DNA of 43,910 nt from an uncultured Blastocatellia bacterium. Its GTDB lineage: Bacteria; Acidobacteriota; Blastocatellia; Chloracidobacteriales; Chloracidobacteriaceae. Made by a program: the position numbers and the translations under genes. This document shows positions 1 through 43,910 of this stretch, piece after piece (the stretch's first letter is position 1; the number at the start of each line of letters is the position of its first letter). The notes beneath the pieces were generated by a model that was not told the DNA's origin, did not search any database, and was given only the letters and a program-made list of their open reading frames with translations. The stretch lies in contig CALGZC010000062.1 in NCBI GenBank assembly GCA_937934745.1, positions 1-43,910 of the forward strand. The letters are read 5' to 3'.

Positions 1-147
1 CGTCGGCAAAAAAGCAAAAAACCGGCGCGTTCGACCGGACTTGTTTCTGGGCGTCACCAATCGGTGTGTTTCGGTCGCTTGGGTTTGCCGGCTGTGGTAG
101 CTCCCTTCCGGCTCGTATCCGAACTCCTGCCCGAACCTCAGATGTAA
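1..147 (+). CDS. Possible C-terminal end of a protein running off the left edge
   Basis: Frame 1 is open from the first base of the window to a TAA at 145-147, giving 49 codons that end in LLPEPQM. No family is recognisable and no start is visible, so this may be the tail of a gene that begins left of the window. An open stretch of this size is also common by chance in GC-rich DNA, so the call is weak. Confidence 0.25.
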   Translation, partial: RRQKSKKPARSTGLVSGRHQSVCFGRLGLPAVVAPFRLVSELLPEPQM

Positions 148-151
148 GGAC

Positions 152-700
152 TTGACAGAAACCTACCCGGCAGCGTTTGCGCGCCGGTCGGTGAAGTACC
201 GTCCTGGTCTTTCCGGTGTGGCAACAACGAGTGCCGTGCAGGTGATCAAAACCGTGTTGCCTATCGAGCCAATTCGAGCCGACTTTGTGACCTTCATCCA
301 CGCGGCCGACCGGCTATTCCGCATTGGTTCCACGTTGACCCAACTCCGAACTGCTGTCGGCCACCGTGGATGTGGATGACGGGGCGCGCATGCACCGGCT
401 CTCGGTGACGCAGGTGATACTCGTGCTGCGAGGGCGCGGGCGGTGGTGCAGGCCGGTCAGGTCTGAGGTCAAGCAGACATGGCACGAGTTTTGGATATTG
501 CGGCTGTGGGAGGTCAAGGTGGAAGAGTTGCTGGCGGAGCTCCGGCAGACGGCGGAGCGGATCAAAACCCCGACAGACGCGACAAGACGCGCTATGGCTT
601 CGGCCTGTGCGCAGGTCCGGCAAGACTACAGGATGCCTCGCAGGCTGATACAGGCCTGTTCCGGGAGGCAATGTAATGCAGGAGGATACACGCCCCGGAC
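152..700 (+). other. Region without an intact gene; possible decayed coding sequence
   Basis: No complete convincing gene lies between 148 and 713. Two plus-strand segments look codon-like but are in different frames. The first runs from about 152 to 345 and includes the stretch ADFVTFIHAADRLFRIG. The second runs from about 340 to 660 and includes VEELLAELRQTAERIK, a short amphipathic helix. A single frameshift near 345 would join them. I do not recognise the family, and the segment could equally be noncoding. The longest minus-strand frame here (294-704) is rich in Pro, Arg and His and looks like a shadow. The convergent histidine kinase gene ends at 714. Confidence 0.3.
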
Positions 701-713
701 CCATCCCGCGTCA

Positions 714-2945
714 CTACGGCTTGCGAGGCCCACCACACTCAGCCGTGGCGTGGCCGGAACTAATGGTTTTCTCTCTGTTATCCGTAGGCAGGGAAGATAG
801 AGATTCAGAGCTTGTTTCACCGACTTGACCGGCCCAAACGGGCAAGGTCACGGTGAAAGCACTGCCGACGCCAACTTGGCTTTTGACCGCGATGTTGCCC
901 TCGTGCGCGGCCAAAATGCGCTTTGCAATAGAAAGTCCGAGGCCGAAGCCAACTTTCTGCTTCCCTTGTCTGCCTTGCCGGTACGGGTCAAACAAAAACG
1001 GTAGTTCCGCAGTTGGAATCCCGGGGCCGGTGTCGGTAACGGTGACTTCCACAAAGGACAAGCCAGACTCAACACCTTGCCCGGCGACTGCGCAGGCGGT
1101 CACAGTCACCGTCCCGCCCGGTGGTGTAAACTTTGCCGCGTTTGTCAGGAGGTTCATGAAAACTCGTTCCAGCTTCCGGGCGTCGCCGGCAACAGCGGGT
1201 AAGGCAGGTGGTAAATCAACGACGAAGTCAAGGTCGTGAACCGTTCCCAGCCGCGTATTTTCCACACACTGCCGCAGCATCGGGACGAGATCGAGGAGCT
1301 TAAGATCGAGTGTCAGTGACTGCGACTCACTCCGGGACAACTCCAGCAGGTCGGTGATCAGATCCAGTGTGCGACGGACGTTCTCTTGAGAAGCGCGCAC
1401 AAGCGTAAGAAGATCGGGGTCGGCATCGGTGAGCGTACCTTCAATGATTTCCAACGTGCCGCTGACGGCTGCCAGCGGAGAGCGCAGATCATGGACGAGC
1501 ATCGCCGTGAAGTCCGACTTGATACGGTCCAGCTCCATCAACCGGGCATTGGCGGCTTCTGCTTCTGCCCGCTGCCGTTCGGCCTCGCGCTGCGCCTCTT
1601 CGCGCGCTCGCAAGGCTTCGCTTAGCTCCTGATTGGCTCGTTTGAGCTGTTCATTGAAACTGACCGAAATCGCCATTTCAACGGCGCGGCGGTCTGCTTC
1701 GGCGCGGGCAGCGTCCTTTTCTTGCTTGAGCAGCATCAGTCGCGCGAGCAAGCCGACCGACAAGAGGATCCCCTGAGCTGCCGTACCCAAGTGCAGTACC
1801 GATGACCACCCGATGCTTGGCGGCAGGATGCCGGCCGTGCGCAGCGCATTGAGGATAACGGCTAGAATGACCACCGACCAGGACAGGAAGAAGTACAGCG
1901 CCGGGCGATATCCCTGTTGCAGCGGTATGAAAAACAACAGGAACGCGGGCACCCCACACAACAACATTGAAAAATTGGAGATTTTGGCCGTCAGTTGACT
2001 TGGCCACACGACGGCCAGCACTGCCAGTAGGGAAAAGTAGCCAGCCATCAGCCGCATCCAGCGATTGGCACGTGGACTATACTTTTCCAAAAGCAAGTAT
2101 GTCCCGGTCAGCAGTGCTGCCGCGCCTGATGTGAGATTCCCGAAGGCCAGGCGCAGCGCAAGTCCATCCACGACGAATCCACCCAGCAGCCACGCCTGAA
2201 GTTGGGAAGCAAAGCCGTCCACACAGGCTTGAAACAGCCCGAGACACAGTAGGTAAATGGAAAAATAAACATTCGCCCAGTCGCGCATCCCCAAGAAAAA
2301 GACCGCGTTGTAAATGACCAAAACGAGCAGCAAACCGTAGTAAACGCCAAGGGAAAAACTGTAGATGCGATCCTTGCGAGCATGGGCGAACGGCTCCCAC
2401 AACATGGCCGAAAATGTCAGCGAGCCGTTGGTTTCCACCCGAAGATACATTGTCTGCTCGGTGCGTGCCGGAATGGTGACAGGAAATACCGGCAGCCGGT
2501 GCGGCACAACACGCACGTCAAAGGGCAAGGCGTCACCTGCCATCAAACAGACAAAGCCTGCGTGGGCGTGTCGTCCACGCGGCAGGTAAGCTTCTACACG
2601 GCCCAGGTACGGTTGCTCAATTTCAAGTAAACGTTCCACTGCATGATTCGCGTCATTGCGCAGTTGCAAGCGGAACCAGTAGGCAGACGCTGTATAGCCA
2701 AGGTTGAGCCTGTCGGTCTTGACGGGAACAAAATTGATTGTTCCGCTGGCCACTTGTTCAATGGTGATGTGACGCGTGCGATCCTCAAACTGTTCCAGGG
2801 CTGTTGTCAGCGGTTGTGCGGACAGTGCCTCACCAACGACGAGTGGGGTGGCAGTGGCTGCCTCTCCTGCCAAAAGTTCAATCGCAAGAACAAGCAGTAG
2901 TGCCAGATAGACGAGCACTCGCTGCTGACTCTTTCTAGGTCGCAT
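714..2945 (-). CDS. 7TM-DISM sensor histidine kinase
   Basis: Membrane sensor kinase of a two-component system, 743 aa, predicted to autophosphorylate on a histidine in response to an extracytoplasmic signal. Residues 1-25 are hydrophobic and look like a signal peptide. Residues about 40-185 match the 7TMR-DISM extracellular domain (YWFRLQLRN, LRVETNGSLTFS). About seven membrane segments follow between 195 and 405, then a coiled coil (410-475). The kinase core shows the H box with His485 (LVHDLRSP), the N box around Asn602 (FMNLLTNAAKF), G1 DTGPGI at 638-643 and G2 GFGLGLS at 666-672. Start is an ATG. No receiver domain is fused and no response regulator is adjacent, so it is an orphan kinase here. 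The ligand is unknown; members of this family have been linked to carbohydrate or other small-molecule sensing. The next gene upstream on this strand, the MacB-like permease, ends 243 bases away. Confidence 0.93.
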   Translation of the reverse strand: MRPRKSQQRVLVYLALLLVLAIELLAGEAATATPLVVGEALSAQPLTTALEQFEDRTRHITIEQVASGTINFVPVKTDRLNLGYTASAYWFRLQLRNDANHAVERLLEIEQPYLGRVEAYLPRGRHAHAGFVCLMAGDALPFDVRVVPHRLPVFPVTIPARTEQTMYLRVETNGSLTFSAMLWEPFAHARKDRIYSFSLGVYYGLLLVLVIYNAVFFLGMRDWANVYFSIYLLCLGLFQACVDGFASQLQAWLLGGFVVDGLALRLAFGNLTSGAAALLTGTYLLLEKYSPRANRWMRLMAGYFSLLAVLAVVWPSQLTAKISNFSMLLCGVPAFLLFFIPLQQGYRPALYFFLSWSVVILAVILNALRTAGILPPSIGWSSVLHLGTAAQGILLSVGLLARLMLLKQEKDAARAEADRRAVEMAISVSFNEQLKRANQELSEALRAREEAQREAERQRAEAEAANARLMELDRIKSDFTAMLVHDLRSPLAAVSGTLEIIEGTLTDADPDLLTLVRASQENVRRTLDLITDLLELSRSESQSLTLDLKLLDLVPMLRQCVENTRLGTVHDLDFVVDLPPALPAVAGDARKLERVFMNLLTNAAKFTPPGGTVTVTACAVAGQGVESGLSFVEVTVTDTGPGIPTAELPFLFDPYRQGRQGKQKVGFGLGLSIAKRILAAHEGNIAVKSQVGVGSAFTVTLPVWAGQVGETSSESLSSLPTDNREKTISSGHATAECGGPRKP

Positions 2946-3188
2946 ACACTGACAAGACTACATTGAGCTCAGGGTTGACCAGTGTAGTGCAAAAGCAGCG
3001 TCTTTACTAGCAACCGTGCGGCGCACTTAAACGCGCTGCAACGCAAGCGGCTCCGAACGCAAGCTGTGTTGCAAGTGACGGCGGGGAATCCTTTTTCCTG
3101 GGTCGCTGCTTGCTGGCAGATGGTGGTTCGACGTTTGATCTGAAGCCATCCGCCGTTTGGGTTCTCCATCTGCGGAAGCAAGGCCCAC

Positions 3189-4415
3189 CTAGTCAGCGCG
3201 GAGTGCCTGAATCGGATCCAGTTGTGCCGCTTTGTTGGCCGGATAAATTCCGAAGAACAGCCCAACGCTGCCTGAAACCACCACGGCCAAAGCAACTGCC
3301 CAGAACGGCAGCGCCACCGGCAAACCTGAAAAGTGTGACACAATCAACATCGTCACATATGCAAGCCCCAGGCCGATGATGCCTCCGATCAATGACAACA
3401 GCGCCGATTCAGCCAAAAACTGCCGCAGGATATCGCGCCGCCGCGCCCCGAGGCTTTTGCGAATGCCGATCTCGCGCGTTCGCTCGGTCACCGAAACCAG
3501 CATGATGTTCATAATGACAATCCCACCAACGACTAACGAAATACCGGTGATGGGCAACACGACGGCGCTGACCGTCGCCAGCAGCGTTGTGAAAATGCCC
3601 TGTGTTGCCGGATCGCTCGTAATGCTGAAGTCGTCTTCTTGACTTGGCGCTAAACGGTGGCGGGTGCGGAGAATCGCCCGGATTTCATCCTCAACCAGTT
3701 CGTTGGGAATGCCGCGCCGCGGCCGCACATACAACGTCAACGATCGCTGATCACCATAGATTTTGTGAAACGTACTGAGTGGAATCTGCACATAGTTATC
3801 TTGGGATTGCCCCAGGAACGTTCCAAGCGGTTTAGCAATGCCGATAACTTCGTAAGGGTCACGTCCGATTTTGACCGTCTGGCCAATCCCGCCTCCGCGT
3901 GGGAACAGCTCCTTGGCAATGTCTGCCCCGAGGACACACACCATGCGCCGGTTTTCCTCATCAAACAGACTGATGACGCGCCCTTCTGCCAACTCAACCG
4001 TTGAGAGGTCGTTGAAGTTCGCCGTCACACCCTGCACACCGACCGTCGGCACAACCACATTGCCGTAGCGCACATCTGCCGCCGAACCGTCCTGGGCCGC
4101 CACCGCATCGGCCAGTGTCAATTGCTCACGTAATGCCAGCAGGTCGTCCACCTTGAGGTCAGGGTTTCGCTGCAAGGCACGCAGGAACTTTTCAAAGTCG
4201 GCAAATCCCTGAAAAGCAGCCTTTTCTACCGTGAGCGCTCCGACGCCATAAACGGCGACTTTTTCGCTGACATACTCGCTAAAGCCTTCAATGACCGTCG
4301 CAACAGCGGTGATGCTTGCCACGCCGATAATCACGCCGAGTAGTGTCAGAAATGACCGCAACTTGTGTGCCCAGATCGCATCAAAAGCCAGGCGGAACAC
4401 TTCAAACCAACTCAT
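3189..4415 (-). CDS. MacB/FtsX-family ABC transporter permease
   Basis: Inner-membrane permease of the MacB (type VII ABC) family, 408 aa. It has an N-terminal transmembrane helix preceded by an amphipathic segment (SWFEVFRLAFDAIWAHKLRS), then FLTLLGVIIGVASI, which is typical of the family. A large periplasmic MacB-core domain follows (about residues 45-265), then three C-terminal helices forming the FtsX domain. The conserved loop RTREIGIRKSLGA lies between TM2 and TM3. In well-studied relatives (MacB, LolCE) the protein dimerises and uses ATP hydrolysis for mechanotransmission across the periplasm. The ATPase subunit is not fused and not in this window. The ATG at 4415 is preferred over an upstream non-ATG start at 4484 because it puts the family's usual N-terminus first. 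The substrate cannot be told. Confidence 0.92.
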   Translation of the reverse strand: MSWFEVFRLAFDAIWAHKLRSFLTLLGVIIGVASITAVATVIEGFSEYVSEKVAVYGVGALTVEKAAFQGFADFEKFLRALQRNPDLKVDDLLALREQLTLADAVAAQDGSAADVRYGNVVVPTVGVQGVTANFNDLSTVELAEGRVISLFDEENRRMVCVLGADIAKELFPRGGGIGQTVKIGRDPYEVIGIAKPLGTFLGQSQDNYVQIPLSTFHKIYGDQRSLTLYVRPRRGIPNELVEDEIRAILRTRHRLAPSQEDDFSITSDPATQGIFTTLLATVSAVVLPITGISLVVGGIVIMNIMLVSVTERTREIGIRKSLGARRRDILRQFLAESALLSLIGGIIGLGLAYVTMLIVSHFSGLPVALPFWAVALAVVVSGSVGLFFGIYPANKAAQLDPIQALRAD

Positions 4416-4543
4416 AGCCACCACTGTAGCAGCACAGCACCGCCCGCCTATCCCGTTGCCGGCAGCAATCAGTGCTTTGGTCAAGTGCTTTAGTCAGACA
4501 AGCCACCACGGTGAACGCTCAACGACGGCCGAGCTGACGCCAC

Positions 4544-5830
4544 CTACTGGACAAAGGCCGGGGTGCGCAGCGACGGCTTGAGGTTGCAGATAATCCCTTT
4601 GGGCTTGCCGGACGCACCGGTGGACGAGGGAAGTGGGCGGCGCGCCGGAGGCGTTGTCACGCGCGCCTTCTTGGGCTTGCCGTTGAGCGGAACAATTTCC
4701 ACCTCAAGCGTATTCTCACCATACCCAACAACTGGCGCCTTGAACTTCGCACCACCGGCTTCAAACGTCTGGTCGTTGAAGAAGTTGTACAGGTCGAGCA
4801 CGTCCATTGTGGTTTCCACTGCCATCCGGTCGCCGACCGCCCCGACACCCAACGTCACATAGGCATTCTGCGCTTGGAGCGCCTTGATGATCGCCTGCGT
4901 TTGCTGAGGTGAAGTCTTGAAGAAAACCGTCAGTGTAATGTTGTTCTTGAGTTGCTTCTGGTCGTAAATCACATCGCTGTCGGCAAAGATGGACTGGTAA
5001 AGCTGCCCGACGGCGCGTGTTATGAGCAGGGGTGCCGCTTCATCCATCGCCTTCCCAAAGGCAACCATCGCAGAGTTGGCACTGCCACGTGTGGTGATAA
5101 CCCCCTCCCCTAGGATGCGATTGTCGTTCGGACGCATGACCGTGTAGATAAAATTTGCGTCGCAGATGTAACCGCCAATGCTCGCCGGCCGGTTGTCGGT
5201 TTCCGGGTCAATGTAGATGAGGTAATCCGCACCGTACTGAAGCGCCTGCTTGGCCAACAGGCTTAGGCCCTTGGGCGACTGCTTGAGCTGGACGGACGTG
5301 ATTTCCGTGACCCCTTCAAAGGCGACCGATTGGAGTCCCGCCTGGCGCATTGGCTCATAAACCAGTGCGCGCAATGTCTTGGCCGCCTTAGGATCTTCAA
5401 ACCGGCTGGATGGCAGAAACATTACACGCGGCGGCCGCTCCCCAAAACTCAGCACCTTGTTTTGGACCAGCGCCGACACCATGGCCGGTAGGTTTACATC
5501 GCCCTCTACGGTGAGAATGATCTTGGTTTCGTCTTCGTTATAGCGCGTATTTGTGATCTTGAAGTCAGTGAGAAATTCATCCGGCGGGTCGAGGGCGACG
5601 TCAATTTCCTCTGTAAGACTCTCAATCAGCGACCGCGAGAACTTTGATTCTAAAAAATCCACCAGAAACTGCTTACGAGCTTTGGATCTCGCCCGTGTTT
5701 CCGATGCCGTGCGGGTCGCTGCGTTGTAATCAAACGTGTAGCGTTTCTTGAGTGTCTCACCGTACGCGGTCGGTATTGTCACAAGGCAGCATCCGCAAAT
5801 GATTGCAGAAAGGTATCGTGAGAAGTGCAA
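4544..5830 (-). CDS. Exported FlgT-like envelope protein
   Basis: A 428 aa exported protein of uncertain function. Residues 1-24 form a signal peptide ending near TAYGE. The segment ETRARSKARKQFLVDFLES resembles the N-terminal domain of FlgT-like proteins, and the middle (VMFLPSSRFED, then GADYLIYIDPE) resembles their nucleotide-fold-like domain, also seen in CsgG relatives. The C-terminus is Pro/Arg/Lys rich (TTPPARRPLP). The start codon is TTG, supported by a perfect AGGAGGT ribosome-binding site at 5837-5843, six bases upstream. The next gene on this strand is a CsgG-like protein, and the two probably act together at the outer membrane, but a terminator between them suggests separate levels of expression. 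Flagellar genes are not seen nearby, so a flagellar role is not implied. Confidence 0.72.
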   Translation of the reverse strand: MHFSRYLSAIICGCCLVTIPTAYGETLKKRYTFDYNAATRTASETRARSKARKQFLVDFLESKFSRSLIESLTEEIDVALDPPDEFLTDFKITNTRYNEDETKIILTVEGDVNLPAMVSALVQNKVLSFGERPPRVMFLPSSRFEDPKAAKTLRALVYEPMRQAGLQSVAFEGVTEITSVQLKQSPKGLSLLAKQALQYGADYLIYIDPETDNRPASIGGYICDANFIYTVMRPNDNRILGEGVITTRGSANSAMVAFGKAMDEAAPLLITRAVGQLYQSIFADSDVIYDQKQLKNNITLTVFFKTSPQQTQAIIKALQAQNAYVTLGVGAVGDRMAVETTMDVLDLYNFFNDQTFEAGGAKFKAPVVGYGENTLEVEIVPLNGKPKKARVTTPPARRPLPSSTGASGKPKGIICNLKPSLRTPAFVQ

Positions 5831-5836
5831 CGTTGA

Positions 5837-5843
5837 CCTCCTA
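5837..5843 (-). promoter_or_regulatory. Strong Shine-Dalgarno supporting a TTG start
   Basis: On the minus strand the sequence AGGAGGT precedes the TTG at 5830 by about six bases. It is the best Shine-Dalgarno match I noticed in the window. It decides the start of the FlgT-like gene, whose signal peptide begins directly at that codon. Confidence 0.75.
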
Positions 5844-5854
5844 AAAACTAAGCG

Positions 5855-5886
5855 AGAAAAAACAACCCGGCGAGCACGTCGCCGGG
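5855..5886 (-). terminator. Rho-independent terminator between two envelope genes
   Basis: The 8 bp inverted repeat CCCGGCGA (5866-5873) and TCGCCGGG (5879-5886), with a 5-base loop, is followed on the minus strand by TTGTTTTTT. It lies just after the stop of the CsgG-like gene and just before the ribosome-binding site of the FlgT-like gene, so it should end or attenuate transcription between them. Confidence 0.78.
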
Positions 5887-5905
5887 CTTCAACTCGAAAA
5901 CAGGC

Positions 5906-6886
5906 TCACTGCCGACGTGGCGGTGGCGTTGTGATTCGGGCCACTTGCCGAACGGTCATATCCGTCTGGATGCGTGCAAGATTTGGTGCCGGGTCAGCCA
6001 TCTTGGTGTTGGGGTCGTAAGTCTGCATCACATCGCAGTACGTGATACGCTCACTTACCTTCACCGCGCGCAGCGTCGCCACACGATTAAAGATGCGATC
6101 AAGAATCGTGCCGTCGGCATCGCGAATGGGTTCGCCTTCGATAATGACATCAAACTGGATGCCTTCCTTAACACCGTCGCCCGATCCACTCCGAATGATC
6201 ACCTGTCCGTCGCGCACCATAGCCACCGTTGTTTCAAACGGCACCTCGAGGCTCATGACTTCGGCAAAGCGCTCGGCAAAGGTTTTCATCATCTTGGTGA
6301 ACGACTCCTGCCCCGGTGCATCGCTGGTGTTGCCACCCAAGCTGCCAAGCTGGGTTGACGCCGTCGAATCACTCGCATCGTAGTTTTCCGACTTAATGAC
6401 CGAACCGGTTTCAGCGTTGATCAGCTGGATGTTGATCTTAGCGGTCATCTTCTTTTCGCGCCGTCCAAAACGACCAATGTTGATTCCACCTTCTTTCACA
6501 TCCACCGAGACACACTTGGCGACGATGATGTACTGTGCCGATCCGAGCCGCCCAACTTTGATGGCATTGTTCGGATTGGCTAAGTCGGAGTTGGCCAGCT
6601 TTTGCTCGGCAATGATCGAGTCGAGTGAGTCGCGGGACAAAACTTCAAACCGTCCGCCGGCGAGCGCCGTTTCCAGTTCGGCTACCATAATGTCTTTTGT
6701 CCAACTGCGCTGGTTATCCTGCGGAATAATAGCAACCTTGATTTTATCTTTCTTAGGTTTGTTCTCATGCAGGCTACTTGACGGTGAGTTACCGGTCTGA
6801 CGCTGCGCCAACATCGTTGTGCTTGCAAAGGCAAGGAACAATAAACTACCTACGATGAGTGCCGATAGCAATGTACGGTTTCGCAT
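5906..6886 (-). CDS. CsgG-like exported protein with FlgT_C-like tail
   Basis: A 326 aa exported protein. The N-terminus from the ATG at 6886 is a signal peptide (hydrophobic residues about 5-27, cleavage near TMLAQ); it has no obvious lipobox Cys. Residues about 48-215 match the CsgG/HfaB fold: a first strand KVAIIPQ, the region GGRFEVLSRDSLDSIIAEQ, and GSAQYIIVAKCVSVDV. Residues about 222-325 resemble the C-terminal domain of FlgT-type proteins (DGQVIIRSGSGDGVKEG). CsgG forms an outer-membrane secretion pore in curli systems, but many relatives do not, and no curli subunits are visible here. The tail ITTPPPRRQ echoes TTPPARRPLP in the neighbouring FlgT-like protein. An upstream in-frame start at 6985 is less likely, since it would bury the signal peptide; AGGAGAGG lies upstream of 6886. 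Confidence 0.8.
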   Translation of the reverse strand: MRNRTLLSALIVGSLLFLAFASTTMLAQRQTGNSPSSSLHENKPKKDKIKVAIIPQDNQRSWTKDIMVAELETALAGGRFEVLSRDSLDSIIAEQKLANSDLANPNNAIKVGRLGSAQYIIVAKCVSVDVKEGGINIGRFGRREKKMTAKINIQLINAETGSVIKSENYDASDSTASTQLGSLGGNTSDAPGQESFTKMMKTFAERFAEVMSLEVPFETTVAMVRDGQVIIRSGSGDGVKEGIQFDVIIEGEPIRDADGTILDRIFNRVATLRAVKVSERITYCDVMQTYDPNTKMADPAPNLARIQTDMTVRQVARITTPPPRRQ

Positions 6887-7064
6887 GGTGAAAAATAGCC
6901 TCTCCTGCCAGTAGGGTACCATGTTAGGAACTAGGCTGGTTTTCCAGCCGACAACAGCTCGGTAAGCCAGAGCACCACGACGCACTGTTTAAAGTGTGGT
7001 AGAGTCTAAGCCTTGCTTCAGCGTGATGCCAAAGAATTTTGGCGCCCACAGTGCCGGTGTTACC

Positions 7065-7367
7065 ATGGTTGCCGAAACAATCCTTGCCGAATATCGCCGC
7101 CTCATTGATGAAACTGATGCCCAACTTGTTGCCTTGTTGAACCGACGGGCAGAGCTGGTCATTGCTGTGGCGCACATTAAGCAGGCCGGGGGACTGCCGG
7201 TTCACATTCCGGCACGCGAAGCAGAAGTCCTGACGCGCGTAACGGCGCACAACTCCGGGCCGCTGGAGAACGCCGCCATTCAACGACTGTTTGAACATAT
7301 TATCGCCGAGTCACGCCGGCTTGAACATATCGTCTTGGGGATGTCTGAAGGGACATCCTCTTGTTGA
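7065..7367 (+). CDS. Chorismate mutase, AroQ type
   Basis: Small all-helical chorismate mutase, converting chorismate to prephenate on the way to phenylalanine and tyrosine; probably cytosolic and dimeric. The first helix RRLIDETDAQLVALLNRRAEL carries the conserved Arg and the D-x-x-L-x-x-L-x-x-R-R pattern. The segment AVAHIKQAGG supplies the active-site Lys, VHIPAREAEVL follows, and the last helix IQRLFEHIIAESRRLE ends the domain. The length from the ATG at 7065 is 100 aa, normal for a stand-alone domain. In-frame starts at 7026 (ATG) and 6996 (GTG) are possible; no ribosome-binding site decides between them. The gene is divergent from the CsgG-like gene and 200 bases upstream of the LOG-family gene. 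Confidence 0.88.
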   Translation: MVAETILAEYRRLIDETDAQLVALLNRRAELVIAVAHIKQAGGLPVHIPAREAEVLTRVTAHNSGPLENAAIQRLFEHIIAESRRLEHIVLGMSEGTSSC

Positions 7368-7386
7368 GGCAAAATCCGTACAGGGA

Positions 7387-7422
7387 CCGGCTGGGCCAGC
7401 CGGCGCACGGTGGAGCGTTTTT
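7387..7422 (+). terminator. Possible hairpin terminator after chorismate mutase
   Basis: CCGGCTG (7387-7393) pairs with CAGCCGG (7397-7403) around a 3-base loop. A T-run (7418-7422) follows, but about 15 bases after the stem, which is too far for an ideal intrinsic terminator. Confidence 0.3.
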
Positions 7423-7575
7423 GCATTTTGGGTTCGTTGCTTCGCAAAAGCTTATGGTACAAACAAATTTCACTTCTTGTTCAGACCGAGCAAACGATGA
7501 GGTCTTGAGAAGTGGCCTGCCGATGGCAGCGGCCGTACCGCGATTCATAGACCAACTGATGAACGGAACGACTTG

Positions 7576-8400
7576 ATGAAGCACAATGTCGGGCGCTTGG
7601 TGAAACCTCCCAAAGCCTATCGCAACCACGAATTTCTCGAAAGCCGGGCAGCACGCATTATCCGTATTCAAAGTGAGTATCTTGAACCGGCCGTCCGGCT
7701 GCGCGAGCATAATATCCACGACACGATTGTGTTCTTTGGCTCGGCGCGCATCCATCCCAACCAAAACAGCAAGTACCCGCCGGAGTATGAGGTCGAACCC
7801 AATCGGGAGACGGTAACCGATCCCGCATTGGTGCGCTTTTACGACGACGCCGTTGACCTGGCGCGCATGTTGACCACCTGGGCCATGAGCTTACCGACTA
7901 CACAGCGCCGGTTCTTGATTTGCTCTGGCGGTGGCCCAGGCATCATGGAAGCCGCCAATCGCGGAGCTGCCATTGCTGGCGGTAAGTCGGTCGGCTTCAA
8001 TATCAGTCTCCCGTTTGAGCAGTATCCCAACCCATACATCTCGCCCGAGCTGTGCTTTGAGTTTCACTACTTTTTCATGCGCAAGTTCTGGTTGGTGTAT
8101 CCGGCCAAGGCGCTGGTCATCTTTCCCGGCGGCTTTGGGACGCTGGACGAACTTTTGGAAGTGCTGACGTTGCTCCAGACGCGCAAGCTCAACCGGCGCA
8201 TACCGATTGTCATCTACGGCGAAGCCTACTGGCGTGAGGTCATGAACTTTGAGGCCCTGGTCAAGTGGGGTACGATTTCAGCTACCGATTTGGACTTCTT
8301 CCGCTACGCCGACACACCAGAGGAGGCGTTTACCTATCTGCGCGATTGCCTGCTTGAAATCTACGGGCAACCGGAGGAAGGACCGGCATTTAGCGACTGA
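7576..8400 (+). CDS. LOG-family nucleotide phosphoribohydrolase-like protein
   Basis: Member of the LOG (TIGR00730, once called lysine decarboxylase) family, 274 aa. Known members hydrolyse the N-glycosidic bond of cytokinin riboside monophosphates, or of other nucleoside monophosphates. Family signatures are GGGPGIMEA at residues 118-126 and PGGFGTLDE at 184-192, within a Rossmann-like fold that opens with DTIVFFGSARI. It is longer than the classic 190 aa plant-type LOG, with about 50 extra N-terminal residues and an insertion after the first strand, as in larger bacterial relatives. The start is the ATG at 7576, directly after an in-frame TTG. It lies 27 bases upstream of livG and is probably the first gene of that operon. 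The native substrate is not clear from sequence. Confidence 0.88.
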   Translation: MKHNVGRLVKPPKAYRNHEFLESRAARIIRIQSEYLEPAVRLREHNIHDTIVFFGSARIHPNQNSKYPPEYEVEPNRETVTDPALVRFYDDAVDLARMLTTWAMSLPTTQRRFLICSGGGPGIMEAANRGAAIAGGKSVGFNISLPFEQYPNPYISPELCFEFHYFFMRKFWLVYPAKALVIFPGGFGTLDELLEVLTLLQTRKLNRRIPIVIYGEAYWREVMNFEALVKWGTISATDLDFFRYADTPEEAFTYLRDCLLEIYGQPEEGPAFSD

Positions 8401-8427
8401 GTGAGCCTGTTGCGGTAGCCAGGCGTT

Positions 8428-9219
8428 ATGGTGGGCGAGCATCGCATGTCATCGGCGATGACCGTGTTGGCGACAAAATCTACAACGGTGCGCTTCGGAG
8501 GGCTGGTGGCCGTCAAAGACCTTGACTTGGCAGTGCAAGCCGGTCAAGTCCTCGGCCTCATCGGACCAAACGGTGCCGGTAAAACAACGATTTTCAATGT
8601 CCTCACGGGCGTGTATCGGCCGACATCCGGCGATGTTGAACTAGAGGGCAAAAGCATTGTCGGGCTGCCGCCACATGAAATTGCGCGGCGCGGCGTCGCA
8701 CGAACATTTCAGAACATTCGGCTGTTCGGCGAGCTTTCCGCCCTTGAAAACGTCATGACGGCCTGTCATCTGCGCAGTCGCGCCGGTTTATTGGCCACGA
8801 TGCTGCGGACAGCCCGTCATCGGGCCGAGGAAAAGGAACAGCGCGACCTCGCCCTGGCCCTGCTCGAACGCTTCGACTTGGCGGCGCATCGCCACGCTCC
8901 GGCCAAATCACTCTCCTACGGCAATCAACGGCGGCTTGAAATTGCGCGCGCCCTGGCAATGCGGCCTAAGGTCTTGTTACTCGATGAACCTGCTGCCGGA
9001 CTCAATCCACAGGAATCGCTGGTATTGATGCGCCAAATTCAACAGCTGCGTGACGACTTCAAACTGACCATAGTCTTGGTTGAACACAACATGCGCGTTG
9101 TGATGGGTGCATGCGAACGAATCCACGTTGTGGAACAGGGACAAACCATTGCCGTTGGTTCGCCGGACGATATCCAACGTAATCCCCGTGTCATTACAGC
9201 GTACCTTGGAAACCTCTAA
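8428..9219 (+). CDS. livG: Branched-chain amino acid-type ABC transporter ATPase LivG
   Basis: Cytosolic ATP-binding subunit of a LivFGHMJ-type importer, 263 aa. It has Walker A GPNGAGKTT, the LivG-specific Q-loop context GVARTFQNIRLF, a signature LSYGNQRRLEIARAL (the family form of LSGGQ), Walker B VLLLDEPAAGLNP and a switch His in VLVEHNM. The C-terminus GSPDDIQRNPRVITAYLG is typical of LivG. No permease (LivH, LivM) or binding protein occurs in the window, so they must be encoded elsewhere. The stop is followed after two bases by the start of a DNA methyltransferase gene, so the two are likely translated from one mRNA. Start taken as the ATG at 8428; ATG codons at 8446 and 8458 are alternatives. 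Confidence 0.9.
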   Translation: MVGEHRMSSAMTVLATKSTTVRFGGLVAVKDLDLAVQAGQVLGLIGPNGAGKTTIFNVLTGVYRPTSGDVELEGKSIVGLPPHEIARRGVARTFQNIRLFGELSALENVMTACHLRSRAGLLATMLRTARHRAEEKEQRDLALALLERFDLAAHRHAPAKSLSYGNQRRLEIARALAMRPKVLLLDEPAAGLNPQESLVLMRQIQQLRDDFKLTIVLVEHNMRVVMGACERIHVVEQGQTIAVGSPDDIQRNPRVITAYLGNL

Positions 9220-9221
9220 GC

Positions 9222-10304
9222 ATGGTCAGAACCGACGCAGAAGTTTCTGATACAAGCCAGAACACGAATCACGATACAACTCAGCCCGCTCCGAAACCCT
9301 TTCCCCTCGACACAATTCTCTGCGGAGACAGCCGCGACATCCTTCGAAGTTTGCCGGCAGCAGCCGTTGATCTTGTCCTCACATCACCACCTTACTTTCA
9401 CCAACGCGACTACGGGCGCGGTATCGGCAATGAAGCCAAACTGAACGACTACATAGCGGCCTTGCTGTCAGTCTTTCAGGAATGTCTGCGCGTGATTAAG
9501 CCAACCGGGAGCGTGGTATTCAACGTCGGCGACAAATATGCTCACCAAAGCTTGCTGCTCATTCCATACCGCTTTGCAATTGCCGCGCTGGAGCAGTTTC
9601 AGGTTCGGCTTGTCAACAACATCACCTGGGTCAAGCGCAACCCAACACCGCGTCATTTCCAGCGCCGTTTGGTCTCGAGCACGGAGCCGTTTTTCCACTT
9701 TGTTGTCTCGGATGCCTATCAGTACTTTCCCCAGAACTTTCTCCAGCGTGAGACCCGACCGGAGCAAAGGCAGCAGAAACGGCGCGTCGGAAGGCGTTAT
9801 TTTCAGCTCATCGAGGCTTCTACCTTGACGCCCGAGCAAAAAGCACGGGCGCGGGCCGCGCTCGAAGTTGCAGTCAGTGAAGTTGAGGAGGGAGTCATCC
9901 GGGACTTTCGCATGAAAATTCGCGGGATGCACTCGGTACCCTTTGGCGGCCGGGAAGGGGGGCGCAACCTACACCTTGAACGCGATGGCTTCACCATTAT
10001 TCGCATGCACGGGGAGCGCCTCAAGCGAGACGTGATCGAGACCGCCGTGGAATCGCTCAGAGGCTGCCTCCACCGGGCTGTTTTTCCCGAAGCTCTGGTT
10101 ACAGAGCTGATTCAGCTGTTGACGCGCCCTGGGGATGTCGTCCTCGATCCGTTTCTCGGCTCGGGGACGACTGCCGTTGCTGCCAAAAAGCTGGGCCGGC
10201 GGTACATAGGCATTGATCTCAACCCAGACTACTGTGCCTATGCGCAGCAGCGCGTCGCCAGCGTAATGTACCAAACCTCCTTTCTCGATGTGACCGCGCC
10301 GTGA
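9222..10304 (+). CDS. Beta-class DNA methyltransferase, probably N4-cytosine
   Basis: S-adenosylmethionine-dependent DNA methyltransferase, 360 aa. Catalytic motif IV TSPPY is at residues 54-58 and precedes the SAM-binding motif I FLGSGTT at 311-317, with YIGIDLNPDY (motif II) after it. This order defines the beta class. SPPY rather than DPPY favours N4-cytosine over N6-adenine methylation, though this is not certain. Motif X-like HRAVFPEALV sits at 284-293. Residues about 165-280, charged and variable, are the likely target-recognition region. No restriction endonuclease is next to it, so it appears to be solitary. The position is odd: it starts two bases after livG stops, and the livF reading frame follows directly, so it has been inserted into, or retained within, a transporter operon. 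Its recognition sequence cannot be read from sequence. Confidence 0.9.
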   Translation: MVRTDAEVSDTSQNTNHDTTQPAPKPFPLDTILCGDSRDILRSLPAAAVDLVLTSPPYFHQRDYGRGIGNEAKLNDYIAALLSVFQECLRVIKPTGSVVFNVGDKYAHQSLLLIPYRFAIAALEQFQVRLVNNITWVKRNPTPRHFQRRLVSSTEPFFHFVVSDAYQYFPQNFLQRETRPEQRQQKRRVGRRYFQLIEASTLTPEQKARARAALEVAVSEVEEGVIRDFRMKIRGMHSVPFGGREGGRNLHLERDGFTIIRMHGERLKRDVIETAVESLRGCLHRAVFPEALVTELIQLLTRPGDVVLDPFLGSGTTAVAAKKLGRRYIGIDLNPDYCAYAQQRVASVMYQTSFLDVTAP

Positions 10305-10328
10305 TTGTGGTCAGAAAGCAACCGTCTG

Positions 10329-11072
10329 ATGTCTGAAGCCGGGCACCGAGTTGTGGACGCACCTTCGCTGTTGACCGCTGAAAACCTCGTTGTCACTTAC
10401 GGCGCCATTGAGGCCCTGCATGGCGTGTCGTTGACGGTTCGGAAAGGCGAGGTTGTGACACTGATCGGCGCCAACGGTGCGGGGAAAACGACCACCCTGA
10501 AGACCATCGTCGGGCTGTTGCGCCCAAAGTATGGGCGCGTCATCTTCGATGGCGTGGACGTGACCGGCCGCCCAACTCACGAAATTGTCGGGCGTGGCGT
10601 CGCCCTTGCACCTGAAGGACGCGGTATTTTTCCTGATATGACCGTGTTAGAAAATCTCGAACTCGGCGCCTATCGGCAGCCCGACCGCATCCAGTTTCGG
10701 CGCGACCTTGAGCAGGTGTGTACCCTGTTTCCGCGCGTCAAAGAACGACTCAAGCAACGCGCCGGAACGCTTTCCGGCGGTGAGCAGCAAATGGTGGCGA
10801 TTGGGCGGGCGTTGATGAGCCGTCCCAGCTTGTTACTGTTAGATGAACCATCACTGGGGTTGGCTCCGTTAGTGACGCAAACGATTTTTGATGCCCTGAG
10901 TGAGCTGAACCGCGCCGGGTTGACGATTCTGCTGGTCGAGCAAAACGCGCACCTGGCTTTGGCTCGGTCACATCGCGGCTATGTACTGGAAACAGGCCGG
11001 CTGGTGATGAGTGGTGACGCCAACGCTTTGGCGCAGGATGCCCGTGTGCGGGAAGCCTACTTAGGACAGTGA
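10329..11072 (+). CDS. livF: Branched-chain amino acid-type ABC transporter ATPase LivF
   Basis: Second ATP-binding subunit of the LivFGHMJ-type importer, 247 aa. Walker A GANGAGKTT, the LivF-typical GVALAPEGRGIFPDMTV, signature LSGGEQQMVAIGRAL and Walker B LLLLDEPSLGLAP are all present, with the switch His replaced by Gln-Asn (LLVEQNA), which is normal for LivF. The chosen ATG at 10329 lies 24 bases after the methyltransferase stop; an in-frame TTG at 10305 directly after that stop is also possible. It forms the end of the LOG-livG-methyltransferase-livF run and is convergent with purH. Confidence 0.9.
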   Translation: MSEAGHRVVDAPSLLTAENLVVTYGAIEALHGVSLTVRKGEVVTLIGANGAGKTTTLKTIVGLLRPKYGRVIFDGVDVTGRPTHEIVGRGVALAPEGRGIFPDMTVLENLELGAYRQPDRIQFRRDLEQVCTLFPRVKERLKQRAGTLSGGEQQMVAIGRALMSRPSLLLLDEPSLGLAPLVTQTIFDALSELNRAGLTILLVEQNAHLALARSHRGYVLETGRLVMSGDANALAQDARVREAYLGQ

Positions 11073-11204
11073 ACGCTCGGTACACCGGCGATCAGGCCGA
11101 TTTGGTGGGTTGGTGCCGTGCTCGGTGGCGGATCACACCTGCCTCCGGCTCGCCGGCGCGGCCCCGCACGTCAGGGGGCTGACATCGGATTCGGGGCTGT
11201 TGCC

Positions 11205-11250
11205 ACAGATACCGTTGGCTACTGGTGACAGATACTGTTGGCTGCTAGTG
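11205..11250. repeat. Two 23-bp imperfect tandem repeats over the purH 3' end
   Basis: The unit at 11205-11227 (ACAGATACCGTTGGCTACTG plus GTG) is repeated directly at 11228-11250, with 20 of 23 positions identical. The second copy covers the purH stop codon (11245-11247). It lies in the convergent gap between livF and purH. Only two units are present. Confidence 0.7.
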
Positions 11251-12825
11251 TCGGAAATGACGCACCCCGGTCAACACCATCGCCATATCGTGTTCGTCGG
11301 CGGCGGCAATGACCTCTTCATCGCGCACCGAGCCGCCTGGTTGAATCACCGCGCAGATACCGTGACCGGCGGCTTCGTCTAATCCGTCACGGAACGGAAA
11401 AAAGGCATCCGAGGCCGCTACTGCGCCTGCCAGTGGAACGCGGGCCTTCATAGCGGCCACCTTGACAGCATCCACCCGGCTCATTTGCCCCGCGCCAACA
11501 CCGATCAGCCGCCCGTGTTTGGCATAGACGATGGCGTTGGACTTGACATGCTTGCAGACCGTCCACGCGAACAGCAAATCGCGCCACTCTGCCTCCGACG
11601 GCGTACGCCGTGTGACGACGCGCATTTCGGCCGGCGTCGCCAGCCGATTGTCGGGGGACTGCAACAACAGTCCCCCGGCAATCGTCCGCAGGATGATGTT
11701 GTCACCGGCATCATCGGTCACGACCAGCAAGCGTAGGTTTTTTTTCGTCTCCAGCACCCTGCGGGCCGGATCGTCAAAACCGGGCGCAATGACAACCTCA
11801 AGGAAGATTTCGGACAGCTCAACCGCTGTTCCCGCATCAACCATCCGATTGAACGCCACAATCCCGCCAAATGCTGCCATCGGATCGGTCTCCCGCGCCA
11901 GCCGGAAAGCCTCCAGGGGAACGGCCGCCACGCCGACCCCACAGGGATTCGTGTGCTTGACGATGACACAGGCAGCGGCTTCGCGGAATTCCCGCACCAG
12001 ACCCCAAGCCGCGTCAGCATCCAATAAATTGTTGAACGACAGCGCCTTGCCCTGTAACTGGTGCGCGTTGGCAATCCCCCCTCCGCGCTCGGCCGCCGTG
12101 TATAATGCCGCCGCCTGATGTGGATTTTCGCCGTACCGGAGCACCTGTCGCCGTCTGAGTACCGGCGATAAGCGTGGCGGGAAAGGTTCAACCGGATATA
12201 GACTGACCTGCTCGGTTGCCGTCTCCACGGCAGTCCGGTTGGCGAAGAAGTCCGCGATCATGGCATCGTAGCGCGCCGTATGGTCGAAGGCCTTGCACGC
12301 CAACCGATGCCGCGTCGTCAGCGACACCGTGCCGGTTTGGTTGAGTTCTGTCACGACGGGAACATAGTCCGCCGGATCGGTCAGAACGACGACGTACTGG
12401 AAATTCTTTGCCGCTGCCCGAATCAGGGTTGGACCGCCAACATCGATATTTTCGATAATTTCCTCAAAGGTTGCTGTCGGGCGCGCGATGGCATCGGCAA
12501 ACGGATATAGATTGACAACAACGAAGTCAAAGCAGTCGAGGTCATGCAGCGCAAGCTGCTCCCTGTGCCCCGGGAGGTCACGCCGCGCCAGAATCCCCGC
12601 ATGAATTCGTGGGTGTAGGGTCTTGACACGCCCGTCTAGCATTTCTGGGAAACCCGTCACCGAAGCAACATCGCGAACAGGCAGGCCAGCAGCAGCGAGC
12701 GCTTGCGCGGTGCCACCGGTTGAAACAAGTTCGAGGCCATGGGCGTGGAGCACACGTGCCAAATCAAGCACCCCGCTTTTGTCTGAAACACTCAGCAACG
12801 CACGGGAAAGAGTGAGCTTTGTCAT
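11245..12825 (-). CDS. purH: Bifunctional AICAR formyltransferase/IMP cyclohydrolase
   Basis: Catalyses the last two steps of de novo purine synthesis: formylation of AICAR with 10-formyl-tetrahydrofolate and ring closure to IMP. It is 526 aa, the usual length. The N-terminal MGS-like IMP cyclohydrolase domain shows ALLSVSDKSG, STGGTA and GRVKTLHPRIHAGIL. The C-terminal AICAR transformylase domain shows the catalytic Lys-His in VKHTNPCG, and FPFRDGLDEAA near the end. The start is an ATG preceded by GGATATG-like sequence. It is transcribed alone and is divergent from the prepilin peptidase gene across 179 bases. I see no PurR box or riboswitch there. Confidence 0.97.
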   Translation of the reverse strand: MTKLTLSRALLSVSDKSGVLDLARVLHAHGLELVSTGGTAQALAAAGLPVRDVASVTGFPEMLDGRVKTLHPRIHAGILARRDLPGHREQLALHDLDCFDFVVVNLYPFADAIARPTATFEEIIENIDVGGPTLIRAAAKNFQYVVVLTDPADYVPVVTELNQTGTVSLTTRHRLACKAFDHTARYDAMIADFFANRTAVETATEQVSLYPVEPFPPRLSPVLRRRQVLRYGENPHQAAALYTAAERGGGIANAHQLQGKALSFNNLLDADAAWGLVREFREAAACVIVKHTNPCGVGVAAVPLEAFRLARETDPMAAFGGIVAFNRMVDAGTAVELSEIFLEVVIAPGFDDPARRVLETKKNLRLLVVTDDAGDNIILRTIAGGLLLQSPDNRLATPAEMRVVTRRTPSEAEWRDLLFAWTVCKHVKSNAIVYAKHGRLIGVGAGQMSRVDAVKVAAMKARVPLAGAVAASDAFFPFRDGLDEAAGHGICAVIQPGGSVRDEEVIAAADEHDMAMVLTGVRHFRH

Positions 12826-13004
12826 ATCCTTGAGAAGGCCGGCCCGGAGTCCGGCGACGCCAAAATCACGCTTCTGAGTGAAACTTCACGTTTTTGAAGT
12901 CCGTCGGCACACCATAGCAAAACCGCACCTACTTGTCTTTGCTCTGTTATTCGGCGTAAAAGCCAACCATCTGTCAGCCTACCGAGGCATCGTTTGCCGG
13001 AGCC

Positions 13005-14246
13005 ATGTCACGCATGTTCATCTCCATCGTCGAATTGCAGGAGAGTGTCCCTCTTTGGTTTTGGGCAATCTGGGCTTTTCTCGTCGGAAGTTGCATTGGT
13101 AGTTTCCTCAATGTGGTGATTTACCGTCTGCCGCGTGGTGGTTCGGTCAACACGCCAGCACGTTCCTACTGTCCGAGCTGCAAGGCAAGCATCGCGTGGT
13201 ATGACAACTTGCCGATTATCAGTTTTCTTGTCCTGCGGGGACGCTGCCGTGCCTGCCGGGCGAAGATCTCCTGGCAATATCCGCTCGTTGAACTGGCAAC
13301 CGGACTCCTCTTCTTGACGACACTGCTGGCTTTTGGGCCGACGTTACGGTGTTTTCTCAACTGCGTTTTTGAGGCTGCCGTTGTTGCGCTCATCGTCATT
13401 GACTTCAACGACCAAATTCTACCCGACGCTATTACTTTGCCCGGTCTCGGCTTTGCCCTACTCGCCCGGATGCTCGATCACCATCTTGTCGGGTTACCCT
13501 GGATGAACCTCTTTGTTGAGGGCCTGGTGGGGCGGCCGCTGCCGATGACCGGACTGACCGGCTCATTAGTCAACGCCGTGCTGGGGATGGCCATTGGCGC
13601 TGGGACACTGTGGATGCTCGGCGTTGGCTACTTCCGGCTGCGGGCCTTTCCGATTCGGACGCCCGAGGATCTGACAGATTTTCTCAAACGGCGCTGTGTG
13701 GTCGGGACACTCGCGCGGCTTAAGGTGCGGCGGGCAAGCGGGCAACGCAGCGCCGTGTATGTCATTGGCGGAGACTTCAGCGAGCTTTCCCCAGAGGAAC
13801 TGGCAGAGGCAGAGTTTGCTCCATCTAATGCCGGCTCGCGGGAACTGAGTATGACCGCACTCGACGGGGCACAGGTTGAAGCCGGTGAACGTGGTGTGCG
13901 AATTACCAGCATTCCCGATGACCTCGAACAAACCGTCGAGGGACGTTTAGAGCCTGGCGATACCATCATCTCCGGCAACTTGGAAGGTATGGGTCTCGGC
14001 GATGTCAAAATGATGTTGTTTGTCGGGGCCTTTCTGGGTGGCAGCCTTACATTTTTCGTTCTGTTAGTTGCCTCCCTGCTCGGCGTCCTCGTCGCCGTTC
14101 CCCGGATCCTCTTGCGTGGGCAGGTCGCCATGCAGCATGCCCTGCCGTTCGGTGTCATGCTCGGCATTGCTGCGCTGCTGGCACTTTTCTTGGGCGAACC
14201 GGGGTTGACAATCTACCTTGACTTTCTCTCTAGTTTTCTGACCTAA
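13005..14246 (+). CDS. Prepilin peptidase with large inter-catalytic insertion
   Basis: Membrane aspartic protease that cleaves, and usually N-methylates, type IV prepilins or type II secretion pseudopilins. The N-terminal domain has GSFLNVVIYRLP and the zinc-type cysteine pairs C56/C59 and C81/C84 (CPSC, CRAC). The first catalytic Asp lies in VIDFNDQILPD (about D133), and the second in GLGD (D333). The protein is 413 aa, against about 250-290 aa for typical members. The excess is a hydrophilic stretch of about 115 residues (211-325) between the two catalytic segments, including DLTDFLKRR, SAVYVIGGDFSE and LEPGDTIISG. No pilin or secretion genes are nearby. It is followed nine bases later by pheS and is probably cotranscribed with it. 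Confidence 0.9.
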   Translation: MSRMFISIVELQESVPLWFWAIWAFLVGSCIGSFLNVVIYRLPRGGSVNTPARSYCPSCKASIAWYDNLPIISFLVLRGRCRACRAKISWQYPLVELATGLLFLTTLLAFGPTLRCFLNCVFEAAVVALIVIDFNDQILPDAITLPGLGFALLARMLDHHLVGLPWMNLFVEGLVGRPLPMTGLTGSLVNAVLGMAIGAGTLWMLGVGYFRLRAFPIRTPEDLTDFLKRRCVVGTLARLKVRRASGQRSAVYVIGGDFSELSPEELAEAEFAPSNAGSRELSMTALDGAQVEAGERGVRITSIPDDLEQTVEGRLEPGDTIISGNLEGMGLGDVKMMLFVGAFLGGSLTFFVLLVASLLGVLVAVPRILLRGQVAMQHALPFGVMLGIAALLALFLGEPGLTIYLDFLSSFLT

Positions 14247-14255
14247 CTCACCAGC

Positions 14256-15341
14256 ATGACTGACGCATCATCGCTGCATACGGCCATTGCTCAGGGATAC
14301 CAACATCTTGTGACGGCCTTCTGCGAACGCTTTCCAGAGTGGCCGCTCCCACCTTTCACCGTTGACACGACGACTTCACCGCGCCGCCATTGGCAGGCAC
14401 TGAACGACTACTGGCTGGCACGCAAGCAGGGGGTCTTAGCCCTCAAGCTCAAGGAAGTTGGGACGCTGCCGCCCGAGGTCCGTCGAGTCTGTGGCGCGGC
14501 ACTCAACGCCTTCAAAACAGAAGTTGAGGCCCTACTGGCGGAACTCGAGCAGCGTGTGCGTGCCTTCGAAGAAGCGGAAATCGTCCGGCGCGAGACCGTG
14601 GATGTTACACTGCCGGGACTGGTCCGGCGGCGTGGACGCGCCCACCCACTGACGCAGATTCGCGAACGGATTGAAGACATCTTCGTAGCCATGGGCTATG
14701 CCGTCGAGGATGGCCCGGAAGTAGACACCGTTTTTTATAATTTCGACGCGCTCAACATTCCGCCTGAGCACCCGGCGCGTGACCTGACGGACACGTTCTA
14801 CATTAACGACGCATTGGCCCTGCGTTCACAAACCTCGAATGTCCAGATTCACGCCATGCAGCGGCGACGGCCACCGCTGCGGGTGATTGCGCCGGGACGT
14901 GTCTTTCGCCGCGATGAACCGGATGCCACCCACAACCCGATGTTCTTCCAGGTCGAGGGCCTCAATGTCGCCCGTGGGATTACGATGGCCGACCTCAAAG
15001 GCACGCTTCAGGTGTTTTTGACGCAGCTGTTTGAGCGTCCCGTCACGCTGCGCTTCCGCCCCAGTTACTTCCCCTTTGTCGAACCGGGGGCAGAAACCGA
15101 TTTTCAGTGCATTTTCTGCGGCGGCGAGGGCTGTCGCATCTGCAAGTACAGCGGATGGATTGAGCTAGGTGGGTCGGGCATGGTGCATCCCAACGTCCTG
15201 CGCGCCTGCCAAATTGACCCGGCGGAATTTTCCGGCTTTGCCTTCGGCTTCGGCCTTGATCGCATGGCAGCGTTACTGTACGGCATTGATGACATCCGGC
15301 TGTACTTTGAAAACGATCTGCGCTTCCTGAGTCAGTTCTAG
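14256..15341 (+). CDS. pheS: Phenylalanine-tRNA ligase alpha subunit
   Basis: Catalytic alpha subunit of heterotetrameric phenylalanyl-tRNA synthetase, 361 aa. The N-terminal coiled-coil arm (about 15-110) contacts tRNA. Class II motifs follow: motif 1 region [19 protein letters not shown], motif 2 [20 protein letters not shown] and motif 3 [19 protein letters not shown] cysteine cluster, C-x2-C-x4-C-x2-C ([13 protein letters not shown]), lies before [10 protein letters not shown], as in Bacillus-type PheS. The beta subunit gene pheT is not adjacent, although pheST is an operon in many bacteria. It lies directly downstream of the prepilin peptidase gene. Confidence 0.97.
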
Positions 15342-15605
15342 GTGCAAACCAAGACCACAACGGCGCAGAGGATGACCAATCAAGTTCCTGCTTTCCGTTG
15401 TAGTTGTCCTGCACTCACGCCTGAAGCGCTATCCAGCAGTAGGCCGGAGCCCGCACGGTGACAATGGGGACGATCCCGTGGTGATTCGGAACGACGCCCC
15501 GGTATCGGGTGGCAGTTTCGTCGAGTCGTCCCGCGGTGTCGCCACAGGCACGGAGAGTCAGCCTGACCGCTCATCTTTTCAGCCGCCAGCACGTTGGGAT
15601 GCCCG

Positions 15606-16649
15606 ATGCAGTGCACAATGCCAACCGAACGAATTCCCTGTGACCCCCGCCACCCTAGCCCGGAAGCCCTGGCCAAGGCAGCATCGCTGCTGCGCAGTGG
15701 CCAGTTGGTGGCGTTTCCGACGGAAACCGTTTACGGGCTTGGTGCACCGGCATTTGATGCAACCGCCGTTGCCCGGATTTTCACCGCCAAGCGTCGCCCG
15801 CCAAACAATCCACTTATTGTCCACATTGCCGAAACTGACTGGATCGAGCGGGTTGCCGTGGACATTCCACCGATGGCGTACCGGTTGGTGGAGGCTTTTT
15901 TCCCGGGACCGCTGACCTTGATTTTGCGCAAACACCCTCAGGTACCGGCAAACGTCACCGCTGGCGGCACAACGGTCGGTGTGCGGTTGCCGGCCCATCC
16001 GATTGCGCAGGGGCTGATCCAAGCCGTTGGTGTACCGCTTGCTGCCCCCAGCGCCAATCGGTTTACGGAAGTCTCACCGACGACTGCCGACCATGTGCTC
16101 AAAAGTCTTGGCGGCCGCATTGCAGCCGTCCTGGACGGCGGTCCGTGCTCGGTCGGCATTGAGTCGGCCGTGCTGGATATGACAACGACCCCTCCGACGC
16201 TGTGGCGGGCCGGTATTTTAGCGCAAACCACGCTCGAGGCCGTTGCTGGCTGCCGCTTTCAGTCTCCCTCAGGGGCAGCCACGGCCCCAAGCCCGGGCCA
16301 GTTTCCGCGCCACTATGCCCCACGCGCCCGGATTGAACTGCTGCCGTTTGGTGACCGGGTGCGTATTGAAGAGCGGCTGGCAGTGTACCAGGCCCAGGGA
16401 TGTCGCCCCGGTGCCATGGTTCTCTCAGATGTGACGGCCGGAGTCGGTACGGTGATCATTTACTTACCGCAAGACGTTGCAGCCTATGCCCGGCGGCTTT
16501 ATGCAGCGTTTCATGAGCTGGACGCACAGTTGGTTGATGTGATTGTGGTCGAACAGGTTCCAGAGGGCACCGCCTGGGACGGGCTACGTGACCGGCTTCG
16601 GCGCGCCGCCGCGCCGCCACCAGTGGACATCTCGGAAGAAACCCCGTGA
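15606..16649 (+). CDS. L-threonylcarbamoyladenylate synthase with Sua5 domain
   Basis: Sua5-type enzyme that makes threonylcarbamoyl-AMP from threonine, bicarbonate and ATP for the t6A37 modification of ANN-decoding tRNAs. About 347 aa, matching the two-domain Sua5 form rather than short YrdC/TsaC. The YrdC domain shows LVAFPTETVYGLGA, FTAKRRPPNNPLIVHI and APSANRFTEVSPTTADHV. The C-terminal Sua5 domain is present after the SPGQFPRHYAPRA linker, which is characteristic. The start is uncertain: ATG at 15606 or 15618, or TTG at 15594. The 264 bases upstream, after pheS, contain nothing I recognise. The ribF gene follows 91 bases later. Confidence 0.93.
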   Translation: MQCTMPTERIPCDPRHPSPEALAKAASLLRSGQLVAFPTETVYGLGAPAFDATAVARIFTAKRRPPNNPLIVHIAETDWIERVAVDIPPMAYRLVEAFFPGPLTLILRKHPQVPANVTAGGTTVGVRLPAHPIAQGLIQAVGVPLAAPSANRFTEVSPTTADHVLKSLGGRIAAVLDGGPCSVGIESAVLDMTTTPPTLWRAGILAQTTLEAVAGCRFQSPSGAATAPSPGQFPRHYAPRARIELLPFGDRVRIEERLAVYQAQGCRPGAMVLSDVTAGVGTVIIYLPQDVAAYARRLYAAFHELDAQLVDVIVVEQVPEGTAWDGLRDRLRRAAAPPPVDISEETP

Positions 16650-16740
16650 GACTCTGTCACTTCTACGCTCCGCATCCAAACCGGCAGTGGTATCATGCTC
16701 CCGCACAGTCATCTCGCTCCACGCCGGCCTGGTCGCCTGC

Positions 16741-17694
16741 ATGAACATTTTTCACGATTGGCGGTCGCCTTATCTTCAGACGCCCACCGTCCTCACGATG
16801 GGGGTTTTTGATGGTCTGCATCTCGGCCACCAAACCATTCTGCGTCGCGTTGTGGAGCGGGCGTCGGCCCTGGCGTGCGCTGCAACTGTTGTGACCTTTG
16901 ACCCGCACCCACGCGCCGTCCTGCACCCGGAGACGGCACCGCCATTATTGCAGACGCTCGGACAACGGTTGGAAGCGCTGCGCATTCTGGGCATTCAGCA
17001 AACGCTTGTCCTTCGGTTTGAACTGGAACTGGCAGCTCTGACAGCAGAGGAATTTGCGCGCACCATTTTGTTTACTGCCCTGCGACCACGTGAAATCTAT
17101 CTGGGTGAGAATTTCGTCTTCGGCCACGGCCGGCAGGGCAACATTGCGACGCTACGCGATCTTGGTCGGGATTATGACTGCACAGCATACGAGGTGGAAG
17201 CTGTGCTGTTGCGCGGCCGGCGTGTCAGCTCGACACGGCTGCGTGCAGCCATTCAGTCAGGACAGATCAACCTTGCACGGCGCATGCTGATGCGGCCATA
17301 CGGCGTCGAGGGCGAAGTTGTCGCCGGACGCCGCTTAGGACGCACCATCCACTTCCCGACGGCCAACATTGCGGTCATCAACCGTGTGCTGCCGGCCGAC
17401 GGGGTGTATGTCACGGCAACCCTTGTCCACGGCGTCTGGCGGCGGAGTGTGACCAACATCGGTGTTCGCCCAACGGTTGGGGGTGACCTCCAACGCGTTG
17501 TCGAGACACACCTTTTGGATTTTGACGGCGACCTGTATGGCGCGTGTCTGCGCACGCGCTTTCTGCACCGGCTACGCCCGGAACAAAAGTTTGCCAGCCT
17601 CGACGAACTTCGCGCACAGATTGCACGCGACGTGGCGCGCGCACGGGCCTACTTTCGGCGCGCCGGCGTCCGCCGCTCGCTGACCGTGACCTGA
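16741..17694 (+). CDS. ribF: Bifunctional riboflavin kinase/FAD synthetase
   Basis: Converts riboflavin to FMN and FMN to FAD, 317 aa, a normal length. The N-terminal nucleotidyltransferase domain has GVFDGLHLGHQTILRR (the family's GxFDGxHxGH), TFDPHPRAVL, and IYLGENFVFGHGRQGN with VSSTRLRAAI. The C-terminal riboflavin kinase domain has GEVVAGRRLGRTIHFPTAN and GVRPTVGG, and ends with LRPEQKFASLDELRAQI. The ATG at 16741 begins the domain immediately. An upstream open frame from 16543 overlaps the previous gene and is not protein-like. No FMN riboswitch is apparent. Confidence 0.96.
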   Translation: MNIFHDWRSPYLQTPTVLTMGVFDGLHLGHQTILRRVVERASALACAATVVTFDPHPRAVLHPETAPPLLQTLGQRLEALRILGIQQTLVLRFELELAALTAEEFARTILFTALRPREIYLGENFVFGHGRQGNIATLRDLGRDYDCTAYEVEAVLLRGRRVSSTRLRAAIQSGQINLARRMLMRPYGVEGEVVAGRRLGRTIHFPTANIAVINRVLPADGVYVTATLVHGVWRRSVTNIGVRPTVGGDLQRVVETHLLDFDGDLYGACLRTRFLHRLRPEQKFASLDELRAQIARDVARARAYFRRAGVRRSLTVT

Positions 17695-17704
17695 CCCCGA
17701 AAAC

Positions 17705-17722
17705 TGTGCAGGGCCCCTGCAC
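17705..17722. terminator. Possible terminator hairpin between convergent genes
   Basis: GTGCAGG (17706-17712) pairs with CCTGCAC (17716-17722) around a 3-base loop, in the gap between ribF and the molybdopterin oxidoreductase gene. On the minus strand it is followed by AGTTTTCGG, a short T-run; there is none on the plus strand. It may serve the minus-strand gene. Confidence 0.4.
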
Positions 17723-17775
17723 GCCCGGCCGCACCGCTGGCTTTCACCCTCTGCCTTGCACCCTCTTTCCTGAGG

Positions 17776-19893
17776 CTATGCCTTTTGGAGGGGTGTACGC
17801 AGCGGCTCAACATCCACTAACACATCATAAAATGTGGCTCCTGCACCAAGGTCGGTCAGCGCCTGTCCGGTGACGGCGTTGACGTTCCGCCCATCGGGAC
17901 TCAGCTTGGCCCACCAAATCCCGGGAGCGTAGGCGACCCCTCTCCGAATCCGGTCTGAAACCTGTGCGCGCACACAAAATGCCCCGCGATCATTGAAGAC
18001 CCGCACCAGACAGCCGTCTGTAATGGCGCGCGGCGCAGCATCGGCCGGATGCAGCACGACCAGGGGTTCTTTCTCAACCCGACGGAGTGAATCCTGGTTG
18101 ACAAAGGTGGAGTTGAGAAAGTTGTGCGCCGGCGGCGAAATCAGCGCCAGTGGGTAGCGCGCTGCCAGCGCCTGATTGCTCAGGACGTTCTCGCGCGGGG
18201 GGATGTAGGTCGGGAGTGGATCAATGCCCTGCCGCGCCAGTGTTTCAGAGTAAAATTCACATTTGCCGGAGGGAGTGAAAAATCCACCTTCGGCAAACGG
18301 GGCAAACGGCGTTGGAACATTCAGTCGGACGTACCCCTCTGCCCGCAGTCGCTCAAAGGTGATGCCTTCCATCCACGGATGACGCACGTCGAGGATAGCT
18401 CGAATCAAGTCCTCGTCGCTTGCCTGCAACTCCGGGTCGGTGTAGCCCATGGCCTGGGCCAGCTGCCGGAACACTTCAGAGTTTGACCTGGACTCACCGA
18501 GCGGCGGAATGGCCGGTTCGTTGAACATCAGCGAGAGATGGCCGTAGGGCTTGACGACATCCATGTGCTCAAGCTGCGTCGTCGCAGGCAGCACAATGTC
18601 GGCGTAGTCGGTTGTGTCGGTCAAAAACTGCTCGTGGACCACCGTGAATAGGTCCTCACGCCGTAACCCGGCCAGAACCTGACACTGATCGGGCGCAATC
18701 GCCGCCGGATTGGAGTTGTAGACGTACAGCGCCATCACCGGAGGGTCAAGCCCGGCCGGGCGACCTTGTTCATCTCGGTTGGTCAGCGCCTCACCGAGCC
18801 GCGTCATGTTGATCGTGCGGGTGCCGGGCGGAATCCAGTCCGGGCGCTCAAGGGCTGCGTAGTTGAGTGGGAAGGTTCCCGAAGTTGAGAGCAAAATACC
18901 ACCCGCTGGATGCCGCCAGGCCCCGACCAACGCCGGCAGGCAGGCAATCGTGCGCACCGCCATGCCGCCTCCGGCATGCCGCTGCAAACCGTAGTTAATG
19001 CGAATCGCAGCCGGTTGCGTCTGCGCATACATGCGCGCCAAACGAACAATCGTCTCGACATCGAGGCCGACTACGGGTGCAACTTCGGCCGGTGGATAGG
19101 CTTGCAGCCGCTCCCGCAGTGCCTCAAAACCAAGGGTGTAGCGCGCAACATAATCACTGTCGTACAGGCCTTCATCCACGATGACACGCATCAGGCCCAG
19201 TGCTAACGCCGCGTCGGTTCCCGGTATCACCGCCAGATGTTCGTCCGAAGCCGCAGCCGTCCGCGTACGATAGGGGTCAATTGTAATGACGCGTGCGCCG
19301 CGCCTTTTGGCTTCCAAGATATAGCGCCAAAGATGCACGTTCGAGGTGACCGGATTACTACCCCAGATCAGAATCAACTTCGCTTCGGCAAAGTGACGCG
19401 CTTCAATGCCAATGCTTGCGCCGATAGTCGCCTTGTAACCCGCAGCACCTGCCGTCGCACAGATTGTTCGGGCAAGTAGGGACGCCCCCATGCGATGGAA
19501 AAACCGCCGGTCCAGGCCCTGCCCCTGCACCAGGCCCATCGTCCCGGCATAACTGTACGGCAGAATGCACTGGGGGCCGTACTTGGCAATCAACGCTTTC
19601 CACCGGTCGGCGATCTCGGCTATGGCTTCGTCCCAGCTAATTCGGGCAAAGCGCCCTGCGCCTTTTTCCCCAACACGGCGCATAGGGTATTGAAGGCGCT
19701 TGGGGTCATAAACCCGTTCGAGATACTTTGAAACCTTCGCGCATAGAAAACCTGCCGTGTCCATGTGGCCGGCATCTCCCTCAACCTTGATAGCGCGCCG
19801 GTTGGGACCGGCGCCATCCACGGTGACGGCAATGGCGCAGGTGTCCGGGCAGTCATGGGGACAGGCAGCGTGAACGACTTCTAAGGCGGGCAT
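17776..19893 (-). CDS. Molybdopterin-dependent oxidoreductase, DMSO reductase family
   Basis: Large catalytic subunit of the bis-molybdopterin guanine dinucleotide family, 705 aa. An N-terminal [4Fe-4S] site is formed by C11, C15, C19 and C51 (CPHDCPDTC, FLCAK). Further family segments are WDEAIAEIADRWKALI, LIWGSNPVTSNVH, the molybdopterin-binding VITIDPYRTRTA, and a C-terminal dinucleotide-binding domain (LINPP-like region LALISPPAHNFLNSTF, then RVFNDRG). By alignment with formate dehydrogenase and nitrate reductase, Cys145 (RTICATAG) is the likely molybdenum ligand. There is no Tat signal, so it should be cytosolic, and no electron-transfer or membrane subunit is adjacent. The substrate is unknown. 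It is divergent from the TatT-like gene across 120 bases. Confidence 0.9.
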   Translation of the reverse strand: MPALEVVHAACPHDCPDTCAIAVTVDGAGPNRRAIKVEGDAGHMDTAGFLCAKVSKYLERVYDPKRLQYPMRRVGEKGAGRFARISWDEAIAEIADRWKALIAKYGPQCILPYSYAGTMGLVQGQGLDRRFFHRMGASLLARTICATAGAAGYKATIGASIGIEARHFAEAKLILIWGSNPVTSNVHLWRYILEAKRRGARVITIDPYRTRTAAASDEHLAVIPGTDAALALGLMRVIVDEGLYDSDYVARYTLGFEALRERLQAYPPAEVAPVVGLDVETIVRLARMYAQTQPAAIRINYGLQRHAGGGMAVRTIACLPALVGAWRHPAGGILLSTSGTFPLNYAALERPDWIPPGTRTINMTRLGEALTNRDEQGRPAGLDPPVMALYVYNSNPAAIAPDQCQVLAGLRREDLFTVVHEQFLTDTTDYADIVLPATTQLEHMDVVKPYGHLSLMFNEPAIPPLGESRSNSEVFRQLAQAMGYTDPELQASDEDLIRAILDVRHPWMEGITFERLRAEGYVRLNVPTPFAPFAEGGFFTPSGKCEFYSETLARQGIDPLPTYIPPRENVLSNQALAARYPLALISPPAHNFLNSTFVNQDSLRRVEKEPLVVLHPADAAPRAITDGCLVRVFNDRGAFCVRAQVSDRIRRGVAYAPGIWWAKLSPDGRNVNAVTGQALTDLGAGATFYDVLVDVEPLRTPLQKA

Positions 19894-20013
19894 GGCAAGA
19901 CCTCATCCGGTCATCGGGGGGCCTTCCGATACGAAGCTGCGGCCCCACACAGCAACCTTTTGCTATAGTGCAAGTATATTCTCTCGACAACTCGCCTTCA
20001 CGCTCAAGCCGCC

Positions 20014-20700
20014 ATGAAGCATAAAGCCGTCTTTACCAAAGTCCGCAAACTCATCAATGAACGTGAACTGGCCGACGACCATCTCGATCAAGCCGAGGAC
20101 GCCTTGACTGCCCTCCTGGAAACAGATCGCCGGTGCGACTGGGCCTATGGTCTGCTGGCGGAAATTCAGTACTGGCGCGGTGAATTGGCTGCACCCAAGG
20201 ACAAGCTCGCCTTGTTTGAACAGGGCGTCGAGTACGGTGAAGAAGCTGTTGCCATTAACGAGAACTCGCTGGAAGGCAACTTCTGGCTGGCCGTCAACTA
20301 TGGCATGTACGGCAATGAAAAGGGTATTCTAAAGAGTCTGTCGCTTATCAAGCCGATTCAGCGGTGCGCCGAGCGTGTCATTCAAATTGATGAGTCCTAT
20401 TTTTACGGCGGCCCGTGGCGGGTCTTAGGGCGCGTCTATGACAAAGTTCCCGGTTGGCCGATCTCCATTGGCGACAAGCGTAAAGCGTTGGAGTGCTTTG
20501 AAGCAGCGCTGGAGTTCGGGCCGAAGTTTTACCTCAACCACCTCTACATGGCGGAATGCTGCTTGTCCATTGGAGACAAGAAAAAGGCCAAGCATCACCT
20601 TCAATGGTTGGTGGATGCGCCGCTATCCAAACACCACGAACGCGAGGACGAAGGCTATAAACGCGAGGCCCGTGCATTACTGAAGAAGCTGGGCGACTGA
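20014..20700 (+). CDS. TatT-like repeat protein (TRAP transporter T-component family)
   Basis: Helical repeat protein of 228 aa. The pattern GGPWRVLGRVYDKVPGWP, followed by KALECFEAALEFGP and YLNHLYMAECCLSIGDKKKA, is characteristic of TatT, the trimeric T component described with some TRAP transporters. Canonical TatT is an exported lipoprotein; this one has no signal peptide or lipobox, starts MKHKAVFTKVRKL, and should be cytosolic. No TRAP permease or solute-binding protein is nearby. A partner role is therefore likelier than transport. The gene is convergent with the first PATAN regulator, with 13 bases between stops. Upstream, TATAGT (19964-19969) and TATATT (19975-19980) could be -10 elements, but no good -35 is visible. 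Confidence 0.75.
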   Translation: MKHKAVFTKVRKLINERELADDHLDQAEDALTALLETDRRCDWAYGLLAEIQYWRGELAAPKDKLALFEQGVEYGEEAVAINENSLEGNFWLAVNYGMYGNEKGILKSLSLIKPIQRCAERVIQIDESYFYGGPWRVLGRVYDKVPGWPISIGDKRKALECFEAALEFGPKFYLNHLYMAECCLSIGDKKKAKHHLQWLVDAPLSKHHEREDEGYKREARALLKKLGD

Positions 20701-20713
20701 GTGAGGCTTGACA

Positions 20714-22237
20714 CTACAGGTCAATGACCGTTCCCGGTACCAGTAGTTTTTGCGCAATCAGTTCCTGCACCAGCAACAGCGTCTCTAGGTCGCCCCGCAG
20801 TTCCTGACAACATTGATCGAGGGTGCGCGTCCCATCAAAGAGCCGGCGAACTTGCTCAAGGTTGGCGGCAAACTCCCCGGCCTGCGTGATCTGCTCGGCA
20901 ATTTCTGGGGCGCGCTCAAAGCCATCCCCGCAGATGAAGGTCTGCGTCCGGTCGGGCAGTTCGGCAATAATGTGTTCGACTTCATCAAAACGCCGAAATG
21001 CCTCCATCAGCAACTGCTGAGGGTTGAGCTTGACGGCTGCCTCCCGGGTCACCGGCACCGAGTGGAACGTAAAAGTTCCACTGACCCAGCCCACCAACCG
21101 GAAGAACGCCTGCTCGGCCCGCGCCGTGCCGTATTCCACATCAACAATACTGCCTTCCCGAAAGTAAAGCTTGGCTTTTTCGTCCTGCTGGGTCAGCAAT
21201 AACAAGCCCGTCCGACGACCTGTTTCAAGCATTTGAACGATTTCCGCCAAGCTGACCTGTGCCAGCTTGCCCTGCAAGTCCACCGGCGGACGGATACGCT
21301 TCAGCAAGCGCTTGACACGGTGGCGGATTTCCATCGGGCGAAAGGGTTTTGACCAATAATCCTCAACGCCCATTTCAAAGGCAGCCATCCGCTCGGCTTC
21401 ACTATCTGCCGAAGACAAACAGACAAAGGGCACGTGCGCCTGGTCCGGCTGTGCGCGCAGCCACTCAAACAACTGGCTTCCATCCATCTCCGGCATGTTG
21501 AGGTCGCTAATGATGAGCGACGGCTGGTGAGCCTTAATCAACTCACAGGCAACGCGGCCGTTCGGTGCCGACAGTACAGGCGTCCCCAGTCCGCGCAGGC
21601 TGTTTTCAAGCACTGCCAAAATCCCCGGCTCATCATCCACAATGAGCACGGTTAGTTCGGGAAAGTATTCTTCGGGATCACGCACAGCCGCCTGTTTACG
21701 TTGCCAGGTTCCGCGCACCCCCCCAACCGTTGTTACATTATCCGCCTCAAGGCCGGCCAACAACTTCAGTTCACGCCGGTACAGAATGTCTTTCGGTCCG
21801 AGCTCGGGTAGCAGGTTCACAAAGTCTGCCACGCGAGCCTGGTCGCCGAGTTCCATCAAGTATTCGACAATCTGCTTGGCACGCCCGAAGGCATCGTCGA
21901 ACCGTCGCAGGCGTAGGTTGGTGTCAAACAATCTGCGCCAGATGTCAAGCCGCGTTTCCCCGGCGGACAACCGCTCGGCTTTGCGAAAGTACATCATGGC
22001 TTGCTCGAAATCCTGCCGTTCAAGGTAGATTGCCCCCGTACGCATCAAAACCTCGCAGGCTTTTTGGGGTTCGCCGCGTTCCTGATACAACACACCCAGT
22101 TCCCGGAGTGCAGACAGGTTGCGTGCATCGCGCACCAGTTCGCGTTCGTGGCGCTCAATCGCGCTGTTGAGTTTGGCGTTATCCAGCGCATCGGCGACTC
22201 GTGCGCGGGCGCTGAGAATGCGATCAAACAAACCCAT
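20714..22237 (-). CDS. TPR-receiver-PATAN response regulator, copy 1
   Basis: A 507 aa regulator with three parts. Residues about 25-165 form tetratricopeptide-like helices (LSALRELGVLYQERGEPQKA, EQAMMYFRKAERL). Residues about 196-315 are a CheY-type receiver with the acidic pair in LIVDDEP, the phosphoacceptor Asp245 (ISDLNMPEMDG) and Lys297 (WSKPF). Residues about 320-440 match PATAN (DUF4388: GKLAQVSLAEIVQMLETGRRTG, KLYFREGSIVDVEYG). The helical C-terminus resembles the extensions common after PATAN. There is no DNA-binding domain, so the output is probably protein-protein. The ATG at 22237 has GAGG five bases upstream, and MGLFD matches the paralogue. It lies 357 bases downstream of copy 2 on the same strand. 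Confidence 0.9.
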   Translation of the reverse strand: MGLFDRILSARARVADALDNAKLNSAIERHERELVRDARNLSALRELGVLYQERGEPQKACEVLMRTGAIYLERQDFEQAMMYFRKAERLSAGETRLDIWRRLFDTNLRLRRFDDAFGRAKQIVEYLMELGDQARVADFVNLLPELGPKDILYRRELKLLAGLEADNVTTVGGVRGTWQRKQAAVRDPEEYFPELTVLIVDDEPGILAVLENSLRGLGTPVLSAPNGRVACELIKAHQPSLIISDLNMPEMDGSQLFEWLRAQPDQAHVPFVCLSSADSEAERMAAFEMGVEDYWSKPFRPMEIRHRVKRLLKRIRPPVDLQGKLAQVSLAEIVQMLETGRRTGLLLLTQQDEKAKLYFREGSIVDVEYGTARAEQAFFRLVGWVSGTFTFHSVPVTREAAVKLNPQQLLMEAFRRFDEVEHIIAELPDRTQTFICGDGFERAPEIAEQITQAGEFAANLEQVRRLFDGTRTLDQCCQELRGDLETLLLVQELIAQKLLVPGTVIDL

Positions 22238-22594
22238 AGCAACCTCGCTGTGCTGCTCACTGACTTGGGGACGGATCGCCGGCAAGCGACGGATTATCGT
22301 CCACGAGAAGCCTTGTCTCTTCCGGGCAGAACCTACTCACGTGCAGCACATCATGCCTCAACCGCACATCGGATGCCTAGTGTCACACTCTATCGCACCG
22401 ACAGTGCCAAATCTCAGGTCCGCGCCTTGAAGCCGTTGGGTCGGTCACAAAGCACAGCCACGGGAAACAAAATACCGGGGTCGTGGCGGCCGGTTTTGCA
22501 AAGACCGCCCGGAAATCACGGGGCAATGACGGCGCGCTTCCCGAAGTATCCCTGCCTCAGAGGTTGTGCCGCCCCGGTGTGGGTAGCCAGACCC
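22238..22594. other. Intergenic gap between the two PATAN regulator genes
   Basis: These 357 bases separate two same-strand paralogues. I see no protein-like frame that is not a shadow of the genes on either side, and no clear terminator. The gap is long enough to carry a separate promoter for copy 1, but I could not pick one out with confidence. Confidence 0.5.
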
Positions 22595-24109
22595 CTATAT
22601 TTTTTTCGGTGTGAGGAGCTTGTGGTCGAGCAGTGCGCGCACCAAAAGCAGCGTCTCCAGATCATCGCGCAACGCCTGACAGCACGCTTCCAAGGTCCGC
22701 GTCCCATCAAAGAGCCGCCGGATGGTTTCGAGGTTGGGAGCAAATTCCCCACCCTGCGCCATCTGTTCGGCAACTTCCGGAGCTTCGGCAAAGTCCGGTT
22801 TGCACACGAACACCTCTTGCCGCCAGGGCAGGCTGTTCAGAATTCGTTCAACCTCATCAAACCGTCGGAAGGCTTCCATTAACAACTGCTGTGGCGAGAG
22901 TTGAATGACCCGCTCGCGCAGCATTGGCATCGTACAGAAGGCGAAATCGCCGTTTGTCCAGCCGACCAAGCGGAAAACCGCTCGTTCGGCAGATAAGTCA
23001 CCGCACTCGGCGTTGAGAATCATCCCCTCCCGAAAGTACAAGTAAGCCTGTTCGCCACCGGACTCAATGGTTAGCATGCCCGTCCGACGGCCGGACTCCA
23101 AGATTTGAATAATTTCCGCCAAGTTGACCTGGGACAACTTCCCCTGAAAATCCACAGGACGCCGAATCCGGCGCAGAAGATGTTTGACCCGGTAGCGAAT
23201 CTCTGTTGGATGAAAGGGCTTTGTCCAGTAATCCTCAACGCCCATCTCAAAGGCGGCGACCCGCTCAGCTTCCGATCCGATGGCAGAAAGACACACAAAG
23301 GGCACGCGCGCATACTCCGGCTGTGACTTCACCCACTCAAAAAATTGGCTCCCATCCATGCCCGGCATGGCCAGATCGCTAATGATGAGCGAAGGTGTGT
23401 AACGCTTGACCTTTTCACAGGCCAGATGGCCATTTCCGGCCGTTACGATACGCGCACCAAGCGTCCGCAGAGAGGTCTCAAGCAGCTCCAAAATCTGTGG
23501 TTCATCATCCACGATCAGAATCGTCTGCCCTGGAAAATACTCATCGGCGCTGCGCAAATGTCCAGACGCCCGGCGCCACGTCCCGGCAGACAGACCGTTG
23601 CCGAGACTTTGCCGTTGGGTGACACCGGCTAAGCTTTCTAAAATCTGGCGGTACTCGGCGTCCTTGGGGCCTAGGTCGGGGAGCGCGGCGAGAAAGTTGC
23701 TCACGCGCTTCAGATTACCACGCTCAACCAACGCTTCTACAATCTGCTTGGCGCGCTCAAACGCCTCATCGTTGCGGCGTAGCTTGTAACTGAGATGAAA
23801 TAGCTTGTGCCAGAGGTCGAGACGGAAATCGCCAGAAGCAAGCCGTTCTGCCTTCCGGTAGTTCAGCAAGGCTTGCTCCGCATCGCCGCGTTCGGCTGCG
23901 TATTCACCTGCCCGGTAGAAGACATCACAAGCTTTTTGATTTTGTCCTTGCTCCTGATATAACCGTCCAAGTTCCTGAAGTGTAGGAAGGTGTTTGGGAT
24001 CAGACTGGAGAATTTTTTCACACTGCTCAATCGCCACTGCCAGCACCGTGGCGTCTTGGACAGTCGCCATTTGGCCGCGTGCGTTTCGGATGTCATCAAA
24101 CAATCCCAT
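22595..24109 (-). CDS. TPR-receiver-PATAN response regulator, copy 2
   Basis: Paralogue of the preceding regulator, 504 aa, with the same architecture and colinear key residues. The N-terminal helical repeats include PTLQELGRLYQEQGQNQKA. The receiver has LIVDDEP, Asp245 (ISDLAMPGMDG) and Lys297 (WTKPF). The PATAN domain starts near GKLSQVNLAEIIQILESGRR, with AYLYFREGMILNAECG. The C-terminal part ends in the shared signature RRLFDGTRTLEACCQALRDD. The ATG at 24109 is chosen because MGLFD aligns with copy 1; an open frame continues upstream to 24322 but is not protein-like. It lies 98 bases downstream of the pseudokinase gene, so the three may be coexpressed. No cognate histidine kinase is adjacent. 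Confidence 0.9.
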   Translation of the reverse strand: MGLFDDIRNARGQMATVQDATVLAVAIEQCEKILQSDPKHLPTLQELGRLYQEQGQNQKACDVFYRAGEYAAERGDAEQALLNYRKAERLASGDFRLDLWHKLFHLSYKLRRNDEAFERAKQIVEALVERGNLKRVSNFLAALPDLGPKDAEYRQILESLAGVTQRQSLGNGLSAGTWRRASGHLRSADEYFPGQTILIVDDEPQILELLETSLRTLGARIVTAGNGHLACEKVKRYTPSLIISDLAMPGMDGSQFFEWVKSQPEYARVPFVCLSAIGSEAERVAAFEMGVEDYWTKPFHPTEIRYRVKHLLRRIRRPVDFQGKLSQVNLAEIIQILESGRRTGMLTIESGGEQAYLYFREGMILNAECGDLSAERAVFRLVGWTNGDFAFCTMPMLRERVIQLSPQQLLMEAFRRFDEVERILNSLPWRQEVFVCKPDFAEAPEVAEQMAQGGEFAPNLETIRRLFDGTRTLEACCQALRDDLETLLLVRALLDHKLLTPKKI

Positions 24110-24207
24110 GGCGTTGATACCGCAGTTTTGCAGATTCAGTCGTCGCCCACTTATCCCAACACCGACAGGCGCACTGCCTGACTTCGCTTGACCTCTCCGA
24201 GGCGCGG

Positions 24208-25914
24208 TTAGCGTTTGGCGCGCACCACGCGAAAACCACCGTTGAACCAATAGTTCAAGGTTGGGTCGAAGCGAAAGCGCGCCGTTGGGCGGCAAGGCAC
24301 TGTACTGAAGTACCATGAACAACCGCGCAAAACCTTATGTGTTCCGCGTGGTAGGCCTTTCGGGTTGGTTTGTGGTTCGGAGGGATAGGGTCCATACCAA
24401 TCCGCACACCACTCCCAGACATTCCCCATCAAGTCATAAATCCCCAGCTCATTCGGCGGACTTGTCCCGACTTCATGCGGCGCACCGCCGCTGTTGTAAC
24501 TATCCCATCCAATCGGGCTGTTGCGGGCGACATATTCCCACTCGGCCTCGGTCGGCAGGCGGTACAGGTCACCGGTGCGCTCGCTGAGCCAGATACAGTA
24601 CGCGTTGGCGTCGTCCCAACTGACGCGCACTACCGGATGGTTTGGGTAATCCAGGAAATAGTTCCGCAATCTGGCAAAATTTGGCTCTTCAGGATAGGGA
24701 CGGCGTGTCGCGTCGCAGAACGCTTTGTACTGTGCGTTGGTGACTTCGTACTTACCGATTTCAAAGTCAGAAAGCGTCACGCGCCGCACCGGTTGTTCGT
24801 CCGGCTGGCCGTCCAGACTCCCCATCTCGAAGGTCCCTCCTTTGACAGCGACGAGGGGTGGAAAAAGTGCTGCGTTGTCTGCCGGCGGGCTGAGTGGCGT
24901 CAGCTTAGGACGACTCGCCGTGGCCGACTCCTGGCGCAGTGCCTCAATGTTCGGCCGGCTTGCCGTGCTCTGTCCCCCGCCGAGCAGAAACTTGGTTGCA
25001 AGGCGGTACGTTGCCAAACTGACAACCAGGAGCAGCAAACTGCTCATCCCGGCCAGAAAGATTCTAAACCCCTTCCCGGTGGGTTTTTCCCCGGTGCCGC
25101 TCAGGTCGGCAAAAGCCTGCGCCAGACCGTCAATGAAGCCGGTTGGCGCAGTTGGTTCAGGCGGCGGCGCAGCCCGTTTGAGCGCGGCTTCGTTGACAAC
25201 GAAACCGGTGCGTTCGGAGATCACCGGCAGCGTCCGCCGCGCTGCGGTCGCCCGCGTTTCACGTCGGACCGGCGCTGCCCCGGTTGTCTCGGCCGGCGTC
25301 GCAGGTTCAGTGGCGGCCACTGGCGCCGAAAGGAAAGGCAGCGCAACCGGTTCAGAGGGCGCTTCCAGGAGCGCCAACAAATCACTCACTCGCTTCGCCC
25401 GGCTTTGTTCGTCGCGGGCGGTAGCCAGCGCAATCAGGCGTGCGATCTCGACCGACACGGACGGACGGACGGCACGCGGATCCGGCACAGGTGGTAGTTC
25501 GGCGGCGTCATCAAAATCCGTGCGAAAATTGTAGGTCGAGCGGTGTTCCGGTGCCGGTCGCCCCGTAGCCAGTTGATAGAGCAAAACGCCCAACCGGTGA
25601 ATGTCCTGCCGAATGCCCTGTGCAACTTCCTCCGGCGTCGGCGACTTCGCCGCCAACCGTGACTGCGGGATACCACAATCGAGAACGCGGGGCGGCCGGT
25701 CGGCACTGAGGATGATGTTTTCCACGCGCAGCTCACGGCCGTAAAAGGCGCATTGGTCATGCATGCCGCCGACAATCCGCACGATCCCTAAAAACAATTC
25801 CAGGGCTTCTTCGTTCGGTAACGGTGCGCCGTAAGCTTTGAGGTAGTCACCTAGGTTTCGGTTCATGGCCGCAGTCTCAAGCGTGTCCGGCGGGGGATCA
25901 AGTGCAGTCGGCAT
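24208..25914 (-). CDS. N-lobe-less pseudokinase fused to FGE-sulfatase-like domain
   Basis: A 568 aa protein with three parts. Residues about 17-190 read like the C-lobe of a Hanks-type Ser/Thr kinase, but the N-lobe with its glycine loop and ATP-binding Lys is absent. The HRD-x-K-x-x-N site reads GRELRVEN and DFG reads DCG, so phosphotransfer is unlikely. A low-complexity Ala/Pro/Thr linker leads to one transmembrane helix (about 284-304, FLAGMSSLLLLVVSLATY). Residues about 352-568 are a formylglycine-generating enzyme-like domain (GGTFEMGS, YEVTNAQYKAFC, RLPTEAEWEYVAR, DLMGNVWEWCADWYG, GGFRVVRA). At the FGE active-site segment, RGCSWYFSTVPC, only the second catalytic cysteine appears conserved, so it may be a binding domain. 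An in-frame GTG at 25926 is a less likely start. It lies upstream of the PATAN regulators. Confidence 0.85.
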   Translation of the reverse strand: MPTALDPPPDTLETAAMNRNLGDYLKAYGAPLPNEEALELFLGIVRIVGGMHDQCAFYGRELRVENIILSADRPPRVLDCGIPQSRLAAKSPTPEEVAQGIRQDIHRLGVLLYQLATGRPAPEHRSTYNFRTDFDDAAELPPVPDPRAVRPSVSVEIARLIALATARDEQSRAKRVSDLLALLEAPSEPVALPFLSAPVAATEPATPAETTGAAPVRRETRATAARRTLPVISERTGFVVNEAALKRAAPPPEPTAPTGFIDGLAQAFADLSGTGEKPTGKGFRIFLAGMSSLLLLVVSLATYRLATKFLLGGGQSTASRPNIEALRQESATASRPKLTPLSPPADNAALFPPLVAVKGGTFEMGSLDGQPDEQPVRRVTLSDFEIGKYEVTNAQYKAFCDATRRPYPEEPNFARLRNYFLDYPNHPVVRVSWDDANAYCIWLSERTGDLYRLPTEAEWEYVARNSPIGWDSYNSGGAPHEVGTSPPNELGIYDLMGNVWEWCADWYGPYPSEPQTNPKGLPRGTHKVLRGCSWYFSTVPCRPTARFRFDPTLNYWFNGGFRVVRAKR

Positions 25915-26195
25915 GGAGCAGCTCACCGTTGGAAAAAACTTTGGGGCAGATGTAATTCAAGTCTACGTTTCTGGCAAAACGTACTCAAGCCTATAATCAG
26001 CCCCTGCCGGCAGGAGAGTGCCAACTGACAGACGCGGTAGGCATTGCCTCCATACAGGGGGGGCGGTGTGCTTGCCACCCAACGCTTGTGGTGAAAAAAG
26101 AACGGTGGAAAAAGCATACGGTGTCGCTGGCCGGCAAGAGACCGTTCCGCGCGCTGCATGGCAGAGAAGTGCGCCACGTTTCCCTCCGGTCGGCC

Positions 26196-27275
26196 CTAAC
26201 CGTTTTTCTCGGCGGCTTCTGCGGCTTCGGCAGCTTCAGCCTTTTCGGCTTCGATCAGCGCATTGCGATACGGATCTGCCAGCCGGATTAGTGCCTTGGC
26301 CCGCAGGTCGCGCAGATACGCCTTGACCTTGGCATCTGTACGTTGTTGGGCAATCAGGCGTTTGACCAGGTCGCGCACCTCTGAAAATGGCTTGACCGAG
26401 GGCGGTCGGCGTGCCTCCAGCCGCAGGATTTGGTACGCCTTTTCGAGCTTTAGAATCGGCGTTATCTCACCTGGCTTGAGTTTCTCAAGTTCGGCCTTGA
26501 AGGCCTCGGCTAGTTGGTCTTCCTGGTAGGGCGGTAGTTTGCCGCCCGTAGCGCGCGAGGCACGTTTTTCATCGGAAAACTTCTGGGCAACCTCGGCAAA
26601 CGGCTTGCCTGCCTTGAGTTCACTGTAGGCTTGGCGCGCACGCAACTCGGCGGTGGCCTGGGTCTCCGGTGTAAAGGCGATGTAGATTTCACTGATTTCC
26701 AGTTCGCCGGGCTTTGTGAACTCGGCTGTGTGTGTGCGGTAGTAGTCCTCCGCTTCGCGGCTGGTCACCTGTTCAATCAAGACGCTGTACACATCTTGGC
26801 TGTAAACGGCTTGGCGCATGAACTGCCCGCGGTAGCTGGCGCGGATGTCTTCTAGGGACAAACCCTGCTGCTCAATGGCGTGGCGGCAGGCGTCGAGGTT
26901 CTCAAGGTTATTTTGCTTACAAAGTTCCAGCACCGTTGCGTTAATCTGTGCCTCGATTTCCGGCAGGACACCCATTTCTTCCGCCCGTTGGGCAATGAGG
27001 CGCTCGTCAATCAGACTGACGAGCAAGCGTGGTTGCAAACGGGCAAACACTTCTTCCTGTTTAGCCGGATCGTTTGGGAACTGCTCCTGAAGGTCACGTC
27101 GCAAAGCTCGTTCTGCCCGCTGCAACATTGAGCGGGTAATCAGGTCCTTGTTGACGCTGGCCAGCGTTTCATCAATGACGATAGCCTCTTGCGCAACCGC
27201 TACCGTTCGGCTGAGCATTGGACAAGCAGCAGCCAGGAGCCACCCGCAGCTCACCGCCAACCACAGAGTGTGCAT
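26196..27275 (-). CDS. SurA-like periplasmic peptidylprolyl isomerase
   Basis: Exported parvulin-type foldase, 359 aa. The ATG at 27275 has AAGGTGA eight bases upstream and opens a signal peptide (about residues 1-29, ending VAVAQ); a longer form starting at 27326 is possible. A SurA N-terminal domain follows (ASVNKDLITRSMLQRAERALRR, LLVSLIDERLIAQRAEEMG). One parvulin/PpiC domain follows (EISEIYIAF, KAGKPFAEVAQKFSDEKRA, GGKLPPYQEDQLAEAF, ITPILKLEKAYQILRLEAR). Only one isomerase domain is evident, against two in E. coli SurA. The tail is an Ala/Glu repeat (EAEKAEAAEAAEAAEKNG). It probably helps outer-membrane proteins fold. The 269 bases before the next gene hold no clear feature. Confidence 0.88.
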   Translation of the reverse strand: MHTLWLAVSCGWLLAAACPMLSRTVAVAQEAIVIDETLASVNKDLITRSMLQRAERALRRDLQEQFPNDPAKQEEVFARLQPRLLVSLIDERLIAQRAEEMGVLPEIEAQINATVLELCKQNNLENLDACRHAIEQQGLSLEDIRASYRGQFMRQAVYSQDVYSVLIEQVTSREAEDYYRTHTAEFTKPGELEISEIYIAFTPETQATAELRARQAYSELKAGKPFAEVAQKFSDEKRASRATGGKLPPYQEDQLAEAFKAELEKLKPGEITPILKLEKAYQILRLEARRPPSVKPFSEVRDLVKRLIAQQRTDAKVKAYLRDLRAKALIRLADPYRNALIEAEKAEAAEAAEAAEKNG

Positions 27276-27398
27276 CTTGACATTCACCTTACCAAACTCC
27301 CATCCCAACAAGGTTTTTTCACGCATGCCGGCTACATCTGTCGCTCTGCACCGGCTGCGTATCCTACGTCAGACACCGGCGGGAATGAAACTCTACCA

Positions 27399-28892
27399 CT
27401 AGGGGGGTAAGCCCAGGGAGGAGTCCCTCGTCGGGGCCGAGCGCGGCCCCAATGCCAGCCCCAACACAAACCACAGCGCCATTGCCACTTCACCATCACC
27501 AAGATTGAAGTGGGCTATGCCGCCGATGGCAAAACCGGCCAGGGCACCAATTGCCCCCAACGCCACACCGTTGCCAACACGTTCCAGCAGCCGCCCGAAG
27601 TAAGTCAACAGCAGCCAGAAGTAGGCTGCCAGGGCCGGCAGGCCATACCACACGGCGATTTGCAGATACGTGTTGTGGAAGTGGCCTGGCGGTAGGTCGC
27701 CGGCGGCATACAATCCCCATTCGGCAGCATGTAGCTTGTCGCTCTGCCGTCCGACACCGAACCATGGGTGGGCCGATACCAGTCGCACACCTTCGTGCCA
27801 CACCACCAGCCGCCAAAACAAGCTCCCCTCGCGCGCATCTGTCACGGCCATCCGGCGCATTGCGTAGGCGTAAGCTAACACACCGGAGAACAACATCCCG
27901 GCCAGCACGACGCTGACCACCATCCGCTGTGTGCGGAGTGTTCCTTCACGCCAAAGCAGATACAGCATCACACACAAGCTCACAACAAGGCTTCCGGTTG
28001 GTCCCCGCGAGAGGGTCAGCCACAGCGCCAGGAGGAGGAGTCCAGACGCCGCCCACAGCCACCGCCGCGCCGCTCGTGGGGCACGCCATGCCATGCCAAT
28101 TGCGAGAGAAATCAAAATCTGAAGCACCTCGGCGTAGGTGACATAGTGTGAGAAAAAGCCGCTGGCGCGAAAATCACGCGCCGGCTCACTCGCCTGAATC
28201 CCTAACCCCGAAGTGCCTGCGCTTTCCAGTCGCTGCCGCAGTGCGCGCCGGTCAAGCTCTACCCTGAGCGGCAGTTCGACGCGGCGGCCGGTGAAGAGAA
28301 CAGGTTGGTCGGCCGGTGCCGTGTGCCGGCCGAGCATCTGGGCAATCTCCTCCGGTGTGTGCAACGAATGCCCATCGACTTGCAACAACACATCCCCCGG
28401 CTGAAAGTACGGGCGCAGTGGAGAATCAGGTGCCAGCTCGACAAGACGCACCCCGACGCCGACCACCAGTTGGTAACCCGTGTAGAGGAGTCCAATCTGT
28501 GCCGACGCCAAGACGACACAGGCCAGCCGCCAGGCTTGAGCCTGCGTCGCAACCCAGCGGGCGACGACGCCGCACGACCCCATAAAGGCCACACTGCGGA
28601 GGCCGTCTAAACTCACCCGTGGTTCATATGAGCCAAGGGCAGAAACCGTACACAATGTGAAAAAGACACTAAGCGGTAGCCATACATCGGCCGTTTGTTC
28701 TGCTTCCGGTGGCAGAGCCTGCGTGTCGGGCGGGCGGAGGAAGTAGTCCAGTAACCAGAGCAACGCCAGGGCCAGCGCACTTCCCTGCGCAACTGCAATA
28801 GAGTGGGGGACTGCCACAGCAAACAGAAACAGCAGACCCATTGAAAGCGACCGAATCATTCGCCGGAGCAGGTTGTGCACCCTCAGCAACAT
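27399..28892 (-). CDS. O-antigen ligase-like membrane protein with PDZ-like insertion
   Basis: Polytopic membrane protein, 497 aa from the ATG at 28892 (an ATG at 28859 or a GTG at 28934 are alternatives). The second half matches the Wzy_C/O-antigen ligase family: LTLSRGPTGSLVVSL with the conserved Arg, RLVVWHEGVRLVSAHPWFG, then GHFHNTYLQIAVWYGLPAL. Such enzymes join undecaprenyl-linked polysaccharide to lipid A-core, polymerise O-units or glycosylate proteins. Unusually, residues about 144-214 read like a PDZ domain between transmembrane segments: VRLVELAPDSPLR, FQPGDVLLQVDGHSLHTPEE, RRVELPLRVEL. This would face the periplasm. It is the last gene of this minus-strand group and is divergent from the DUF58 gene. 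Confidence 0.85.
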   Translation of the reverse strand: MLLRVHNLLRRMIRSLSMGLLFLFAVAVPHSIAVAQGSALALALLWLLDYFLRPPDTQALPPEAEQTADVWLPLSVFFTLCTVSALGSYEPRVSLDGLRSVAFMGSCGVVARWVATQAQAWRLACVVLASAQIGLLYTGYQLVVGVGVRLVELAPDSPLRPYFQPGDVLLQVDGHSLHTPEEIAQMLGRHTAPADQPVLFTGRRVELPLRVELDRRALRQRLESAGTSGLGIQASEPARDFRASGFFSHYVTYAEVLQILISLAIGMAWRAPRAARRWLWAASGLLLLALWLTLSRGPTGSLVVSLCVMLYLLWREGTLRTQRMVVSVVLAGMLFSGVLAYAYAMRRMAVTDAREGSLFWRLVVWHEGVRLVSAHPWFGVGRQSDKLHAAEWGLYAAGDLPPGHFHNTYLQIAVWYGLPALAAYFWLLLTYFGRLLERVGNGVALGAIGALAGFAIGGIAHFNLGDGEVAMALWFVLGLALGPRSAPTRDSSLGLPP

Positions 28893-29032
28893 AACCCATC
28901 CACTGTTGGTCTTCTCTGGCGGCCCCCACGGCACGACACCACAAGATGTATTCCCGGAGCCGCCGTTGCATCGGCAGCGGACGGATACTATGTTGCCATT
29001 CGCTTAAAAAACACCCCCTACCGTCCTGTCCC

Positions 29033-30346
29033 GTGTTGGACTTCGTTTTTACAGCTCGTTTTTTCTTGCTGTTTGCCGTCGGCTTCGGTGTGTTGTCGCT
29101 GGGCTGGATCAACCCGGCGTTTCTCTGGGCAGGTCTGTGTCTCGATGTGGCACTACTTGGTGCGGCGCTCCTGGATGCTGCCCGCACACCTTGGCGTGAG
29201 GGCTTTTCGGCAGCTCGCCTGTGCCCCGACCGCTTCGCTATCGGGAGCGGTAACCGGGTGACCATCGAAGTACACAACCGCTGCCCGCAACCACTGACAC
29301 TATGGGTCAAAGACGAACATCCACCGGAGATGCAGGCGCCGGCGCGTGAAGGCCTGTTGACGCTACCAGGGCGCGGCGTTGCCACCTTGCAGTACGAACT
29401 CACGGCACCGGCGCGCGGCCGTTTCTACTTCGGGGACATTGCCGTGCGGATGCTAAGCCCATGGGGACTCGTTTGGCGGCAAACAGCCGTGCCGGCAGCG
29501 GAGGCTGTCAAAGTGTATCCTGACTTCCGTGCTGCCCGTCGGCAGGTCATCGAGGCTTACCGGATGGGTTGGTTAGGTGACCGGCGGCGGCGAGTGCACG
29601 GCCAAGGGCGAGAGTTTGAGTCACTGCGGGAGTTCGTTGTTGGAGATGAACTGCGCCAAGTCGCCTGGGCAGCCTCGGCGCGACGTGGCAAACTGGTCAC
29701 ACGCCAGTACCAGATTGAGCGTAGCCAGAGCATTATGCTGATGCTCGACTGCGGCCGTCTGATGACAGGACGCATCGGGGACTGGACCAAACTCGATTAC
29801 GCCGTCAACGCTGCGCTGGCGCTCGCGTATGTCGCCGTCAGCGGTGGCGATCAGGTTGGGATCCTCACGTTTACGCGGCGCGTTGACGGCTTCTTGCCGC
29901 CCAGGGCCGGCGCCAAACAGCTCAGTAGCATCCTGGAACTCCTGCATGCCGTACAACCCCGCTTAATAGAACCGTCGTATGCACGGGCTTTTTCCTACCT
30001 CAACCAATACTGCCGGCGACGGTCGTTGGTTATCCTGCTGACAGATGTTGTGGACGCAGACGCTTCGGCCGACCTTTTGGCGCACACAGCCACTTTGATT
30101 CAACGCCACCTGCCGCTCATTGTCACGATTGGTGATCGTGATCTGGTAGCTTTTGCTAAGACCACGCCGGCTTCACTCGATGAGGTCTACATGCAGTCCG
30201 TGACCGAAGAGCTGCTGACCCAGCGCGAACAGGCGCTCAACCGCATCGTTGAACTCGGCGGACTGGCGTTGGATGTTCCCGCCGGACGGCTGTCGATTGC
30301 CCTTGTCAACCGTTACCTCGATGTCAAAATGCGCGGATTGCTCTGA
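29033..30346 (+). CDS. DUF58 family membrane protein
   Basis: About 438 aa. Two N-terminal hydrophobic segments (FVFTARFFLLFAVGFGVLSL and the following FLWAGLCLDVALLGAALL) are followed by a beta-rich region (VTIEVHNRCPQPLTLWVKD), the DUF58 signature GQGREFESLREFVVGDE with the trailing WAASARRGKLVTRQY, and a von Willebrand A-like fold (IMLMLDCGRLM, GILTFTRRVDGFLPP, LVILLTDVVDAD). DUF58 proteins are usually encoded beside a MoxR AAA-ATPase, but none is present here. The start is unclear: GTG at 29033 or TTG at 29036 puts the first helix at the N-terminus; an ATG at 28946 would add 29 residues that do not look protein-like. It is divergent from the O-antigen ligase-like gene. Confidence 0.88.
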   Translation: MLDFVFTARFFLLFAVGFGVLSLGWINPAFLWAGLCLDVALLGAALLDAARTPWREGFSAARLCPDRFAIGSGNRVTIEVHNRCPQPLTLWVKDEHPPEMQAPAREGLLTLPGRGVATLQYELTAPARGRFYFGDIAVRMLSPWGLVWRQTAVPAAEAVKVYPDFRAARRQVIEAYRMGWLGDRRRRVHGQGREFESLREFVVGDELRQVAWAASARRGKLVTRQYQIERSQSIMLMLDCGRLMTGRIGDWTKLDYAVNAALALAYVAVSGGDQVGILTFTRRVDGFLPPRAGAKQLSSILELLHAVQPRLIEPSYARAFSYLNQYCRRRSLVILLTDVVDADASADLLAHTATLIQRHLPLIVTIGDRDLVAFAKTTPASLDEVYMQSVTEELLTQREQALNRIVELGGLALDVPAGRLSIALVNRYLDVKMRGLL

Positions 30347-30369
30347 CTGAAAACGTGACTTAGAACAGC

Positions 30370-30385
30370 ACCACTCGGTGGTTTT
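30370..30385 (+). terminator. Weak hairpin terminator between convergent genes
   Basis: ACCAC (30370-30374) pairs with GTGGT (30378-30382) around a 3-base loop and is followed by TTT. It lies between the DUF58 stop and the convergent LptC/LptA-like gene. The stem is short. Confidence 0.4.
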
Positions 30386-30396
30386 CCGACACGCCC

Positions 30397-32613
30397 TTAC
30401 GGCTTGAGCCGGTATGTCGTGCGAACGCGCTGCATGGTTGAGCCGCCGGAGGCGCGGACAATGCCCTCTGATTTGGAAAAGGCTATTTCCGGCGCCGTCG
30501 CCGTGCCCTGTGCAACGTCTTCGACCCGCGCCAGACGGCCGGCCATCAGGTAGCGGTCATCCGCTGCGGTATAGCGCGCGACATCGCCCACTGCACGGCG
30601 GCCCGGCTGGACAATGACCACCTCCCCCGTCGCCGTCAGGCGCTCAAGGCGGTTTTCACGGGCGGCTAACTCGACCTCCACCATGTTGGCTGTCAGAACT
30701 GTATCGCCCTGTACCAACTTAACTTGTTCGGCGTAACGGGCCCGCCGCTCAACATCACTGTAGGTAAATGTTTCCGCCTTACCAAACAGCGGGTCATCGT
30801 GGCGTGGCGGGTTGCCCGTCGCCGGACGCGCAGGGCGATAAAAGGCTGTTGCAACCTGTCCGGTTGCTGTTAGACGACGGTCGGCTTTGAACAGTTCCAA
30901 TCGGTCGCCGCGTACAAAACTGTCGCCTTGCCAGCACCGTGCGTCACCAATAAAGACCGCCTGCTCCGGCTCAGCATAGGCTTCATTCGAGGTGATAAAC
31001 ACCGGCGCATCCGGCTCCCTGAAAACGCCGGCCGTCCCGGTCCGGTGGGCGTCGTAGTAGGTTGTGCGTATGCCCCCACGCGCAACATGCCGGCGACCAC
31101 TGACCGCAATGTCAAGCTCTTGCGCCTCCATACGCGCCACATCGTCCCAGATCGTCGGGCGCTGACGTGTGCCGCGCAGTTCAATGACTTCCCGAACTTT
31201 GATAAACGTGGCGCGTTCAGCTCTGGCGTGACGCAGGCCTTCCTCAAAGGTCACATTGCCGGTTTGAATAACGTGCGTCAGCTCGCCATGCACGGCGTCA
31301 AACACAACCTCGGCGTGATCACTGGTTGTTTTTCGTGGTGGACGATTCCCGTTCGGAAGGGCCGGTTCACCCACCAGCTCAACACCGCCGGTCGCAACGC
31401 AAGCGTGTATTTTGCCGTCGGGGTAAAAACTGGCCTCAAAGCGCGAAGCACGAACGGTTCTTTGCTCGCCATGCGGCGTTGGCGTCAGCGGCGTTACTGA
31501 GAGCACAGCCCTACCATCAGCAGTGGCAGTCTGCAGGACACGGCCGCCGGGAGCAAAGGCGACCCGTAGAGTGTCGGCCATGATCCGCTTCTGCTCTGAC
31601 GCGGACGACGTCGCGCTCGGTACGAGGAAAAGCCGGGCGTTGCCTGTCACCTGCGCGGATGTGATGTCGCTGCCGCCAACACCACGGGTAAATTCGGCCT
31701 CTAGACGGTCACCGGAGACTTCGCGCCGTTCAGTTTCAGTTTGGTGGCAGAGTGTCGCCTGCCCTATGCCCACCGCGCGGGTCAATCCGCCCGGCGGATC
31801 AAAGTCAAATGTCAATGTTTGCGCCGTCAACAACAATGCTTTTTCTGAGCTTTGGAGCGCAGCAGCTGTTTGCGCGTCCACCCGCCGTAGGCGTTGGGCT
31901 TCATCAAGCTGCACCGTCAAGGTTTGGGCAGAGAGCATATCGCCGCGTTGTGTGACCTGCGCACGTCCCCCTAACACCAGGCGTTTTTCTGGCACCAGGT
32001 ACTCACCATAGCCGGCCGTGATGACGGTCGTCGGTTGGTCGGGCTTTTCAGGAGCAACGGTAGCCCGCACGGCCCTTTCAAGTTTCAGTCGCCCAACCTT
32101 GCCATCGAAGTGGGCGCCGGTGGCTTCTCCATCAACACGCCCACGCCCAAACTCCACCCGGTCAGATGTGGCGGCAGTCTCTGCTTCACGGTCGTAGCGA
32201 AGTGTTTCTGTTCTGATGGAGAGGCCGTCCGTTGTCATGATCACTACGCGGCCTTTGAAATCAGAAACTCGCGCTGTCGGGTCATAGTCACAGGTAGCGG
32301 CCGTGAGCTTGCCAGTGAACCGCCCTTGGGCGTCAAAGATCTGCAACTCCACGCCCTCCAGTGTGTGCCGCCCATCCACAAAGGCAGTGTCCCGCTCGGC
32401 GCGCAAAATGAGCCGTGTGACATCACCTTCCTTGTGCAGGTACTGCAAGTCCTTCGAGATGACTTCAATATCCGGCGTAAGATCACGGCGTCCTTCCTGG
32501 ACGGGCTTCGATGGTACGCGGCGGATGACAAGGTATGACACCAAGTAAGCAGTCAGGACCAGGACGCCGGCCAGCGCCAGAAATCGAAGCTGACGGTGCG
32601 CCATAGGCGTCAT
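30397..32613 (-). CDS. LptC-LptA (OstA) fusion-like LPS transport protein
   Basis: A 738 aa protein anchored by one N-terminal helix (about residues 11-30, LALAGVLVLTAYLVSYLVI). Residues about 45-210 resemble LptC (ISKDLQYLHKEGDVTRLILRAER, VELQIFDAQG, then TLRYDREAETAATSDRVEF). The rest, to about residue 725, consists of repeated OstA/LptA-type beta segments (YLVPEKRLVLGGRAQVTQRG, ARRYAEQVKLVQGDTVLTA, RLERLTATGEVVIV). LptC and LptA form part of the periplasmic bridge that carries lipopolysaccharide to the outer membrane. E. coli LptC and LptA are about 190 aa each and separate, so this is a large combined form. Its ATG overlaps the nagZ stop by four bases (ATGA), which implies translational coupling. 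LptB, LptF and LptG are not in the window. Confidence 0.83.
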   Translation of the reverse strand: MTPMAHRQLRFLALAGVLVLTAYLVSYLVIRRVPSKPVQEGRRDLTPDIEVISKDLQYLHKEGDVTRLILRAERDTAFVDGRHTLEGVELQIFDAQGRFTGKLTAATCDYDPTARVSDFKGRVVIMTTDGLSIRTETLRYDREAETAATSDRVEFGRGRVDGEATGAHFDGKVGRLKLERAVRATVAPEKPDQPTTVITAGYGEYLVPEKRLVLGGRAQVTQRGDMLSAQTLTVQLDEAQRLRRVDAQTAAALQSSEKALLLTAQTLTFDFDPPGGLTRAVGIGQATLCHQTETERREVSGDRLEAEFTRGVGGSDITSAQVTGNARLFLVPSATSSASEQKRIMADTLRVAFAPGGRVLQTATADGRAVLSVTPLTPTPHGEQRTVRASRFEASFYPDGKIHACVATGGVELVGEPALPNGNRPPRKTTSDHAEVVFDAVHGELTHVIQTGNVTFEEGLRHARAERATFIKVREVIELRGTRQRPTIWDDVARMEAQELDIAVSGRRHVARGGIRTTYYDAHRTGTAGVFREPDAPVFITSNEAYAEPEQAVFIGDARCWQGDSFVRGDRLELFKADRRLTATGQVATAFYRPARPATGNPPRHDDPLFGKAETFTYSDVERRARYAEQVKLVQGDTVLTANMVEVELAARENRLERLTATGEVVIVQPGRRAVGDVARYTAADDRYLMAGRLARVEDVAQGTATAPEIAFSKSEGIVRASGGSTMQRVRTTYRLKP

Positions 32614-33716
32614 GACACACTTTCTTGCAGTGCCGAGGCCTCGACCACTGCGCGGTAGATGGCGGCCAACCGTTCCGTCGCCCGCCGAAATGCCTCTGCA
32701 CTGTACGGCTGTGGGGCCATGACCATCGCCTTGACTTTGGCAATGCGGTCAATGGAAGTTTCTAAGCGCGGGCGGGTAATCCGCCCAAACTCTACAGCGC
32801 GGATGAGGGCAGCTTGCGCCTCGTACATCAACTCCTGGCGACTGCATATCAAGAGCATGTCGTTTCCAGCTTCCACCGCCCGGATAACAGCCTCAGAAAA
32901 CTCAATGGTTTTATTGATGGCGCCCATCTCCAAGTCGTCGCAAATGGCAACGCCGGAAAACTCCATACGCTTGCGAAGCAAGTCGGTCACAATGTTCCAG
33001 GACAGGGATGCCGGAATACCGGCGTGACCGTCAAAGGCCGGATAGCTGGCGTGGGCAATCATCACGGCCGGGACACGGGTGTAGAGCGTCCCAAAAAGGT
33101 CGGCATAGACCCGCAAGTCCTCAGCCCACAGGTGCTTTTCGGAGCGGTTCACTGTCGGCAGGGTGTGATGTGCATCAACGCTGGTATCGCCAAGCCCGGG
33201 GAAGTGTTTACCGCAGCCGAGAATGCCGTGGTTTTGCAGACCCTCAAGATAGGTCCCGGCAAAGCGGATCACCGTCATCGCCTGGCTTCCCCAACAACGC
33301 TCTTCTAGCCCATTTGGACCGGCACCGGGTGACTCAATGTCGAGGACGGGGGCAAAGTTCATATTCAGGCCAAGCAGGCGCAGGAGGTCAGCGGTTACAA
33401 CACCCAGCTCAAAAGCCAGCTTCGCATCATCGGCGCGCACAATCTGCTTCGCTGAGGGCATCGGGCCGGCCACTTTGCGCAGCCGATCAACCCGTCCACC
33501 TTCTTGATCAATCGAGATGAGCGGTGTGACACGGCTGAAGCGCCGAATATCGGTCGTCAGTTCGGCGATCTGCTGCGGTGACTCAAGGTTGCGGGTAAAA
33601 AGGATGACCCCGCCCGGCTGGAGCGTTTTGATGAGCTGCTGGGTGTCAGCATCCAAGCTTGGTCCCGGCAGACCGATGAACAACAACTGCCCAATTTTCT
33701 GTTCTAGCGAGAACAT
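32610..33716 (-). CDS. nagZ: Beta-N-acetylhexosaminidase, glycoside hydrolase family 3
   Basis: NagZ-type enzyme, 368 aa, that removes N-acetylglucosamine from muropeptide fragments during cell-wall recycling. It has no signal peptide, consistent with a cytosolic place. Family motifs are GGVILFTRNL, ISIDQEGGRVDRLR, the N-acetylhexosaminidase signature KHFPGLGDTSVDAHHTLP with the catalytic His in the loop, MIAHASYPAFD and the nucleophile Asp in AICDDLEMGAI. The start is an ATG, 23 bases after the mtnA stop, and the stop overlaps the LptC/LptA start, so it is the middle gene of a three-gene operon. E. coli NagZ is 341 aa; the C-terminal extension here is modest. Confidence 0.95.
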   Translation of the reverse strand: MFSLEQKIGQLLFIGLPGPSLDADTQQLIKTLQPGGVILFTRNLESPQQIAELTTDIRRFSRVTPLISIDQEGGRVDRLRKVAGPMPSAKQIVRADDAKLAFELGVVTADLLRLLGLNMNFAPVLDIESPGAGPNGLEERCWGSQAMTVIRFAGTYLEGLQNHGILGCGKHFPGLGDTSVDAHHTLPTVNRSEKHLWAEDLRVYADLFGTLYTRVPAVMIAHASYPAFDGHAGIPASLSWNIVTDLLRKRMEFSGVAICDDLEMGAINKTIEFSEAVIRAVEAGNDMLLICSRQELMYEAQAALIRAVEFGRITRPRLETSIDRIAKVKAMVMAPQPYSAEAFRRATERLAAIYRAVVEASALQESVS

Positions 33717-33739
33717 GTGGCGTGTCCGAACAACGAAGA

Positions 33740-34798
33740 TCAGGCGTCAGCCGCCAATCGGCGCAGCGTTGCCGTAAAGGGAGGATAGGCAATGCCGCGT
33801 TCCGTAATGATCGCCGTAATGAGTTCATGCGGGGTAACATCAAAGGCCGGATTGGCGACACTGACTTCCGGCGGCGCAATTCGGCGCGGCCCAATATATG
33901 TTACTTCTTGCGGCGCACGGTCTTCAATTGGGATGCCGTCACCCGTTTCGAGCGTCAGATCGAGGGTTGAAGTCGGTGCAGCTACATAAAACGGAATTCG
34001 GTGCCGGTGAGCAAGGGCAGCAACCATGTAAGTGCCGATTTTGTTAGCGGTGTCGCCGTTGGCGGCAATCCGATCGGCGCCGACGACAACGCAGGTAATG
34101 CGGCCCAGCTTCATAAAGTGGCCTGCCATGCTATCGCAAATCAACGTCACCGGTATCCTGTCCCGCAGCAACTCCCAAGCCGTGAGGCGCGCCCCCTGTA
34201 AAAAGGGTCGCGTCTCGTCGGCGTAAACTGTGATCCGCTTGCCCTGCTCCACCGCAGCGCGAATAATGCCCAGTGCCGTCCCGTAGCCGGCCGTCGCCAA
34301 CGCTCCGGCGTTACAGTGCGTCAGCACTGTTGCTCCATCAGGGACCAGCTCCGCTCCGTAGCGACCGATTTGGCGGCAGGTGGCAATGTCTTCGGCATGA
34401 ATTGCCTGGGCCTCGTCAATCAGTGCTTGGGCCAGTTCATTCCCGGCCACACCTGCCGCGCGCACTTGTTCAAATCGGCGACGCATGCGGTCAATCGCCC
34501 AGAACAGGTTGACGGCCGTGGGGCGTGTCGCGGCCATCGTTTGACAAATATGCTCAAATGCCGTCGCGAGGTCTTCGCCGGCAGCGACGCTTGCTCGTAG
34601 TCCAAGGGCAATGCCAAAGGCAGCGGCAACACCGATGGCGGGTGCGCCGCGCACCGCCATCGTTCGAATCGCTTCCGCCACCTCTTCATAAGTCGTGCAC
34701 ATGCGATAGACTTCTTCTGTCGGGAGAACGCGCTGATCTATCAAGCGCACGCCCGCCGAAGTCCACTCCACTGTGTTCATCAACCGACCGCTAACCAT
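33740..34798 (-). CDS. mtnA: S-methyl-5-thioribose-1-phosphate isomerase
   Basis: Methionine salvage enzyme that isomerises methylthioribose 1-phosphate to methylthioribulose 1-phosphate; the fold is shared with eIF2B-alpha. It is 352 aa. Family motifs are [39 protein letters not shown] with the catalytic Cys, [19 protein letters not shown], and [21 protein letters not shown] with the catalytic Asp. The end, [20 protein letters not shown], is typical. ATG codons at 34798 and 34780 are both possible; AAGGG upstream favours 34798. It heads the operon with nagZ and the LptC/LptA-like gene. Other salvage genes (mtnB, mtnK, mtnN) are not seen. The 295 bases upstream show no SAM riboswitch that I can recognise. 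Confidence 0.96.
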
Positions 34799-35093
34799 TT
34801 GCTAACCCTTGGCTCCAGATACTAAGCAAGTCACCGAAGCTTGGCAAACCAGCCCTGGGAGCAGTGGGACAGACGTCCTTGACTCGGAACCGGCCGCAAG
34901 CCGCCCCAGGCTCATTCTAACCGTTGTAACCGTAACAATTCGCTGACTACCCACCAGAGCTGCGTTGCATTCGCACTAGGCCTACATTGCAGCCCACCAG
35001 GTATCGTAGATTTGAGGTATTCTTCGATCGCGTGCGATAACAAACCCTGCTTCTGACTCCTCACTTCGGCTCTTCACGGAGCGAAGACAGGCA

Positions 35094-36947
35094 TCAGGGG
35101 TTCGAGGCTGCCGAGGACGACAGGGCAGGCCGGCGATACCGCAGCAGTGCCAGGCCAAACTCCTCGCCCAACGGCGGCGCGCCGTAAATGCGAATAACCT
35201 CGTAATGTTCGACAATCCAGGTCGTCATCAGTCGCCCGCAGCGGTCATCGGCGCCAAAGCGCCCAAGCCCATACTCCGAAAAGTCGCGTTGTGTAAAGAC
35301 AATATAATCGGGAGGCCGCGCGGCTAGTCGCTCAATCACGCGCGCCTCGCCGCCATACGCCGCCAGCAGCAGCGGATCAAACACCACGTATGGGGTCGGA
35401 TTCACGCGCCGTAGCCAGTAGTTGATTACCATCCCGTCGGGCACCACGAGCAGCGTCGCGTCGCTCGGCACAAGGCGCGCTATATCTTCGAGCGCCGGAG
35501 CGACCGTGACGGCCTTATCGTCCAGCGGCGGCGCAAAGCAGAGCATCCGGTCGCGCCCGTCGCCCAGCGGCGTCGTTCTGGCGGCGTAGTGATAAGCGCT
35601 ACTTTCCAAAGAGACGAGCCAAAGCGCGGCGATAAAGCCCGCCGCGCTGGAACGGAAGAGGTCGCCCCGCCCCCAGCCGCGCGCGGCCAGGGTTTCCGGA
35701 ATCAAGCTCAGCGCGGTCGCCGCAAGTAATGCTGTCGCCGGCAACGCCAGCGTGAAGCTGTAACCCATCACGTGGACGCCTAGCCCCACCTTCCCTAAAA
35801 GGAGCAGCGCGAACACGCCCCAGGCCGCCAGCGGAATCCATCGCTCGGCAGCCGCCGTCGAGTCGCGACCGCGCAGCGCCTGCCACGTCAGCCAGGCCGC
35901 GGTCAGCGCCGCCAGCGCTGGGAGCGGTCGAAAGACATAGGCCCACAGCACAAGCTCGTATGACGCCAGGCAGGATGCGGCAAACACCAGGCCGCACAGG
36001 ACAAGGCGTCCGCGGGCTAGACTGCGCGACTTAACTTCCAGCCACAACACGCCGGCCCCGCCACCGAGGAACATCCCGCCAAACAGTCCGATCCATTTCA
36101 AATTCTTTTGCCATTCGGTCAAACCCATCGCGCGCCAGTAGAACTCCTGGCCGAAGGCGTCCACGCGAATCACGGATCCCCAGTTCCCCAGCAATCCCGT
36201 GGCTGCAACCTCGAAGGGCATCTGCGCGCTCAGGCACAGGCCAAACCCAATCGGCAGGACCAGCGCCCCAGCAATGAAGCGGCCCGCATCGCGCTGCCAC
36301 TCGGCGCGATGCGCCGCTAACCGGTTCAGGGCTAGGCCATAGCCGACCGCCAGCGCGGCGGCGAGCGCAACCGCGGGTTCCATTTTCGTCAAGCTGACGG
36401 CTCCACAGCACAGCCCAATCGCAAAAGCGCGCCAACTTCCCCCGCGCGCGAGATAGTCGCGCCAAACGACGAGCGCCAACATCGCCAGCCCTAGGCCGTG
36501 CACCGCTTCATGGCGATACGGAGCAATGTAACTCCAACTGCCCCTGGTCTCGTAGAGCTGAAAGGCGAACACAATCAACAACGTCAGCCCAACGACCAAG
36601 CCGGCCAATCGTCCGGCGACTTGCGCAAAGAAGCGGTACAGCAGCGCGGTCAAGCCGGCAAGCCAAGCGAGATTGACGGCGGCCAGCGTCAGGTAGGATA
36701 CGCCAAACAGCCGAAACCACAGGGCATTGACGTACTGTGAGAGCGGTCCTCCCAGCCAGATGATGTCACGGTAGAGATGCTTCCCTTCGGCGAGCTGCCA
36801 CGCTACGTACAGCTCGATGCCGAAGTCAACGAACGGATTCCCCCACTTGCGCCAGGTCATCCAGGTCAAGGAAGCAAACGTCAAGCTCAGAATGAGCGGA
36901 CCGCCCCAGCGCGTCAGCGCATCGGCTCTGGGTAGCAAAGTGTCCAT
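35094..36947 (-). CDS. GT-C-type glycosyltransferase-like membrane protein
   Basis: Polytopic membrane protein, 617 aa, with about 10-12 hydrophobic segments. The start of the first periplasmic loop (VDFGIELYVAWQLAEGKHLYRDI, abbreviated here as acidic VDFG plus LYRDI) resembles GT-C enzymes such as ArnT and PMT, in which an acidic residue is catalytic and a polyprenyl-phosphate sugar is the donor. The soluble C-terminal part (about 480-610) includes LVPSDATLLVVPDG and PPDYIVFTQRDFSEYG, as in many uncharacterised GT-C-like proteins. No sugar or acceptor can be assigned. It follows gmhB, which points to envelope glycan work. Base composition looks richer in G and C than in neighbours. The 34,799-35,093 gap downstream shows nothing clear. 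Confidence 0.75.
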   Translation of the reverse strand: MDTLLPRADALTRWGGPLILSLTFASLTWMTWRKWGNPFVDFGIELYVAWQLAEGKHLYRDIIWLGGPLSQYVNALWFRLFGVSYLTLAAVNLAWLAGLTALLYRFFAQVAGRLAGLVVGLTLLIVFAFQLYETRGSWSYIAPYRHEAVHGLGLAMLALVVWRDYLARGGSWRAFAIGLCCGAVSLTKMEPAVALAAALAVGYGLALNRLAAHRAEWQRDAGRFIAGALVLPIGFGLCLSAQMPFEVAATGLLGNWGSVIRVDAFGQEFYWRAMGLTEWQKNLKWIGLFGGMFLGGGAGVLWLEVKSRSLARGRLVLCGLVFAASCLASYELVLWAYVFRPLPALAALTAAWLTWQALRGRDSTAAAERWIPLAAWGVFALLLLGKVGLGVHVMGYSFTLALPATALLAATALSLIPETLAARGWGRGDLFRSSAAGFIAALWLVSLESSAYHYAARTTPLGDGRDRMLCFAPPLDDKAVTVAPALEDIARLVPSDATLLVVPDGMVINYWLRRVNPTPYVVFDPLLLAAYGGEARVIERLAARPPDYIVFTQRDFSEYGLGRFGADDRCGRLMTTWIVEHYEVIRIYGAPPLGEEFGLALLRYRRPALSSSAASNP

Positions 36948-36996
36948 AAGGAGCGTGTTTCAGATGAGTGTATTAGAGGCATGCAAAGCCTGACCG

Positions 36997-37560
36997 TCAG
37001 CCGAGCGCCCACCGAACGGCTGCCAACACATCCTCGGCAATGTAGTCCGGCGGGCGCGGCCACTGGTCGCGCTGGTAGGCGTATTCGCCCAGACCATACC
37101 CAGTGAGCGTCAATACGCCGCGCGCGCCGACGCCATACGCCAGCCTCACGTCGCTGTAGCGATCGCCGATGACAACGCACTGCGTCAAATCCAGCCCAAA
37201 ATCCCGCGCCGCCTGGAGCAACAAGCCCGGCTTGGGCTTTCGGCAGTCGCAGTCCATCCGATAGAGCGGCTCGCCGACGGTCGGGTGGTGCGGACAAACA
37301 TAAACGGCATCCAGCTTCGCGCCGGCGGACGCCAAATCATCGTGCAACTTCTGGTTAACCGCCTCGATCAGCCAGCCGGGAAAGTAGCCGCGCGCCGCTC
37401 CGGCCTGGTTCGTGACGACAATTGCCCGCCATCCGGCGGCGTTGACGGCCCGCACCGCCGCTGCCGCCATCGGTAACAACCGGAAGCGCGATGGGTGGTT
37501 GATATAGCCGACTTCCTCGTTCAGCGTGCCGTCCCGGTCAAAGAAGATGGCGCGGGTCAT
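36997..37560 (-). CDS. gmhB: D-glycero-D-manno-heptose 1,7-bisphosphate 7-phosphatase
   Basis: HAD-family phosphatase of the ADP-heptose pathway for lipopolysaccharide core, 187 aa, the usual length. The nucleophile and acid/base Asp8 and Asp10 lie in FFDRDGTLNEEVGYI. Motif II Thr is in VVTNQAGAARGYF. The zinc site is formed by Cys89, His91 and the CDC pair at 104-106 (MDCDCRKPKPG). The acidic motif is IGDRYSDV. The ATG at 37560 starts the domain at once; an upstream open frame to 37710 overlaps nuoF and is not used. It lies 14 bases after the nuoF stop on the same strand. Heptose synthesis partners (GmhA, HldE) are not in the window. Confidence 0.95.
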   Translation of the reverse strand: MTRAIFFDRDGTLNEEVGYINHPSRFRLLPMAAAAVRAVNAAGWRAIVVTNQAGAARGYFPGWLIEAVNQKLHDDLASAGAKLDAVYVCPHHPTVGEPLYRMDCDCRKPKPGLLLQAARDFGLDLTQCVVIGDRYSDVRLAYGVGARGVLTLTGYGLGEYAYQRDQWPRPPDYIAEDVLAAVRWALG

Positions 37561-37574
37561 CGCATCTGCCGTAT

Positions 37575-38846
37575 TCAAGCTGCCACCGGCGCGGCGACCG
37601 GCTTGACATGCTTGAGAAAGTCTTCGGGGAACTTCTTCATGGCGCTCGTGATCGGCCACACCGCCGCATCTCCCAGGGGACAGTGCGACCGCCCCTCGAT
37701 GTTCGGGCACAGACGCTTGATCGTCTCCAGGTCAGCCGTCGTGCCATCGCCGTGCGCAATTTTCTTGAACAGCTTGAGCAGCCAGTCCGTTCCTTCGCGG
37801 CAGGGCGTGCACCACCCGCAAGACTCATGATTGTAAAAGTGAATCAGGTTGTAGGTCGTCATGAAGATGTCGGTCGTGTCGTCCATGACAATCACCCCGC
37901 CCGACCCCAGCATTGAGCCGGCCTTCATCATCCCTTCGTAATCCAACGTGGCCTGCTCGACCTCTTCCGCCGTCATAATCGGCACGGACGACCCGCCCGG
38001 AATGACCGCCTTGAGCTTGCGCCCGCCGCGTACGCCACCGGCTTCCTCCTCGATCAGTTGCTTGAGCGGGTAGCCCAACCGCACCTCGTAGTTGCCGGGA
38101 CGGTTGACATGGCCGCTGACAGAAAAGATTTTTGTCCCGCCGGATTTTTCCGTTCCCAGCGCGCGATACCAGTCGCCGCCGTTGACGATGATATGCGGCA
38201 CGGCGCAGAAAGTCTCGACGTTGTTGACCACCGTCGGACAGCCATATAGCCCTGCTACGGCCGGAAATGGCGGCTTGATGCGCGGATGCCCGCGATAGCC
38301 CTCCAGCGAGTTGAGCAGTGCGGTTTCCTCGCCGCAAATGTAGGCCCCGGCGCCCGGATGCACGACAATCTCACAGGTAAAGTCCGTTCCGCAGATCCGC
38401 TCGCCGACAAAACCGTGCTCGCGCGCCTCGGCAATGGCGCGCTCGAGGATGTCAATCAGGTACCAGTACTCGCCGCGAATGTAGATAAACACCTGTCGGG
38501 ACAGCAGAGCATAGGCGGCAATCAAAAGCCCCTCAATCAATTGGTGGGGGTCTTTTTGCATCAACTCACGGTCCTTGCACGTCCCCGGCTCGCTTTCATC
38601 GGCATTGCACACCACATATTTTGGCTTGGGCGAGTTGACCGGCACAAAGCCCCACTTCATGCCGGTCGGGAAGCCCGCGCCGCCGCGTCCGCGCAAGGCG
38701 GACTTTTTCACTTCCTCGATCACTTCCGCCGGTTGCATGGTCGTCAGGGCTTTTTTCAATCCGGCGTAGCCACCGTCGGCCAAATAAGAGCGGATGCTCT
38801 GCGAGTCTGGTGTGTCAAAGCGCTTGGTGAGAAGTTTTGTCTGCAT
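37575..38846 (-). CDS. nuoF: NADH-quinone oxidoreductase subunit F
   Basis: Peripheral-arm subunit of complex I, which binds FMN, NADH and the N3 [4Fe-4S] cluster; 423 aa. The NADH/FMN-binding loop GRGGAGFPTGMKW is at residues 53-65 and NADESEPGTCKDRE at 81-94. YICGEETALLNSLEG is intact. The cluster ligands are Cys343, Cys346, Cys349 (ESCGWCTPCREGTDW) and Cys389 (SHCPLGDAA). The ATG at 38846 is preferred to an in-frame TTG at 38864. In most bacteria nuoE precedes and nuoG follows; here the neighbours are metG and gmhB, so nuoF stands alone. It could also serve an NADH-dependent hydrogenase or formate dehydrogenase, but nothing nearby supports that. Confidence 0.95.
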   Translation of the reverse strand: MQTKLLTKRFDTPDSQSIRSYLADGGYAGLKKALTTMQPAEVIEEVKKSALRGRGGAGFPTGMKWGFVPVNSPKPKYVVCNADESEPGTCKDRELMQKDPHQLIEGLLIAAYALLSRQVFIYIRGEYWYLIDILERAIAEAREHGFVGERICGTDFTCEIVVHPGAGAYICGEETALLNSLEGYRGHPRIKPPFPAVAGLYGCPTVVNNVETFCAVPHIIVNGGDWYRALGTEKSGGTKIFSVSGHVNRPGNYEVRLGYPLKQLIEEEAGGVRGGRKLKAVIPGGSSVPIMTAEEVEQATLDYEGMMKAGSMLGSGGVIVMDDTTDIFMTTYNLIHFYNHESCGWCTPCREGTDWLLKLFKKIAHGDGTTADLETIKRLCPNIEGRSHCPLGDAAVWPITSAMKKFPEDFLKHVKPVAAPVAA

Positions 38847-39014
38847 CGGTTTACGCCTCGTCAACTTCGGTTTTTGCCGCCGTTCTTTGGGTACATTCTC
38901 TATCGAGTGCCTCCAACTCAGGCGTTCGTCCTTGCTCGCCTATGCATCGGACATCTCGGTACGGCAAGCTCGGTTGCTGCCTTCCGGTGTTTGCTCACTT
39001 TGTGTACGGCGCGC

Positions 39015-41006
39015 TCACTTGAGTCGCGCGCCGTTAGGCACGTCTTCGGTAAAAGTCGCAATGACAGGCCGCCCTTGTTCGCCGACCGATGCCGCCAGCA
39101 GCATCCCGTTCGACTCCAGACCGCGCAGCTTGCGCGGCGCGAGATTCGTCACCACGATGATTTTTCGTCCGATGAGCGTTTCCGGAGCGTAGTATTGGGC
39201 AATCCCGGCGAGGACCTGGCGGGGGGTCGCCTCGCCGACATCAACTTGTAAACGCAGCAGTTTATCCGCTTTCGGTACGCGCTCAGCTTCCAGCACCTGC
39301 CCCACCCGCAGCTCGACCTTGGCGAAGTCGTCAAGCGTGATGTAGCCGGTTTCCAACGCGGGCGGCGTAACGGCCGGGGCTGGGCTGGCGGGCGGCGCGG
39401 CGACCGGCTGAGTCGTCGCTTCGATGTCATTCATCATGGTCGTCTTATCCAGTCTTGGAAAAAGCGCCGGGCCGTCGCTGACAACGGTGCTTTCAAAATG
39501 CTGCCATGACAGGCTTTCCGGGGCAACCCGCGCCGGTTGTCCGGGCAGACCCAGCCGCGACCAAAGCGCGGTCGTCGCCTCCGGCAAAAAGGGGTACAGC
39601 CAAACGGTCAAATGCCGCAATCCTTCTGCCGCCGTATGGAGGATAGTTGCCAGCCGGGGCCGGGCTTCAGGGTTACCGGTCAGCTTCCAGGGCGCGGTGT
39701 CGCTCAGATACTTGTCGAGCAAGGCGATGAGTTCCCAGGCCGCCTCCAGCGCACGACTCAGCGCCAAACGTTCGATGTGCGCTAAAAATACCGCCCGTTG
39801 CACGGTAAATCGTTCGGCGATCGCCGCCGCTGCCTCACGGGCGTCCGGTGGCGCATCAGATGGAACATTTGGAACGACGCCATCAAAAGCTTTGCGAATC
39901 AGCATTAGTGTTCGGCTTGCCAAATTGCCGAAGCCGGAAGCAAGGTCGCCGTTGGCGCGATCAATGAGCGCCTCGTAGGTAAAGTCGCCATCCTGACCGT
40001 AGGCCATTTCGCGCAGGCAGAAGTAACGCACGACATCGTTTGGGAAATGGCGGCGCAACACGCTGAGATCAACGGCGTTTGAGCGTCCGCTGGCGTCCGG
40101 GGTCTTTGACATCTTGCGCCCACCCGACAGCCACATCCCATGCGAGAACACACGGCGCGGCGGCGGCAGGTCAGCCGCCATCAAAAACGCCGGCCAATAC
40201 ACGGCGTGGAAGCGCAGGATGTCTTTCCCGACCAGGTGCAAGACGTGCGGCCAGAACTTGTCGAACCCCGTCCGAGCGTTGTTACCGAAGCCAAGCGCCG
40301 TAATGTAGTTCGACAGCGCGTCAAACCAGACGTACATCGTGTGCGCCGGATCATCCGGCACGGGGATGCCCCACTTGACCGAAACGCGACTGATTGAGAG
40401 GTCACGCAGGCTGGCAGAAACAAAGCGAACAACTTCATTGCGGCGCGGTTCAGGCTGGATTGCCTCCGGCTGCGCCTCATAAAAGCTCAGCAAGCGGTCG
40501 CGAAAGGCTGACAGCTTGAAAAAGTAGCTTTCTTCCGCAACCCACTCGGTTGGGCGCAGGTGAATTTCACACACCGGGGCTTCCCCCGGAACGACTTCGT
40601 CTTTGAACTCATTACAGCTTGAGCAGTACCAGCCTTCGTAATAGCCCTTGTAAATGTAGCCCCGGTCGCGCACACGCCGCCAGAGCGTCTGCGCGCCCTG
40701 AATGTGTGCCGCATCCGTTGTGCGAATCCAGTCGTCCGGCTCTAAGCCGAAGGCGGCAAATGTGGTTTTGAATTCCGCCACAATCGCATCCACGTGTTCC
40801 TTGACCGGCCGCCCGGCGGCTGCGGCGGCACGCTCGATGTTGAGGCCATGCTCATCTGTACCAGTCAGGAAAAAGGTTTCAAAGCCACGCTGGCGGTAGT
40901 GTCGCGCAAGGGTGTCGGCCAATAGTGTCGTGTAGAGATGGCCGAGGTGTGGATGCGAATTGACGTAGTAAATCGGCGTTGTGACATAGAATCGGCGGCT
41001 AGTCAT
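39015..41006 (-). CDS. metG: Methionine-tRNA ligase with C-terminal tRNA-binding domain
   Basis: Class I aminoacyl-tRNA synthetase, 663 aa. The HIGH motif is HLGH at residues 20-23. A single zinc knuckle is formed by Cys128, Cys131, Cys146 and His149 (CSSC, CEIH), the arrangement of Thermus-type MetG. The second ATP motif reads KMSKT rather than KMSKS and the loop after it (PDASGRSNAVD) is slightly longer than usual. An anticodon-binding helical domain follows. After a Pro/Ala linker (APPASPAPAVTPPA), a C-terminal EMAP-II/Trbp111 domain runs from about residue 560 (DDFAKVELRVGQVLEAERV to the end), which dimerises the enzyme and binds tRNA. The ATG at 41006 is chosen over an upstream start at 41042. 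Confidence 0.97.
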   Translation of the reverse strand: MTSRRFYVTTPIYYVNSHPHLGHLYTTLLADTLARHYRQRGFETFFLTGTDEHGLNIERAAAAAGRPVKEHVDAIVAEFKTTFAAFGLEPDDWIRTTDAAHIQGAQTLWRRVRDRGYIYKGYYEGWYCSSCNEFKDEVVPGEAPVCEIHLRPTEWVAEESYFFKLSAFRDRLLSFYEAQPEAIQPEPRRNEVVRFVSASLRDLSISRVSVKWGIPVPDDPAHTMYVWFDALSNYITALGFGNNARTGFDKFWPHVLHLVGKDILRFHAVYWPAFLMAADLPPPRRVFSHGMWLSGGRKMSKTPDASGRSNAVDLSVLRRHFPNDVVRYFCLREMAYGQDGDFTYEALIDRANGDLASGFGNLASRTLMLIRKAFDGVVPNVPSDAPPDAREAAAAIAERFTVQRAVFLAHIERLALSRALEAAWELIALLDKYLSDTAPWKLTGNPEARPRLATILHTAAEGLRHLTVWLYPFLPEATTALWSRLGLPGQPARVAPESLSWQHFESTVVSDGPALFPRLDKTTMMNDIEATTQPVAAPPASPAPAVTPPALETGYITLDDFAKVELRVGQVLEAERVPKADKLLRLQVDVGEATPRQVLAGIAQYYAPETLIGRKIIVVTNLAPRKLRGLESNGMLLAASVGEQGRPVIATFTEDVPNGARLK

Positions 41007-41191
41007 AGCTGCATGGATGACATAGCTAACGTCTGAGCGCAACGCCGAAGCGACCGGCGCTCACATCTAGAAACAAATCTGCCATGACGGATGTTCCCAA
41101 TACCGAAGATGCTCTACACTTAATTTTCACTTACCAAGCCAGGAGGAAGTTCTTCCTTCTGCAAGTTGACCGTATTCCAACACCTTTCTGG

Positions 41192-42553
41192 ATGACAGGC
41201 ATGGCACGTACAGCTTCTCAACTTCCCAAAGTGTGTATCATCGGCGCCGGTTGTTCCGGCATTACAGCGGCAAAGGCGCTGTATGAACACGGCTTTGATT
41301 TCGACTGCTATGAGAAAAGTGACCGGGTTGGTGGCAACTGGGTTTTCGGTAACAAAAACGGGATGTCGTCCGCATACCGGCGACTTTTCATCAACACGTC
41401 CCGCGAACGGATGCAGTATTCCGACTTCCCGATGCCGAAGCATTATCCTACCTTTCCGCATCACTCGCAGATAGCGGAATACTTTGACGCCTATGTTGAC
41501 CATTTCGGCTTTCGGTCGCGTATCCGGTTTGAAACCGGCGTCAAGCATGCTGAGTTGTTGGGCGACAGGACGTGGTTGATCACGCTGGACAACGGCCGCA
41601 CCGAGCGCTACGACGCACTGATCGTCGCCAACGGACACCACTGGGATCCACGCTACCCCGAGCCACCGTTCCCCGGCGAATTTCACGGCCTGGCGATACA
41701 TTCGCACTACTACGTGGATAACGACATCTTCCGCGACAAGAACGTCGTGGTCTTGGGCATGGGCAACAGCGCTATGGACATCGCCTGCGAAGCCTGCGAA
41801 GTTGCTCGCAAAACGTTCCTTGCTGCGCGACGCGGGGCATACATTATCCCAAAGTACATTTTTGGTCGTCCGCTTGACCAAATCGTGACGACAGCCAAGA
41901 TTCCCTGGGCGGTGCGGCAGCGGATGTTTGAATGGACTTTGCGGCTGACCGTCGGGCGCATGGAAGACTATGGTCTGCCTAAGCCGGACCACCGTTTTGG
42001 GGAAGCGCATCCGACGATTTCCAGCCGTATTCTTGACCGCATCACACACGGACTCATCACACCGAAGCCTAATATCGCAGAGCTGTTGGGGAATCAGGTC
42101 CGTTTCACCGACGGCAGCGTGGAAGATGTGGATGTCATTGTGTACTGCACCGGTTACAAGGTGACATTCCCCTTTTTCGATGAAAACTTCATTTCTGCCC
42201 CGGACAACGACTTGCCGTTGTTTCGGCGAGTGTTCAAACCGGATATTCCGAACGTGTTTTTCATTGGCCTGCTGCAACCGCTGGGTGCGATCATGCCGCT
42301 TGCGGAAGCACAGGGGCAGTGGGTTGCCAGTTATCTGAAAGGAGAGTACGCCCTGCCCTCACGTGAAGACATGGAAGCAGACATGGCGCGTGAACGGGCG
42401 CGGATGTTTGCGCGCTACGTCAAATCCAAGCGCCACACGATGCAAGTCGATTTTGATGATTACCTGGCGGATTTGGGAAAGGAGCGCCGCCGCGGTGCAG
42501 CACGGGCGCGGCGGCGCGGCTATCCCTTGCCGATTCCCCGGCAGGTTCCATAG
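41192..42553 (+). CDS. Flavin-containing monooxygenase (FMO) family protein
   Basis: NADPH-dependent flavoprotein monooxygenase, about 453 aa. The FAD-binding GAGCSG is at residues 18-23 and is followed by the family's YEKSDRVGGNW. The FMO fingerprint F-x-G-x3-H-x3-Y occurs as FHGLAIHSHYY. The NADPH-binding site is GMGNSAMD, and the ATG-type motif is VIVYCTGYK. Such enzymes oxidise soft nucleophiles (amines, sulfides) or carry out Baeyer-Villiger reactions; the substrate is not readable. The C-terminal tail is Arg-rich (ERRRGAARARRRG). The open frame extends to an ATG at 41084, adding 36 residues; I prefer 41192 because it places the FAD site at the usual distance. It is divergent from metG and convergent with recR, five bases away. 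Confidence 0.88.
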   Translation: MTGMARTASQLPKVCIIGAGCSGITAAKALYEHGFDFDCYEKSDRVGGNWVFGNKNGMSSAYRRLFINTSRERMQYSDFPMPKHYPTFPHHSQIAEYFDAYVDHFGFRSRIRFETGVKHAELLGDRTWLITLDNGRTERYDALIVANGHHWDPRYPEPPFPGEFHGLAIHSHYYVDNDIFRDKNVVVLGMGNSAMDIACEACEVARKTFLAARRGAYIIPKYIFGRPLDQIVTTAKIPWAVRQRMFEWTLRLTVGRMEDYGLPKPDHRFGEAHPTISSRILDRITHGLITPKPNIAELLGNQVRFTDGSVEDVDVIVYCTGYKVTFPFFDENFISAPDNDLPLFRRVFKPDIPNVFFIGLLQPLGAIMPLAEAQGQWVASYLKGEYALPSREDMEADMARERARMFARYVKSKRHTMQVDFDDYLADLGKERRRGAARARRRGYPLPIPRQVP

Positions 42554-42558
42554 ACGCA

Positions 42559-43164
42559 CTACAGCTCACGCCGGTAGGCCAGTGCCTTGTGTAGCGTCAC
42601 TTCGTCGGCGTATTCCAAATCGCCGCCAACCGGCAGCCCCAGGGCAAGGCGCGTCACACGTACTCCAATGGGCTTGAGCAAGCGCCCGATGTAGTTGGCT
42701 GTCGCCTCACCCTCCGTCGTCGGGTTGGTGGCCAGGATGACTTCCGTGATGTCGAGCGAGCGCAGGCGCTCCAGCAGTGAGCGGATGCGCAACTCATCTG
42801 GGCCGATACCCCGCAGCGGCGACAGCACGCCGTGCAGGACATGATACAGGCCGTGAAACTCGCCGGTGCGCTCGATGGCAATGACGTTGTGCGGTTCCTC
42901 GACGACGCACAGCAGGCGCCGGTCGCGGGCCGGGTTGACGCAGTAGGCGCAAGGATCGTGCTCGATGTCGGTCAGGTTATGGCACACCGAGCAAAATGTG
43001 ATGCGCGCCTTGACCTCGGCAATGGCTGAGGCAAGGCGCGCAGCGTCCTCCGGCGTACTACGCAGGATATGAAATGCCAAGCGTTGGGCTGACTTGTGGC
43101 CGACGCCCGGCAGCCGCTTCAGCTCATCAATCAGTCGGGCGATGGGTTCGGCAAACTCCGCCAT
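42559..43164 (-). CDS. recR: Recombination mediator RecR
   Basis: Ring-forming protein of the RecFOR pathway, which helps load RecA at single-strand gaps; 201 aa, the normal length. The N-terminal helix-hairpin-helix region reads [22 protein letters not shown]. The zinc finger C4 is CSVC and CAYC, separated by NLTDIEHDP. The Toprim domain starts [20 protein letters not shown] and continues with [14 protein letters not shown], and the Walker-like C-terminus is [17 protein letters not shown] with [17 protein letters not shown]. It lies 24 bases downstream of ybaB, the conserved ybaB-recR pairing. The third usual partner, dnaX, is not upstream here. Confidence 0.98.
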
Positions 43165-43188
43165 AGATGATACGGCGCAGCACAGGCG

Positions 43189-43521
43189 TCACGACATGCC
43201 GGGAATTTTCAAGTTGCCCAGCAAAGATGACATTTGTTGCTGCATCTGCTGTTGAGTCACTTCGTCGGCCCGGCGACCGGCCTCGTTGACAGCGGCGACA
43301 ATCAAGGCCTCAAGCATTTCCTTGTCGGCCAGCGCCTCGGCTTCCAGTTTGACCGACAAAACTTGCTTGAGGCCATTGACCGTGACGCGCACCATCCCGC
43401 CACCCGAAACCCCTTCGCAGCGGGCGCTTTCCAGCGCCCGCTTCATTTCCTCTTGCTTCTGCTGCATTTGCTCCATCGCCCGCTCAAAGCCAGGCAGGCG
43501 ATCCAAGCCGGGTAACTTCAT
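43189..43521 (-). CDS. ybaB: YbaB/EbfC family nucleoid-associated protein
   Basis: Small DNA-binding protein of 110 aa that forms tweezer-like dimers. The central family motif is SGGGMVRVTVNGLKQVLSVKLE, and the C-terminal helix is EALIVAAVNEAGRRADEV. The Gln/Met-rich flanks (MEQMQQKQEEMKRALES; QQQMQQQMSSLLGNLKIPGM) are normal for the family. The start is an ATG at 43521 with GGAGTGACC upstream. It is followed by recR in the usual order and is probably cotranscribed with it. Confidence 0.95.
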   Translation of the reverse strand: MKLPGLDRLPGFERAMEQMQQKQEEMKRALESARCEGVSGGGMVRVTVNGLKQVLSVKLEAEALADKEMLEALIVAAVNEAGRRADEVTQQQMQQQMSSLLGNLKIPGMS

Positions 43522-43585
43522 AGGTCACTCCTTCGACAAAGCTTCAACTCGACTCGCAAGCTGAGCGGATCGCTAGCATAACGGG

Positions 43586-43910
43586 TTACCGGCCCGGAGT
43601 GGAATCGGCTTTTGCCGAAGCCGGGCGATACAAGACGAGATAGCCGCTCAGCTGCGCGACGGGCTGGTATTGCTTGACGAAAGCCTCGGGCGCGCCCTTG
43701 ACTTCCTTCAGCAGGAATTGCCTCATCTGGGCGCGTTTTTTGAGCACGACCCAGGTCACTTGCTGGCGCAGCGCCTCCTCCACCAGCTCTTCCGGCGACA
43801 GCGGATTGGCCGTCCGATCAAAGACCACGACCCGTAGCGGGTTGCGGCGACCCGTCATCACGTAAAACGGCTCCTCCTGGGGAATGCAAGCCACGCGGTC
43901 CTCCGGCGGA
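43586..43910 (-). CDS. C-terminal part of a protein continuing past the right edge
   Basis: The frame is open to the last base of the window, so this is a partial gene of at least 107 codons, with its N-terminal part outside. Visible sequence (PPEDRVACIPQEEPFY, NPLRVVVFDRTANPLSPEELVEEALRQ, LSGYLVLYRPAS) is soluble and resembles the periplasmic C-terminus of GT-C-type glycosyltransferases, in which a region asking about residence in the final domain (DRV, VVFD, a loop, then YxLYR) is common. There is no strong family match, so this is only a suggestion. It is upstream of ybaB on the same strand, with 64 bases between. Its ending resembles that of the GT-C-like protein at 35.1-36.9 kb (LLRYRRPA). 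Confidence 0.6.
   Translation of the reverse strand, partial: PPEDRVACIPQEEPFYVMTGRRNPLRVVVFDRTANPLSPEELVEEALRQQVTWVVLKKRAQMRQFLLKEVKGAPEAFVKQYQPVAQLSGYLVLYRPASAKADSTPGR

Follow-up and report, generated by a model that had tools for sequence, protein, structure and literature searches.

We found that a minus-strand gene of an uncultured Blastocatellia bacterium encodes the C-lobe of a Ser/Thr kinase without an N-lobe, followed by one membrane helix and by a domain of the formylglycine-generating enzyme (FGE) type. The window, i.e., the whole stretch of DNA analyzed, comprises 43,910 nucleotides (contig CALGZC010000062.1, assembly GCA_937934745.1), and its features are collected in Table 1. 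The architecture is conserved beyond chance, with eight orthologues (the window protein included) and a dN/dS well below 1 for every region. On balance, this single-pass protein, which is conserved in Chloracidobacterium and in one sister genus, probably has no catalytic role and serves as a receptor, adaptor or scaffold. The frame was open throughout, and the ATG start at position 25914 was supported because the MPTAL- sequence opens the aligned orthologue in 7/7 genus genomes, although translation might instead begin at a GTG located 12 bases upstream of it.

Table 1. Features of the half-kinase gene and its two neighbours (positions are those of the window).
Feature	Positions	Strand	Description or basis
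Whole gene	24208..25914	-	568 residues, starting with ATG; positions include the stop codon
Region homologous to the kinase C-lobe from alpha-D on, without N-lobe, residues 19-188	25351..25860	-	Pfam, orthologue profile, structural model
Degenerate catalytic loop, residues 58-66	25717..25743	-	YGRELRVEN replacing HRD.K..N; alignment
DCG replacing DFG, residues 79-81	25672..25680	-	Asp79 kept in 8/8; alignment
Conserved linker block, residues 223-246	25177..25248	-	Orthologue alignment, dN/dS, class-wide search
Conserved juxtamembrane block, residues 258-283	25066..25143	-	Orthologue alignment, dN/dS
Single hydrophobic membrane helix, residues about 283-305	25000..25068	-	Hydropathy
FGE-like domain (PF03781, SUMF1-type), residues 352-566	24217..24861	-	Pfam and structure-profile matches
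FGE active-site strand, residues 530-541, RGCSWYFSTVPC	24292..24327	-	Position of the first Cys = Phe536, second Cys = Cys541, extra Cys532 replacing Gly
Downstream neighbour, TPR + receiver + DUF4388 response regulator	22595..24109	-	98 nt from the gene, with its ATG at 24109
Upstream neighbour, SurA/PpiC-type peptidyl-prolyl isomerase	26196..27326	-	281 nt away

The Pkinase model (PF00069) matched the window protein over profile positions 81-252 (of 263), and scored 17.5 bits, where the curated cut-off is 31.7. The Pfam scan covered this protein and three of the seven other orthologues (L017, L019 and L023), whose matches also began at profile position 81 and were likewise under the cut-off (21.8, 15.0 and 17.3 bits, respectively). 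A profile of the eight orthologue N-terminal regions matched StkP with an E of 8.6e-9, residues 20-186 being aligned to positions 119-294 of the chain. A model of residues 1-196 was computed from 51 rows (59 candidate segments, of which nine were removed, one as a duplicate of the window and the others as partial or near-duplicate, plus the window itself). It had a mean pLDDT of 85.6, with lower values (60-66) over residues 1-20, and its top Foldseek match was M. tuberculosis PknB (E 4.2e-7). VIA-align superimposed 159 residues of it on residues 88-274 of S. aureus PknB (Z 17.1, 3.8 Å); several other VIA-align rows matched the poorly predicted start of the model to parts of the PknB N-lobe, with a larger rmsd (e.g., 1o6y from residue 31, 4.9 Å). 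Hence, by the orthologue profile and the model, this part has both the homology and the fold of a Ser/Thr kinase C-lobe. Since intact kinase C-lobes were among the alignment rows, the model restates the homology and is no independent evidence for it. The prediction of the whole protein from the eight orthologues was poor (pLDDT 38.8) and was set aside, the usable model being that of residues 1-196 only.

All eight orthologues start just before the alpha-D region of the alignment, and neither the alignment nor the upstream flanks contained a Gly-rich loop, a VAIK Lys or an alpha-C Glu in any of them. An in-frame stop was located 14-74 codons upstream of the ATG across the eight genes. When 25 N-lobe queries from the same genome were compared with the upstream flanks of the orthologues, only chance-level matches were obtained (best E 0.023, in a small set), the control kinase giving an E of 6.5e-55. 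Furthermore, 62 stop-to-stop frames at the gathered loci matched the C-lobe profile. In the 54 frames of other proteins the match was preceded by 78 residues or more; in the eight orthologue frames it was preceded by 14-74 residues, none of them N-lobe-like. The initial annotation had described the N-terminal part as an N-lobe-less pseudokinase, and this description was upheld: no homologue at the locus, out of eight, carried an intact N-lobe. The weak kinase match, and the presence of a broken kinase-FGE gene elsewhere in the same genome, would agree with a truncated or decaying kinase-FGE gene, or with a misread start. Such an origin is nevertheless highly improbable and was rejected, given the same form in 8/8 orthologues of two genera, the purifying selection on the C-lobe (dN/dS about 0.07), the upstream stops, the chance-level upstream searches and the retention of both neighbours in 7/7 genus genomes. 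The lack of an N-lobe is not due to truncation of the gene, since it is common to the seven genus genomes and to the sister genus.

The catalytic residues of the C-lobe were then compared among the orthologues. The HRD motif had been read as GRE; its degradation was confirmed, but not that exact reading. In the genus (7/8) the His is replaced by Tyr58, followed by an inserted Gly59, by Arg, Ser or Gln at position 60, and by Glu61, so that Glu stands in place of the catalytic Asp. In the sister genus (1/8) the region reads Tyr-Glu-Asp and the Asp position is kept. The replacement of DFG by DCG, also annotated initially, was present in all eight orthologues; by itself it would not abolish kinase function, because the metal-binding Asp (Asp79) is retained. 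The catalytic-loop Asn66 was likewise retained in 7/8. The Asp of DFG and that of alpha-F were separated by 24-25 residues in 8/8 orthologues versus 37-58 (median 42) in 43/43 intact kinases. As judged from the sequences, kinase activity would be excluded by the architecture, namely the missing ATP lobe, the short DFG-to-alpha-F segment and the degraded HRD, and it is mainly the missing N-lobe, and not the DCG, that would preclude phosphotransfer.

Asp79 and Asn66 are residues that a pure scaffold would not need, and their retention would also suit a split kinase, in which another protein would supply the N-lobe in trans. This arrangement has very little probability and was rejected: none of the 35 kinase stretches listed in this genome was a lone N-lobe protein, and the sole match limited to profile positions 1-153 (C4:86642-87100) has its own catalytic loop, with the rest of the kinase directly after it. 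In addition, with a DFG-to-alpha-F segment about 17 residues under the median and a degraded HRD, completion would not restore a normal active site.

One clear hydropathy peak was detected at residues 283-301 (19-residue mean 2.0-2.5), at the same place in 8/8 orthologues, in agreement with the single transmembrane helix proposed initially. In the 20 residues flanking the helix, the number of Lys and Arg residues was higher on the FGE side in all eight; in the window protein there are two before and three after the helix, and two acidic residues before and none after it. Taken alone, these charges would favor a location of the FGE-like domain inside the cell, which argues against the scaffold reading proposed here. 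They decide little, however, because L004, a kinase-TM-FGE protein from this genome with an intact kinase, shows the identical pattern of two such residues before and three after. The FGE-like domain may perhaps lie outside the cytoplasmic membrane, in the cytoplasm-periplasm arrangement suggested initially.

The C-terminal domain matched PF03781 (FGE-sulfatase) with 171.8 bits (cut-off 23.3), and its profile matched 6muj with an E of 4.8e-28. It is the same domain as in the FGE enzymes (human SUMF1 and the bacterial structures), with which it shares the second active-site cysteine. We take the first active-site cysteine to be Cys336 in the human and Cys269 in the Thermomonospora enzyme, and the second to be Cys341 and Cys274, respectively. 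In 8/8 orthologues the first aligns with Phe536 and the second with Cys541, which bears out the initial annotation of an FGE-like domain without its first cysteine. A further difference from the enzymes is that the second Gly of the RGGS motif is Cys532; the Ser of this motif (Ser533 here) presumably has an active-site role in FGE. Cys541, Ser533 and the lineage-specific Cys532 were invariant in 8/8 orthologues, and the CSFC pattern was found in all eight and in no other aligned row.

How often the first cysteine is lost was addressed by a census of 186 aligned stretches, 109 of which had both cysteine positions aligned; these rows were gathered by similarity to the window protein and are no random sample. 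Both cysteines were present in 15 rows, only the second in 31 and neither in 63, so that the first was missing in 94/109. Nine of the 31 rows with only the second cysteine were orthologues, the window's own copy being counted twice among these nine CSFC rows. The absence of the first cysteine is thus a frequent state in the superfamily, Cys532 alone being peculiar to the orthologues. Because Phe536 occupies the position of the first cysteine, even with the second one kept, formylglycine formation by this domain is unlikely; the missing cysteine speaks against sulfatase activation, and not against every activity. The description of the protein as doubly inactive therefore holds firmly for the kinase half and only in part for the FGE half, in which the state without the first cysteine is the commoner one among the gathered rows.

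Selection acted unequally on the parts of the protein. The dN/dS ratios over genus pairs (Nei-Gojobori) were 0.073 for the C-lobe, 0.155 for the linker, 0.045 for the juxtamembrane block and 0.019 for the FGE-like domain, using those of the 21 pairs with a finite dS (18, 16, 11 and 13 pairs, respectively); the ratios are rough because dS is near saturation, and all are still far below 1. Compared with the sister genus, the C-lobe was 45% identical and the FGE-like domain 82%. By these sequence comparisons the C-lobe is under purifying selection, and the FGE-like domain much more strongly so. The linker and juxtamembrane blocks were both well conserved among the orthologues. We rejected the idea that they belong to a linker module shared with other proteins: a search with residues 212-286 covered 162 genomes of the class, and the best match outside the orthologues, which lay in two genus genomes, was a 71-aa frame with an E of 4.6e-4 (for one genome) that was taken as chance.

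The strong constraint on the FGE-like domain makes an enzyme of another kind the main rival reading. Here the FGE-fold domain would be catalytically active in a metal- or redox-dependent reaction other than sulfatase activation, and the C-lobe and the helix would only anchor or regulate it. A dN/dS of 0.019, the difference in identity between the two parts, which would suit an enzyme that carries the kinase part as a minor addition and weighs against a scaffold, and the invariance of Cys541, Ser533 and Cys532 all point in that direction. EgtB, PvdO and SenA are enzymes of the same fold, and their models matched the domain at 83-86 bits. These scores, however, are far under the respective cut-offs of 360, 500 and 420 bits, and an identity with any of the three was rejected on that ground; moreover, the first cysteine is Phe in 8/8, and strong constraint would equally suit a binding surface. 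We consider this reading plausible but less likely than the non-catalytic one.

FGE-fold domains also occur in putative conflict systems, according to PMC8195603, PMC7159879 and PMC10907252. The last of these sources lists FGE/CLec domains as known targets of diversity-generating retroelements and notes kinase domains in target proteins, and the structure of a Treponema variable protein was among the matches of our FGE-like domain. One could accordingly imagine the FGE-like C-terminus as a hypervariable binding domain of the C-type-lectin fold. That the gene is such a target is scarcely credible, and it was rejected, since the last 213 nt have no second copy in the own genome that could act as template repeat (only the self match and a 21-nt match, E 0.6, were found) and the C-terminus hardly varies within the genus.

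In the family of the window genome (10 genomes), full-length relatives were present in 7/7 genomes of the genus (Chloracidobacterium) and in one of the three from other genera (G007), whose orthologue is 58% identical; G008 and G009 match only via FGE domains of other proteins. Named records that bear an orthologue are Chloracidobacterium sp. CP2_5A, an uncultured Chloracidobacterium and one metagenome-assembled genome titled Actinomycetota. The title of the last (L065, JAAFHI010000348.1) looks wrong, since its scaffold name points to Acidobacteria and it carries the sister-genus orthologue. Among the 80 loci retained from 197 confirmed relatives, three matched along almost the entire protein. 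Both parts were also spanned by the Cellvibrio-type loci L100, L102 and L103; the HRD is intact in L102 and L103, the preceding residues numbering 115 and 104, respectively. Of 396 genomes of the phylum, with three candidates scored per genome, five reached an E of 1e-60: four of the genus, and G021 via its FGE part only.

The protein was then compared with other kinase-FGE fusions. Those of the same genome (L004/L178 and L005/L181), L024, L025, L032 and L104, and L102 and L103 of Cellvibrio likewise have an N-terminal kinase-derived part and a C-terminal FGE-sulfatase domain, and L004 and L005 share with the window protein a hydropathy peak between these parts. Unlike the window protein, they have more complete kinases: L004 matches Pkinase profile positions 1-253 with 177 bits, and the others were judged by frame reading or by an intact HRD together with a C-lobe match preceded by 100 residues or more. 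Two disrupted genes were observed in the window genome: at G000:C4:76200-79900 (L196) a kinase-FGE gene lies in pieces, with a 176-aa kinase fragment (profile positions 93-198) followed by FGE stretches with stop codons, and at G000:C4:86359-87100 (L197) a kinase extends over two frames (profile positions 1-153 and 157-259), perhaps by an assembly frameshift.

The closest FGE-like domains outside the orthologues, among the 80 retained relatives, were those of the Blastocatellia PEGA-FGE proteins L066 and L067 (48-49% identity), with L204 of the same kind. These proteins carry PEGA where the window protein has its kinase part, and they do not have Cys532; a scan of L066 alone detected an N-terminal hydropathy peak, PEGA and then the FGE domain. 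A tree of 104 FGE domains was built, from which those outside 170-420 residues and nested duplicates were dropped, the root serving for drawing only. The eight orthologues formed one clade (100/100), which was joined to L066/L067 with a support of 93/94, slightly short of the starred threshold, and a 100/91 fork of 77 rows holding the orthologues and L066/L067 shut out L178 and L181. Because its FGE domain groups with the PEGA-FGE proteins, apart from L178/L181, the fusion looks separate in sequence from the kinase-TM-FGE fusions of the same genome. A neighbouring clade, joined by a weak fork (86/75), held further kinase-FGE proteins (L024, L032 and L102), such proteins being spread over several clades; by these sequences, the whole fusion may be linked with L024, L032 and L102.

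Degraded kinase homologues with non-catalytic roles, like the one proposed here, have been described in bacteria. Compared by description only, EssB/YukC, a transmembrane pseudokinase, and MviN are of this sort in the consulted parts of a 2025 review of bacterial pseudokinases (PMC12599244). The pseudokinases in those parts are kinase domains with degraded motifs, unlike the window protein, which has no N-lobe at all. In the main text of that review, FGE, formylglycine, sulfatase and the string "truncat" do not occur, and the single "N-lobe" concerns MviN. Among the titles and abstract beginnings of open-licence PubMed Central articles, no description of this protein or of a bacterial half-kinase was found.

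Both neighbours adjoin the gene in 7/7 genus genomes (the window and six others), and neither was found beside it on the contig of the sister genus, which is only 4976 bases long. An operon conserved beyond the genus was hence rejected, and the restriction of the conserved neighbours to the genus weighs against the scaffold reading. Other genes of the window were noted as well. The response regulator downstream and the gene at 20714-22285 (-) are two tandem paralogous TPR-receiver-DUF4388 response regulators. At 27399-28934 (-) an O-antigen-ligase-like protein (Wzy_C) is encoded, with a PDZ-like stretch ahead of Wzy_C (22.2 bits, cut-off 27). The 738-aa protein at 30397-32613 (-) combines an LptC part with three LptA/LptD-N stretches in a single polypeptide, an apparent LptC-LptA fusion.

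Beyond the architecture, we infer every functional step of the mechanism. As suggested initially, the protein would act in signalling or as a scaffold, and it would neither transfer phosphate nor make formylglycine. Its FGE-fold domain, perhaps located beyond the cytoplasmic membrane, would bind a ligand or partner, and the C-lobe together with the conserved juxtamembrane blocks would dock a second partner, e.g., an intact Hanks-type kinase or the response regulator next door. In its most specific form, this is a half-kinase docking module in a transmembrane receptor, fused to a binding domain of the PEGA-FGE type separately from the fusions of the same genome and with no catalysis at either end, which we put forward as a tentative proposal.

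If this is correct, the lower half of the kinase fold, kept alone under purifying selection, can be a useful module. The protein would also allow kinase functions that need no catalysis to be tested cleanly, because its architecture would leave no two-lobed site of the usual kind for ATP to bind.
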